This document shows, one piece after another, positions 1-50,532 of a DNA stretch of 50,532 nt. The stretch spans positions 1 to 50,532 of the forward strand of contig VGXO01000017.1 in assembly GCA_016873275.1 (NCBI GenBank), given 5' to 3'. The position numbers were made by a program, and so were the translations under genes. The DNA comes from Phycisphaerae bacterium (GTDB lineage Bacteria; Planctomycetota; Phycisphaerae; Phycisphaerales; SM1A02). A model generated the notes under the pieces. It worked only from the letters and a program-made list of their open reading frames with translations, made no database searches and had not been told where the DNA came from. Each line of letters starts with the position of its first letter. Positions within the stretch are counted from its first letter, which is position 1.

Positions 1-1
1 G

Positions 2-547
2 CAGGACATGGACTTCCAGCCGAAGTTCAAGCCGCAGAGCGCAAACCCGCTCTTCGCCGACGGTCGCGCCCAGCGGCCGCCGGCGCCCGGCACGGTCGCC
101 CGCGGCGAGGCGTTCGAGGATGCCCACTTCCACGAGGGCGTGGTCGAGGGCGCGTGGGCGACGGAGTTCCCCGCGGCGGTCGCCGTCGACGACGCCTTCC
201 TCGCCCGCGGCCGCGAGCGCTACAACATCTATTGCTCGGTCTGCCACGGCCTCGCCGGCTACGGCGACGGCATCGTCAACAAGCGGGCGATGGACCTGAT
301 GGCGAACGCCGACGGACCGGTGGACGGCACCGCGTGGGTGCAGCCCAAGAACATCCACGCCCCCGAGATCGTCGCGCAGCCGATCGGTCAGGTCTTCCAC
401 TCGATCTCGAAGGGCATCCGCAACATGGCGGGATACGAGGCGCAGGTCACCACCGCCGACCGGTGGGCGATCGTCGCGTACGTGAAGGCGCTGCAGCTGA
501 GCCAGAACGCGGGGAACGCGCCCCTCCGCGCGGAGGCGACCCGATGA
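2..547 (+). CDS. actE: Alternative complex III monohaem cytochrome c subunit ActE, 5' end outside window
   Basis: Monohaem cytochrome c of the quinol:cytochrome c oxidoreductase called alternative complex III, on the periplasmic side. Counting from the ATG at base 8, one CSVCH haem site lies at residues 76-80 and Met140 in GIRNMAGY is the likely axial ligand. The N-terminal stretch with FADGRAQRPP and GTVARG is the ActE signature. The frame is open to the left edge: the codons before base 8 read Q-D, and in this family a lipobox Cys normally stands just before the R/Q-D-M run. The ATG at 8 is therefore probably internal, and the signal peptide and lipid-anchor Cys lie upstream of the window. 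Its stop overlaps the actF start (ATGA). The haem site is seen; the lipoprotein start is inferred from the family. Confidence 0.88.
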   Translation, partial: QDMDFQPKFKPQSANPLFADGRAQRPPAPGTVARGEAFEDAHFHEGVVEGAWATEFPAAVAVDDAFLARGRERYNIYCSVCHGLAGYGDGIVNKRAMDLMANADGPVDGTAWVQPKNIHAPEIVAQPIGQVFHSISKGIRNMAGYEAQVTTADRWAIVAYVKALQLSQNAGNAPLRAEATR

Positions 548-1860
548 GCCACGGTCATTCCGCCGCGATCGAGCCGAGCCTCGAGGCGCCGAACATCCGC
601 CTCGCCCCCGCGGGGCTGAAGACGCGGCGCCTCGCCCTCGCGGCGGGGGTCGTGGGGATCGGCGCGACGGTCCTCCTCGGAGGCAGCCATGGCGGCGAGC
701 ACGGGGTGTTCCTCGCCAAGAGCTGGCTGCAGGTCTTCCTCCTCCTCCTCGCGGTCTCGCTCGGGTCGCTCTTCTTCGTGATCATCCAGCACCTCACCCG
801 CGCGGGATGGTCGGTGACGGTGCGGCGGCCGGCGGAGCTCCTCGCCTCGAACCTCACCTGGATCTGGGTGCTCTTCCTGCCCTTCGTCGCGATGGCGGCG
901 ACCGGTCGGCTCGGCGTCCTCTTCCCCTGGGCCGACCTCGAGCACCTCCGGGCGCACAACCCCGGCGAGTACGACCTCGTCGTCAAGAAGATCGCCTTCC
1001 TCAACCAGCCGTTCTTCTGGGCGCGGGCGAGCGTCTACTTCCTGGTCTGGGCGCTCCTCGCGAGGTTCTTCCTGAAGGGCTCGCTCGAGGTCGGCGACAC
1101 CGGCAGCCAGAAGGCGGAGGACCGGATGGCGAAGTGGTCCGGCCCCGCCGCGATCCTCTTCGGGCTCACCACGACCTTCGCGAGCTTCGACTGGATCATG
1201 AGCCTCTCGCCGGGCTGGTTCAGCACGATGTTCGGGGTGTACTTCTTCGCGGCGAGCGTCACCGCGGGCTTCTCGGCGCTGATCCTCTGCTGCGTGCTCC
1301 TGCAGCGGGCGGGTCGGCTGCAGGGGCTCGTCACCGCCGAGCACTACCAGGACCTCGGCAAGCTCCTCTTCGGCTTCGGCATCGTGTTCTGGGCGTACAT
1401 CGGGTTCAGCCAGTACATGCTGATCTGGTACGCGAACATCCCCGAGGAGACCGGCTGGTTCCTCGTCCGGCAGATCGGCGGCTGGGCGGTGCTCAGCTTC
1501 GCGCTGCTCTTCGGGCACTTCGTGATCCCCTTCGTGGGGCTCATCTCGCGCTGGCCGAAGCGGTTCCCCTCGATCCTCGCCCTCGGGGCGGTCTGGATGC
1601 TCGTCTTCGCGTGGATCGACTTCTTCTGGCTGGTGATGCCGGTGATCCCCGCCGACCTCGCGACCGCCACCGACTACCGCGCGTTCGTGGATGCCCATGC
1701 GTCCGCGCCGACGGGTCTCCTGAACCCCATCAACCTGACCATGACCCTCGGGCTCTGCGGGATCTACGTCTGGGCGACCCTGAACCGCCTCGAGCGGCAT
1801 CCGCTGCTCTGCCGCCGCGACCCGTGGCTCCAGAACAGCATCGCCTTCGAGAACATGTGA
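544..1860 (+). CDS. actF: Alternative complex III quinone-binding membrane subunit ActF
   Basis: Multi-pass membrane subunit of alternative complex III, related to NrfD/PsrC-type quinone-interacting proteins. The 438-residue product has an N-terminal polar tail and then about ten hydrophobic segments, for example VFLLLLAVSLGSLFFVII near residue 60. It also has the family stretches FLNQPFFWARA, FASFDWIMSLSPGWFSTMFG and GFSQYMLIWYANIPEETGWF. The start is the ATG overlapping the actE stop, which implies coupled translation. Length fits ActF, which is smaller than the ActC quinone subunit expected upstream. With ActE before it and the oxidase genes after it, this is the order known from Rhodothermus-type operons, where the complex passes electrons directly to a caa3 oxidase. 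Confidence 0.9.
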   Translation: MSHGHSAAIEPSLEAPNIRLAPAGLKTRRLALAAGVVGIGATVLLGGSHGGEHGVFLAKSWLQVFLLLLAVSLGSLFFVIIQHLTRAGWSVTVRRPAELLASNLTWIWVLFLPFVAMAATGRLGVLFPWADLEHLRAHNPGEYDLVVKKIAFLNQPFFWARASVYFLVWALLARFFLKGSLEVGDTGSQKAEDRMAKWSGPAAILFGLTTTFASFDWIMSLSPGWFSTMFGVYFFAASVTAGFSALILCCVLLQRAGRLQGLVTAEHYQDLGKLLFGFGIVFWAYIGFSQYMLIWYANIPEETGWFLVRQIGGWAVLSFALLFGHFVIPFVGLISRWPKRFPSILALGAVWMLVFAWIDFFWLVMPVIPADLATATDYRAFVDAHASAPTGLLNPINLTMTLGLCGIYVWATLNRLERHPLLCRRDPWLQNSIAFENM

Positions 1861-1867
1861 GGCGCCG

Positions 1868-2197
1868 ATGAGCACCCCATCCCATTCCCCCTCGACCGAA
1901 GCCCTCATGGACGACCCCGAGCCGGGGTCCTCGTGGTTCATCTCCGTCGCGGGGATCGTGGTGCTGGTGGTCTTCTTCGTGGCGCTGGCGGTCATCTACT
2001 TCCGCGCCGAGCGTGCCGAGTTCGACCGCAAGGTGGTGGACCGCCCCGTCGAGCCGCTCGTCGAGCTCAAGAACGCCCAGAACCTGCTCCTCGCCGAGAG
2101 CGGCGAGTACGTCGATCCGGACACCGGGGAGACCCGCCGCCGGATCCCGATCGAGGACGCCATGAGGGAGATCGCCGCCCAACAGGGCTCCCGCTGA
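1868..2197 (+). CDS. Small single-pass membrane protein of the complex III/oxidase operon
   Basis: A 109-residue protein with one strong transmembrane helix (residues about 22-45, including ISVAGIVVLVVFFVALAVIY) and a polar C-terminal tail. It has no cofactor motif. It begins 7 bases after the actF stop and lies in the same operon, so it is probably a small accessory or assembly subunit of alternative complex III or of the oxidase. Small hydrophobic subunits such as ActG and ActH are known in this complex, but the sequence is too short and featureless to assign to one of them. The coding call rests on tight spacing, codon usage like its neighbours and the clear helix. Confidence 0.7.
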   Translation: MSTPSHSPSTEALMDDPEPGSSWFISVAGIVVLVVFFVALAVIYFRAERAEFDRKVVDRPVEPLVELKNAQNLLLAESGEYVDPDTGETRRRIPIEDAMREIAAQQGSR

Positions 2198-2339
2198 CCC
2201 CCAAAGAGGGTTCGAAGGTCCCGAGAAGCAGTCCGGAACCTCGACCCGACGACTTCGTGAAATCCGTCACAAGGCGCCTACGAATCCTCTCCTCGACCTC
2301 CCGACGCATCTTCGACCCATCCTCGACGAGCCCTTCGCC

Positions 2340-3212
2340 ATGAGCCTTCGAACCACCCTCTCGTGCCTCGTCGCCGCACTCGCGGCGGCGGTCGGCGCGC
2401 CGGCGGCGGGGCAGGTCTCGGCGCCGCCCTCGGAGTTCGGCGACGACCTCCCGAAGGAGCTCGTCGGCGTCGACATCATCGAGAACCTCGACCGCACGCT
2501 GCCGCTCGACACGGTCTTCACCGACGACGCGGGCAGGACGATCGCCCTCCGCGACCTCTTCGACGGCGAGCGACCGGTGCTCCTGCAGATGGGGTACTTC
2601 CGCTGCCCCATGCTCTGCAACCTCGTGCTGAACGGCATGGTGAAGGCGCTCGGCGAGGTCGACTGGAACGCGGGCGACAAGTTCCGCGTCGTCTCGGTCA
2701 GCGTGAACCCCGAGGAGCGGCACGAGCTCGCCGCCGCGAAGAAGCAGGGCTACCTCGTCGAGTATGCCCGCCCCGGCGTCTCGGACGGCTGGCACTTCCT
2801 CGTCGGACCCGAGGCGAGCTCGCGGGCGCTCGCGGACGCGGTGGGCTTCGGCTTCCGTCCGCAGCCCGACGGCGAGATCGCCCATGCCGCGGCGATCTTC
2901 GTGATCACGCCGGATGGTCGGGTGTCGCGATACCTCTACGGCACCAAGTACGACCCTTCGAACCTGCGCCTCGCGCTCCTCGAGGCGTCCGAGGGCCGGA
3001 TCGGCAGCAGCTGGGACCGCTTCATCCTGTGGTGCCACGTCTACGACCCCGACGCGGGCGGCTACGTGCTGTTCGCGATGCGGCTGATGCAGCTCGGCGG
3101 GGTGGTGACCCTGCTGGTGCTCGGGGTGGGCGTGGGTGGCATGTGGTGGCGGGAGTGGCGGAGCCGGCGGTCGAGCCAGACCGCGGCGGTCTCCGCCGGG
3201 GGAACGACCTGA
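2340..3212 (+). CDS. SCO1/SenC-family copper chaperone
   Basis: Thioredoxin-fold protein of the SCO family, which delivers copper to, or reduces, the CuA site of cytochrome oxidase subunit II. The 290 residues begin with a signal peptide (ALAAAVGAPAAGQ). The copper-binding CxxxC is in YFRCPMLCNLV near residue 86, and the distal His is in DGWHFLVG near residue 153. A second hydrophobic segment near the C terminus (VVTLLVLGVGVGG) suggests membrane anchoring at that end, less usual than an N-terminal anchor. The gene directly precedes the CuA subunit gene, as expected for a dedicated chaperone. The 142-base gap before it shows no clear promoter, so it is probably co-transcribed. Confidence 0.9.
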   Translation: MSLRTTLSCLVAALAAAVGAPAAGQVSAPPSEFGDDLPKELVGVDIIENLDRTLPLDTVFTDDAGRTIALRDLFDGERPVLLQMGYFRCPMLCNLVLNGMVKALGEVDWNAGDKFRVVSVSVNPEERHELAAAKKQGYLVEYARPGVSDGWHFLVGPEASSRALADAVGFGFRPQPDGEIAHAAAIFVITPDGRVSRYLYGTKYDPSNLRLALLEASEGRIGSSWDRFILWCHVYDPDAGGYVLFAMRLMQLGGVVTLLVLGVGVGGMWWREWRSRRSSQTAAVSAGGTT

Positions 3213-3255
3213 CGCGGAGAGGACCAGGACGCCCCGCGGGGCGACGAGGACGACC

Positions 3256-4341
3256 ATGACGCTTCCGTTCGAACTGCCGACCGTGCTCCTCGCCAGCGCC
3301 GACGAGGCGAACTTCTGGCTCCCCCGCGCCGCCTCGACGATCGCCGGCGAGACGGACTTCATGTTCCAGGTCATCAACTGGATCTGCTACGTCTTCTTCG
3401 CGCTGGTCACGGTGCTCCTGATCGTCTTCTCCTGGCGCTACCGGCAGCGGACGAAGGAGGGCTTCCAGGCCGGTCCGACCCATCACACCACCCTCGAGGT
3501 CACCTGGACGGTGGTGCCGCTGATCATCGTGATCGTGATCTTCTTCATGGGGTTCAAGGGCTACCTGAACTTCGCGACCCCGCCCCGCGACACCTACGAC
3601 ATCAACGTCACCGCGGCGAAGTGGCTCTGGTCGTTCAAGTACCCAAACGGCGCGAGCTCCGAGGACCTCTACATCCCCGCCGAGGAGCCGGTGCGGCTCA
3701 TCATGCGTTCGGAGGACGTGCTGCACAGCCTGTTCATCCCCGAGTTCCGCGTGAAGCGCGACGTGGTGCCCGGTCGCTACAACAACCTCTGGTTCCAGTC
3801 CGACGCGCCGACCGGCGACGACCCGAACGCGGCGTACCACCTCTTCTGCACGGAGTACTGCGGGACCGGTCACTCGAACATGAACCGCCGCGTGTTCGTC
3901 CTCGACCGCGTTGCCTTCGACGAGTGGCTCACCAAGCAGAGCCGCTGGATCGAGGACATCCCCGACGACGAGCTCTACTTCAAGGCGGGTCCGAAGATCT
4001 ACGCCCGCTGCTCGAACTGCCACTCGCTCGACGGCGCGGTCGGCACCGGTCCGACCTGGAAGGACCTCTGGCAGCGGACCAAGGACGGCACCACCGAGTT
4101 CACCGACGGCACGCGGCTCGCCGACCTCATCGGACCCGGCAAGGAGTACGCGACGCCGGAGGACTACCTCCGCGACTCGATCTACAACCCCGGTCGGCAC
4201 CTCGTGAAGCCCTACACCAACGCGATGCCCACCTTCAAGGGACAGCTCAACGACCGGATGGTCGATGCGGTGATCGCCATGATCAAGCGCGTCGACGAGT
4301 TCGACGCGAAGGGCAACTGGAAGAACGCGACGACCAAGTGA
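3256..4341 (+). CDS. ctaC: Cytochrome c oxidase subunit II with fused cytochrome c domain (caa3 type)
   Basis: Electron-entry subunit of the terminal oxidase. It has 361 residues: two transmembrane helices (about 37-59 and 84-104), a CuA cupredoxin domain, and a fused C-terminal cytochrome c. CuA ligands are visible as His157 and the [12 protein letters not shown] block (Cys198, Glu200, Cys202, His206, Met209). The haem c site is CSNCH at 252-256 with Met324 (NAMPTF) as likely axial ligand. The fused haem domain defines a caa3 oxidase. The ATG at 3256 is chosen because the upstream in-frame residues are Gly/Arg-rich and lie within the intergenic leader; the same GACGACC leader precedes the ATG of the next gene. 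Confidence 0.96.
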
Positions 4342-4375
4342 CGTGGACCACGGGGCTCGACCCCGGGAGACGACC

Positions 4376-6076
4376 ATGACGACCCTCGACCTCGCCCGAC
4401 CCGGACTCGTGGACACGCCCGCGACCGACGACTACCTGAAGCACCAGCGGGGACTGCTCTCCTGGATCTTCACGCTCGACCACAAGCGGATCGGGGTGAT
4501 GTACCTCGTGTCGGTGCTGGTCAGCTTCCTGATCGGCGGGATCTTCGCGATCCTCCTCCGCACGGAGCTCCTCGCGCCCGGCGGCACGATCATGACCGCC
4601 GAGCAGTACAACCAGGTCTTCACGCTGCACGGGGCGATCATGGTGTTCCTCGTGATCATCCCGAGCATTCCCGCGGCGCTCGGCAACTTCGTGCTGCCGG
4701 TGATGCTCGGGGCGAAGGACGTCGCCTTCCCGCGGCTCAACCTCTTCAGCTACTGGCTCTGGATGTTCGGCGCGGCGTTCGCCCTCATCTCCCTCGGGAT
4801 GGGCGGCTTCGACACCGGCTGGACCTTCTACACGCCCTACTCGACGACCACCTCGACCGGCGGCGTGATCCCGATCCTCACCGCGGTGTTCATCCTCGGG
4901 TTCAGCTCGATCTTCACGGGCATGAACTTCGTGGTGACCATCCACAAGCTCCGTCCGCCGGGGATGACCTGGTTCCGGATGCCGCTCTTCCTCTGGGCGC
5001 TCTACTCGACCGCGCTGATCCAGGTGCTCGCGACGCCGGTGCTGGCGATCACGCTCCTCCTCCTCATCGTGGAGCGGACCCTCGACATCGGGATCTTCAA
5101 CCCCGCGATGGGCGGCGACCCGGTGCTCTACCAGCACTTCTTCTGGTTCTACAGCCACCCCGCGGTCTACATCATGATCCTGCCGGCGATGGGGATCATC
5201 AGCGAGATCATCGCGGTCCACTCGCACCGGCACATCTTCGGCTACCGCTTCATCGCCTTCAGCTCGGTCGCGATCGCGGTGTTCAGCTTCCTGGTCTGGG
5301 GGCACCACATGTTCACGAGCGGCCAGAGCCCCCTCATGAACACGCTGTTCTCGGCGATCACCTTCAGCGTGGCGATCCCCTCGGCGATCAAGGTGTTCAA
5401 CTGGCTCGCGACCCTCTACAAGGGATCGATCAGCCTGAACACCTCGATGCTCTACGGGCTCGGGTTCATCTTCCTCTTCACGATCGGCGGGCTGACCGGC
5501 ATCCACCTCGGGACGCTGAACGTGGACGTCCACCTGCACGACACCTACTTCGTGGTCGCGCACTTCCACTACGTGATGATGGGAAGCGCCCTGATCGCGA
5601 TGATCGGCGGGCTCCACCACTGGTGGCCGAAGATGACCGGTCGGATGTTCTCCGAGCGGTGGGGCAAGATCGCCTTCTGGCTGGTCTTCATCGGGTTCAA
5701 CGTGACCTTCTTCACCCAGTTCATGCTGGGCAGCCAGGGCATGCCGCGGCGGTACTACGACTACCTGCCGATGTACCAGCCCTATCACGTCATCTCGACG
5801 ATCGGGTCGTACGTCATGGCGGTCGGCTTCGTGGTCATCGCGGTCTACCTCCTGCACTCCTGCTACCGCGGCCGCAAGGCGCCGGCGAACCCCTGGGGCG
5901 GTCGGAGCCTCGAGTGGGAGTGCGCGTCGCCGCCGCCCTACTACAACTTCAAGACCACCCCGACGGTGGGGGACTGCTACGACTTCAGCGGGGTCCGCTG
6001 GGATGCCGCGCAGGACGGCTACGTGATCGACCGCGAGGTCGAGGCCCGCGCCCGCGCGGCGGGCGGAGGACACTGA
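4376..6076 (+). CDS. ctaD: Cytochrome c oxidase subunit I (haem-copper oxidase, type A2)
   Basis: Catalytic subunit reducing oxygen to water at the haem a3/CuB site. It has 566 residues and about 12 transmembrane helices. Ligands seen: His85 (haem a, TLHGAIM), His261 with the cross-linking Tyr265, His310-His311 (CuB), and His396/His398 (haem a3/haem a). K-channel Lys339 and D-channel Asp115 are present. The usual channel glutamate is missing: the motif is YSHPAVY instead of GHPEVY, which defines type A2 oxidases such as Rhodothermus caa3. An in-frame GTG at 4343 would add 11 residues, but the ATG at 4376 after GGGAGACGACC is preferred. Confidence 0.97.
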
Positions 6077-6077
6077 C

Positions 6078-7052
6078 ATGTCGGCGCTTCCCGCCCAATC
6101 GGGTCACGACGGGCACGACGGGCACCATGGGCACCATGGCCCCGACGACCATCACGGGCACTCCCAGTACCCGTTCCTCGCGCACCACTTCGAGACCCCC
6201 GCCCAGCAGTTCGACAGCGGGAAGCTCGGCATGTGGCTCTTCCTCGCCACGGAGATCCTCTTCTTCGGCGGGCTCTTCGCGGCGTACGCGGTGCTTCGGT
6301 TCAAGAACCCCGAGGTGTTCGCGTACAGCGCGAACTACCTCGACACGATCATGGGCGGGATCAACACCTGCGTGCTGATCGCGTCGAGCCTCACGATGGC
6401 GCTCGCGGTGCGCTTCGCCCAGACCAACAAGATCAAGGCGATGATCGTCTGCCTCGTGCTCACCTTCATGGGCGCGGTGGGCTTCATGGTCATCAAGTAC
6501 TTCGAGTACACCCACAAGATCCACGACCACCTCGTGTGGGGCTCGACCTTCTACGTCCCCCCCGACGAGGAGGTGAAGGTCGCGGTCACGACGGAGCCCG
6601 CGGCGGTGGCGGAGGCGCCTGCCCCGACCTTCCAGACCGTCGCCGAGAAGGAGGCGGTGCCCGCGACGGCGATGTACGCGATGCCAGCCGCGGAGGCGAG
6701 CGTGATCGCGAAGCCCGCCCTCGGTCCCGCAGGCCTCGCGGCGCCGACCGGCGAGGCGACGGCGGTCGAGGCGGATCCGGAGCAGTCCGACGAGCCGGCG
6801 ATGGATCACCTCGAGGATCCGAAGATGCCGGTGAACACGCACCAGTTCTTCGCGATCTACTACGCGATGACCGGGCTGCACGGCATCCACGTCGTGGTCG
6901 GCATGATCGTGATCGGATGGCTGATCTGGCGCGGCATGCGCGGCGAGTTCGGCAGCCACTACTACACCCCGGTCGACCTCGGCGGGCTCTACTGGCACAT
7001 CGTCGACCTGATCTGGATCTTCCTGTTCCCGCTCTTCTACCTGATCCACTGA
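6078..7052 (+). CDS. ctaE: Cytochrome c oxidase subunit III with His-rich N-terminus and long internal insert
   Basis: Membrane subunit III of the oxidase, starting one base after the ctaD stop. Its 324 residues have a His/Asp/Gly-rich N-terminus (about residues 9-30, ten His). Helices with GKLGMWLFLATEILFFGGLF and MTGLHGIHVVVGMIVIG follow, then LGGLYWHIVDLIWIFLFPL at the C-terminus; these are standard subunit III blocks. Unusually, roughly residues 160-250 form an Ala/Pro/Glu-rich low-complexity insert between two conserved helices, where the family normally has a short loop. The reading frame stays open across it and both flanks match the family, so the insert is real. The His-rich start could bind metal, but this is inference. 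Confidence 0.94.
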   Translation: MSALPAQSGHDGHDGHHGHHGPDDHHGHSQYPFLAHHFETPAQQFDSGKLGMWLFLATEILFFGGLFAAYAVLRFKNPEVFAYSANYLDTIMGGINTCVLIASSLTMALAVRFAQTNKIKAMIVCLVLTFMGAVGFMVIKYFEYTHKIHDHLVWGSTFYVPPDEEVKVAVTTEPAAVAEAPAPTFQTVAEKEAVPATAMYAMPAAEASVIAKPALGPAGLAAPTGEATAVEADPEQSDEPAMDHLEDPKMPVNTHQFFAIYYAMTGLHGIHVVVGMIVIGWLIWRGMRGEFGSHYYTPVDLGGLYWHIVDLIWIFLFPLFYLIH

Positions 7053-7080
7053 CGCGGACCCCGCCTCCGGAGCCGACTCC

Positions 7081-7506
7081 ATGAGCGCCCCCCACGACCA
7101 TCACGGTGGAGAGCCGCATCCCCTCGTCGGGCACCTCGTCCCCGTCCGCACGCTCGTGCTGACCGGGCTCGCGCTCCTCTTCCTCACCGTGGTGACGGTC
7201 GCGGTGCGCTACATCGACGTCGGCGAGTTCAACATCGTGATCGCCCTCGCGGTCGCGGTGGTCAAGGCGGTGATGGTGATGCTCGTCTTCATGCACCTCC
7301 TGTGGGACCGCTCCTTCAACTCGCTCGTGCTGGTGGCGTCGATCCTCTTCGTGATCCTCCTCATCGCGATCGCGATGACCGACACCCGGATGTATCGCGC
7401 GAGCGAGTACAACGGGAATCCGAAGGTGGTGCAGGAGACGCTCGACGCGAACGCGCCCTACGCCCCGATCACCAAGGACCGCACCACGGGTCCCTTGGGC
7501 TATTGA
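7081..7506 (+). CDS. ctaF: Cytochrome c oxidase subunit IV (prokaryotic CtaF/CyoD-like)
   Basis: Small membrane subunit of the oxidase with 141 residues. A His-containing N-terminus (PHDHHGGEPHP) is followed by three hydrophobic helices: about 20-40 (VLTGLALLFLTVVTVAVRY), 50-75 (FNIVIALAVAVVKAVMVMLV) and 85-105 (VLVASILFVILLIAIAM). The sequence AVVKAVMVMLVFMHL is the characteristic helix of bacterial subunit IV. Family members are usually about 100 residues; the extra length is a hydrophilic C-terminal tail of about 35 residues. It is 28 bases after subunit III, in the same operon. Confidence 0.9.
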   Translation: MSAPHDHHGGEPHPLVGHLVPVRTLVLTGLALLFLTVVTVAVRYIDVGEFNIVIALAVAVVKAVMVMLVFMHLLWDRSFNSLVLVASILFVILLIAIAMTDTRMYRASEYNGNPKVVQETLDANAPYAPITKDRTTGPLGY

Positions 7507-7531
7507 ATCGACGCCCTGCGGCGTCCCTCGC

Positions 7532-8131
7532 ATGACGCCCTCCCGCGCGACGCCCTTCGATGACCCGCGCCGACGCCTCGAGGCAGGCACCCTCGGCATG
7601 TGGGTGTTCCTCGTCGTGCTCGCGGTCTTCTTCGCCTCCGCGATGATCGCCTTCGTCGTGGTGCGGCTCGAGGTCGGCTCGACGAGCGACTGGAGCCGCC
7701 ATGGCGATCCTCGCCTGCCCTCGATCCTCCTCGCGAGCACCGCGGTCCTCGCCGCGTCGAGCGTCTCCATGTGGCTCGCCCAGCGGCGGGTCGTCAGGGG
7801 GGATTCGCCGCGCCGCGACCTCATCGTGACGCTCTGGCTCGGGGCAGGGTTCCTGCTGCTGCAGGGGATCGCCTGGCGCGAGCTCTGGAGCCGCGGTCTG
7901 CTGCCGACGACCGACCTCTACGGATGGACGTTCTACGTGCTGACCGGCATGCACGCGGCGCACTTGGTTGGCGGACTCATCGCGTTGGGATGGGTTCTCG
8001 GACGCCCCGAGCCGGCCGTCCCCGAGATCCGCATCGGCGGCGTCCGGCTCGCCGGGATGTACTGGCACTTCCTCGGGGTGGCGTGGGTCGCCTTCTACGG
8101 TCTTCTCGCGTGGGGGCAAGGGAGGGCATGA
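7532..8131 (+). CDS. Second subunit III-like protein of the haem-copper oxidase
   Basis: A 199-residue protein with five predicted helices and the cytochrome oxidase subunit III pattern: GTLGMWVFLVVLAVFFASAM at the start, GWTFYVLTGMHAAHLVGGLI in the middle and MYWHFLGVAWVAFYGLL at the end. It is shorter than the subunit III encoded at 6078-7052 and lacks both the His-rich tail and the long insert, so it is a diverged paralogue or an accessory subunit rather than a fragment. It is the last gene of the operon, 25 bases after subunit IV. Whether it replaces or accompanies the other subunit III cannot be told from sequence. Confidence 0.85.
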   Translation: MTPSRATPFDDPRRRLEAGTLGMWVFLVVLAVFFASAMIAFVVVRLEVGSTSDWSRHGDPRLPSILLASTAVLAASSVSMWLAQRRVVRGDSPRRDLIVTLWLGAGFLLLQGIAWRELWSRGLLPTTDLYGWTFYVLTGMHAAHLVGGLIALGWVLGRPEPAVPEIRIGGVRLAGMYWHFLGVAWVAFYGLLAWGQGRA

Positions 8132-8204
8132 GCGAGGCACGCCGTCGTTGGAGTAGGGTGCCGTGATGAACCACCGACGAAGGCGTTCGGATATGCCGAA
8201 GTAC

Positions 8205-8228
8205 AGGGGTCTTCCCGTGAGGACCCCT
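8205..8228 (+). terminator. Possible hairpin terminator after the oxidase operon
   Basis: Seven-base inverted repeat, AGGGGTC at 8205-8211 and GACCCCT at 8222-8228, with a 10-base loop. It lies in the 130-base gap between the last oxidase gene and the ABC transporter. There is no T-tract, so it may be a processing or weak termination site. It ends 33 bases before the ABC transporter start and could also sit in that gene's leader. Confidence 0.35.
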
Positions 8229-8261
8229 TAGACCAGCGCCCGTCTCCCTCGATCGACCGCC

Positions 8262-10082
8262 GTGCGAACCGTCCTGCTTCAGTTGTGGAAGCTGCTCGAA
8301 CCCCGCCAGAAGCGGCGGATGGTCTTGCTTCAGCTCGTCTCCGTCTTCATGGCGTTCTCGGCGGTGGCTGGCATCGTCTCCGTGATGCCCTTCTTCGCGG
8401 TGCTTGCCGAGCCGAGTCTTGTCCACACCAATCGATGGCTCGCGATGGGCTACGAGTGGAGCGGGGCAACGGACGAGCGGCAGTTCGTGGTGATGCTTGG
8501 GCTGCTGCTGGTCGCGCTCGTCGTCGGCTCAAGCCTCATGAACCTCCTGGGCACGCTCGCAATGACCCGATTCTCGTTCTGGGTCGGCAACGGCTTCCAG
8601 GTCGCGCTCTTCAACGAGTATCTAAATCGAGACTACCTCTTCCATGCGCGGACCAACAGCGCCACGCTGATCAACAACACGACCTATGAGGTCGGGCGGA
8701 TCCTGACCGGGGTGCTGCAGAACGGGATCGGTCTCGTCACCAACGTGGTGACGATCCTCGCCATCGTGGGATCGATCGTCGTCGTCAATCCGGTGGTGGC
8801 GCTCGGTGCCGCGGTGGCCTTGGGAGGCACCTACTCGCTCGTCTACGCGCTGACGCGCCGGCGGCTTCTCCGCAACGGTCGAATCCAGTCCGAAGCGACC
8901 GCGGAGCGATGGAAGGTGCTGAACGAGGGCTTCGGCGGCATCAAGGAGATCATCGTCCTCGGCACCCGCAGCGTCTTCAGCCGGTCGTTCGAGCGGCTCT
9001 CCTGGCAAGTGTCGAGGGTTCAGGCGAACACCCAGGTCATCTCGGTCGCGCCGAAGTTCGTGCTGGAGAGCGTCTCGGTGGGAGGGCTCGTGGTCGTGGC
9101 GCTGGTGCTGAGCGGGGGGAGTGCCGGCGATGGAGCATGGCTCGCTCAGCTGACCTTCCTGGGACTCGCCGCCTATCGACTGCTCCCAGCGATCCACCAG
9201 GTCTTCTACGCGATCGCCCGCATGAGGGCGGATCACGCATCATTCGAGAGGGTCTACGACGACCTTCGCCTGGGGGTGCGTCGAGAGAAGTTCAGCGATC
9301 GGCAGACCTGGTTGAGGCAAGCGAACGACTGGCCAACTCGCTCGATCGAGCTCAGGAACGCGACGTTCCGCTACCAACCCGATCGACCGCTCGCTCTTCG
9401 CGGAGTGGATCTCCTCGTTCCCGTCGGCACGTCCGTCGCGTTCGTCGGTCCCAGCGGCTCGGGCAAGACCACCGCCGCGGACCTGATCCTCGCGCTTCTG
9501 ACGCCGGAGTCGGGGCAACTCGTCGTCGATGACGAGACGATCACCGGTTCGAACATGGAGAGGTGGCACTCGTCGCTCGGCTACGTCCCCCAAACGATCT
9601 TCCTGAACGACAACAGCATCGCGGAGAACATCGCGCTTGGCATCGCGCGGGACAAGATCGACATGGAGCAGGTCCGCCGCGTGGGTCGCATGGCGCAGAT
9701 CGACGAGTTCGTGAGCGTTCTACCGAGGGGCTACGACGAGATCGTCGGCGAGCGCGGCGTCCGCCTCAGCGGCGGTCAGCGGCAGCGGATCGGCATCGCG
9801 CGGGCGCTCTACCGAAACGCCTCCGTGCTCGTCATGGACGAGGCGACGAGCGCCCTCGACGGGCTGACCGAGCAGGAGGTCATGTCGGCGATCGAGGGTC
9901 TGCAGGGAGAGCGCACGATCATCCTCATCGCCCACCGGCTCACCACGGTGCGGCACTGCGACCGCATCTTCGAGTTCGAAGAGGGGCGGGTCGTGCGGTC
10001 GGGGACCTACGACGAGCTCCTCGTGCAGTCGGAGCGGTTCCGTCGCATGGCGGGAGAACCGCCGGCGCGGGTCAAGGCGTGA
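8262..10082 (+). CDS. ABC half-transporter (fused permease and ATPase), lipid/glycan exporter type
   Basis: A 606-residue exporter-type ABC protein. The N-terminal half (about 1-330) has six hydrophobic helices. The C-terminal ATPase has Walker A (GPSGSGKTT, near 397), Q-loop (YVPQTIFLND), signature LSGGQRQR (near 502), Walker B with the MDEATSALD D-loop (near 522) and switch His in LIAHRLTT. It resembles the MsbA/PglK group that flips lipids or lipid-linked oligosaccharides, but substrate cannot be read from the sequence. Start is GTG at 8262; no strong ribosome site is visible. The gene stands alone and its third-position GC looks lower than that of its neighbours (for example the run TATCTAAATCGAG near 8620), which could reflect transfer. 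Its 3' end overlaps the convergent DUF3179 gene by 11 bases. Confidence 0.88.
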   Translation: MRTVLLQLWKLLEPRQKRRMVLLQLVSVFMAFSAVAGIVSVMPFFAVLAEPSLVHTNRWLAMGYEWSGATDERQFVVMLGLLLVALVVGSSLMNLLGTLAMTRFSFWVGNGFQVALFNEYLNRDYLFHARTNSATLINNTTYEVGRILTGVLQNGIGLVTNVVTILAIVGSIVVVNPVVALGAAVALGGTYSLVYALTRRRLLRNGRIQSEATAERWKVLNEGFGGIKEIIVLGTRSVFSRSFERLSWQVSRVQANTQVISVAPKFVLESVSVGGLVVVALVLSGGSAGDGAWLAQLTFLGLAAYRLLPAIHQVFYAIARMRADHASFERVYDDLRLGVRREKFSDRQTWLRQANDWPTRSIELRNATFRYQPDRPLALRGVDLLVPVGTSVAFVGPSGSGKTTAADLILALLTPESGQLVVDDETITGSNMERWHSSLGYVPQTIFLNDNSIAENIALGIARDKIDMEQVRRVGRMAQIDEFVSVLPRGYDEIVGERGVRLSGGQRQRIGIARALYRNASVLVMDEATSALDGLTEQEVMSAIEGLQGERTIILIAHRLTTVRHCDRIFEFEEGRVVRSGTYDELLVQSERFRRMAGEPPARVKA

Positions 10083-11154
10083 TCGCCGCCGCGCCGGGTG
10101 CAGGCATTGCCGGTGCCATGACCGCCGCCTCCGCCGCGAACCGCAGGCAGGGGACCGCGACCACCTCGACGTCCTCGAGCAGGTAGCCCCGGGCATCCCG
10201 CGAGATCATCAGTCGCGCCTTCGGCTCCGAGACCTCCGTCCAGCCGCCGGGATCCGCCGCCCTCCGCAGCGCCGCAAGGTCGAGGACCCGCCAGGCTCCG
10301 CCGGCATCGCGGAGCATCAGCACCGGCTCCTTCGGCGCGTCCTCGTCCCGCGCGACGCCGCGCACCGGTCGTCCGACCCCCGGCGACTCGAGGTAGCGGG
10401 CGTAGTTGATCTGCCGACCACGGAGTCGGCTCGCCTCGTCGCCGACGGCGACGGTCGTCTCGGGGTGCGCGGCGAGCCAGTCGGACCAGGTCGCGAGCGA
10501 CACGCCGGCAACAAGGTCGAGCGACGCGTCGGTCTCGGGTCCCGACACCGCCCGTCCGCGGAGCGGGCTCCACAACGAGGGTGACGCCCCGCCCTCCGCC
10601 AAGTCTGGCACCGGGCGGTCGTAGAGGAGGTGCGACGCGTCGAGCAGCAGTCCGCTGAGGGCGAACTCCCGCACGCGACCGCCGACATCCCGTCGGAAGA
10701 CGACCGCGCCGTCCGCGAGCGGACTGAAGGAGACCGCGATCGGGACCCCGCCGAGCTCGTCGTTCACGACCTCGTGCGACTCGAGGAGCGGAAGCGGGTA
10801 CGCCCGGCTCTCGCCCGCGATCGTGACGCCGACGACGCGGTCGGCGCTGACGACCGGTCGACGCCGATGCGTGCGGTTGTACTCGGCGACCTCCGCGCCG
10901 GCGATCGTCGAGGGACGATCGAGGGAGGGCAGGAAGTCGCGGGGATGTCCGGAGGTCGCGAGTCCCGGCTCGCCGCGGAGTCCCGCGAGGTCGAATCCGT
11001 AGGTCGCGGGATCGCGACCGTCGCCGACCGGTCGGCTGCGCGAGAGCCCCACCGCGAGCGCCCACGCGAGCACCGCGACCACCCCGAGCGACGCGAACGC
11101 GGTGATCCAGACCGCCGCGCCGCGAAGGTCCGTCGTCGCCGGCTCGCGCGTCAC
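10072..11154 (-). CDS. DUF3179-domain membrane-anchored protein
   Basis: A 360-residue protein with one N-terminal transmembrane helix (about residues 13-36) followed by a DUF3179 domain. Characteristic stretches are ESRAYPLPLLESHEVVNDEL, GVPIAVSFSPLADGAVVFRR, SPLRGRAVSG and GRQINYARYLESPGVGRPV. The function of DUF3179 is unknown. I chose a GTG start at 11154 because it overlaps the ctaB stop (GTGA), implying translational coupling to haem O synthase. Residues upstream in the frame are Arg/Gly-rich shadow sequence. The C-terminus overlaps the ABC transporter by 11 bases, tail to tail. The coupling suggests, but does not prove, a role in oxidase or haem biogenesis. Confidence 0.82.
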   Translation of the reverse strand: MTREPATTDLRGAAVWITAFASLGVVAVLAWALAVGLSRSRPVGDGRDPATYGFDLAGLRGEPGLATSGHPRDFLPSLDRPSTIAGAEVAEYNRTHRRRPVVSADRVVGVTIAGESRAYPLPLLESHEVVNDELGGVPIAVSFSPLADGAVVFRRDVGGRVREFALSGLLLDASHLLYDRPVPDLAEGGASPSLWSPLRGRAVSGPETDASLDLVAGVSLATWSDWLAAHPETTVAVGDEASRLRGRQINYARYLESPGVGRPVRGVARDEDAPKEPVLMLRDAGGAWRVLDLAALRRAADPGGWTEVSEPKARLMISRDARGYLLEDVEVVAVPCLRFAAEAAVMAPAMPAPGAAAITP

Positions 11155-12224
11155 GGCTCGGTCCGCGGCGTCGCGTCGCTCGGCGTCGGTGCCTCCGGCG
11201 TCACGGGCGCCTCCGAGATCACCACCGGCGCCGGACGACCGCCGTCGATCCACGCCTGCATGGACACCGGACCTCGATCGACCACCATCAGGACGAGGAG
11301 GACCGGCAGGTACGCGAGGCTCGCGAGGAACACCCGCCGTGCCTCCGCGACTCCGCGGCGGCGCCACAGCGAGAGCGAAAGCGCCGACATCCAGCCGCCG
11401 AGCAGGAGCGAGCCGACGCCGTACCACCAGCCGGCAAGCCCGAGCCGCACGCCGAGGAGCCCGAGCGGCACCAGAAGCAGCGATCCCGCGAGCACCACCA
11501 TGCTCGTCATCACGCCGTCGCGGTCGACGCCCGGGAGCATCCGAAACCCGCCACGGTCGTAGTCCTCGCGGTAGATCCACGCGAGGGCGAGGAAGTGGGG
11601 GAGTTGCCACACGAAGAGGATGCCGCCGAGGAGCCACGCCGCGACGGGAAGCGTCCCGCCCGCCGACGCCCAGCCGATCATCGGCGGGATCGCGCCGGTC
11701 ACGGCGCCGACGAGGGTGTTCAGCGAGGTCCGCGGCTTGAGCGGCGTGTAGACGAGGACGTAGAGGAGGAGGTTCGCGAGCGCGAGCCCCGCCGCGAGGA
11801 TGTTCGCGAACTGCGCGAGCACCGAGACGCCCGCGTAGGCGAGGATCACCCCGCCCACGAAGACGGGAATCCGACCGATCCGACCGGCGGGCAGCGGGCG
11901 GTCCTTGGTCCGATGCATGAGACCGTCGCGGGCGACCTCCGCGAGCTGATTGAGCATGCTCGCGGACGCCGCGGCGAGCGCCGTGCCGACCACCGTCCAG
12001 CCAAGGCGGGCCCAGTCGATCGTCACCGGCTCGGCGACGACGAAGCCGGCCGCGGTCGTCGCCACGACGAGCGCCGAGAGCCTCGCCTTGGAGAGCTCCG
12101 CGACGACGCCGACGAGCCCGGGCGACGGGCCCCGCCCGCGGGGAGGCCCCGGCGCGACCTGATCGAGAGCCGCCGTCGGGGCGGGCACGGGTCGCGACGC
12201 GTGATCGACGGGGGAGGCAGGCAT
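11151..12224 (-). CDS. ctaB: Protohaem IX farnesyltransferase (haem O synthase)
   Basis: UbiA-family prenyltransferase that attaches farnesyl to haem b to make haem O, the first step to haem A for the oxidase upstream. It has about nine hydrophobic helices. The first Asp-rich motif is N92-Q-L-x..D100-x-x-M-x-R-T-x-D-R-P-L-P and the second is YREDYDRGG (Asp221/Asp223), both diagnostic. I chose the ATG at 12224 (357 residues). An in-frame GTG at 12275 would add 17 residues, but it lies in the likely promoter region shared with ctaA. An Ala/Pro-rich tail of about 40 residues follows the last helix. Divergent from ctaA and coupled to the DUF3179 gene. Confidence 0.95.
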   Translation of the reverse strand: MPASPVDHASRPVPAPTAALDQVAPGPPRGRGPSPGLVGVVAELSKARLSALVVATTAAGFVVAEPVTIDWARLGWTVVGTALAAASASMLNQLAEVARDGLMHRTKDRPLPAGRIGRIPVFVGGVILAYAGVSVLAQFANILAAGLALANLLLYVLVYTPLKPRTSLNTLVGAVTGAIPPMIGWASAGGTLPVAAWLLGGILFVWQLPHFLALAWIYREDYDRGGFRMLPGVDRDGVMTSMVVLAGSLLLVPLGLLGVRLGLAGWWYGVGSLLLGGWMSALSLSLWRRRGVAEARRVFLASLAYLPVLLVLMVVDRGPVSMQAWIDGGRPAPVVISEAPVTPEAPTPSDATPRTEP

Positions 12225-12258
12225 GCGGGAGAGCGGGGGCGGGTGCCCGGAGGGGGTC

Positions 12259-12267
12259 CATAGTATG
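12259..12267. promoter_or_regulatory. Possible bidirectional -10 element between ctaB and ctaA
   Basis: CATAGTATG is an odd-length perfect palindrome in the 116-base gap between the divergent ctaB and ctaA starts. Read to the right it gives TAGTAT; read to the left it gives TACTAT. Both fit the TAnnnT pattern of a -10 box. It is the only AT-rich spot in an otherwise very GC-rich gap. No convincing -35 box is seen on either side. Confidence 0.35.
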
Positions 12268-12340
12268 ACGGCCACTCCTCGAATCCGACCCCGACCGCGG
12301 TGCGATCTCCGCGACGGGCGAGACCCGAGAGGCTCGACGC

Positions 12341-13765
12341 ATGACCAGCACCCTCGTTCCTCCCGCGATCTCCTCGAGTCGAGCGACCGACGCCGCGGCG
12401 CCGGAGGCGGATGCGGCGGTGCCCCAAGGCTCCTTCGCGGTCGACCTCGCGCTCGGCTTCGCCGGCACCGTCGCGATGTGGGCGGTCGGCTACCTCTGCA
12501 TGACCGCCCCCGGTCTCGTCGTCGGCGAGATCCTCTTCGCCGCGACGATCGCGGCGCTCGGGGGCGTCTGCGTGGTCGCCGGAAGGCTCCGACCGGCGGG
12601 TCTCGCGCCTATCGCGCCCTGGCGGCGAGGACTTCGCGTCGGTCTCGTCTCCGCGACGGTGAACCTCCTCATCGTCGGGAGCCTCATCGGCAGCGGCTCG
12701 GACCTCGCCACCGCCGCGGCGTGGATCGGCGGCTTGTACGCGGTCTCGGTCGTGGTCGGCGTCGCCGGTGGCGCGATCGGCGGGCGGCTCGCGGCGATCC
12801 GAACCGAGACCGCGCCGCTTGGGCTCTTTGCCCTCGTCGCGGCGACGGCGGTGTCCCTCCTCCTCATCACCGGCGGGCTCGTCACCGGACTCGAGGCGGG
12901 GCTCGCGGTGCCCGACTGGCCGAACTCGTTCGGGCACAACATGCTGCTCTACCCGCTGAGCGAGATGACCGGCGGCATCTACTACGAGCATGCCCACCGG
13001 CTCTACGGCATGCTCGTCGGCGTCACCACCATCACCTTCCTCGTCCTCGCGTGGAGGCTCGATCGTCGGGTCGCGGTCCGCGCCGCGGCGGTCGTGCTTC
13101 TCGTCATGGTCTGCGTGCAGGGACTCCTCGGCGGTCTCCGCGTCACCGGCAACCTCACCCTGAGCCAGGACGCGGCGGACCTCGCCCCGAACCTCACCCT
13201 CGCGATCGTGCACGGCGTCTTCGGGCAAGTGATCTTCGCGACCTTCTGCGGCCTCGCGGCGGTCACGAGCATGTCATGGCGGAACGCCGAGGTGCGTGGC
13301 GCGGGCACCGGCGACACGGACCGCATGCTCTCGGCGCTCCTTCCCATCGGCTTCGTGATGCAGACGATCTTCGGCGCCTGCTACCGGCACCTGCAGGTCC
13401 ATGGGGAGGGCGGACTCGTCGAGCATCCGGTCTGGGCGCTCCACGTGCACATCACCCTCGGCGTCCTCGTCGCGGCGCTCGCGGTGGCGGTCGGTCTGCG
13501 GACCTGGGGCGGGCACGGCGAGGAGCCGGCGCTTCGGCGCCTTGGTCTCGCGATGCTCGCGGCGATCTCCCTGCAGCTCCTGCTCGGGCTCGCGGCGCTC
13601 GTCGCGGTCTTCGTCCGACCGGGCGTCGAGATCCCGACGTGGGAGCTCCTCGTCACGAGCTCGCATCAGGCGACGGGAGCGCTCCTCCTCGGGTTGGGCG
13701 TGCTGATCGCCCTCTGGACGCGGCGCCTTGCGGCGGGCGGCGCGGCGGGCGCCCTTCCCGCGTGA
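12341..13765 (+). CDS. ctaA: Haem A synthase (CtaA/COX15 family) with N-terminal membrane extension
   Basis: Oxidises haem O to haem A. The CtaA core is clear: TGGLVTGLEAGLAVPDWPNS at about 177-196, the essential EHAHR block at 216-220, then HGVFGQ, HVHITLGV and SSHQATGALLLG, which supply the conserved paired histidines. At 474 residues the protein is longer than the usual 300-350. The extra sequence is N-terminal: about 165 residues with roughly four hydrophobic segments before the first core helix. The core begins normally, so this is an extension, not a misplaced start. It is divergent from ctaB, so both steps of haem A synthesis sit next to the oxidase operon. Confidence 0.92.
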   Translation: MTSTLVPPAISSSRATDAAAPEADAAVPQGSFAVDLALGFAGTVAMWAVGYLCMTAPGLVVGEILFAATIAALGGVCVVAGRLRPAGLAPIAPWRRGLRVGLVSATVNLLIVGSLIGSGSDLATAAAWIGGLYAVSVVVGVAGGAIGGRLAAIRTETAPLGLFALVAATAVSLLLITGGLVTGLEAGLAVPDWPNSFGHNMLLYPLSEMTGGIYYEHAHRLYGMLVGVTTITFLVLAWRLDRRVAVRAAAVVLLVMVCVQGLLGGLRVTGNLTLSQDAADLAPNLTLAIVHGVFGQVIFATFCGLAAVTSMSWRNAEVRGAGTGDTDRMLSALLPIGFVMQTIFGACYRHLQVHGEGGLVEHPVWALHVHITLGVLVAALAVAVGLRTWGGHGEEPALRRLGLAMLAAISLQLLLGLAALVAVFVRPGVEIPTWELLVTSSHQATGALLLGLGVLIALWTRRLAAGGAAGALPA

Positions 13766-13786
13766 CCGCGAGGTCGGAGTCTCCGC

Positions 13787-13815
13787 CGGTCGCGCGGGCG
13801 ATCAATCGCCGACCG
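13787..13815. terminator. Hairpin at the convergent ends of ctaA and the following minus-strand gene
   Basis: Two nested inverted repeats: outer CGGTC (13787-13791) with GACCG (13811-13815), and inner GGCGAT (13797-13802) with ATCGCC (13805-13810). The left side carries five extra bases. The structure covers the stop codon of the minus-strand gene and lies 22 bases after ctaA. No T-tract is present on either side. Position suggests a two-way terminator; this is inferred. Confidence 0.4.
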
Positions 13816-15202
13816 ACACCACCGGCTTGAGCGCCTCCTCGAGGGCGAGCACCGCGTAGATGGTGACGAGGTCGGGCTGACCCTCCTCCCAGCGGTCGGC
13901 ATCGTTCACCCATCGACCATCGTCGCGCTGGCGGGCGACGAGCGCCGCGACGAGCTCCTCGCGCCAGTTCCGCGTCGCGCCGTCCATCGTCTCGAGCTCG
14001 GGCTGCTGCGCCGCGAGCAGGCAGCGTGCCATCGCGTGGAAGTAGTAGTAGAGGCCTTGCTGACCGAGTCCCGGATTCTCCGCGAACGTCCAGTGGCGGC
14101 GGATCCAGTCGAAGGCGGCGCGGACCCGCGGGTCGTCGCGGGTGAGCCCGGCGTAGAGCAGGCTCTTGAAGCCTGCGTAGGTCATGGAGCCTTGGCTCCG
14201 AAGGCTGCGGGGCGCACCCTCGGGGCGGATCTCGCCGTGGCGTCCCTCGCCCGACGCCTCGCTCGCGAAGCTCTCGCCGCCGTTCGCCGGCGTGTAGACG
14301 AACCCGCCATCGCCCGAGCCGGTCCTCGCCCACGGCGCCGGGTTCGCCGCGGGCAGGTTCTGCGTGCGGCTCACGAAGACGAGCGCCTTCTGCACCGCCG
14401 GATCGTCGGGACTCACGCCCGCGTCGCGGAGCGCGTCGAGCATGAACTGGGTGTTCGAGAGGTCGGGTCGTCCGTTCCGCCCATAGCCGGCGCCGCCGAA
14501 CCAGTCGTCGGTCGGCTGCACGCCCTCGGACTGGTCCCATTGCTGGCGCCTGAGCCACGCGACTCCCTCGGAGACCTGCCCGGCGAACTCGGGTCGCTCG
14601 GTGGTCGCGAGCCCCATGACCACCGCCGAGGCGACGTAGTTCCCGATGCCCCCGGCGGCGAGACCGTCGTAGCCGCCGCCTGCCTCGAGCGAGCGAACCA
14701 CGAAGCGAAGCGCCTTGTCGAGCGCCTCCCGGCGCTCCGGCGTCTCGGGCGCCTGCGCGAGCGCCTTCGCCCCGAGGGCGGTGACCGCGACGGACGCGGC
14801 GCCCTCGCGGGCGCGCTGGTCGGTCGGCACGACCTGCGCGCCGCGCATCCACGATCCGTCCGCCGCCTGCGAGGCGAGGAGGTAGGCGAGCCCCCGGTCG
14901 AGCGCTGCGCGAGCCGCCTTCGCCGCGTCCGCGGAGATCGGCACCTCCGCGTCGTCGAGGGCGATCCGGAAGACCGGCGGCAGCGGCGGCGCGACGAAGC
15001 GCGGCACCGCGGGATCGGGGAACGAGGTCATCTTGCCGCGGTCGATGCGGGCGTCGAGCGGCGCCTGCGCCGGCGCGAGCACGGTCGTCCCGTCGACCGC
15101 GCGGGGACTCGGCGGGGTCGCCGCCGGCGGAGTGGCGGCGGGAGCCGTGGTCATCGCGGCGAGGATCGGAAGCAGCGTCGACGTTCCGGCGAGCAGGGTC
15201 AT
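13802..15202 (-). CDS. Secreted terpene cyclase/prenyltransferase-fold (alpha-toroid repeat) protein
   Basis: A 466-residue protein with a likely signal sequence (residues 1-23), an Ala/Pro/Thr linker, and then repeats of the squalene-cyclase/prenyltransferase alpha-alpha toroid. Examples are ALDRGLAYLLASQAADGSWM, RQRDDGRWVNDADRWEEG and PDLVTIYAVLALEEALKP. The catalytic DxDD motif of squalene-hopene cyclase is not seen, so it is unlikely to be a true cyclase. Proteins like this are common in planctomycetes without assigned function. Start at 15202 is chosen for the AGGAG nine bases upstream; a further in-frame start at 15301 would run through the promoter of the divergent porin gene. Confidence 0.82.
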   Translation of the reverse strand: MTLLAGTSTLLPILAAMTTAPAATPPAATPPSPRAVDGTTVLAPAQAPLDARIDRGKMTSFPDPAVPRFVAPPLPPVFRIALDDAEVPISADAAKAARAALDRGLAYLLASQAADGSWMRGAQVVPTDQRAREGAASVAVTALGAKALAQAPETPERREALDKALRFVVRSLEAGGGYDGLAAGGIGNYVASAVVMGLATTERPEFAGQVSEGVAWLRRQQWDQSEGVQPTDDWFGGAGYGRNGRPDLSNTQFMLDALRDAGVSPDDPAVQKALVFVSRTQNLPAANPAPWARTGSGDGGFVYTPANGGESFASEASGEGRHGEIRPEGAPRSLRSQGSMTYAGFKSLLYAGLTRDDPRVRAAFDWIRRHWTFAENPGLGQQGLYYYFHAMARCLLAAQQPELETMDGATRNWREELVAALVARQRDDGRWVNDADRWEEGQPDLVTIYAVLALEEALKPVVSVGD

Positions 15203-15299
15203 GGGTTCGCTCCTGGCTTCGAGGACGCATCCTAGAAGCGTCGGACCGCGGCTCGATCGATGACCGCGGTTTGGCGCGACGTCGGGTACCTTTCCTCCC

Positions 15300-16757
15300 A
15301 TGCGTCAGTCACGGGAACCGACCGCGCTTCGCTGCATCGCCGGACTTCTTGCGCCGCTCGCGGTCGCGGCGGTCGCCGTCGCGCAGCAGGGCGTCGTCTC
15401 TCAAGCCTCCTCCTCCGCGACGCCCCCTCAGTCCTCGACTCCGACCCCCTCGCAGGCAGACGGCTTCTCCACGCAGACGAGCGCCTCGCAGCAGCCTCCC
15501 ACGGGTCCGGGAGCCGTGAGAACCACGCCGAGCTCGCGCCTCCCCGAGGAGGGCGTCCCCGGCTCAGCGCTTCCCTTCGAGGGAGTCTGGCCGTGGGAGA
15601 CGAACCGACTCACCGGCGACTGGTTCGGAGTGCGACCGAAGCTTCGCGATCTCGGCATCGACTTCGAGGCGTCGATCTACATCGACTGGGTCGCGAACAT
15701 GCGGGGCGGCATCGAGACCGGGAGCCGCTTCCCCTACCTCTGGAACCTGCAGCTCTCGCTCGACCTCGGGAAGCTCGCCTCGATCCCCGGCGGCGAGGTG
15801 TTCGTGCTGGGGCAGATCGCCGAGGGCAACAACCCAAGCGCGAACCTCGTCGGCGACTACCAGGGCGTCGACAACATCGCGCTCTTCAACGGCGTCTCGC
15901 AGGTCTCGCAGCTCTGGTACCGCCAGGTGGTGCTCGATGGTCGGCTCGCCGCGCAGGTCGGCAAGCTCGACATCCTGTTCTCCTTCGCGACGCCGAGCGC
16001 CGGCGCCAACTTCATCAACAACGGCTTCAACTACCCGGCGACGATGAACATCTCGCTGCCGACCTATCCGGAGCCGGCGTTCGGCGTGCTCGTCGAGGGC
16101 AAGCCCACCGACTGGCTCGGGCTGAAGGCGGCGATCTACGACGGCAGCGACCCGCCCGCGATCAACGCGCTGCAGAGCGGGACCGGCGGCGCCGGACCCG
16201 CGACCTTCTTCGACAACACCGCCGGCTACTTCGTCGTCGGCGAGGCCAACATCACCTGGACCCTGCCCGGCGCCCGCGCGGGCACGCTCGCCCTCGGCGG
16301 CTGGGGCGTCACCGGCGAGTACCCCGACTTCCTCGGCGGGATCCAGAAGGGGATGCAAGGCGGCTACGGCTACGTCGCGCAGGCGATCTGGCTCGCCGAC
16401 GAGAAGGACCCCGCCGGTCCGGGCGTGACGCTCTGGCTCATGGGAAGCGCCGCCGAGCAGACCGCGAATCCGGCGAGTTGGGCGCTCTCGGGCGGCTCGA
16501 CATGGACCGGTCCGATCCCCGGTCGTCCGCAGGACCAAGCCGGGCTCGGCGCGGCGTACGTGAACTTCTCGAGCACCGACCCGACGCTGTTCCCGGAGGG
16601 CTACGAACTGACCCTCGAGGCGTACTACCAGCTCAACCTGACCAGTTGGCTGACGATCCAGCCCGACCTGCAGTACGTGATCAACCCAGGCGGCGGCGGG
16701 CTTGGCGCGACCGAGGATGCCCTCGTCGGGATCCTTCGGATGGTCGTCACGTTCTAG
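15300..16757 (+). CDS. OprB-family carbohydrate-selective outer-membrane porin
   Basis: A 485-residue outer-membrane beta-barrel. A signal peptide (about residues 1-29, ending AVAVAQQ) is followed by a Ser/Thr/Pro/Gln-rich linker of about 60 residues. The OprB pattern then appears: LTGDWFGVRPKLRDLGIDFE, an early FEASIYIDWVANMRGG strand, internal GEANITWTL and a C-terminal QPDLQYVINPGG strand. The chain ends in Phe (RMVVTF), the usual terminal residue of barrel proteins recognised by the BAM machinery. TACCTT at 15287-15292 could be a -10 box. It would place transcription start almost at the ATG, so the message may be leaderless. Confidence 0.88.
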   Translation: MRQSREPTALRCIAGLLAPLAVAAVAVAQQGVVSQASSSATPPQSSTPTPSQADGFSTQTSASQQPPTGPGAVRTTPSSRLPEEGVPGSALPFEGVWPWETNRLTGDWFGVRPKLRDLGIDFEASIYIDWVANMRGGIETGSRFPYLWNLQLSLDLGKLASIPGGEVFVLGQIAEGNNPSANLVGDYQGVDNIALFNGVSQVSQLWYRQVVLDGRLAAQVGKLDILFSFATPSAGANFINNGFNYPATMNISLPTYPEPAFGVLVEGKPTDWLGLKAAIYDGSDPPAINALQSGTGGAGPATFFDNTAGYFVVGEANITWTLPGARAGTLALGGWGVTGEYPDFLGGIQKGMQGGYGYVAQAIWLADEKDPAGPGVTLWLMGSAAEQTANPASWALSGGSTWTGPIPGRPQDQAGLGAAYVNFSSTDPTLFPEGYELTLEAYYQLNLTSWLTIQPDLQYVINPGGGGLGATEDALVGILRMVVTF

Positions 16758-16778
16758 AGGCTCTCGCGAGGGCGACCG

Positions 16779-17900
16779 CTACTTCACGAGCCCATAGACG
16801 AGGTGCTCGGAGGTGCGTGGTCCCATCGCGAAGGTCACCGGGAGCTGGAGCAGCCCGGTGAATCCGGGTCGCGGCGTGACCGAGACGGTGACGAGCAGGT
16901 TCTTGCCGTCGGACTTCTGGTCGACGAGCGAGACCGTCGCGTCGGGCGAGAGCGCGTAGACCGCGTCGAAGCGGGCGGGACCCATCTCCTCGACCTCGAG
17001 GGTGAACGCCGCGGAGTCGCCGGGCATGACGCGACCGAGCATCGAGCGGTACTCCGCGAACTTGAACGCGGGCGCGATGCGGGTCGACTCATGCCGCACG
17101 CGGAGGTCGACGAGCGGGCAGTCCTCGCGGTCGGTCTCGACGAGCAGGTACTTCGGCACCGCGTTCTGCGGGAGCGGACGGAAGTCGTAGCGGAGCGTGT
17201 AGCGCGGTCGAGGTGCATCGACCGCCGGATCGAAGCCGACGAAGACCGGTGGCGCGCCCTGCACCGCGAGCACGCGGAACGGCTGACCGTTCGGCGACTC
17301 GAGGTCGAAGGTGCCGGAGAGGCGGCTCGCCTCGAGGGCGTCGATGTAGGGGACCGGTCGCCCCACGACCGAGTACGCGACCTCCGCCTTGAGGTCGACC
17401 CGAAGCGGCGCCTGCACGCCCTCGAAGAGGAGGCTCACCGCCGCCGCCTTGATGCCCACCGCCGCGGAGGTCTGCATCGACATCGGCATCTGGATGCTTC
17501 CCTTCGGCGGGATGACCTTGCCCGCCATGTCCACCGTGGTGCACTGGCAGGTCGGCTTCGACACGAGGATCTTCACCGGTCTGTCGGAGGTGTTGGTGAG
17601 GGTGATCTCCGCCTCGACGAGCGCCCGCGGCGCGACGAGCCCGAAGTCGACGATCCCCGGCTCCGCCACGATCGGTCCAGCGACGATGCGGTTCGCGGTC
17701 GAGGGACCGTTCGACTGACCAGCCGCCGCCACGGTCGAGGAGGTCGTCGCCGCTGGCGCCGCGGCGGCAGGGGTCGCGGCAGGCTGCTTCGACGACTGCT
17801 CGCCGCAGGCGACGAGCGAAGCGCAGGCAAAGGCGCAGGAGAGGGCGCAGAAAGAGGCGCAGGAAGGGGCGAGGTTCAGGAGCATCCGCGGCAGGGTCAT
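16779..17900 (-). CDS. DUF1573-domain lipoprotein
   Basis: A 373-residue exported lipoprotein. The signal peptide ends in a lipobox at LVAC, followed by a Lys/Pro/Ala/Thr/Ser-rich linker. A DUF1573 domain then starts at IVDFGLVAPRALVEAEITLT and continues ILVSKPTCQCTTVDM and IPPKGSIQMPMSM. This immunoglobulin-like fold is common in Bacteroidetes and Planctomycetes envelope proteins, but its role is unknown. The C-terminal half has no recognised domain. Start at 17900 has GGAGAG seven bases upstream; earlier in-frame starts fall in the intergenic region. The signal-peptide coding stretch (17820-17870) is an imperfect run of GCGCAGG-like units encoding FCALSCAFACASL. Confidence 0.85.
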   Translation of the reverse strand: MTLPRMLLNLAPSCASFCALSCAFACASLVACGEQSSKQPAATPAAAAPAATTSSTVAAAGQSNGPSTANRIVAGPIVAEPGIVDFGLVAPRALVEAEITLTNTSDRPVKILVSKPTCQCTTVDMAGKVIPPKGSIQMPMSMQTSAAVGIKAAAVSLLFEGVQAPLRVDLKAEVAYSVVGRPVPYIDALEASRLSGTFDLESPNGQPFRVLAVQGAPPVFVGFDPAVDAPRPRYTLRYDFRPLPQNAVPKYLLVETDREDCPLVDLRVRHESTRIAPAFKFAEYRSMLGRVMPGDSAAFTLEVEEMGPARFDAVYALSPDATVSLVDQKSDGKNLLVTVSVTPRPGFTGLLQLPVTFAMGPRTSEHLVYGLVK

Positions 17901-18030
17901 CGGGTCTCTCCGACGAGGAGGTAGCGGCGAGTCTAGCGGGACGTTCGGCGCGGCTCGCCCGATGGTTGCCCTCGCGCGGGCGAGCGCGCGGGCGATGGCG
18001 GGTGGTCCGCGTCTCGTACGATCTCCGCTC

Positions 18031-19062
18031 ATGCGAGCGATCACCATCGAGCGGCAGGGGACCCCCGTGGTCGAGGCGGTGCGGTTCCGCGAGGACCTTC
18101 CCGATCCCGTCGCCGGCGCTGGCGAGTGCGTGGTGCGCACGGAGGCGTCGGCGCTCAACCATCTCGACCTGTGGGTCGGTCGTGGTCTGCCGGGGATCGA
18201 CATCCGCTATCCGCACGTCGGCGGCTCGGACGCCGCGGGCGTGGTCGAGTCGGTCGGCGGCGGCGTCGATCCCGCATGGGTCGGGCGGCGGGTGCTCCTG
18301 AACGCGGCGGTGCCGCAGCCGGAGCCGGCGCGCCCGGGGATCGTCCCCTCGCCTGCGGACATCCGCATGATCGGCGAGCATGGTCCGGGCGCTCATGCCG
18401 AGCGGTTCGTGGCGCCGGCGGCGAACCTCGTCGCGATCGGCGAGGTCGATCCGGTCGAGGCGGCTGCGTTCGGTCTCACCCACCTGACGGCGTGGCGGAT
18501 GATGACCTCGCGCGCCGGTCTCCGCGGCGGAGAGACCGTGCTCATCACGGGAATCGGCGGCGGCGTCGCGCTCGCGGCGCTCGGGCTCGCGAGGCACCTC
18601 GGCTGCACCACGATCGTCACGAGCCGAAGCGAGGAGAAGCTCGCCCGCGCGAGGTCGCTCGGCGCGGATCACGCCGTGCTCGACAAGGGAGAAGACTGGT
18701 CGCGCGAGGTCCGGGGCGTGACGGGACGGCGGGGGGTCGACTGCTGCCTCGACTCGGTGGGAGGTCCGATCCTGTCGCACGCCCTCCGCAGCCTCGCCCG
18801 GGGCGGGGTGTTCGTGACCTGCGGGACCACCGCCGGACCGGTCGCCTCGTGCGACCTCGCGCGGGTGTTCTGGAACCAGTTGTCGATCCTCGGCTCCACC
18901 ATGGGCGACATGACCGAGTTCCGGCAGGTCGCGTCGCTCCTCATGCGCGGACTCGTCCGCCCCGTGGTTGATTCGGTGCACCGTCCGAAGGACGCCCGGA
19001 CCGCCTACGCTCGGCTTGAATCGTCCGGGCAGTTCGGGAAGATCGTCTTCGACTGGCGTTGA
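18031..19062 (+). CDS. Medium-chain dehydrogenase/reductase (quinone oxidoreductase-like)
   Basis: A 343-residue MDR-superfamily oxidoreductase. The N-terminal GroES-like half contains ALNHLDLWVGRGLPG and GGSDAAGVVESVG. The nucleotide-binding half contains VLITGIGGGVALAALGLARH, followed by TSRSEEKLARARSLGADHA. The catalytic-zinc Cys is replaced (NHLD), and the four-Cys structural zinc lobe is absent from the loop at about 90-125. It therefore looks zinc-independent, as in quinone oxidoreductases; substrate is unknown. The ATG at 18031 is chosen because homology begins there (MRAITIERQG). TACGAT at 18017-18022, eight bases upstream, may be a -10 box giving a leaderless message. Confidence 0.87.
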   Translation: MRAITIERQGTPVVEAVRFREDLPDPVAGAGECVVRTEASALNHLDLWVGRGLPGIDIRYPHVGGSDAAGVVESVGGGVDPAWVGRRVLLNAAVPQPEPARPGIVPSPADIRMIGEHGPGAHAERFVAPAANLVAIGEVDPVEAAAFGLTHLTAWRMMTSRAGLRGGETVLITGIGGGVALAALGLARHLGCTTIVTSRSEEKLARARSLGADHAVLDKGEDWSREVRGVTGRRGVDCCLDSVGGPILSHALRSLARGGVFVTCGTTAGPVASCDLARVFWNQLSILGSTMGDMTEFRQVASLLMRGLVRPVVDSVHRPKDARTAYARLESSGQFGKIVFDWR

Positions 19063-19147
19063 CGGAGAACTCGGGTCGAACCCTCGCCGGGGATCCGCCG
19101 ACCGCTCCCCGACGTCCCTCGACCGCAACGAACGGAGTCTTACCCCA

Positions 19148-19450
19148 ATGAGCGAGCAGACCACCATCGCGGTCGAGACGAGACCCGCCCCGTCGCGACC
19201 CGTCCCCAAGAAGCTCCCCCCGTGGAAGGTGCTCCTCCACAACGACCGCGTGAACTACATGGAGCACGTGGTGAGGACCCTCGTCGAGATCGTCCGCCTT
19301 CCGCAGGCGGAGGCGACCCGGCGGACCTGGGAGGCGCACCGGGAGGGGGCGTCGGTGGTCGCCACGACCCACCGGGAGCATGCGGAGCTGCTGGTTGAAC
19401 AACTTCGCTCCAAGCGCCTCACGGCGACGGCGGAGCCGGACGGGGAGTGA
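19148..19450 (+). CDS. clpS: ClpS-family adaptor for ClpA/ClpC-type protease
   Basis: A 100-residue adaptor that delivers N-degron substrates to Clp protease. A flexible N-terminal extension is followed by the ClpS core: WKVLLHNDRVNYMEHVVRTL, then EAHREGASVVATTHREHAEL. The Asn-Asp that grips the substrate amino group, the pocket Met (NYME) and the conserved His (EAH) are present. The usual second Asp of NDD is Arg here, an atypical pocket rim. ATG at 19148 gives the expected length; an earlier in-frame start would overlap the dehydrogenase gene. No clp ATPase gene is nearby, and the gene appears single. Confidence 0.9.
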   Translation: MSEQTTIAVETRPAPSRPVPKKLPPWKVLLHNDRVNYMEHVVRTLVEIVRLPQAEATRRTWEAHREGASVVATTHREHAELLVEQLRSKRLTATAEPDGE

Positions 19451-19593
19451 CCCCGGGGCATCGCCGCCGCCACGCTCGTGCTTGCCGAATCCAGGACGGC
19501 GTGGGGGGGACGGGGGAAAGCCTCCCTCGGATTCGATCGTGGTCTGGTCAAGCGCCCCGTCCCGAAACCGCGCTTTCCTTGCATGGAACGGTC

Positions 19594-19611
19594 GGTTTAC
19601 CTTGCCCATCC
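19594..19611 (+). promoter_or_regulatory. Possible promoter element upstream of first dockerin protein
   Basis: GGTTTACCTTGCCCATCC lies in an AT-richer patch about 150 bases before the ATG at 19749. The core TTTACCTT-x-CCCA recurs in front of the paralogous gene at 21905-21922. TACCTT (19598-19603) fits a TAnnnT -10 box. No matching -35 box is obvious. Shared position and sequence before two paralogues support a regulatory role; the kind of site is inferred. Confidence 0.35.
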
Positions 19612-19748
19612 TCGCATTTGGCGTACTTTGAACGGTGACCTTTACATCCCCAAGGCTGCGGTGCGCCTCGGAAGGGTCGATCGTCCACGAGTCTTGTTCC
19701 GTCACCCGGCGGTCGGTCAGAGCACCGACGCTCCTTAGGAGATCTGAG

Positions 19749-21794
19749 ATGTCGAAGCGAACGTTGCTTGCGTCGGTCGCCGCGTCGGCCGTCGCAACGC
19801 TGGCTTGGACGCCAGCGGTTCACGCCCAGTGCACGGTCACGCCGCCCCCCGGCGCGATCGAGCAGAACGATGCCTGCGGCAGCGGCGAGGCGGGGTACCA
19901 GGACCCCAACGGCGGCTGCAACTACGCGGGCAACCCGACCCAGGCGCTCGGCACGCTGACCCCGTCGAGTTCGACGGTCGTCTGCTACGGCACCATCGGC
20001 AACTTCATTCCCTCCGGCTCGACGACCCCCTCGTCGCGTGACCTCGACTGGTACTCCTTCGAGCTCACCCAGCCCGGCACGGTGAACTTCAGCATCACCA
20101 ACAACAACTCGTCTGGCGCTTCAGTGCCGATCGTGGTCTTCGTCGCCAAGGGCTTCGACTGCGACACGCAGGAGTTCCTCGTCGGCCTCGAGACGGAGTT
20201 GTGCCCCTACACCGTCTCGGTGACCCTGCCCGAGGGCGTCCACAAGCTCATCCTGACCGTGCCCTTCGAGGGCGACGGTGGCGCGCTCTGCTCGGTCGAC
20301 TACCGAGCGACGGTCACCTACACGCCGGGCGTCTTCCCGGAGTGCGGTCTCGCCAAGGGCGGATCCTGCATCGAGACGCATCCGTCGGGCGGCTGCGACA
20401 ACTTCGCCTGCTGCGAGGCGGTCTGCGCCTTCGAGCCCGCCTGCTGCGCGGTCGAGTGGGACCAAGTCTGCGTCGACCTCGCGCTTTCCGAGGAGCTCGG
20501 CTGCGGCTACTTCGTCTACACCTGCAATCCGCCGGCCCCTGCCCCCGCGAACGACTGCGCGACCTCCGCGACGGTCGCCGAGGTGGGCAACACGTTCGAG
20601 TTCTCGAACGTGAACGCCTCGACCGACGGCCCCAACGGCGGCAGCAGCGTCTGCGCCGCGGGCATCGGCAATGACCTGTGGTGGAAGGTCCAGAGCCCCG
20701 GCACTGGCTACCTCACCGCGACCCTCTGCGGCGGCACCGACTTCGACACCGTGATCGACGTCTACTCGATCGGCACCTCGGGCAACTTCGACCCCGAGCT
20801 CCTGCCCGACTACCAGATCGGCTGCGCCGACGACACCTGCGGCATCGTCGCCGGACCCTCCATCGTCACCATCATCGATGCCGAGCAGGGCGACTGGTTC
20901 CTCTTCCGCGTCGGTGGCTGGATCGATCCCGCCACCGGAGTGGCGGCGACCGGCAGCGGCGTGCTGACCATCGAGTTCCTCAACGTCATCTACAACACCG
21001 GCGGCACCCGCCCGGTCATCTTCAACGGCGCGCTCACCAACCTTGGTCTCTCCTCCGGCTACCTGTCGGCGGCGAGTCCCAAGCGGTGGCTCGCCGTGCC
21101 CTTCACGATCCCGACGCCCCCGACCGGCGACAAGTGGCTCGTGCAGGAGATCGCCGCGAACGGCTTCAGCCCGGCCGGCGTGGTCAACGAGACGCTGAAC
21201 TGGATCATCTGGAGCCGGAACGCGGCGACCAACGCCCGTCCCGTCGACGGAGAGCAGATCGTCAGCGGCTCGGTGCCCTTCCCGGCGCCGATCGATGATC
21301 CGACCGGCAACCCCGCGAACGAGCAGCACGACATCGCCACCGACTTCGAGCTCGAGCCCGGCAACTACTTCCTCACCGTGTTTGCCGGCAACTCGACCAA
21401 TGGCGTGTCGCCCGCCAACTTCGCGTGGTTCTGCAACCCGCCGAACGGGATCGTGATGACCGACGCGCAGGGCGCCTATCTCTGGCGGTCGGCGAACTTC
21501 CCCGAGCCCGGCTTCATCCGGACCACTCCGGGCTGGCAGCCGGACCCGGCGCAGACCGATCCGAACTCGATCACGACGAACGGTTTCAAGATCCTCGGCG
21601 TGCCGTTCGAGGGCAAGGAGGTCATCCCCGGCGACCTCAACGGCGACGGCATCGTGAACGGCACCGACCTGACCATCCTCCTCGGATGCTGGGGCACGGT
21701 GACCAACCCGGCGTGCGTCCCCGCGGACCTCAACGCGGACGGCAGCGTCAACGGCACCGACCTCACGGTCCTGCTCGGCAACTGGACCGGCTGA
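19749..21794 (+). CDS. Secreted Cys-rich-module protein with C-terminal dockerin repeats
   Basis: A 681-residue exported protein. The signal peptide is residues 1-26, ending VHAQ. Around residues 195-245 is a compact Cys-rich module ([20 protein letters not shown], then [16 protein letters not shown]). Two beta-rich regions follow. The C-terminus is a two-repeat dockerin: [19 protein letters not shown] and [19 protein letters not shown], each with a calcium loop. No catalytic domain is recognised, so it is probably structural or binding. Start at ATG 19749 has AGGAGA seven bases upstream. It is a paralogue of the next gene, with shared blocks such as GLSSGY, WSR and FLWRS/YLWRS. Confidence 0.88.
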
Positions 21795-21820
21795 TCGCGA
21801 GGATCCCAAGTCTCCCCGAA

Positions 21821-21850
21821 CCCCCCCGGTCCTCGGACCGGGGGGGTTTT
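21821..21850 (+). terminator. Rho-independent terminator
   Basis: Perfect inverted repeat CCCCCCCGGTCC (21821-21832) and GGACCGGGGGGG (21835-21846) followed directly by TTTT and then CATTT. It is 27 bases after the stop of the first dockerin gene and is a textbook intrinsic terminator. The loop is very tight, so the innermost pair probably opens. Confidence 0.93.
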
Positions 21851-21904
21851 CATTTGTGCCGATTGTGGCGTTGACTCGGATTGCGCGTGGCGTCGCGGGC
21901 AGGA

Positions 21905-21922
21905 GGATTTACCTTTCCCAGT
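21905..21922 (+). promoter_or_regulatory. Possible promoter element upstream of second dockerin protein
   Basis: GGATTTACCTTTCCCAGT, about 80 bases before the ATG at 21997, repeats the TTTACCTT-x-CCCA core found before the first dockerin gene. It lies after that gene's terminator, so the second gene needs its own promoter. TACCTT (21910-21915) would be the -10 box. No clear -35 is seen. Confidence 0.38.
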
Positions 21923-21996
21923 GGATTATGTGGACGTCCCGCGGTCGGACGGCGTGGTCCCTCGCGGCGCGACCCGTGATCCGTCGGAGATTCACC

Positions 21997-23535
21997 ATGC
22001 GTGGCGGAAGATTGAACTGGCGGCTTGCGGCATCGACCGCGGTCGCGACCTTGGCGTGCGCCGGCCTCGCGTCGGCGCAGGACTGCCCCTCGAACTGCGT
22101 GCAGGAGCACGGTCCCGGCGGCTGCGACAGCCTCGCCTGCTCCGAGGCGGTCTGCAACGTCGAGCCGGCGTGCTGTGCCGTCGAGTGGGACGCGTTCTGC
22201 GTCGCCCTCGCCTATGAGAACTGCGGCTTCTACGAGTACAGCTGCCCGACGGGCCCCTATCCCGTGAACAACTGCCCGACCGGCGCGATCGTGGTGGGCG
22301 ATGGCGACGTCATCGCCTTCAACTCAACCACCGCGACCACGGTCGGACCGGACGAGCCCGAGTGCAACTCGAGCAAGGGCGACATCCCGATCTGGCGCGA
22401 CCTTTGGTATCGCTACAACGCGCCGAAGAACCTCCCCGCGGGAACCCTGCTCACCGCGAGCAACTGCAACCAGACGAACTTCGACTCGAAGATCGCGGCG
22501 TACGACATCGGCAACGGCACCTACGTGCCCTGCGAGCTGCCGCAGCTCTTCATCGCCTGCAACGAGGATGGCGCCGGCTGCGCGGACTTCACCTCGGAGC
22601 TGCAGATCGAGGTCACCGCGGGCACCTCCTACCTGATCCGCATGGGCGGCTACCTTGATGCCGCCGGCTCTGGCACCATCAGCTTCGAGCTCGGCAGCCC
22701 GCCGCCGCCGCTGCCGCCGACCATCTTCTACACCGGTCCTCAGCAGCCCGTCGTGCAGGTCTCGACCGGCAACCTGATCTACGGTGGTCTCTCGTCCGGC
22801 TACATCACCGGCTCGCTCGCGCAGCGGTGGGCCGCGATGCCCTTCACCGTTCCCGTGCCCGAGGCGGGTGCCGGCGGCGGGACGAGCTGGGAGGTCCAGA
22901 CGATCGCCGGCAACGGCTTCTGCCCCGGCGGCACCTGCGCCCCGCTTCTCAACTACATCATCTGGTCCCGCACCGGTCAGGCGAAGCCCGTCGATGGCAA
23001 CCAGGTCGTGACCGGCTCGGTCCCGACCCCGGAGCCCGACAATGACCCCAACGGCGACTATGCGGGCAACGATCGGTTCCGCATCGTGACCAACTTCGAG
23101 CTCGCACCCGGCGACTACTACATGACCCTCTACGCCGACGCTGGCGCGCCCAACGTCGTCGCCAACTGGGCGTGGTTCGCCAACGCCCAGCAGGGCATCC
23201 CCCTCGAGGACGCGCAGGGACCGTTCCTGTGGCGGTCCGAGTTGTTCCCGGCGCCCGGCTTCCTCCGCTCGGTCATCGCCCCCTGGGCGCAGCAGCCGAA
23301 GCTTCCGGCGAACACCATCTACACCTGCTCGTTCGGCGTCTACGGCGTGGTGCCGAGCAGCGGCATCCCCGGCGACCTCAACGAGGACGGGGTCGTGAAC
23401 GGCACCGACCTCACGATCCTGCTCGGAAGCTGGGGCGACTGCCCGAGCTCGGGCACGTGCATCGCCGACCTCAACGACGACGGCGTCGTGAACGGCACCG
23501 ACCTCACGATCCTGCTCGGCAACTGGACCGGCTGA
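21997..23535 (+). CDS. Secreted Cys-rich-module protein with C-terminal dockerin repeats, paralogue of preceding gene
   Basis: A 512-residue exported protein. The signal peptide ends LASAQ near residue 28. The Cys-rich module comes directly after it ([20 protein letters not shown], then [16 protein letters not shown]), so it is N-terminal here but central in the preceding paralogue. A beta-rich middle shares blocks with that protein: [37 protein letters not shown] and [13 protein letters not shown]. Two dockerin repeats close the chain ([19 protein letters not shown] and [19 protein letters not shown]). Start at ATG 21997 has GGAGA upstream. No enzymatic motif is seen. The two genes probably arose by tandem duplication with module rearrangement. 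Confidence 0.88.
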
Positions 23536-23577
23536 TTCCAGTCCGTCCCGGTCCGATCACGCAAGGCGACATCCGAT

Positions 23578-23610
23578 GCCCCCCGGTCCACGCAGGACCG
23601 GGGGGCTTTT
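23578..23610 (+). terminator. Rho-independent terminator
   Basis: Perfect 12-base stem GCCCCCCGGTCC (23578-23589) and GGACCGGGGGGC (23595-23606), loop ACGCA, followed by TTTT. It is 42 bases after the second dockerin gene and separates it from the efflux operon. The stem shares CCCCCCGGTCC with the terminator at 21821. Confidence 0.95.
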
Positions 23611-23782
23611 CGTCTCGGCGTCGATCCTGGTCGGCGACCTCCACGAGGGGGTATCCTCCGCGCCCCTGCAACCCGAGCACCGGCGCTCCCAACAAGAGGA
23701 ACCGCCGGCGACGGCACCGATCGGCCGCGTCCCGCGTCGTGGGCTCGCGCGGACCCCGGCGAGGCGACCCTCGGAGGATCGA

Positions 23783-25096
23783 GTGCGCATCTTCATCGTC
23801 CTGTCGGTGGTGCTCTTGGCGGGGCTGGCGGTCCTTGCCGCGACGGTCTTGCCGGGCGAGGGGATGCCCTCCTTCGACCTCGGGTTCTCCTCGGGCGGCG
23901 GCACCGGAACCGAGGTCCGCTCCGAGCGGGTGCGTCAGGGGACGCTCGTGGAGACGGTCTCCGCTCCCGGCGAGGTCGTGCCGAGCACGAAGGTCGAGAT
24001 CTCCGCCGAGGTGTCCGCGAGGATCCTCGAGATTCCCTTCCGCGAGGGGGCGGAGGTGGAGGCGGGGGACGTGATCGTCCGGCTCGACGACTCCGACCTC
24101 GTCGCGCGGCTCGAGGCGGCGCAGGCGCGGCGCGAGGGCGAGCAGTTCCGCCTCGAGGCGGAGCGGGCGCGGCTTGCCGGACCGACCCACGCGCTCGAGA
24201 CCGCCCGCGGCACGCTCGCCCGGCAGCAGGCGCTCTTCGACAGCGGCGACGTGAGCCGGCAGGCGCTCGACGACGCCATCAACCGGGTCCGCGAGCTCGA
24301 GGCGGCGGTGGCGGCGTCCTCCCGCACGATGTCCGTCCTCGAGAGCGGCGTCGCCGCCGCGGACGCCGACATCGAGCAGGTCGAGGAGCTGATCGCGAAG
24401 ACGGTCATGCGCTCGCCGATCAAGGGGACGCTCACCATCCTGAACGCCGAGGTCGGCGAGCTGGTGATCGTCGGCACCATGAACAACGCGGGGACGGTGA
24501 TCCTCTCGATCGCCGACCTCGGGCGCATGCGGCTCGATGCCCGCGTCTCCGAGAGCTCCATCGCCCGCGTGAAGGCGGGGCAGCCCGCCGAGGTCCGCAT
24601 CAACGCGTATCCCGACCGCGTCTTCCCCGGGATGGTCGAGCGGGTGGCGCTTCAGCGGACCGTCGACCGCGACGGCACCGGCTACTTCAAGGTCGAGGTG
24701 CTGCTCGAGCTCGAGGGCGAGCGGATCCTCTCGGGGCTCGCGGCGAACGTCGAGATCGAGGTCGCGGAGCGCGAGGGGCTCCTGGTGCCGAGCCAGGCGA
24801 TCGTCGACCGCGACGTCGAGACGCTGCCGGACGCGGTGGTGCGGTCGGGCGCGGTCGTCGACCGCCGCTCCCGCGCCATCTCGGGCGTCTTCGTCGTGAG
24901 GGACGGTCGAGCCCAGCTCGTCCCGGTGCGGATCGGACCCAGCAACCTCGTGGACACGGTGGTCCTCGAGGGCCTCGCGGAGGGCGAGGAGATCGTGACC
25001 GGCCCGTACAAGGCGCTCGAGAAGCTCGAGCACGACGAGGCGGTCTCCCCCAAGCCGCTCGAGGCGCCCGCGGTCGCCGCGACGGATCCCGCATGA
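23783..25096 (+). CDS. Periplasmic adaptor (MacA/HlyD family) of tripartite efflux pump
   Basis: Membrane-fusion protein bridging the inner-membrane ABC transporter and the outer-membrane channel. It has 437 residues. An N-terminal anchor helix (MRIFIVLSVVLLAGLAVLAA) is followed by a lipoyl-like half (PGEVVPSTKVEISAEVSARI), a coiled-coil hairpin (about 115-215, rich in Ala/Glu/Arg), the second lipoyl half (MRSPIKGTLTILNAEVGELV) and beta-barrel domains. GTG at 23783 is chosen because GGAGGA stands just upstream and the hydrophobic anchor begins there. A TATCCT -10-like box at 23652 lies after the preceding terminator, so the operon promoter is probably there. The 3' end overlaps the ATPase gene by four bases. 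Confidence 0.92.
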   Translation: MRIFIVLSVVLLAGLAVLAATVLPGEGMPSFDLGFSSGGGTGTEVRSERVRQGTLVETVSAPGEVVPSTKVEISAEVSARILEIPFREGAEVEAGDVIVRLDDSDLVARLEAAQARREGEQFRLEAERARLAGPTHALETARGTLARQQALFDSGDVSRQALDDAINRVRELEAAVAASSRTMSVLESGVAAADADIEQVEELIAKTVMRSPIKGTLTILNAEVGELVIVGTMNNAGTVILSIADLGRMRLDARVSESSIARVKAGQPAEVRINAYPDRVFPGMVERVALQRTVDRDGTGYFKVEVLLELEGERILSGLAANVEIEVAEREGLLVPSQAIVDRDVETLPDAVVRSGAVVDRRSRAISGVFVVRDGRAQLVPVRIGPSNLVDTVVLEGLAEGEEIVTGPYKALEKLEHDEAVSPKPLEAPAVAATDPA

Positions 25097-25848
25097 TCAT
25101 CGAGGCCCGCGGACTGACCCGCCTCTACCGCGTGGGCGTCGAGGTGATCCACGCGCTCCGCGGGGTGGACCTCGACGTCGCGGTGAACGAGATGGTCGCG
25201 ATCATGGGGAGCTCCGGCTCCGGCAAGAGCACCCTCATGAACCTCCTCGGCTGCCTCGACCGCCCGACCGCCGGGACCTACCGCCTCGACGGACGCCTCG
25301 TGAGCGCGATGTCGAGCGGCGAGCTCGCGCGGGTGCGGAACGAGCGCATCGGGTTCGTCTTCCAGTCCTTCGAGCTCCTCCCGCGGCTCTCGGCGCTCGC
25401 GAACGTCGAGCTCCCGCTCGTCTACGGGCGCGGCGTCGGCTGGGGCACGAGGCGTCGGCGGGCAAGGATGGCGCTCGAGCGGGTCGGGCTCGGGCACCGC
25501 ATGGACCACCGCCCGAACCAGCTCTCGGGCGGGCAGAAGCAGCGGGTCGCGATCGCGCGGGCGATCCTCTCGAATCCCGCGATCCTGATGGCGGACGAGC
25601 CTACGGGAAACCTCGACTCGACGACGACGCACGAGATCATGGAGCTCTTCCGCCAGCTGCACTCGGAGGGGCAGACGATCCTGATCGTCACCCACGAGGA
25701 CGAGGTGGCGGCGTGCTGCCGGCGGGTGGTGCGCCTCCGCGACGGGCGCATCGAGAGCGACCTGCCGATCGAGCGGGACGCCGCGGCGGCGGCGCTTCGG
25801 CGTGCGGAGGCGCGGGCGGCGCAGTCGGCGGGAGGCGTCGCCTCATGA
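25093..25848 (+). CDS. ABC transporter ATP-binding protein (MacB/LolD type)
   Basis: ATPase of the tripartite efflux system, 251 residues. It has Walker A (GSSGSGKST, near 38), Q-loop (VFQSFELLPRLSA), signature LSGGQKQR (near 142), Walker B with MADEPTGNLDS (near 165) and switch His in IVTHEDE. The sequence around NLLGCLDRPTAGTY is typical of the MacB/LolD group. In E. coli MacB the ATPase and permease are fused; here they are two genes overlapping by four bases (ATGA) at both ends of this gene. The C-terminal tail after residue 225 is Arg/Ala-rich. Substrate is not predictable. Confidence 0.93.
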   Translation: MIIEARGLTRLYRVGVEVIHALRGVDLDVAVNEMVAIMGSSGSGKSTLMNLLGCLDRPTAGTYRLDGRLVSAMSSGELARVRNERIGFVFQSFELLPRLSALANVELPLVYGRGVGWGTRRRRARMALERVGLGHRMDHRPNQLSGGQKQRVAIARAILSNPAILMADEPTGNLDSTTTHEIMELFRQLHSEGQTILIVTHEDEVAACCRRVVRLRDGRIESDLPIERDAAAAALRRAEARAAQSAGGVAS

Positions 25849-27092
25849 CCCTCCTCAATCCCCTCTTCTGGGTGCAGGCGGTCGCGCTTGCCCTCGGGCA
25901 GATCTGGGCGAACAAGATCCGCTCGCTCCTCACCGCGCTTGGGATCATCGTCGGCGTCGCGTCGGTCAGCGCGGTCATCGCGGCGCTCTCGGGGCTCAAG
26001 ACCCGCGTGCTCACCGAGTTCGAGTCCTTCGGGGCGAACCGCCTCCTGATCTTCCCCGACCGTCCCTCCGGCGCGCCGCGGAACCTCTATCCATGGGAGG
26101 AGATCCGCCTGAAGGAGGAGGAGCTCCGCGAGATCGGCGCGAACTGCCCGTCGATCCGCACGCTGACGCCGATCACGACCGTCGGCGCGAGCGTGCAGCA
26201 CGGTCAGACCGTGCTCGACGGGCTCAGCATCACCGGCATCTGGGCCGCCTGGCACGACGCGGAGAACCGCAAGGTGATCGCGGGACGACCCTTCGTCCCC
26301 ATCGACGAGGACAACGCCCGGCAGGTCTGCCTCATCAACGAGGAGGCGGCGACCGAGCTGCGCCTGCCGCGCGATCCGGTCGGCGAGCACATCCTGATCG
26401 GGGGCCGGCGGTTCCTGATCGTGGGCGTGGTGGAGACCGTGCAGCAGCAGATGTTCGGCATGAACACGAGCTCCGCGGAGATCTTCGTGCCCTTCGCCGT
26501 CGCGGCGACGCTGCAGGAGCCCGACTTCTTCTTCCGCATCGTCGCGATGGTGCGCTCCCCCGACGTCGCGGAGGAGGCGAAGAGCGAGGTCCGCTTCCTG
26601 CTCCGGCGGATGCGGGGGCTCCGCGGCGCCGACCCCGACACCTTCTCGGTGACGGCGATCGACCAGTTCATCGAGCAGTTCAAGGCGCTCGCGGCGGGGA
26701 TCACCGCCGTCGCCGGAGGAATCGTGGGGGTGAGCCTCCTCGTCGGCGGGATCGGGATCATGAACATCATGCTCGTCGCGGTCTCCGAGCGGACCCGGGA
26801 GATCGGTCTCCGCAAGGCGGTCGGGGCGACGCCGGTGGCGATCCTCGCCCAGTTCCTCCTCGAGGCGGTCACCCTCTGCCTGCTCGGGGGGCTCATCGGT
26901 CTCTTGTTCGGGCAGGGACTCGCCCTCGTCATCTCGAGCATTCCCAACGCGGGGCTCGAGGAGGCGAAGATCCCCGGATGGGCGGTGGCGATGTCGTTCG
27001 GATTCAGCGCGGCGGTCGGCGTCCTCTTCGGGATGTTCCCGGCGATCAAGGCGGCGAGGCTCGATCCCATCGAGGCGCTCCGGCATGAATGA
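25845..27092 (+). CDS. ABC transporter permease (MacB/FtsX family)
   Basis: Permease half of the efflux ABC transporter with 415 residues. It has the MacB topology: one N-terminal helix (IRSLLTALGIIVGVASVSAV) and a large periplasmic MacB_PCD domain (about 45-280). Three C-terminal helices follow with the FtsX motif: GGIGIMNIMLVAVSERTREI, LRKAVGATPVAI and AARLDPIEALRHE at the very end. The start at ATG 25845 overlaps the ATPase stop; an earlier in-frame start lies inside the ATPase gene. The 3' end overlaps the outer-membrane channel gene by eight bases, so the four pump genes are likely translated as one unit. Confidence 0.93.
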   Translation: MTLLNPLFWVQAVALALGQIWANKIRSLLTALGIIVGVASVSAVIAALSGLKTRVLTEFESFGANRLLIFPDRPSGAPRNLYPWEEIRLKEEELREIGANCPSIRTLTPITTVGASVQHGQTVLDGLSITGIWAAWHDAENRKVIAGRPFVPIDEDNARQVCLINEEAATELRLPRDPVGEHILIGGRRFLIVGVVETVQQQMFGMNTSSAEIFVPFAVAATLQEPDFFFRIVAMVRSPDVAEEAKSEVRFLLRRMRGLRGADPDTFSVTAIDQFIEQFKALAAGITAVAGGIVGVSLLVGGIGIMNIMLVAVSERTREIGLRKAVGATPVAILAQFLLEAVTLCLLGGLIGLLFGQGLALVISSIPNAGLEEAKIPGWAVAMSFGFSAAVGVLFGMFPAIKAARLDPIEALRHE

Positions 27093-28725
27093 CCACGCGC
27101 GAACGATCCTCCGTGCGCTCGCGGCGCCCGCCGTGCTCGCCGCGGCGCTCGCCGGCTGCGGCAGCGCGCAGGAGCGCTACGGCGGCTTCCAGTTCGAGTC
27201 GCGCGACTTCCAGCAGGTCGACGCCCTCGACCTCGCGAAGGCGGAGACGGCGCCGGCGAGGCCGCTTGCCGAGGTCTCGCCGGTCCTCGAGGACGCGAAG
27301 GCGCTCGCGCCGCCCTATCCCGATCGCCTCGAGATCCCGCTCGACGAGGTGCGGGCGACCGTCCTCGAGAACAACCTCGACGTCCGCGCGCAGCTGATCG
27401 CGCCCTCGATCGCCGCCGCGGACCTTGCCGCGGAGGAGGCGAAGTTCGAGTCGACCTTCTTCGTGAACTACCAGCGGAGCGACGCGAGCCTCATCACGAA
27501 CCTCGACCAAGGACTTCCCGCGAGCACCGACCAGGCGAACGTCGGGGTGCGGGTGCCGCTCGCGACCGGCGGCGAGATCGTGGTCGATGCGCCCCTCGTC
27601 CGCGCCGACCAGCAGCTCTCGCCGCTCGTCGGCGACGAGCTCTGGCAGTCGCAGCTCGGCTTCTCGATCTCGCAGCCCTTCCTCCGCGGCGGCTGGTTCG
27701 ATGCCACGATGAACTCGATCCGGATCTCCCGATACCAGGGGCAGATCGTCGAGGCGCAGACCAAGCTCTCGGTGATCCGCGTGCTCGCCGCCGCGGACCG
27801 CGCGTACTGGAACCTCTACGCCGCGTGGGGCGAGCTGGAGGTCCGGCGCACCCAGTACGACCTCGCGGTCCGGCAGCTCGAGGCCGCCCGGCGCCGCGTC
27901 GCGGCGGGCGACGCCCCCGAGCTGGAGGTCGTCCGTGCCGAGAGCGGCGTGGGGCGCACGGTGGAGGCGATCATCGTCGCGGATGCGCTCCTCCGAAGCC
28001 GGCAGCGCGAGATCAAGAAGCTCCTCAACCGCCCGGACCTGCCGATCGAGTCGGAGACCGGGCTCGTCCCGAGGACCACGCCCTCCCCGGTCGAGCTCTC
28101 GCTCGATCCGGGCATCCTCTCCGACAGCGCGGTCAGGAACCGGATGGAGATGCTCGAGCTCGAGCTGCAGCTCGCGGTCGACGCCTCCACCATCGCGTTC
28201 CGGAGGAACCAGGCGCTCCCGCTCTTCCTCTTCGACTTCGACTACTCCTTCCAAGGGCAGGGATCGTCGGCGCCCTCCTCCTACGACAACATCTTCGACG
28301 GCGACTTCTATCAGCTCGGACTCTCCGCGGAGATCCCCATCGGGAACGAGGCGGCGGAGGCGCGGCTGCGGAGCGCGATCCTCGCCCGGATCCAGCGGCT
28401 CGCGACCCGCGACGCGCGGAGGCAGTCGATCCGCGCCGAGGTGCTCGAGGCGCTCGACAAGATCCGCCAGAGCTGGCAGCGGATCCTCGCGGCGCGGCTC
28501 GAGACGGTGCTCGCGGCGCGCACGCTCGAGGGCGAGCAGCGGCAGTTCGAGGTGGGGATCCGCACCTCGACCGACGTGCTCGACGCCGCGGCGCAGCTCG
28601 CGAACGCGCAGAGCCGCGAGGTCCGGGCGCTCGCGGACTGGCAGATCGCCCTCGTCGACCTCGCCTTCGCGACCGGCACCACCCTCGGCGGGGCGAGGGT
28701 CGCGTTCGACGATCCCGCCGAGTGA
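27085..28725 (+). CDS. TolC-family outer-membrane efflux lipoprotein
   Basis: Outer-membrane channel of the tripartite pump with 546 residues. It has a lipoprotein signal with lipobox LAGC (Cys near residue 25) and then two OEP repeats. Repeat one has EVRATVLENNLDVRAQLIAP; both contain long amphipathic helices (AADRAYWNLYAAWGELEVRR, ALDKIRQSWQRILAARLETV) typical of the TolC tunnel. Membrane strands contain alternating residues such as FLFDFDYSFQG. It is longer than most TolC homologues (about 450). It ends the efflux operon; a weak 6-base hairpin (28733-28756) follows the stop without a T-tract. Confidence 0.9.
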   Translation: MNDHARTILRALAAPAVLAAALAGCGSAQERYGGFQFESRDFQQVDALDLAKAETAPARPLAEVSPVLEDAKALAPPYPDRLEIPLDEVRATVLENNLDVRAQLIAPSIAAADLAAEEAKFESTFFVNYQRSDASLITNLDQGLPASTDQANVGVRVPLATGGEIVVDAPLVRADQQLSPLVGDELWQSQLGFSISQPFLRGGWFDATMNSIRISRYQGQIVEAQTKLSVIRVLAAADRAYWNLYAAWGELEVRRTQYDLAVRQLEAARRRVAAGDAPELEVVRAESGVGRTVEAIIVADALLRSRQREIKKLLNRPDLPIESETGLVPRTTPSPVELSLDPGILSDSAVRNRMEMLELELQLAVDASTIAFRRNQALPLFLFDFDYSFQGQGSSAPSSYDNIFDGDFYQLGLSAEIPIGNEAAEARLRSAILARIQRLATRDARRQSIRAEVLEALDKIRQSWQRILAARLETVLAARTLEGEQRQFEVGIRTSTDVLDAAAQLANAQSREVRALADWQIALVDLAFATGTTLGGARVAFDDPAE

Positions 28726-28887
28726 TATCCGGACCTCGCGCTCGCCTGACCGAGGTTCTCGGCGGTGCGACGCCCCGATCCGCGCGAAGTCGGGCAGATT
28801 GTCCTGACCCTTCATGCACCTCCGCGCCATACTCCGAGCGACCTCGGAAGGTCCATTGAAGGAGTCGAGGGACGAGGAGTCGCGCAC

Positions 28888-30006
28888 GTGGCGGTGATCA
28901 ACGAGTACGCCAAGGTCGTGTGGAAGACGGTCAAGCGGGCGCCGATGACCCGCCGCCTCCGGCGGCTGGTGTCATGGGAGCCGCTCCGGGATGCGACGCC
29001 GGGATACACCGTGGTCATCGCGGCGATGCATCGGCTCTGGCCGGTGGCGGTCGCCAACCTGCGGCTGATCGCGCGGATGCGGACTCCCTCCATGCGGGAG
29101 GTGATCGTCGTCCTCGACTGCGCGACCGAGGAGGTGCCGTCGCGGATGCGGGAGGCGGTGGAGGAGCTGCGCCGCGGCGGGTTGTCGATCCGGGTCCTCG
29201 GCTACTCGCCCGAGCAGCTCTCCGTGGCGCGTTCGATCGAGTGGGGCTGGGTCTACTCATGGCTCTCCTGGAGCCTCGGGATCGGAGCCGCCTCGACCCG
29301 GCGGGTGCTGCTCCATGATCTCGATGCGCTGCCCATCGACGAGGATCTCTTCGAGAGGCTGTTCTGGGCGGCGGAGCAGTCCGACGCTCACTTCCAGGGG
29401 ATCCGCAACTACGTGGGCAGCGGCGTGCGAGCCGAGATGAACCTCGTCACCACGTTCGAGATGATGCTCGATGCGCAGTGGCTTCGCTCGAGCGCCGATC
29501 CGTTCGAGGGATTCAACCAGGTCCGCCTCGTGGATGGTCGCTACGTGGACTTCGACACCTGGCTCGAGGTCCAGCAGCGTGCGCCGCGCCGCCGCGTCGA
29601 GCCGATTCCCGAGCGGGCGCTCGTGCATCCGTCTCAGTTGATCTGCCAGTTCACGGATCACTGCGCGGGCAGGGGGGGGCGGACGAGTTCCTCGAACAGC
29701 CTTCCGATCCTTGCCTACTTCGTCAGCCTCGGCGATCCCGCCTTTGGTCTCGGCGACCTCGCGGTCGCGGCGGCGGATCCGCAGGCGCGGCATGCCGTGC
29801 TGTGGGGGAGACCAAGCGACATCGGCGTCATCGCGCCCGAGGGTTGGGCGTGGATGGAGAAGCAGATCCGCCGGCTCGAGCAGCACCTGTTCGGCGCGAC
29901 GAGACCCGAGATCGAGGACTTCCTCGCGGGGTTCAAGCGCCGTGCCGGCGATCGTCGCAGCGTCGGCGTCGAGCCGCCCGAGGCTGGCGGCGTGCCCGAT
30001 CGCTGA
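28888..30006 (+). CDS. Putative glycosyltransferase-like protein with DxD motif
   Basis: Not confidently recognised. The 372-residue product begins like a GT-A glycosyltransferase: a beta strand TVVIAAMHRLWPVAVANLRL, then EVIVVLDCATEEVPSRMREA and IRVLGYSPEQLSVARSIEWG. It continues with RVLLHDLDALPIDEDLFERL, where HDLDAL fits the DxD metal/nucleotide-sugar site. The order of strands and the DxD fit GT2- or GT8-like enzymes, but no exact family is clear. The C-terminal 100 residues contain PEGWAWMEKQIRRLEQHLFG. No signal peptide or membrane helix is seen. GTG at 28888 is chosen because GAGGAG lies eight bases upstream; an ATG-less extension to 28765 would run through the leader. It could act with the nearby GT41-like enzyme; that is inference. 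Confidence 0.6.
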   Translation: MAVINEYAKVVWKTVKRAPMTRRLRRLVSWEPLRDATPGYTVVIAAMHRLWPVAVANLRLIARMRTPSMREVIVVLDCATEEVPSRMREAVEELRRGGLSIRVLGYSPEQLSVARSIEWGWVYSWLSWSLGIGAASTRRVLLHDLDALPIDEDLFERLFWAAEQSDAHFQGIRNYVGSGVRAEMNLVTTFEMMLDAQWLRSSADPFEGFNQVRLVDGRYVDFDTWLEVQQRAPRRRVEPIPERALVHPSQLICQFTDHCAGRGGRTSSSNSLPILAYFVSLGDPAFGLGDLAVAAADPQARHAVLWGRPSDIGVIAPEGWAWMEKQIRRLEQHLFGATRPEIEDFLAGFKRRAGDRRSVGVEPPEAGGVPDR

Positions 30007-30471
30007 ACGAAGGTTCGAGCATGACGCGGTGGTCCGCGCTGACGAGCGCCTCGCCGCGACCTCGCTGACGACATCATGTCACCATCGGGGCACCTTCGGC
30101 GCGGGTCGCCGCGGAGGAGGCTTCCCGCCGACGTGGAGGCGGGGTAGCCTCGCGGGTCAAGAGAGAGTGCGGGCCCTTCTCGGGGGGTGGTGGCGTTCGG
30201 GACGACGGGGCAGGAGGCGACGCCGTGGTCGACTCCACCCGTCGATCCCGGAGCCGCGGAAGGCGGTTCGGTGGATGCGCTGTGGATGAGCGGTTCAGGT
30301 CTGCGGATCTCGCCTGCGACCCGCTCGTGAACCGCGGAACGAACTCAGGATCCTCCGGAAAATCCGGCGTCGAGCGGCCGAGTCCCGAGGTGCTCCGGTA
30401 TTCGTGGTTCCGCGACCGATCGTGGGGCGGTCCCCGGGAGGTCGTGCACTTCAACGGACCGGAGGAACCAC
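30007..30471. other. Non-coding gap of 465 bases
   Basis: No convincing gene on either strand; open frames here are short and Arg/Ser-rich. It contains an inverted repeat GCGGTTCA (30290-30297) with TGAACCGC (30328-30335), with a 30-base spacer. A very strong ribosome site, GGAGGA, lies just before the ATG at 30472. The length suggests a long leader or regulatory region for the HTH gene that follows. Confidence 0.45.
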
Positions 30472-31713
30472 ATGCTCTGGAAGCAGCGACGTGATCGATT
30501 GCAATGGCTGCTCGACCTGATCCGCACGATGCGCGGGTGGACGCGGGGCGAGCTCTCGACGGCGCTGGGGCGGGACCCGACCAAGCTGGTGCCGGCGAGC
30601 GGGAATCCGAAGCTCGACTTGGTGGTGGGGGTGGCGGCGGCGCTCGGCTGGTCCGTGGGCGACGTGGTCGAGTCGATCTGGCTCGATCGGGCGGGCGAGG
30701 AGGGCCTCGCGGCGCTGCCGCAGGATCCCCGCGAGGTGGCGGCGGTGGTCGATCTCGCCCGCCGCGAGCGGCGCTGGGAGGACCTCCGCGCCGCGGGCGT
30801 CGCCCTGCGGCTCCGGGCGACGCACTCCGAGGAGCGGGCGCTCGCCGACCACGTGATCGCGAGCGCCTGGGCAGGCATGGGCTGCTTCGCCACCTCGCTC
30901 TCGGTCGCGCAGCGAGGCCTCGCGGAGCCGGGCGTGGGCTTCGACCTGCGGGAGCTCCTGTCGGTCGACGTCGCCGCGGCGCACTACGCGCTCTGGAACC
31001 TCGTCGAGGCGCGGGCGATCGCCAGCGAGATCCTGCGGAGCCTCGAGGGTCGCGAGGATGGTGACCTCCTGCGCCGGCTCGTCGCCGCCTCGGCGCGCTC
31101 GGTCCGCGGGCATGCCTCGCGGCGCCTGATGGCAGTCGACCTCCGGTCGAGCGCCCGTCACGCCGCGGAGGCGATCGATCAGCTCGAGGTCGCGGAGCGG
31201 GAGTTCCGCTGGCTCCACGACGACTTCGGCGATCCCGCCGACCTTGGTCGGGCGCACACCTGCCGCGGCGGCGCGCTGGAGGCGCGGGCGACGATCGATC
31301 CCGCCCGGGGCATCGACCTCGTCGACTCGATCGTCGCCGGCCTCGACGAGTGCGTGGACGTCGAGTCGTTCCGCGAGTCGGAGGTGCTGGAGAGCCACGG
31401 CTGGTGGTGCATCTTCGGCTGCAACGTCGCGCTTCGCGCTCCGGACGCGGACCGCACCCATCGCTCGATCGCGATCCTCACCAACAAGGCGTTCGAGATC
31501 GCGGACCGCCTCGACCACTGGGCGATGCGCGAGCGGGCGTTCACCATCGAGCACTTCCGCCGCGACCGCGCGGCGTGCGAGGTCGCGTCCTTCGAGGAGT
31601 GGGTGCTTGATCCGGAGGACCTTCGGGTCGTGATGGGCACCATGGGTCGCTTCCCCGGATTCCGCCCGATCGGCTGGCGCATCCTGCTCGAGTCCGGCGT
31701 GGTCGACGAGTGA
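30472..31713 (+). CDS. HTH-domain protein with helical-repeat C-terminal region
   Basis: A 413-residue soluble protein. Residues about 8-70 look like an XRE-type helix-turn-helix (DLIRTMRGWTRGELSTALGR, then NPKLDLVVGVAAALGWSVGD). The remainder is all-helical with a TPR-like pattern of paired helices (ARRERRWEDLRAAGVALRLR, ALWNLVEARAIASEILRSLE, HAAEAIDQLEVAEREFRWLH). No enzymatic motif is seen. This architecture is that of regulators such as Rgg/PlcR-like or XRE-TPR proteins that sense a peptide or partner, but no specific family is recognised. ATG 30472 has GGAGGA eight bases upstream. Its last codons and the 56 bases after the stop are repeated exactly 2,051 bases downstream. Confidence 0.72.
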   Translation: MLWKQRRDRLQWLLDLIRTMRGWTRGELSTALGRDPTKLVPASGNPKLDLVVGVAAALGWSVGDVVESIWLDRAGEEGLAALPQDPREVAAVVDLARRERRWEDLRAAGVALRLRATHSEERALADHVIASAWAGMGCFATSLSVAQRGLAEPGVGFDLRELLSVDVAAAHYALWNLVEARAIASEILRSLEGREDGDLLRRLVAASARSVRGHASRRLMAVDLRSSARHAAEAIDQLEVAEREFRWLHDDFGDPADLGRAHTCRGGALEARATIDPARGIDLVDSIVAGLDECVDVESFRESEVLESHGWWCIFGCNVALRAPDADRTHRSIAILTNKAFEIADRLDHWAMRERAFTIEHFRRDRAACEVASFEEWVLDPEDLRVVMGTMGRFPGFRPIGWRILLESGVVDE

Positions 31714-31769
31714 CGCGGAGGTCGGCGGGCGCGACGGGGGGAACCGTCGAGCCGCGCCGCCGACGCCGC
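31663..31769 (+). repeat. 107-bp exact direct repeat, copy 1
   Basis: Identical base for base to 33714-33820. It covers the final 16 codons and stop of the HTH gene ([16 protein letters not shown]) plus 56 bases downstream. The downstream part can form a GC-rich hairpin: GTCGGCGGGCGCG (31721-31733) with CGCGCCGCCGAC (31753-31764), one base bulged. Together with copy 2 it brackets the GT41-like gene. Confidence 0.95.
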
Positions 31770-31924
31770 ACTCTTGACCGGCAGACCCGCTGCATCGGGA
31801 GGGCGTGCATCGCCGTTCGGACCTTTCCGAGGCACTCTGCTCCGCTTCCTCGACTGCGCCGCTGGAGGGCACCCCGAGCATCCCGAACTCCCGCGTCGTC
31901 GACCATCGCATCGCCGACGCCGGT

Positions 31925-33556
31925 TCAAGGCGCCGAAGATCGAGCGGCAGCGGAGGAGACGAAGGCGTGCTCCGGCGGCTGACCCCGGCACCACCGCCCC
32001 CACGCATGCCGGATGGCGACCTCGAAGCGCCGCGCGAAGCCACGCTCATCGCAGAGAGTCCCATGCTTCATGCGGTGCCTCAGCGCCCCGTGGAGTCCAT
32101 GCCGCCGAGCGGGATCCGCCGCAAGCGACACCGCGGCGGAGATGAACTGATCGTCGTCATGGCAGGCGAGCTCGGGCAGATCGACGGCGGCGAGCAGCGT
32201 CTTGGCGACTCGGCAGCGATGGCTGCCGCCGATGCGGCTGATCACCGGAACGCCGTTCCAGAGCGCCTCGCAGGTCGTCGTGGTGCCGTGGTAGGGATAG
32301 GAGTCGAGCGCGACGTCGAGATCCGCATAGGCGCGGTAGTGCGCCTCCCTGCTCGAGCAGGGGGGACGGAGCTCGACCCTTCCTTGGGCGATGCCGAAGG
32401 ACTCCAGTCGGTTGAGGGTCGACTCCCGGAGCAGCGGGTCCTCGAGTCCCGGAGCCTTCAGCAGCAGCGAGGACGTCGGCACGGCGGCGAGCGTCCGCGC
32501 CCAGATCGAGAGGCACGCATCGCTCAGCTTGGCGAGCCGATTGAAGCTGCCGAAGATCGGGGCGCGAGCCGGTCGAGGGGGGATCTCGACGTCCGGGCTG
32601 AGTCCGTCGAAGCAGAGGAAGGGTGGCTCCATGCGGAGCAGGCTCTCCGACGCGAGCAGCTCCGAGCCGGGCGGATCCGTCAAGGAGTCCACCAATCGCC
32701 AACCGATCTCGGGAAGCGCCGTGGTGTTCGGGTAGCCGAGCCAGGTCACCTGCACCGGCGCGGGACGCAGCCGGAACACGTCGAGTCGATGACCCGAGGT
32801 GTGCCCGCTGAGATCGACGAGCACGTCGATCCGATCGCGAAGGACAAGCTCGGCGACGCGCTCGGCCGAGTCCCATCGCACATCCCGCCAATCCGAGGTC
32901 ATGGATCGGATCAGGTCGGTCATCTGGTCGGCGTGCTGGGCATTCGAGTATGCGACGGCCCGAAGGCCCGTCCCGTTGAGCCCTCGCAGCAGCGGCACGA
33001 GGAATGACGCGATCGGATGAGACCGAAGGTCGCCGGAGACGAATCCGACGCGGAGAGGACGTTCCTCGTCGCGGACGACGTCGACCCATCCCGACCGGCG
33101 ATCCTGCGGATCGATCGACGGCGGGCTCGACTCCGAGACCTCGCGGCGATGCTCCTCCAGCACCCATGACTCGGACCAGCAGGACTCGAAGTTGAGCGCG
33201 AACAAGCGGTCACTGCGTGCCTCTGGACCGGCACCGCGGAAGATCGCCTGCGCGAAGGCCTCGGAGGCGCGTCGCGCGTCGCCGATCTTCAGGCAGAGTC
33301 GGGCCAGGTTGTGGAAACCCTCGTGGGTCGCACCAGGAGTCGCGCAGGCACGATCGAACTGTCCGGTTGCCTCGACGTGTCGACCGAGCCCATGCAGCAG
33401 CACGGCGAAGTCGAAGTGGTCCTGGAAGCTGCCGCCACCTCCGCCGAGCGCCTCCGCAAACGCCCCCACGGCCTCCGCGCCGCGCCCCATCGCAAGCGAC
33501 AGCCTCGCACGACGGATGGCCTTCGCGGCCGAGGTGGACGGAGTCTCGGACGTCAT
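31925..33556 (-). CDS. O-GlcNAc transferase-like glycosyltransferase (GT41/SPINDLY family) with N-terminal TPRs
   Basis: A 543-residue protein: about four TPR-like repeats (residues 10-125, e.g. [40 protein letters not shown]), then the split GT-B catalytic region of GT41. Visible blocks include [20 protein letters not shown] (His180 matches the OGT active-site His), [30 protein letters not shown] and [20 protein letters not shown]. The last has the UDP-contacting Lys of [23 protein letters not shown] follows. Known relatives transfer GlcNAc, Fuc or other sugars to Ser/Thr or Asn of proteins; the sugar cannot be predicted. ATG 33556 has AGAGG upstream. It is transcribed against its neighbours and lies between two 107-bp direct repeats. 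Confidence 0.88.
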
Positions 33557-33616
33557 CGACCGCAAGCCTCTTGGGCGGAAGCGTAGCAGTCCACTCGACC
33601 GCCCGGATCGACCCGG

Positions 33617-33764
33617 CCTTCCGTGCGAGCACTGTCGGCGGCAACGGGGCGCGGACGGGGTGTTCTGGATCGAGGACGCCGTCGACGACGCCATGGGTCG
33701 CGTTCGTCGAACTCGCCCGATCGGCTGGCGCATCCTGCTCGAGTCCGGCGTGGTCGACGAGTGA
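33617..33764 (+). pseudogene. Decayed 3' remnant of a second copy of the HTH/helical-repeat gene
   Basis: The frame ending at 33764 reads [20 protein letters not shown] then [17 protein letters not shown] and the same last residues as the HTH protein at 30472-31713. The parent has IEHFRRDRA and MGRFPGFRPIGW at matching places. Alignment at constant 2,051-base offset starts at CATGGGTCGC (33692 matching 31641). It is diverged before 33714 and identical after it. No upstream part of the gene or start codon remains. Read as a paralogue fragment; chance similarity is possible for the part before 33692. Confidence 0.55.
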
Positions 33765-33820
33765 CGCGGAGGTCGGCGGGCGCGACGGGGGGAACCGTCG
33801 AGCCGCGCCGCCGACGCCGC
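33714..33820 (+). repeat. 107-bp exact direct repeat, copy 2
   Basis: Identical to 31663-31769, same orientation, 2,051 bases apart. It carries the remnant's last 16 codons, stop and the same downstream hairpin (33772-33815). It ends 75 bases before the pyrophosphatase start, with a TACCCT -10-like box at 33829-33834 in between. Confidence 0.95.
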
Positions 33821-33894
33821 CTCCGCGTACCCTTCCGCCCCGGCGTCGACCCGCGTCCCGCGACCGCTCGCATCGCCGCCTCGAGGAGCCCGCG

Positions 33895-34515
33895 ATGCCC
33901 GACCGACGCCCGTCCGCCTGGCGGCCCCATCCGTGGCATGGTCTCTCGGTTGGTCCCGAGCCGCCGCGGCGGATCCACGCCTACGTCGAGATCACGCCCT
34001 TCGACCTCGTGAAGTACGAGATCGACAAGGCGACCGGGTACCTGCGGGTGGACCGCCCGCAGCGCACGAGCTCGACGCCTCCGATGCTCTACGGATTCGT
34101 GCCACGCACGCTCTGCGGCGCCCGCGTCGCGCGGCTCGGCACCGACGGCGGTCGCGGCGACGACGATCCCCTCGACGTGTGCGTGCTCTCGGAGCGACCG
34201 ATCGAGCGGGCGGAGGTGATCCTCGACGCGACGGTCGTCGGCGGGATCCGCATGCTCGATGGCGGCGAGGCGGACGACAAGATCATCGCGGTCCTCGCGA
34301 AGGACCCGGCATGGGACGGATGCGCGGACCTCTCGGAGCTGCCCAAGCCGCTGATCGACCGCCTCGTCCACTACTTCTCGACCTACAAGACGCTGCCGGG
34401 CGAGCCGGCGCGGGCGCGGATCGACGCGGTCTACGGGCGTGACCTCGCGTTCCGGGTCGTCGAGGCGGCGATCGAGGACTACGTCGAGGCGTTCCCCGAC
34501 GCCGCGACCTCCTGA
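33895..34515 (+). CDS. ppa: Inorganic pyrophosphatase (family I)
   Basis: Cytoplasmic enzyme hydrolysing pyrophosphate to phosphate, 206 residues. The family I signature DDDPLDV carries the metal-binding aspartates near residue 94. Also present are [38 protein letters not shown] (substrate/metal loop) and [11 protein letters not shown]. An N-terminal extension of about 25 residues ([17 protein letters not shown]) precedes the core. Start at ATG 33895 has GAGGAG seven bases upstream; open frame further upstream crosses the 107-bp repeat and is not protein-like. It converges on the next gene with only 16 bases between. Confidence 0.95.
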
Positions 34516-34531
34516 CGACCACCGGGCGTGA

Positions 34532-34936
34532 TCACGCTCCCGAGGCGCGAGCCTCGGCGAGGAAGAAGGGGATCGAGCCGAGGTGATGGGAGTCGACCGC
34601 GACGTCGATCGAGTACTCGCCGAAGGAAGGCAGCGAGAGTCCGTTCACGTCGATCACGAGGGAGAGCGTGCTCGATCGCTCGCCCGCGGCGACCTGCACC
34701 GGCACCCGCGCCTGGATCGGGTTCATCACGCTCTTCCCGTCTGCATCAACCACCTGCAGGCGAAGCTCGTGCTCGCCCGCCTCGATCCGCTCGAAGCGGA
34801 TGCGGAGGGCGACCGAGCAGCGCGGCACCACGCTCGGCACCTTGGTGGCGACGAGGCGGTCCATGGCGGAAAGGATGCTGATGGCGCCCTGCTCCACGAC
34901 CGCCGCCTTGCAGAGGGTGAGGATCTCGAGCTTCAT
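34532..34936 (-). CDS. DUF6941-like small protein
   Basis: A 134-residue protein without signal peptide. The pattern KLEILTLCKAAVVEQGAISI, VVPRCSVALRIRFERIEAGE and HELRLQVVDADGKSVMNP, then a second beta half ending GEYSIDVAVDSHHLGSIPFF, resembles the DUF6941 beta-sandwich family, whose role is unknown. ATG 34936 is chosen where the family pattern begins; longer readings add Arg/Gly-rich sequence. A perfect 12-base palindrome GCGTGATCACGC (34526-34537) covers its stop codon at the convergent junction with ppa. Confidence 0.62.
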   Translation of the reverse strand: MKLEILTLCKAAVVEQGAISILSAMDRLVATKVPSVVPRCSVALRIRFERIEAGEHELRLQVVDADGKSVMNPIQARVPVQVAAGERSSTLSLVIDVNGLSLPSFGEYSIDVAVDSHHLGSIPFFLAEARASGA

Positions 34937-35004
34937 GGGTGTCAGGGTAGTTGCGACGGGGTCGCCGGGCGCGGGACGCTCGGCGGAGGTCGCCGTCGGC
35001 GGAC

Positions 35005-35496
35005 CTACTCCGTGGGCTCCGACTCGAAGACGGCGAGCGCCCCTTCCGCGTCCGCGAGCGTCAGGCGACCCTTGGTCACCGACCACCGGTTCGCCTTCCC
35101 GAGCACCTCGAGGTACCGCCGCTCAAGCTCCATCCGCTCGGGCGGTCCCGCCATCTTGGTGGACATCAGGGGACCGAAGCGGATCTCCGTCCCGTCGATC
35201 GTGCAGTCGCCGCCGAAGCGGTTCACCCCCGACGAGCCATGGACCCGTCCAGCCTCCTCGAAGGCGAGCGTCGGCGCCGGCGCCGTGATTGTCCCGCCCG
35301 AGAGCGACGCAAGGACCCAGCGGGTGTCGAGGAGCGAGGGGGGCGAGCCGTCGACTCCGGCAGGCGTCCGGCACGAGGGGACGACCATGAGGGAGAGGAC
35401 CACGAGGGAGAGGACCACCAAGGAGAGGACCATCGGGGAGAGGACTCGGAGGAGTCCTCGGAAGGTCGAGCGGACGGCAGGGCGTCGGGGCATCAT
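35005..35496 (-). CDS. META-domain (HslJ-like) lipoprotein
   Basis: A 163-residue exported lipoprotein with a META domain: LLDTRWVLASLSGG, LAFEEAGRVHGSSGVNRFGG and IRFGPLMSTKMAGPPERMEL, the pattern of HslJ and related proteins tied to stress or motility. The lipobox is VPSC. The hydrophobic core of the signal peptide is a repeated peptide (VLSLV-VLSLV-VLSLM), encoded by four 15-bp tandem repeats. Start could be either of two adjacent Met codons (35496 or 35493); no ribosome site is obvious. Confidence 0.82.
   Translation of the reverse strand: MMPRRPAVRSTFRGLLRVLSPMVLSLVVLSLVVLSLMVVPSCRTPAGVDGSPPSLLDTRWVLASLSGGTITAPAPTLAFEEAGRVHGSSGVNRFGGDCTIDGTEIRFGPLMSTKMAGPPERMELERRYLEVLGKANRWSVTKGRLTLADAEGALAVFESEPTE
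35383..35442 (-). repeat. Four 15-bp tandem repeats within signal-peptide codons
   Basis: Units on the plus strand: GACCATGAGGGAGAG, GACCACGAGGGAGAG, GACCACCAAGGAGAG, GACCATCGGGGAGAG. Read on the minus strand they encode a repeating five-residue VLSLV/VLSLM block, the hydrophobic core of the lipoprotein signal at 35005-35496. Changes between units are mostly synonymous or conservative. Confidence 0.92.
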
Positions 35497-35848
35497 GCGG
35501 TGAATCTACCGAGTTCCGCGCCCTGCCGACCATGCGGTGCCCACGCCTGCTCCCGCAGTTCGGTGCCGCTCGCCGCGGCGGACCACGGAGGATCCGGCGG
35601 GATCGCCCGCATCGGACGCCCGCGGCGGGCTCGGGCGATGATCTCGCCTTGCCCTCCTCCGCGCCGAGAGTCACGCCGTTCACGCCGCTCACGCCGATCC
35701 TTCCCCGAGACCTCACCGTTCGATGCCGCCGCGTGAGCGCGAGGTCGCGAGTCTCCTCGACCCGCGGCGAGGCGACCGCCACGGATCGCGCGGAGCTCCC
35801 TCGGACGGGGTTCTCCGGCGCTGGAGCCGTCGCCCGGAGAGAACGACC
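35497..35848. other. Non-coding divergent gap of 352 bases
   Basis: Lies between the META lipoprotein (leftward) and the metallophosphoesterase (rightward). No protein-like frame is seen. It contains three tandem 9-mers TCACGCCGT, TCACGCCGC, TCACGCCGA (35671-35697), which could be an operator or simple expansion. Promoters for both genes should be here, but no clear boxes are visible. Confidence 0.4.
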
Positions 35849-37813
35849 ATGCGTCACGCCACGTGTGTCGGAGCCGTCGCCGTCCTTGCCGCGGCGACGC
35901 TCCTGGTGGGCGACCCGCTCGGAGCTCGGTCGAGCCACGCGTCGGGTCTGATCGGCGACTTCCGGGTCCTTCCCTATCTGCAGGATCCGCGCCTCGATGG
36001 CATGCTCTTCACTTGGTTCACCATCGAGCCGACGCCGGGCACCATCTCGATCACCGGTCCGGGACTCTCCGAGCCGCTCGTCCTCGCGAGCACGCCGGAG
36101 CTCGATCCGATCCTCGACTATCAGGCGCCGGCGGAGCTCGCCGCCGGCGGCGCGTTCCCCTTCGCGACCACCGCGATCTTCGACGCCGCCGGCGCCCCCG
36201 CGCGGAACTTCCGCCACGAGATCCGCGTCACCGGACTCCTCCCGGATGCCGAGTACGCCTACTCGGTGACGCAGGGCGGCTCGACCTACGCGAACACCTT
36301 CCGCACCGCGCCGCCTGCCGACATCTCCCGCACGATCCGCCTCGCGGTCTACTCGGACAGCGAGACGCTCGTCCTCGGTCGGACCCGCTTCCGGGAGTGG
36401 TCGCGGACCACGCCGCAGACCGCGTCGAGCACCGGTCGTCCGGCGGGCAGCGGTCGCGGTCGGGACCAGTACTTCCTCACCGAGACGGTCGGCTACCGGG
36501 AGAACATCAAGCAGGTGAAGTTGCGCGAGCCGGAGCTCATCGTCATGCCCGGCGACCTGATCGAGGGCACCGGGAGCGAGCAGCAGCGCCGATGGGACGA
36601 GTTCTGGCGGCACAACGCCGGCAGCTACGACGACCTCCTGAGCGGTCGCCCGATCGTCGCCGCGATCGGCAACAACTGCATCTTCAATGGCGGCGGTCCG
36701 CCGGACACCAACACGATGGTCCAGTACGCCCGCCGCCAGTGGTCGAGCTACTTCACCTTCCCCTCGAACGGCGACCCCGCCTCGCAGGACCTCTACTTCC
36801 GCACCGACTACGGTCCGATCACGATCATCACCCTCTGCAGCGTCGGGGCGATGGGCGCGAACGACAACGTCGCGCCGCCGCAGGGTCAGTACCTGAGCCC
36901 GCTGCATCCCCTGAACCTCGACACCAATCGGGCGTGGCTCACCGCGTATCCCTTCGGCGACATCCCGGACTTCAACGTCGGCACCGCGCAGTGGGAGTGG
37001 GCGAGCGCAACGCTTGCCGCCGCCCGCGCCGAGGGGCGGATCATCTTCGTGCAGTGGCATCACGTGCCCTTCAGCCGCGGCGTGCACGGCACGAGCGTCA
37101 CCAGCACCCAGTCGGGCGAGGCGATGCGGATCTACGCGCCGCTCCTCGAGCAGCACGGGGTCGCCGCGGTCTTCGCGGGACACAGCGAGGTCGCGGAGAT
37201 GAGCTTCGTCGATCTCGATGGCGACGGCGTCGGGTTCCACCTGTGGGACGTCGGCGCGGCGGGCGATGGGCTGCGGGGCGTCGAGGATGCGCCTGGTCAG
37301 ACCAACAACGCGATCACCGCGTGGCGGGCGAATCCGCTCAATCCCGAGGGCGCCGCGTGGAGTCCGAACCCGTTCAGCCGCTGGACCGCCGACCGCTCGC
37401 AGCCGGAGACCTGGATCGGCAACCAGCTCCTCTCGGGCGGCAAGCACTATGGCTTCCTCGAGGTGGACGTCGAGCCCCTCGGCAAGGGTCGCTTCCGCAT
37501 CGTGCTGCAGAACTGGCACAACTTCCCGCTCAACGCCGGCGACCCCGACTTCACCGTGACCGGCTACGAGCTGCGCCCATACGACAACCGCATCGTGCTC
37601 GAGGGAACCGCCGGCGAGCTTCGGCTCGCGGTGGAGCAGCCGACCTGCGCGGTGCTCGACCTCGACGACAACGGCGTGGTCGAGGGATCCGACCTCGCGC
37701 TGCTGATCGGTGGCTGGGGAACCAGCGCGGGCGACGTCGATGGCGACGGCACCACCGACGCCCGCGACCTCACCTACATGCTCGGAGGATTCGGCGAGGT
37801 CTGCGGCAACTGA
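35849..37813 (+). CDS. Secreted purple-acid-phosphatase-like metallophosphoesterase with dockerin
   Basis: A 654-residue exported protein: signal peptide (1-30), an N-terminal fibronectin-like domain as in purple acid phosphatases, a calcineurin-like phosphoesterase domain (about 160-480) and a C-terminal dockerin (LDLDDNGVVEGSDLALLIGG, GDVDGDGTTDARDLTYMLGG). Phosphoesterase blocks are recognisable: AVYSDSE, MPGDLIEG, AIGNN (274-276), VQWHHVPFSRG, AGHSE (444-447). Several metal ligands are non-canonical: GNN replaces GNH, GHSE replaces GHxH, and the first block lacks DxH. Activity is therefore uncertain. ATG 35849 is chosen because the signal peptide starts there and GGAGAGAACGACC precedes it. 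Confidence 0.85.
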   Translation: MRHATCVGAVAVLAAATLLVGDPLGARSSHASGLIGDFRVLPYLQDPRLDGMLFTWFTIEPTPGTISITGPGLSEPLVLASTPELDPILDYQAPAELAAGGAFPFATTAIFDAAGAPARNFRHEIRVTGLLPDAEYAYSVTQGGSTYANTFRTAPPADISRTIRLAVYSDSETLVLGRTRFREWSRTTPQTASSTGRPAGSGRGRDQYFLTETVGYRENIKQVKLREPELIVMPGDLIEGTGSEQQRRWDEFWRHNAGSYDDLLSGRPIVAAIGNNCIFNGGGPPDTNTMVQYARRQWSSYFTFPSNGDPASQDLYFRTDYGPITIITLCSVGAMGANDNVAPPQGQYLSPLHPLNLDTNRAWLTAYPFGDIPDFNVGTAQWEWASATLAAARAEGRIIFVQWHHVPFSRGVHGTSVTSTQSGEAMRIYAPLLEQHGVAAVFAGHSEVAEMSFVDLDGDGVGFHLWDVGAAGDGLRGVEDAPGQTNNAITAWRANPLNPEGAAWSPNPFSRWTADRSQPETWIGNQLLSGGKHYGFLEVDVEPLGKGRFRIVLQNWHNFPLNAGDPDFTVTGYELRPYDNRIVLEGTAGELRLAVEQPTCAVLDLDDNGVVEGSDLALLIGGWGTSAGDVDGDGTTDARDLTYMLGGFGEVCGN

Positions 37814-37835
37814 CCCGGCGGCGATCCTGCCTGAC

Positions 37836-37867
37836 CACGACGCCCGGCGCTCGCGCCGGGCGTCGTG
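37836..37867 (+). terminator. Perfect 15-bp hairpin after the metallophosphoesterase gene
   Basis: CACGACGCCCGGCGC (37836-37850) pairs with GCGCCGGGCGTCGTG (37853-37867). It is 22 bases after the stop. It is very stable but lacks a T-tract (CAAGG follows), so it may stabilise the 3' end or act with Rho. Confidence 0.6.
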
Positions 37868-37937
37868 CAAGGCGGGGTCGCCGGACGGCGTGGACCGTCC
37901 GGCGCGGACGAACGGCGCGAACGGCGCGAGGAGCACG

Positions 37938-38156
37938 GGTTGCTCCGCGGGCGCGGTCCTCGTCGAGGAGACGCGGGCGCAGGCGAGCGCGGCGGGACTT
38001 GTGGACGTCGTGCTCGAGGCGAAGTCGGAGTACGTCGCCTCGATGGTGACCTGGAACGATCCGCTCTACGCGAGGATCGTCGCGCGGCTTCCCGAGGGAA
38101 CGCATCCCGCCGACTTCATCACGAGCCTCGACGTGAGCGCCCGCAAGCCGCGATGA
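37938..38156 (+). pseudogene. 3' fragment of an arsenite methyltransferase (arsM-like) gene
   Basis: The frame ending at 38156 reads GCSAGAVLVEETRAQASAAG, LVDVVLEAKSE and, at the end, ADFITSLDVSARKPR. This matches the C-terminal region of ArsM-type methyltransferases: a conserved Cys in a CxAGA motif, then the AGFxDV strand, then a closing strand before AxKP. The SAM-binding N-terminal domain is absent; upstream sequence is a hairpin and a GC-rich spacer. No start codon or ribosome site is seen. I read it as a remnant. An alternative is a short stand-alone protein, which I think less likely. Confidence 0.55.
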
Positions 38157-38184
38157 GGGCGGGTCGTGGTTGCGCGACCTCCGC

Positions 38185-39441
38185 TCAGGTCCCCACGGGG
38201 ATCCGCCGCGCCGCGAGCAGCGTGAGCAGCATCGAGACCGCGAAGATTCCCGTGGCGAGCTGCATCGAGTGCAGCGGGATCGAGCCCGACCACTGCGAGA
38301 TCACGCCCGGCATGAACTCGAGCACGCTCCCGGTCGAGATGCCCGCGAGGTTGACGATCGCGATCGCGCCGCCGATCCGCTCGGTCGGGAGTCCCCGGCC
38401 GCCCACCTCGAAGGCGAGGCAGATCGAGGCGATGCAGAAGCCGACGATGGCGACGTTCAGTGCATCCGCCCAGAGCGGGAAGTCGTTGGGGACGAAGATC
38501 CAGTAGATCATCACCGGCAGGCCGACCGCCATGTTCCAGAGGATCGTGCGCCGCGATCCGACGCGGCTGCCGAGCCAGCCGGCGGCGGGGGAGCCGAGGA
38601 CCATGCCGATGAAGAAGACCGCGGAGATCAGCGCGGCCTCGCGATCTCCCCAGCGCCACTCCTCGGCGAGGCGGAGGTTCCACATGCCGCCGAAGCCGAT
38701 CATGGTGCCGCAGCCCGCCGCGTAGATCGCCGCCGCGAGGCGCACCTCCCGCCGTGCCCATGCCTCGCGCAGCTGCCGCCAGGGCGAGGGGCGAGGCGGA
38801 GCCTCCGCCGCCCTCCGCGGCGCCCCGAACCACCGCGGGCCGATCGAGGCGAGGGCGATCACGGACACCATGACTCCAAGCGAGCCTGACCACGCGAGCG
38901 CCCCGCGCCAGCCGAACGCCTCCTCGAGCTGCTGCCCGACCACCACCCCGCCGAAGCCGCCGAGACCGACGCCGGCGTCGGCGATGCCGATCATGATCCC
39001 GAAGATCGCCACCGGGAACGCCCGACGGGCGACCGACGCGACGACCGGCGTCGCGAACGCCGCGAGCGAGCCAAGCATGAATCGGGACGCCATCACGCCG
39101 AGGAGCCCCTCGCTCCGCGACATCAGGATCATCGAGACGCCGGCGAGGAGGATCACCGCCGGGACGATCCACGCGAGCCCGAGCCGGTCGATCACGATGC
39201 CTGCAGGGATCTGCGCGACCGCGAAGCCGACGAGGAACATCGCGGAGGCGAGCCCCAGCCGCAGGTCGTCGAGCCCGAGCTCCGAGGAGAGGTTGCCCTG
39301 CAGCGGGACGAAGAGGTTCTCGAGGACCTGCTGGTAGACGAGGCAGAGGATCGCCGCGACGAACGCGGCGATCGCCACGCGGCGGGAGGGCAGGGCGGTC
39401 GAGCCGGGGGTCGCGGCGGAGGCGATGGGATCGGCAGGCAT
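38185..39441 (-). CDS. MFS transporter
   Basis: A 418-residue major facilitator protein with 12 hydrophobic helices. Helix 1 is AIAAFVAAILCLVYQQVLEN; the loop 2-3 signature is in AQIPAGIVIDRLGLAW (GxxxDRxG form); the sixth/seventh helices are separated by an Arg/Pro-rich loop (APRRAAEAPPRPSPWRQL). GWLGSRVGSRRTILWNM repeats the signature in the second half. The pattern suggests an organic-anion or sugar-type carrier; substrate is unknown. ATG 39441 is chosen at the usual distance before helix 1. It converges on the arsM-like fragment, so an arsenic link is conceivable but unsupported. Confidence 0.85.
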   Translation of the reverse strand: MPADPIASAATPGSTALPSRRVAIAAFVAAILCLVYQQVLENLFVPLQGNLSSELGLDDLRLGLASAMFLVGFAVAQIPAGIVIDRLGLAWIVPAVILLAGVSMILMSRSEGLLGVMASRFMLGSLAAFATPVVASVARRAFPVAIFGIMIGIADAGVGLGGFGGVVVGQQLEEAFGWRGALAWSGSLGVMVSVIALASIGPRWFGAPRRAAEAPPRPSPWRQLREAWARREVRLAAAIYAAGCGTMIGFGGMWNLRLAEEWRWGDREAALISAVFFIGMVLGSPAAGWLGSRVGSRRTILWNMAVGLPVMIYWIFVPNDFPLWADALNVAIVGFCIASICLAFEVGGRGLPTERIGGAIAIVNLAGISTGSVLEFMPGVISQWSGSIPLHSMQLATGIFAVSMLLTLLAARRIPVGT

Positions 39442-39574
39442 GAGCGAGTCCGGTCGGGGGATGATCGCAGATCGACCTCCGCCGGTCATGCGATGGCTCG
39501 CGGCGATCCGGAGTCGTCGCGCGTGCAGTCGGCGCGTCCGGACCGCATGGTCCGACCTGCGCGGAGCCCTCGAG

Positions 39575-39602
39575 TTGCGTCGGCCGGGATCCGCGGTACC
39601 AG
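39575..39602 (+). promoter_or_regulatory. Candidate promoter of the APC permease gene
   Basis: TTGCGT (39575-39580), 16-base spacer, TACCAG (39597-39602). Transcription would begin at about the ATG at 39609, giving a leaderless or nearly leaderless message; no ribosome site precedes that ATG. The boxes are weak matches to the sigma-70 type. Confidence 0.4.
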
Positions 39603-39608
39603 TGTGGC

Positions 39609-41084
39609 ATGCCGGTTCGCGCGAGCGATCCCTTCGACCCATCCCCGGCGGACTCCCGCCAGCGGCGGGTGATCGGACCGTGGAGCGCGACCGGCATCTC
39701 GATCGCCGCGATGATCGGCTCGGGAATCTTCGCGGTGACCGGCGAGATCGGCGCCTCGCTCGGCAGCACGACCAACGTGCTGCTCGCATGGATCCTCGGC
39801 GGCGTCGTCGCCCTCGCGGGGGCGATCTCGCTCGCGGAGGTCGCCTCGATGCGCCCGCGGGCGAGCGCCCAGTACGTCGTGGTGCACGAGGCGCTCGGTC
39901 CGACCCTGGGCTACCTCAACGGGATGATCACGCTCGTCGTCGGCTACCTCGCCGCGAACGCGGCGGTCGCGCTGATCGCGGGCGCCTACGTCCGGACGGC
40001 GATCCCCGAGCTCGACGAGCGGGTCACGGCGACGATCCTCCTCGTCCTCCTCGGCGCCCAGCACGCGACCTTCGTCCGCGGGGGCAAGCGGCTCAACGAC
40101 TCGCTCGTCGTCCTCAAGCTCGGCGTGATCCTCCTGCTGATCGTCGGCGGCGGATGGGTCCTCCTCGTCTCCGGCGTGCCGACGTGGCTTCCCTCCGAGG
40201 CGGTGCTCGAGGCGGCGCGGGCGGCGGATCCGACCTCGGCGCTCGCGACGATCCCCGCGGGAGCGACCGCCCCCGAGGCGATCGCGCACCTCCTCGCGGC
40301 GCCGACTCCATCGCTCGCCTCCGGCGCGCTCGGCGCCGCGGTCGTCACCGTCACCTTCGCCTACCTCGGCTGGTCGAACGCGGCGGACGTCGCGGGCGAG
40401 CTTCGGAATCCGGGGCGCTCCGTGCCGATCGCGGTCGTCGGCAGCGTCGTGATCGTCGGGGTGCTCTACGTCCTCGTGAACCTCGTCTACCTCGCCGTCG
40501 TGCCGCCCGCGGCGATGGTCGAGGTCGGCGCGGACGCAAGGCTCCGACCCATGACCGGGATCGGCGCGGTGGTCGCGATGCATCTCTTCGGTCCCGACGG
40601 AGGTCGGCTCCTCGTCGTCGCGATCGTGTTCCTGCTGATGTCCACCCTGTCGGTCGGGATCATGACCTGCGGTCGGGTGATCGCCGGGATGTCGTGGCAG
40701 GGACAGCTGCCGGCGTCGCTCGGCGGGCTCAACCCGCAGGGCGCGCCGACCCTCGCGATCGCCCTGCTCACCGCGGCATCGGTCGCGATCGCGTGGATCA
40801 GCGGGCTGCGGTCGCTCCTCGAGTACGTCGGCATCCTCGTCACGGTCGCCTCGTCGCTCGCGATGATCGCGGCGATGGTCCTCCGCTGGCGACGCCCCGA
40901 TGCATCGCGACCCTTCCGCATGCCCCTCCATCCGCTGCCTCCGCTCGTTGCGCTTGGGCTCGGAGGGTGGATCGTCCTCGCGAGCGCGATCGCGGACTGG
41001 CGCCCGCTCGCGGCGTCGGCGGCGACGATCGCCGTGATGCTCGCGGCGCGACCCCTCCTCCGCGCCCGCGCGGTCGGGGGATGA
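39609..41084 (+). CDS. APC-family amino acid permease
   Basis: A 491-residue transporter of the amino acid/polyamine/organocation superfamily with about 12-14 helices. The diagnostic first helix is ISIAAMIGSGIFAVTGEIGA (GSGIF unwinding motif). It is followed by AEVASMRPRASAQYVVVHEA and the helix-6 region VTVTFAYLGWSNAADVAGEL with the conserved aromatic-Gly-W-N block. It resembles LAT-type and cationic amino acid permeases; the substrate cannot be set. ATG at 39609 precedes a short polar N-terminus. It is divergent from the MFS gene with 167 bases between. Confidence 0.9.
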   Translation: MPVRASDPFDPSPADSRQRRVIGPWSATGISIAAMIGSGIFAVTGEIGASLGSTTNVLLAWILGGVVALAGAISLAEVASMRPRASAQYVVVHEALGPTLGYLNGMITLVVGYLAANAAVALIAGAYVRTAIPELDERVTATILLVLLGAQHATFVRGGKRLNDSLVVLKLGVILLLIVGGGWVLLVSGVPTWLPSEAVLEAARAADPTSALATIPAGATAPEAIAHLLAAPTPSLASGALGAAVVTVTFAYLGWSNAADVAGELRNPGRSVPIAVVGSVVIVGVLYVLVNLVYLAVVPPAAMVEVGADARLRPMTGIGAVVAMHLFGPDGGRLLVVAIVFLLMSTLSVGIMTCGRVIAGMSWQGQLPASLGGLNPQGAPTLAIALLTAASVAIAWISGLRSLLEYVGILVTVASSLAMIAAMVLRWRRPDASRPFRMPLHPLPPLVALGLGGWIVLASAIADWRPLAASAATIAVMLAARPLLRARAVGG

Positions 41085-41432
41085 GCGGGACGACGAACGC
41101 GGCGCGGCGCCTCAGGCGGTGCCCTGGCTCGCGCCCGGTTCGGTCTTCATGACCTCGGCGTGCGCCGCCTCCATGCCCTGCACCACGATGCCGAGCCGAA
41201 GTGGACCGGGTCGTCGTCGCCGAGGACGAGGATCGGACCACCCCGGGGTCCTCGAGGGTGAGCACCGGGAGCAGACGAGCGGGCGACGGAATCGAGCGTC
41301 GCCGCCTCGCGGACCGAGACCGCGCCTGACCGCCGCCCCGGACCTGAAGGTCGAGAAGTCTCCCGAGAAATCCCCGGAGAATCCCCGCCGCTCGCGGTTG
41401 CCTCGACGCCGAGGCGCGACGAGACTCCCTCC
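41085..41432. other. Gap of 348 bases without a convincing gene
   Basis: The only protein-like stretch is on the minus strand, where the last codons before a TGA at 41112-41114 read LGIVVQGMEAAHAEVMKTEP. Upstream of that the frame turns Arg/Pro-rich and has no plausible start, so it may be the end of a decayed gene. Nearer the next gene, 41354-41390 has repeated AGAAATCCCCGGAGAATCCCC-like sequence. No promoter boxes are clear. Confidence 0.4.
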
Positions 41433-44294
41433 ATGCGGCTCGTCGCGGTCCCGTTCGTGGTCATGGCGATCCTGGCGACCGCGCCGCTCGTCGGATCCGC
41501 CGGAGCGGGTGCCGGAGCGCGACCTGCCGGACCATCCGCCGCGGCTGTCTCCACCTCGTCGGGAACGGCACCGCCTGTCGAGCCGATCGACTACGGGCGG
41601 GACGTGCGACCGATCCTCGCGGCGCGCTGCTTCACCTGCCACGGTCCGGACGGCTCGAGCCGGAAGGCGGACCTGAGGCTCGACGATCCGCATGACGCGA
41701 GGCGGTCGCGCGAGGACGGGATCGTCGTCGTCTCCGCCGGACTTCCCGAGGAGAGCGAGGCGCTCCGCCGCATCATGAGCGGGGACCCCGAGGAGCGCAT
41801 GCCGCCGCAGGGCGAGGGTCTCTCCCCGCGCGAGGTCGCGGTCCTCCGCCGCTGGATCGAGGAGGGCGCGACCTACAACGAGGCGTGGAGCTGGCGGGCG
41901 ATCGTGCCGACGGCGACGCCGCCGGTCGCCGACGAGTCGTGGGCGAGCGATCCGCTCGACCGCTTCGTCCTTGCGCGCCTGGAGTCGCGGGGAGTCCGCC
42001 CGGCGCCCCGCGCGGAGCCGCGCGAGCTGCTGCGGCGAGTCTCCTACGACCTCGTCGGGCTGCCGCCGACGCCGGAGGATCTCGCGCGGTTCGCGGAGGA
42101 TCCCTCGCCCGCCGCGCTTGCCCGCGAGGTCGACCGGCTGCTCGCGTCGCCAGCCTTCGGCGAGCGTTGGGGTCGGCACTGGCTCGACCTCGTCCGCTAC
42201 GCCGAGACCTACGGGCACGAGTTCGACTTCCCGATCCCGCAGGCGTGGCGCTACCGCGACGCGGTGATCCGCGCCTTCAACGAGGACGTCCCCTACGACC
42301 GCCTGATCCTCGAGCACCTCGCCGGGGACCAGCTCGAGGATCCGCGCCGCGATCCCGCGACGGGGATCGACGAGGGACTCGTGCTGACCGGCTTCTGGTG
42401 GCTCTCGCAGGGCACCCACGCGCCGGTCGACGTCGCCCGCGACGAGGCGGACCGCATCGACAACCAGATCGACGTCCTCTCGAAGACCTTCCTCGGGGTG
42501 ACCGCGGCGTGTGCTCGCTGCCATGACCACAAGTTCGACGCGATCACGCAGGCGGACTACTACGGCCTCTCCGCGCACCTCAAGCGCGGGCGGCGCGGGC
42601 TGGTCGAGCTCGATCCCGACGGCTCGATCGGACGGGTCCGCCGCGAGTCGATCGCGATGCGCCGCGCGGTGGAGGCGGCGTGCCGCGGGTGGCGCCCGCT
42701 CCGCCTCCTCGACGACCGCGATCCGGCGCCCTCCTCCGACCCGATGCTCGCGGACTTCGCGGTGCCGCGTCCCCCCGGCTTCGCGGCGACGGGGCAGGCG
42801 TTCGCGACGGAGCCGTCGCAGCTCCCGCATCTCGAGCCGTCGGGCGACGCCGTCGCGCTCGCCCCGGTCGGCGTCGCGTCGAGCCGCGCCGGGGGCGACG
42901 CCCTCGCGGGCACGCTGCGCTCGGCGTCGTTCCCGATCGATCGCCGCTACCTGCACCAGCGGCTGCGGGGTCGGGGCACGACGCGGGTGATCGTCGATGG
43001 ATTCCACCTCGACGAGCACAACCCGCTCCTCTTCGAGGGGCACCGCCGGGAGGTCGAGACGGGCGAGGGCTTCGACCTCGTCACGTGGGACCTCGAGCGC
43101 TATCGCGGTCATCGCGCCTACGTCGAGTGGATCGATCGAGGCGAGGGATTCCTCGAGGTCGACTGGCTCCTCGCCTCGGACGAGGCGGCGCCGCCTGCGC
43201 TGGTCGAGGCGCCGCCGGTCCTCGTCGCGGCGCCCGCTGGCGCCTCGCTCGCGCTTCGCCGGATCCTCGCCCGACCTGCGCCCGAGCCGGTTCGGGTGCT
43301 CGCGATGGTCGATGGCTCGCCCTGGATCGAGCGGGTGCGCCTCCGCGGCGATCCGCGCCGGCTCGGCGAGGTCGTGGAAGCGGGGCATCCCGCGAGCCTC
43401 GACGAGGGCGAGGCGGTCTCGCCGGGCGATCGGCTGGCGCTCGCGCGGCGGCTGATCGATCCGGAGCATCCCCTCGTCTCGCGGGTGATGGCGAACCGCG
43501 TCTGGCATCACCTCGTGGGGCGCGGCATCGTCGAGACGACCGACGACTTCGGCGCCCTCGGCTCGCCGCCGAGCGATCCGGCGCTCCTTGACCACCTCGC
43601 CGACCGCCTGCGGAGCGACTGGAGCATCAAGCGCCTCGTGCGGGCGATCGTCCTCTCGAGCACCTACGCGATGTCGGTCCACGGCGACCGCCGCGCCGAG
43701 GAGGTCGATCCCCGCAACGAGATCCCGCACCGCGCGGCGCTCCGCCGCCTCGACGCGGAGTCGATCCGCGACTCGCTGATCGTCCTCTCCGGTCGGATGG
43801 ACCCGACGATGTTCGGTCCGGGCGTCGCGGTGCACCTCACGGAGTTCATGGATGGTCGAGGGAGACCCGGCGCGAGCGGACCGCTCGACGGCGGACATCG
43901 GCGGAGCATCTACCTCGAGGTCCGGCGGAACTTCCCCGAGCCGTTCCTGCAGTCCTTCGACCTGCCGATCCCGACCACCACGATGGGCCGTCGCCACCGC
44001 TCGAACGTGCCCGGGCAGGCGCTGGCGATGCTCAACTCGCCGCTCGTGCACCAGCTCGTCGGCGAGTGGGGGACCCGCATCGCGGCGATGCCCGCGCCGC
44101 CGGAAGGGCAGGTGGCGCGGATGTTCGAGGAGGCGCTCGGGCGGCGTCCGAGCGCCGCCGAGTCCGGCGAGGCGGTCGAGTTCCTCCGCGAGGAGATGCG
44201 CGCACGCGGCGGCGACCCGGCGCCGGATGCCGCGGCGCTTGCGGCGCTCGGGCACGTCCTCGTCAACGCGAAGGAGTTCCTCTTCCTGCCGTAG
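41433..44294 (+). CDS. PSCyt1/DUF1549/DUF1553 planctomycete surface cytochrome-like protein
   Basis: A 953-residue exported protein. The signal peptide is residues 1-27. Domains: PSCyt1 planctomycete cytochrome C domain (YGRDVRPILAARCFTCHGPD near 60; RMPPQGEGLSPREVAVLRRW); DUF1549 (DRFVLARLESRG, RVSYDLVGLPPTPEDLARF, GERWGRHWLDLVRYAET); a second haem-type site CARCHDHKFD near 360; a middle carbohydrate-binding-like region; and C-terminal DUF1553 (HPLVSRVMANRVWHHLVGRG, PGQALAMLNSPLVHQL). Two CxxCH sites suggest haem c attachment. Such proteins are abundant in planctomycetes, paired with DUF1501 partners as here, and are thought to act on sulfated polysaccharides or surface redox, without proof. 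Confidence 0.93.
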   Translation: MRLVAVPFVVMAILATAPLVGSAGAGAGARPAGPSAAAVSTSSGTAPPVEPIDYGRDVRPILAARCFTCHGPDGSSRKADLRLDDPHDARRSREDGIVVVSAGLPEESEALRRIMSGDPEERMPPQGEGLSPREVAVLRRWIEEGATYNEAWSWRAIVPTATPPVADESWASDPLDRFVLARLESRGVRPAPRAEPRELLRRVSYDLVGLPPTPEDLARFAEDPSPAALAREVDRLLASPAFGERWGRHWLDLVRYAETYGHEFDFPIPQAWRYRDAVIRAFNEDVPYDRLILEHLAGDQLEDPRRDPATGIDEGLVLTGFWWLSQGTHAPVDVARDEADRIDNQIDVLSKTFLGVTAACARCHDHKFDAITQADYYGLSAHLKRGRRGLVELDPDGSIGRVRRESIAMRRAVEAACRGWRPLRLLDDRDPAPSSDPMLADFAVPRPPGFAATGQAFATEPSQLPHLEPSGDAVALAPVGVASSRAGGDALAGTLRSASFPIDRRYLHQRLRGRGTTRVIVDGFHLDEHNPLLFEGHRREVETGEGFDLVTWDLERYRGHRAYVEWIDRGEGFLEVDWLLASDEAAPPALVEAPPVLVAAPAGASLALRRILARPAPEPVRVLAMVDGSPWIERVRLRGDPRRLGEVVEAGHPASLDEGEAVSPGDRLALARRLIDPEHPLVSRVMANRVWHHLVGRGIVETTDDFGALGSPPSDPALLDHLADRLRSDWSIKRLVRAIVLSSTYAMSVHGDRRAEEVDPRNEIPHRAALRRLDAESIRDSLIVLSGRMDPTMFGPGVAVHLTEFMDGRGRPGASGPLDGGHRRSIYLEVRRNFPEPFLQSFDLPIPTTTMGRRHRSNVPGQALAMLNSPLVHQLVGEWGTRIAAMPAPPEGQVARMFEEALGRRPSAAESGEAVEFLREEMRARGGDPAPDAAALAALGHVLVNAKEFLFLP

Positions 44295-44307
44295 GGATGC
44301 CGCGACC

Positions 44308-45735
44308 ATGCCCGAGCCAACCCACCACTGCCGAAGGTTCCGCTCCCGCGGCGTCACCCGCCGGGAGATGCTTGGCTCCTGCCTCTCCGGCTTCGGCGCG
44401 ATGGCGGCGGCGGCGCTCCTCGGCGACCGCGCCCTCGCCGGCGCGGTCGGCCTCGCCGGCGGCACCCACCACCGTCCGCGGGCGACGCGGGTGATCTTCC
44501 TCTACATGGACGGCGGTCCATCGCAGATGGACACCTTCGACCCGAAGCCGCGGCTCGCCGCGGAGCATGGGCGACCGTTCGGGATGGCGATGGAGCCGAC
44601 GCAGTTCAACGACAACGGCAGCACCCTCGCGGGACCGTGGGCGTTCGCGCCGGGCGGCACCTGCGGCACGCCGGTGAGCGACCTCTTCCCGCACGTCCGC
44701 GGGCAGGCGGACGAGCTCCTCGTCGTGCGCTCGATGACGAGCCAGTTCAGCGAGCACACCAACGCGAACTACTTCCTGCACACCGGCGCCGGGCTCGCGG
44801 GACGCCCGAGCATGGGTGCGTGGACGTCCTACGGGCTCGGCAGCGAGCGGCGCGAGCTGCCCTCCTTCGTCGTGCTGCACGGCGGGCTGATCCCGCCCGG
44901 CGGGATCGAGTGCTTCGGGAGCGGCTTCCTGCCCGCGACGAACCAGGCGTCGATCATGAAGCCATCCGGATTGGGCCTCGCCGACGTCGCCCCGCGGGAG
45001 GTCGATCCGGAGGCGCAGCGGCGGAAGCGGCGGCTCCTCGAGTCGCTCGACGGGGCGTTCGCGGAGGAGGTCGGTCGCGCGGACGCCGTCGAGAGCGCGA
45101 TCCGGAACTGGGAGCTCGCCTACTCCATGCAGGCGGCGGTGCCGGAGCTCATGGACCTCTCCGGCGAGTCCGCGGAGACGCTTGCGCTCTACGGCGTCGA
45201 CGACCCCTACCTTCCGACCGCGACCTACGCGCGGCAGTGCCTGCTTGCGCGGCGGCTCGTCGAGCGGGGCGTGCGCTTCGTCGAGCTCACCTGCCCCGGC
45301 ACCGGCAACGACCGCTGGGACCAGCACGACAACCTCGTGAAGGGACACGAGGAGAACAGCCGCGCGGTGGACCGACCGATCGCGGCGCTCCTCGTCGACC
45401 TGCGCCGCCGCGGGCTGCTCGACGAGACGCTCGTGGTGTGGGCGGGCGAGTTCGGGCGGACGCCCTTCGCGCAGGGATCCTCCGGGCGCGACCACGACCC
45501 CTTCGGCTTCTCGATCTGGCTCGCGGGCGGCGGCGTGCGTCGGGGGACGATCTACGGCGGCACCGACGAGTACGGCTACAAGGCGGTCGATCGACCGGTC
45601 GACGTGCACGACCTGCACGCCACGATGCTCCACCTCCTCGGCTTCGACCACCTTCGCCTCACCCACCGCTTCGGCGGCCGCGACATGCGCCTCACCGACG
45701 TGCATGGTCGGGTGATCGAGGACTGGATCGCCTGA
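44308..45735 (+). CDS. DUF1501-family Tat-exported protein
   Basis: A 475-residue protein of the alkaline-phosphatase-like DUF1501 family. The N-terminus has a twin-arginine signal (TRREMLGSCLSGFGAMAAAA). The family pattern follows: RVIFLYMDGGPSQMDTFDPK near 65, SMTSQFSEHTNANYFLHTGA, VWAGEFGRTPFAQGSSGRDH (metal-site GEFGRTP) and a late HDLHATMLHLLGFDH. It starts 13 bases after the PSCyt1/DUF1553 gene and is its usual partner, so both are probably exported and act together. ATG 44308 is preceded by GCGACC, as at other genes here; homology upstream of it is absent. Confidence 0.94.
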   Translation: MPEPTHHCRRFRSRGVTRREMLGSCLSGFGAMAAAALLGDRALAGAVGLAGGTHHRPRATRVIFLYMDGGPSQMDTFDPKPRLAAEHGRPFGMAMEPTQFNDNGSTLAGPWAFAPGGTCGTPVSDLFPHVRGQADELLVVRSMTSQFSEHTNANYFLHTGAGLAGRPSMGAWTSYGLGSERRELPSFVVLHGGLIPPGGIECFGSGFLPATNQASIMKPSGLGLADVAPREVDPEAQRRKRRLLESLDGAFAEEVGRADAVESAIRNWELAYSMQAAVPELMDLSGESAETLALYGVDDPYLPTATYARQCLLARRLVERGVRFVELTCPGTGNDRWDQHDNLVKGHEENSRAVDRPIAALLVDLRRRGLLDETLVVWAGEFGRTPFAQGSSGRDHDPFGFSIWLAGGGVRRGTIYGGTDEYGYKAVDRPVDVHDLHATMLHLLGFDHLRLTHRFGGRDMRLTDVHGRVIEDWIA

Positions 45736-45759
45736 GGCTCCCTCGGCGCGGCGACCCGC

Positions 45760-47118
45760 TCAGGCGGCGGCGTCCTTCGGGGGCGCGAAGCCGTGCCCGC
45801 GGGGAAGGAACGGGATGAGGAGCAGCCCCGGCACCGCCGCGACGATCGACCAGAAGTAGAAGGGCTGGTAGTCGAGCGACTTCACCATCTGCCCGCTCAC
45901 CGGCCCGGTGAGGGTGTTCCCGATCGCCATGATCGAGGTGAGGAGCGCGTACTGCGTCGCGGTCGCGCGGATGTCGCAGAGGCTCATCATGAACGCGACG
46001 AAGGCGCAGGTCGCGAGCCCGCCGCAGAGGCTCTCGATGCAGATCACCACGACGAGCGGCGGGATCGGCGCCGAGCTCGTGGCGTCCACGGCGTCGGTCG
46101 CGCCGAAGCGCACCGCGAGCCAGTAGAAGCCGACGTTGCTCGCGGCGGCGAGGAGTCCCGCGATCCAGAGCGAGCGGCGCAGGCCTTGGCGGGCGATGAG
46201 CCAGCCTCCGAGGATCGTGCCGGCGATGCTCATCGCCGAGCCGAACGCCTGCTTGATCCAGCCGATCGACTCGGTCGAGTAGCCGAGGCCCTTCACGAGG
46301 AGCGGCGAGCTCATCGAGCCGCCGAGGACGTCGGGCAGCCGGTAGACGATGATGAAGACGAAGACGATCGCGAGCCGCCAGCCCCACTGCTCGAGGAAGA
46401 GCTGGAACGGCTGCACGATCGCGCCGACGAGTCCGTGCGCCATGCCCGCCGGTCGCTCCGGCTCGCGCCCGAGGATCGCCGCGATCATGCCGAGGATCGT
46501 CGAGCCGCCGAGGAGCGACACGGCGATCGCCCACGCCCAGGGTCGGGTCTCGTCCTCCGCGGCGAGGCGACCGGCGAGGATCAGGACGCCTGCCCCGGCG
46601 AGGAGCGACGCGAGCCTCGCGCCGGTCACCCACATGCTCGCCCCGGCGCCGAACTCCCGCGGCGAGAGGACCTCGGCGCGGTAGGCGTCGCCGACGATGT
46701 CCTGCGTCGCGCCCGCGAGGACGAGGACGCCGAGCAGCACGATCGCGACCGCCGGGTCGATCATGCCGCCCCGGTCGTCCATCCTGAACGCGAGGACGAG
46801 GAGGATCCCGAGGCAGACGACCTGGGTGAGGAGCAGCCAGCCGCGGCGGCGACCGAGCCAGCGGAGTCCCGGGATCGAGCAGTGGTCGGTGATCGGCGCC
46901 CAGACCGCCTTGAAGGTGTAGGGGATCCGGGCAAGGGCGAGATAGCCGATCATCACCACGTCCCACTTCGCGGCGCTCGCCCAGGTGGGCATGATGTTCA
47001 TCGCCATCTCGAGCGGCACGCCCCCGGCGAAGCCGAGGGCGAGCAGGACGAGCATGGTCGGCTGGAGGTAGAGCGGGCGAGGGGCGGACGCGGCGGTCGC
47101 GGCGGGGGGTGCCTGCAT
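45760..47118 (-). CDS. AmpG/PAT-family MFS transporter
   Basis: A 452-residue carrier with 12 helices in the AmpG-like (PAT) arrangement. Markers are LGFAGGVPLEMAMNIMPTWA in helix 1, YLALARIPYTFKAVWAPITD at the first loop, GATQDIVGDAYRAEVLSPRE (the Gln-Asp-Ile-x-x-Asp block typical of AmpG) and WIKQAFGSAMSIAGTILGGW. AmpG imports muropeptides in enterobacteria; in planctomycetes the substrate is unknown. ATG 47118 begins a short Ala/Pro tail before helix 1. It converges on the DUF1501 gene with 24 bases between and is divergent from btaA. Confidence 0.85.
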   Translation of the reverse strand: MQAPPAATAASAPRPLYLQPTMLVLLALGFAGGVPLEMAMNIMPTWASAAKWDVVMIGYLALARIPYTFKAVWAPITDHCSIPGLRWLGRRRGWLLLTQVVCLGILLVLAFRMDDRGGMIDPAVAIVLLGVLVLAGATQDIVGDAYRAEVLSPREFGAGASMWVTGARLASLLAGAGVLILAGRLAAEDETRPWAWAIAVSLLGGSTILGMIAAILGREPERPAGMAHGLVGAIVQPFQLFLEQWGWRLAIVFVFIIVYRLPDVLGGSMSSPLLVKGLGYSTESIGWIKQAFGSAMSIAGTILGGWLIARQGLRRSLWIAGLLAAASNVGFYWLAVRFGATDAVDATSSAPIPPLVVVICIESLCGGLATCAFVAFMMSLCDIRATATQYALLTSIMAIGNTLTGPVSGQMVKSLDYQPFYFWSIVAAVPGLLLIPFLPRGHGFAPPKDAAA

Positions 47119-47283
47119 GGCGGCGCACCATAAGAAGGATTCGCCTTTCCTGCCGGGCTTGCCCCCCGACCCGCGTCGCTCACTGCTTCGCCGCGAAGAC
47201 CTCAACGAACCCTGACCGTCCAGACGAGACGTCCGGGGGGACCTCGGTACCTTCGCGGCGGGGCGGAGCGAGGGAGAAGGAAC

Positions 47284-48540
47284 GTGGCGGACGGATCCGC
47301 CACGCGGCGTCGGACCGTGCATGGACGACCACGGATGAGCACCACCACCAGCCCGACGATGATCGCCCCGACCCGGCGGCGACGGGCGCCGCTGCAGGCG
47401 GCGCACGACTTCCTCTTCGCCAAGGTGCACGGCGGCACCCTCATCTACAACGCCTGCTGGGAGGATCCAAGGATCGACCGCACGCTGCTGCGGCTCGACC
47501 GCACCAGCCGCGTGGTCATGATCACGAGCGCCGGATGCAACGCCCTCGACTACCTCCTCGACGATCCGGCGGAGATCCATGCGGTGGACGTCAACCACCG
47601 GCAGAACGCCGTGCTCGAGCTGAAGCAGGCGCTCCTGCGGACGGGCGACCACCAGCGGCTGTGGGCGCTCTTCGGCGAGGGCGCCGACGCCCGCCACGAG
47701 GAGATCTACGGCTCCGTGCGGCATGACCTTCGTCCGCCCGCGCGAGCCTACTGGGACCGTCGGATCTCCTACTTCGACCCCGGAGGTCAGAGGAACAGCT
47801 TCTACTTCCACGGCGGGAGCGGTCTTGCGGCATGGATGCTCCGGGCGGTCGTCCTCGGACCGGGACCACGCCGCCGCCGGCTCGCCGAGGAGCTGCTCGA
47901 TGCCCCGGACCTCGCGGCGCAGCGGGCGATCTTCGGGCAGCTTGAGCCGGAGATCTGGGGTCGCCTCGCCCGCTTCCTCGTTCGCCAGCCGATGCTGATG
48001 GCGCTGCTGGGCGTGCCGCGACCGCAGATCCGGCTCATCACCACGTCGCATCCCGGCGGACTCGAGGGCTACGTGCGCGAGAAGCTCCGGCGGGTGATGA
48101 CCGAGCTTCCGATCCGCGAGAACTACTTCTGGCGGGTCTACCTCACCGGTCGCTATGCCCCGCACTGCCGACCGGAGTACCTGCGTCCCGAGCATGGCGG
48201 CTTCCTCGCCTCGCGGGTGGACCGCATCCGCCTCTCGACCACCACGCTCACCCGGCATCTCCGTGACCGCCCGGGCAGCTACAGCCACTTCGTGCTGCTC
48301 GACCACCAGGACTGGCTCGCGGCGCACGATCCGGAGGCGCTCCGGGAGGAGTGGGAGACGATCCTCGCGAACGCGGCGCCGGGGGCGGTCGCGATCCTGC
48401 GCACGGCGGGACTCGATCTCTCGTTCCTGCCCGCGGAGGTGCGGGCGCGGATCCGAGCGCGGCCCGACCTCACCGAGGCGCTTCATCGCCTCGACCGCGT
48501 CGGCACCTACGGAAGCCTGCACCTGCTGGAGCTCGCGTGA
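47284..48540 (+). CDS. btaA: BtaA: diacylglycerol 3-amino-3-carboxypropyltransferase (DUF3419)
   Basis: First enzyme of betaine lipid synthesis: it moves the 3-amino-3-carboxypropyl group of S-adenosylmethionine to diacylglycerol. The DUF3419 pattern is clear: LIYNACWEDPRIDRTLLRLD, VVMITSAGCNALDYLLDDPA, IHAVDVNHRQNAVLELKQAL and, later, SYSHFVLLDHQDWLA. Start is placed at GTG 47284 (418 residues) because GGGAG stands seven bases before it; the ATG at 47335 is the alternative and lacks a ribosome site. TACCTT at 47248-47253 may be its -10 box. The stop overlaps the btaB start, as expected for a two-gene DGTS operon. Confidence 0.9.
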   Translation: MADGSATRRRTVHGRPRMSTTTSPTMIAPTRRRRAPLQAAHDFLFAKVHGGTLIYNACWEDPRIDRTLLRLDRTSRVVMITSAGCNALDYLLDDPAEIHAVDVNHRQNAVLELKQALLRTGDHQRLWALFGEGADARHEEIYGSVRHDLRPPARAYWDRRISYFDPGGQRNSFYFHGGSGLAAWMLRAVVLGPGPRRRRLAEELLDAPDLAAQRAIFGQLEPEIWGRLARFLVRQPMLMALLGVPRPQIRLITTSHPGGLEGYVREKLRRVMTELPIRENYFWRVYLTGRYAPHCRPEYLRPEHGGFLASRVDRIRLSTTTLTRHLRDRPGSYSHFVLLDHQDWLAAHDPEALREEWETILANAAPGAVAILRTAGLDLSFLPAEVRARIRARPDLTEALHRLDRVGTYGSLHLLELA

Positions 48541-49226
48541 GCAAGGGCGGATCGCCGCTCGTGGTCGAGTCCGCGTCGCCCGCGCGGGGCGGACGTCGCG
48601 AGTCCGAGGCGGCGGTCGAGCGCTACTACCGGCTGCACGCCCGCATCTACGACGCCACCCGCTGGAGCTTCCTCTTCGGTCGGACGTCGTTCCTCCGTCG
48701 CCTGCCCGCCGACCTCGCGCCGCGGCGGATCCTCGAGGTCGGCTGCGGGACGGGCGTCGTGCTCGACGCCCTCGCCCGGCGGTTCCCGCGCTCGGAGGTG
48801 CTCGGCGTCGACCTCTCCGACGCGATGCTCGCGCGGGCGAGCCGACGCGCGGCGGCGCACCGCGGCCGCGTCCGGGTCGAGCGGCGGAGCTACGACGCCC
48901 CCTGCTCCGACTCGGGCGGCTTCGACCTCGTCGTCGCCTCGTACTCCCTCACGATGTTCAACCCCGGGTGGGAGCAGGCGATCGACGCAGCGCGGCGCGA
49001 CCTCCGACCTGGCGGGCGGATGTGCGTCGTCGACTTTCACGACTCGCCCGTCCCTTGGTTTCGGGCGTGGATGCGGGCGAACCATGTGCGGATGGAGGGA
49101 CAGCTGCTGCCGATGCTTCGATCCGCGTTCGAGGTCGAGTCGGAGTCGATCTCCTCCGCGTTCGGCGGTCTCTGGAGGCACCTGACCTTCGTGGGTCGGC
49201 GGGACCCCTCGGGGGAGACGGGCTAG
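48537..49226 (+). CDS. btaB: BtaB-type SAM-dependent N-methyltransferase
   Basis: Second step of betaine lipid synthesis: three N-methylations of the BtaA product to diacylglyceryl-trimethylhomoserine. The 229-residue class I methyltransferase has YYRLHARIYDATRWSFLFGR at the N-terminus (typical of BtaB), motif I ILEVGCGTGVVLDALA, the acidic loop LGVDLSDAMLARA and the post-motif region DLVVASYSLTMFNPGWEQAI. It starts at GTG overlapping the btaA stop (GTGA). By itself the domain could serve other substrates; the assignment rests on the N-terminal block and the coupling to btaA. Confidence 0.87.
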   Translation: MSKGGSPLVVESASPARGGRRESEAAVERYYRLHARIYDATRWSFLFGRTSFLRRLPADLAPRRILEVGCGTGVVLDALARRFPRSEVLGVDLSDAMLARASRRAAAHRGRVRVERRSYDAPCSDSGGFDLVVASYSLTMFNPGWEQAIDAARRDLRPGGRMCVVDFHDSPVPWFRAWMRANHVRMEGQLLPMLRSAFEVESESISSAFGGLWRHLTFVGRRDPSGETG

Positions 49227-49235
49227 GCGGGGGAG

Positions 49236-49260
49236 TTCGGGGCGGAGAATTCCGCCCGAA
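49236..49260 (+). terminator. Hairpin after btaB
   Basis: TTCGGGGCGGA (49236-49246) pairs with TCCGCCCGAA (49251-49260) with one bulged G and a GAAT loop. It is 9 bases after the btaB stop. There is no T-tract (TGGGTG follows), so it is a weak or Rho-assisted terminator candidate. Confidence 0.45.
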
Positions 49261-49422
49261 TGGGTGAAGTGCGGCAGGATCGGGAGCGTTCGCGTGGTTC
49301 GCGGCATCGCCGCCTGGACCCCAGGCGGAATCGGGTCAGGGCGTCGGTGCCGCGTCGAGTGGTTCGTCACGCCTCGGTCGGTCGATCCTGCTTGCCGCCT
49401 CCCGCCACGCTCGGAGCCATCC

Positions 49423-50532
49423 ATGCCCTCTCGCCGTGAGTCTGCCTTCGCAGGGATCCTCCTCTCGACGCTGCCCGCCTTGACCGTGCCGGCGGTCGCC
49501 GGCGCTCAGGGCGGTCTTCCATGGGTCACTCCGCCGGTCACCGCGCCCGGCGTCGAGCGGCGGCTCTTCGCGAGCGACGCCGCGGGCACGACGGTGAGCT
49601 ACCACGTCTTCCTGCCGCCCCAGTACGCCGCGGAGCCGGACCGCTGCTTCCCGGTCCTCTATTGGCTGCACGGCAGCGGCGCCGCGACGGCGAGCATCGC
49701 GCCGGTCAGCGGCTGGTTCCGCGACGCGATCGCCGCGGGGCTCATTCCGCCGATGATCGTCGTCTTCCCCAACGGCATGTCGTACCGGATGTGGTGCGAC
49801 TCCCTCGACGGCGCGACGCCGATGGAGACCGTGGTGATCGAGGACCTGCTGCCGGTCGTCGATGCCGCCTTCCGCACCGTCGCCTCGCGCGAGGGTCGGA
49901 TCGTCGAGGGCTTCAGCATGGGCGGTCAGGGCGCCGCTCGTCTTGGGCTGCGTCATTCCGACCTGTTCGCGGCGGCGTCGATCCTCGGCGCCGGACCGAT
50001 GCAGCTCGACTTCCTCGACGAGCCGGCGGGCACCAGCTTCCCGCGCGACCTGCGACTCCAGATCTACGAGCAGGTGTGGGGGAGCAGTCCGGCGTACTAC
50101 CTGGCGCAGCATCCCTCGACCATCGCCGAGGAGAACGCGGCGGCGGTCATCGCGAGCGGCCTCCGGATCCGCGTCGCGGTGGGGACGCTCGACGCCATGC
50201 TTGCGGGGAACGTCGCCTACCGCGAGCACCTCGAGGCGCTCGGGATCGACCACGAGTTCACTCCGGTTCCCGGCGTGGGGCACCTCGCGCCGGCGGTGAT
50301 GGAGGGGCTCGGCGACGCGAACTGGGCGTTCTACGAGGAGGTCTTCGGCGGCGTCGGCAGGCGGATCGGCGACCTCAACGCGGACCACCGCGTCGATGGC
50401 ACGGACCTCGGCATCCTGCTCGGCTCGTGGGGCGAGTGCCCGCCGAAGTCGTCGTGCCCCGCCGACCTCGACCATGACGGCATCGTCGGCGGGTCGGACC
50501 TCTCGATCCTCCTCGGCGCGTGGGGGGAGTAG
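49423..50532 (+). CDS. Secreted esterase (PF00756, esterase D type) with C-terminal dockerin
   Basis: A 369-residue exported hydrolase. The signal peptide is residues 1-28 (ending VAGAQ). The alpha/beta-hydrolase region has FPVLYWLHGSGA, the nucleophile elbow GFSMGGQGA (Ser near 165), a possible acid in VGTLDAMLAG and the His in PGVGHLAP. This is the pattern of putative esterases, including feruloyl and acetyl xylan esterases. The C-terminus has two dockerin repeats (GDLNADHRVDGTDLGILLG, ADLDHDGIVGGSDLSILLG). ATG 49423 is chosen for the GGAG seven bases upstream and the signal peptide; the earlier in-frame stretch is Arg-rich. The stop codon ends the window. Likely acts on polysaccharide side chains at the surface. 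Confidence 0.88.
   Translation: MPSRRESAFAGILLSTLPALTVPAVAGAQGGLPWVTPPVTAPGVERRLFASDAAGTTVSYHVFLPPQYAAEPDRCFPVLYWLHGSGAATASIAPVSGWFRDAIAAGLIPPMIVVFPNGMSYRMWCDSLDGATPMETVVIEDLLPVVDAAFRTVASREGRIVEGFSMGGQGAARLGLRHSDLFAAASILGAGPMQLDFLDEPAGTSFPRDLRLQIYEQVWGSSPAYYLAQHPSTIAEENAAAVIASGLRIRVAVGTLDAMLAGNVAYREHLEALGIDHEFTPVPGVGHLAPAVMEGLGDANWAFYEEVFGGVGRRIGDLNADHRVDGTDLGILLGSWGECPPKSSCPADLDHDGIVGGSDLSILLGAWGE

Follow-up and report, generated by a model that had tools for sequence, protein, structure and literature searches.

Gene conversion within a genome, between paralogues or between duplicated segments, is known in bacteria, and integrative elements insert at the 3' ends of genes with attL and attR sites on either side; the repeats of many such elements contain a gene 3' end. 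In Escherichia coli, single crossing-over of partly degraded, recircularised DNA yielded integrants in which part of the target gene end is duplicated over 109-950 bp (14 clones sequenced; PMC3240628). For the T6SS of Vibrio cholerae, a published report proposes that new genes enter at a homologous anchor and that displaced gene ends are shifted downstream (PMC5361080). Tandem duplication by transformation (PMC3784515) bears less directly on the locus considered here.

This locus lies in a window of 50,532 nucleotides (the whole stretch of DNA that was analysed) from a draft Phycisphaerae genome, and resembles several of these systems in part. As in bacterial intragenomic gene conversion, an identical tract sits inside a diverged homologous pair and the functional copy is the apparent donor; the recipient here, however, is not another functional paralogue but a short stump, without function, on the far side of an unrelated passenger. 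As in integrative elements with attL and attR, the cargo has a gene 3' end on each side, but no recombinase was found here and the repeat length differs between the two cases in this genome. The E. coli integrants likewise carry passenger DNA between copies of part of the target gene's end, whereas here a decayed homologous extension adjoins the second repeat copy; the other case in the genome, recG/AbiE, fits that system better. The proposal for V. cholerae likewise involves entry at a homologous anchor and an older gene, or the 3' end of a gene, shifted downstream, but the cargo there is an effector-immunity module and here a GT41-type gene behind a gene termed HTH, with a perfect 107-base repeat. 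The locus is a case of ordinary bacterial recombination, though its scar is unusually clean to see: it offers a readable example of a passenger that sits downstream of an intact gene and whose scar is a displaced gene end, part of which, on our reading, conversion has refreshed. Together with recG/AbiE, it suggests that duplicated gene ends are worth looking for in these Phycisphaerales genomes as signs of gene gain that was recent and involved no integrase.

Repeat pair and gene content of the locus

The features of the locus, in window coordinates, are as follows.

30472-31713, + strand: HTH gene, 413 amino acids, an intact open reading frame and the likely donor of the copied end
31663-31769, + strand: repeat copy 1, comprising the last 16 codons of HTH, the stop codon and a hairpin, 107/107 identical to 33714-33820
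31720-31761, + strand: GC-rich hairpin core of copy 1 within an 86-nt fold (again at 33771-33812 in copy 2)
31925-33556, - strand: GT41-type glycosyltransferase gene, the passenger between the copies (PF13844, 1e-35; ATG at 33554-33556)
33621-33713, + strand: decayed remnant of an HTH 3' end that keeps the register and reading frame of copy 2 (protein match and anchored test)
33714-33820, + strand: repeat copy 2, defined by identity to copy 1, between the divergent GT41 and ppa genes
33895-34515, + strand: ppa, soluble inorganic pyrophosphatase (PF00719), present in one of three genus genomes
34532-34936, - strand: DUF6941 gene (PF22091), the far border of the variable site, common to all three genus genomes

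The original prediction that two exact 107-bp direct repeats flank the GT41-like gene, each carrying the 3' end of the HTH gene, its stop codon and a hairpin, was borne out. Specifically, the copies match at every position, start 2,051 bases apart, begin at an HTH codon boundary and end a few bases past the hairpin core. They form the sole exact repeat of at least 40 bases in the window, where the 68 repeated 40-mers are what one such pair gives. Searching the same draft assembly (3.23 Mb, 136 contigs) with positions 31640-31800 returned no third copy and, besides the two copies, two partial hits, one of 37 and one of 24 bases. The same 107 bases were not found in another species in genus, viral, plasmid and phage searches; the viral contigs were probed by a single exact 30-base pattern, and the plasmid and phage collections by the flanked segment.

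The 86-nt fold of the hairpin has a predicted energy of -48.9 kcal/mol (z -2.30; 4 of 200 shuffles as stable), and no T-run follows it. The hairpin may act as a terminator for HTH, although the T-run is missing and the post-stop sequence in the genus relative G002 is unrelated and folds no better than shuffles; in the other genus relative, G001, the post-stop sequence is likewise unrelated. The G002 post-stop stretch, which by eye had suggested a conserved hairpin, was dropped as a candidate (z -1.01). In copy 2, the hairpin lies about 80-125 bases before the ppa start and could influence ppa expression. Nothing suggests that the repeat itself has any function.

The name HTH comes from an earlier sequence-only reading; the gene matches no Pfam family at E 0.001, and it was matched in 21 of the 41 genomes searched, its own included. 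The passenger scores 123.4 bits against PF13844 (family cut-off 25), a model match that places it in the GT41 glycosyltransferase family with a predicted activity. Its GC3 is 0.82, compared with 0.855-0.958 in 10 neighbouring genes; low GC3 as a mark of recent import was considered and rejected, three other GT41 stretches in the genome spanning 0.78-0.92.

Diverged homology upstream of copy 2 and the site in relatives

Homology to HTH continues in frame for about 30 codons upstream of copy 2, the protein match running from 33621 to 33761 against HTH residues 358-413, identical tail included. With the tail left out, the 45 codons upstream of copy 2 were scored in frame in a right-anchored test, with stop-free peptides from elsewhere in the genome and codon shuffles as nulls. 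The score of 38 against the HTH protein of G002 was reached by none of 1,500 genomic peptides and none of 1,500 codon shuffles, and the mean over 24 HTH homologues by 0/1,500 and 5/1,500, respectively (the own gene is among the 24; of 26 sequences extracted, those of G013 and G023 were left out for a wrongly picked frame). The other two frames scored 0 and 1. The remnant scores higher with the HTH proteins of G002, G004 and G018 (38, 33 and 28) than with that of its own genome (24, reached by 4 of 2,000 nulls), which an old split between remnant and HTH would lead one to expect; many other homologues scored lower, and several distant ones stood at chance level.

At the DNA level, going upstream, identity drops from 107/107 to 12/20 and then 9/20 (ungapped, in successive 20-base steps) before reaching background, while protein homology persists in the same frame. 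Bases 33691-33701 match the HTH gene 11/11 in register, the next 12 bases hardly match, and the perfect tract follows. The identity tract is thus bounded on its 5' side by diverged in-frame homology, with no clear homology past its 3' end, so that the bound is one-sided. The decayed HTH homology that had been predicted upstream of copy 2 is accordingly visible in the anchored in-frame comparison, whereas DNA alignment of the 180-base flanks upstream of the copies scores no higher than chance (350 and 223 of 2,000 random places reach the score); the local profile score of the remnant is weak (3.4 bits, exceeded by 6 of 2,000 nulls). Among 46 distinct HTH C-termini, collected by a scan that required M, R, GW, I/L and L and left free the five positions counted, the motif GTMGRFPxF shows G in 44, T in 42, F in 43, P in 45 and the final F in all 46. 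The remnant reads DAMGRVRRT, with D, A, V, R and T at these five near-invariant positions, and because these residues are lost it is a decayed HTH end rather than a working paralogue.

The order HTH to DUF6941 is common to all three genomes of the genus sample (the present genome, G001 and G002), and the DUF6941 homologues of G001 and G002 are 70-71% identical. Between the two genes lie about 100 bases in G002, in which HTH is directly next to DUF6941, a single DNA photolyase gene in G001 (PF03441, PF00875), and GT41, the remnant and ppa in the present genome. Because its contents differ in this way, the HTH-DUF6941 interval is a variable site in the genus and, on our preferred reading, a place of gene gain. 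The segment is absent from this site in both genus relatives, two genomes in all, as insertion readings require, and GT41 and ppa at this place are specific to the present lineage as far as seen among the three genomes. Soluble pyrophosphatase (PF00719) is found in this genome alone of the three, and the membrane pyrophosphatase (PF03030) in all of them. The latter has two matches in the present genome and one each in G001 and G002, the pair lacking the soluble enzyme. In a search of 25 genomes, four further genomes of the family and one from a different family of the order carry ppa homologues of 56-63% identity, and nine more have weaker ones; because of these occurrences, ppa may have been gained in the present genome or lost from G001 and G002. 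Outside the genus (for example, at loci L039, L040, L041 and L043), HTH is closely followed by what appears by eye to be a short secreted protein, an arrangement that suggests an operon not kept in this genus.

Duplicated gene ends elsewhere in the genome and the family

Direct repeats 600-12,000 bases apart were surveyed over 1,249,007 of the 3,233,085 bases of the genome (21 contigs, the window included), with at most eight pairs listed per contig, so that 58 of the 66 pairs of contig C4 and one of the nine of C14 are not among them. Four of the pairs listed combine at least 80 bases with at least 97% identity: the HTH repeat, a 297-base pair on contig C9, and two others spaced 610 and 939 bases apart, the second of which is a tandem gene pair. 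The further dispersed repeats that were inspected correspond to dockerin-type ends, tandem paralogues or similar parts of neighbouring genes, or are unassigned. At 20583-23532 of the window, for instance, two adjoining large proteins have similar dockerin-type ends, with an 83% repeat of 175 bases, 1,741 apart.

The pair on C9 is the last 297 bases of recG, duplicated at 99.3% identity 2,432 bases away, with an intact recG kept. Between the copies sits an AbiEi/AbiEii type IV toxin-antitoxin-like pair (L143, G000:C9, 5227-7955), and a schlafen-type helicase gene lies beyond the duplication. AbiE was not found in the roughly 1.5-kb recG flanks of G001 and G002, and no decayed extension was detected upstream of the recG fragment (score -11, reached by 1,364 of 1,500 nulls). 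Passengers might, in the bolder reading of the HTH/GT41 and recG/AbiE cases, be captured repeatedly behind gene 3' ends in an integrase-free manner that leaves a displaced 3'-end copy on the far side, a generalization that we regard as doubtful. If it were true, the host gene would stay intact and the direct repeats around the insert would allow its clean loss.

In the wider family, 69 other HTH loci were scanned for exact repeats of at least 30 bases within 8 kb, up to eight being listed per locus. Tandem HTH pairs occur in eight of the 69, two of the eight being repeat fetches of contigs already counted. One tandem HTH unit, in G017 (L050, G017:C10, 4460-6393 and about +2,010-2,020), has constant ends and a variable centre: near-identical islands of about 390 bases (the upstream region and the HTH N-terminus) and about 355 bases (the region after HTH) lie among stretches of about 40-80% identity. 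Such a mosaic is what conversion, or selective retention after duplication, would leave. Among the repeats listed, the other tandem pairs contribute one exact repeat of 34 bases between HTH copies (L105), and the repeats that touch HTH, found in L050 and L105, are all part of tandem HTH copies; none of the repeats listed in the 69 loci places an HTH end beyond a passenger.

Origin of the repeat pair

Several models can be envisioned for the origin of the repeat pair. Under the one that we prefer, with a probability of about 0.5, the entry of genes behind HTH long ago left a displaced copy of that gene's 3' end, whose final 107 bases gene conversion from the intact HTH gene has recently overwritten. 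GT41 and ppa would have entered behind HTH in the present lineage, and a second HTH 3' end, consisting of at least about 30 codons with the tail and hairpin, would have come to sit beyond GT41, whether duplicated in the course of insertion or left over from a tandem paralogue. The displaced stump would then have decayed, until the intact HTH end recently overwrote its last 107 bases through RecA-type gene conversion or a template switch. We infer the order of these events, the direction of copying and conversion as the copying step from the following considerations. The perfect tail beside the remnant is probably recent, with the intact HTH gene as its natural donor: the remnant has long been non-functional and the 107-base tail is intact, which points to copying from HTH to stump. 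Constraint on the sequence downstream of the HTH stop does not explain the identity, because neither G002 nor G001 has a related sequence there. Conversion is favoured because the part upstream of the tract lacks the near-invariant residues and is therefore unlikely to have arrived recently from a working gene. The original prediction had offered recent gene conversion or recombination, or an insertion that duplicated its target; recent copying stands, because perfect identity adjoins decay, with conversion as the favoured form, and a transposon-like target duplication does not, GT41 alone in the segment having a Pfam match. Given the placement of the copies, recombination between them would excise exactly 2,051 bases, comprising GT41 and the remnant, and bring HTH, hairpin and ppa into line. 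The repeats thus predict a specific loss, in keeping with the precise deletion anticipated earlier, although the resulting HTH-ppa junction is not a state of the genus relatives: HTH directly precedes DUF6941 in G002, the photolyase intervenes in G001, and ppa was not found in either.

The preferred account needs two or more steps, and the upstream homology on which it draws is short, escapes DNA flank alignment and is weak by local profile. Its main rival, a possible though less probable one, is a single recent single-crossover or homology-facilitated insertion that duplicated the HTH gene end. The recG case fits this rival well and counts against conversion, since a gene-end duplication in the same genome, there free of a decayed extension, is sufficiently explained by one insertion. 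A partial duplication of the target gene lies beside the insert at both places (107 bases at HTH, 297 at recG), as in the E. coli integrants (PMC3240628). Classical end joining is less likely, because a profile search with the Ku model (PF02735) found no match in any of the three genus genomes. Under a single insertion, however, the insert must have brought along the decayed, in-register HTH homology in the form of a pseudogene, and the GC3 of GT41, lying within the range of other GT41 stretches, is no evidence of recent arrival.

That a transposase or site-specific recombinase inserted the segment, so that the repeats are a target duplication or att sites, would agree with the presence of a gene 3' end in the repeats at both HTH and recG. 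It is nevertheless improbable. No transposase or integrase gene was found in the flanked segment, where GT41 is the sole open reading frame with a Pfam match and nine others of at least 90 amino acids have none at E 0.01. Terminal inverted repeats of at least 25 nt were not found at the segment ends; one inverted pair within 31770-33713 is internal (32293-32319 with 33115-33141, 81%; pairs listed from 25 nt). The repeat lengths of 107 and 297 bases are long and unequal between the two cases, and 107 bases is, to our knowledge, far above known transposase target duplications. The plasmid and phage collections gave no high-identity match to the segment, and the 69 other HTH loci, as far as the repeats listed show, tell against such an insertion. 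Transposon-type duplication and site-specific integration thus find no support, their defining parts being absent as far as tested. The idea that two old copies were held identical by selection on the hairpin or tail is the least credible of all: the hairpin is stable, but the coding part is identical too, silent positions included, and the post-stop sequence is not kept in the genus, the G002 stretch folding like its shuffles. An assembly artefact, in which two places were misjoined at a shared 107-base stretch, is very unlikely. The genome is a draft of many contigs and misjoins happen at repeats, but of 62 contig ends sampled, taken on both sides of 21 contigs and at the start of another 20, 11 overlap a different sampled end, or themselves, by exactly 127 bases, 15 share 22-117 and 36 none. 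We take the exact 127-base overlaps to indicate a de Bruijn assembly with k = 127; because the 107-base repeat is shorter than this apparent graph k-mer, 127-mers should cross both copies into unique flanks. In one of these overlaps, the last 127 bases of the contig, at 50406-50532 of the window, equal the start of contig C20, in which the locus probably continues.
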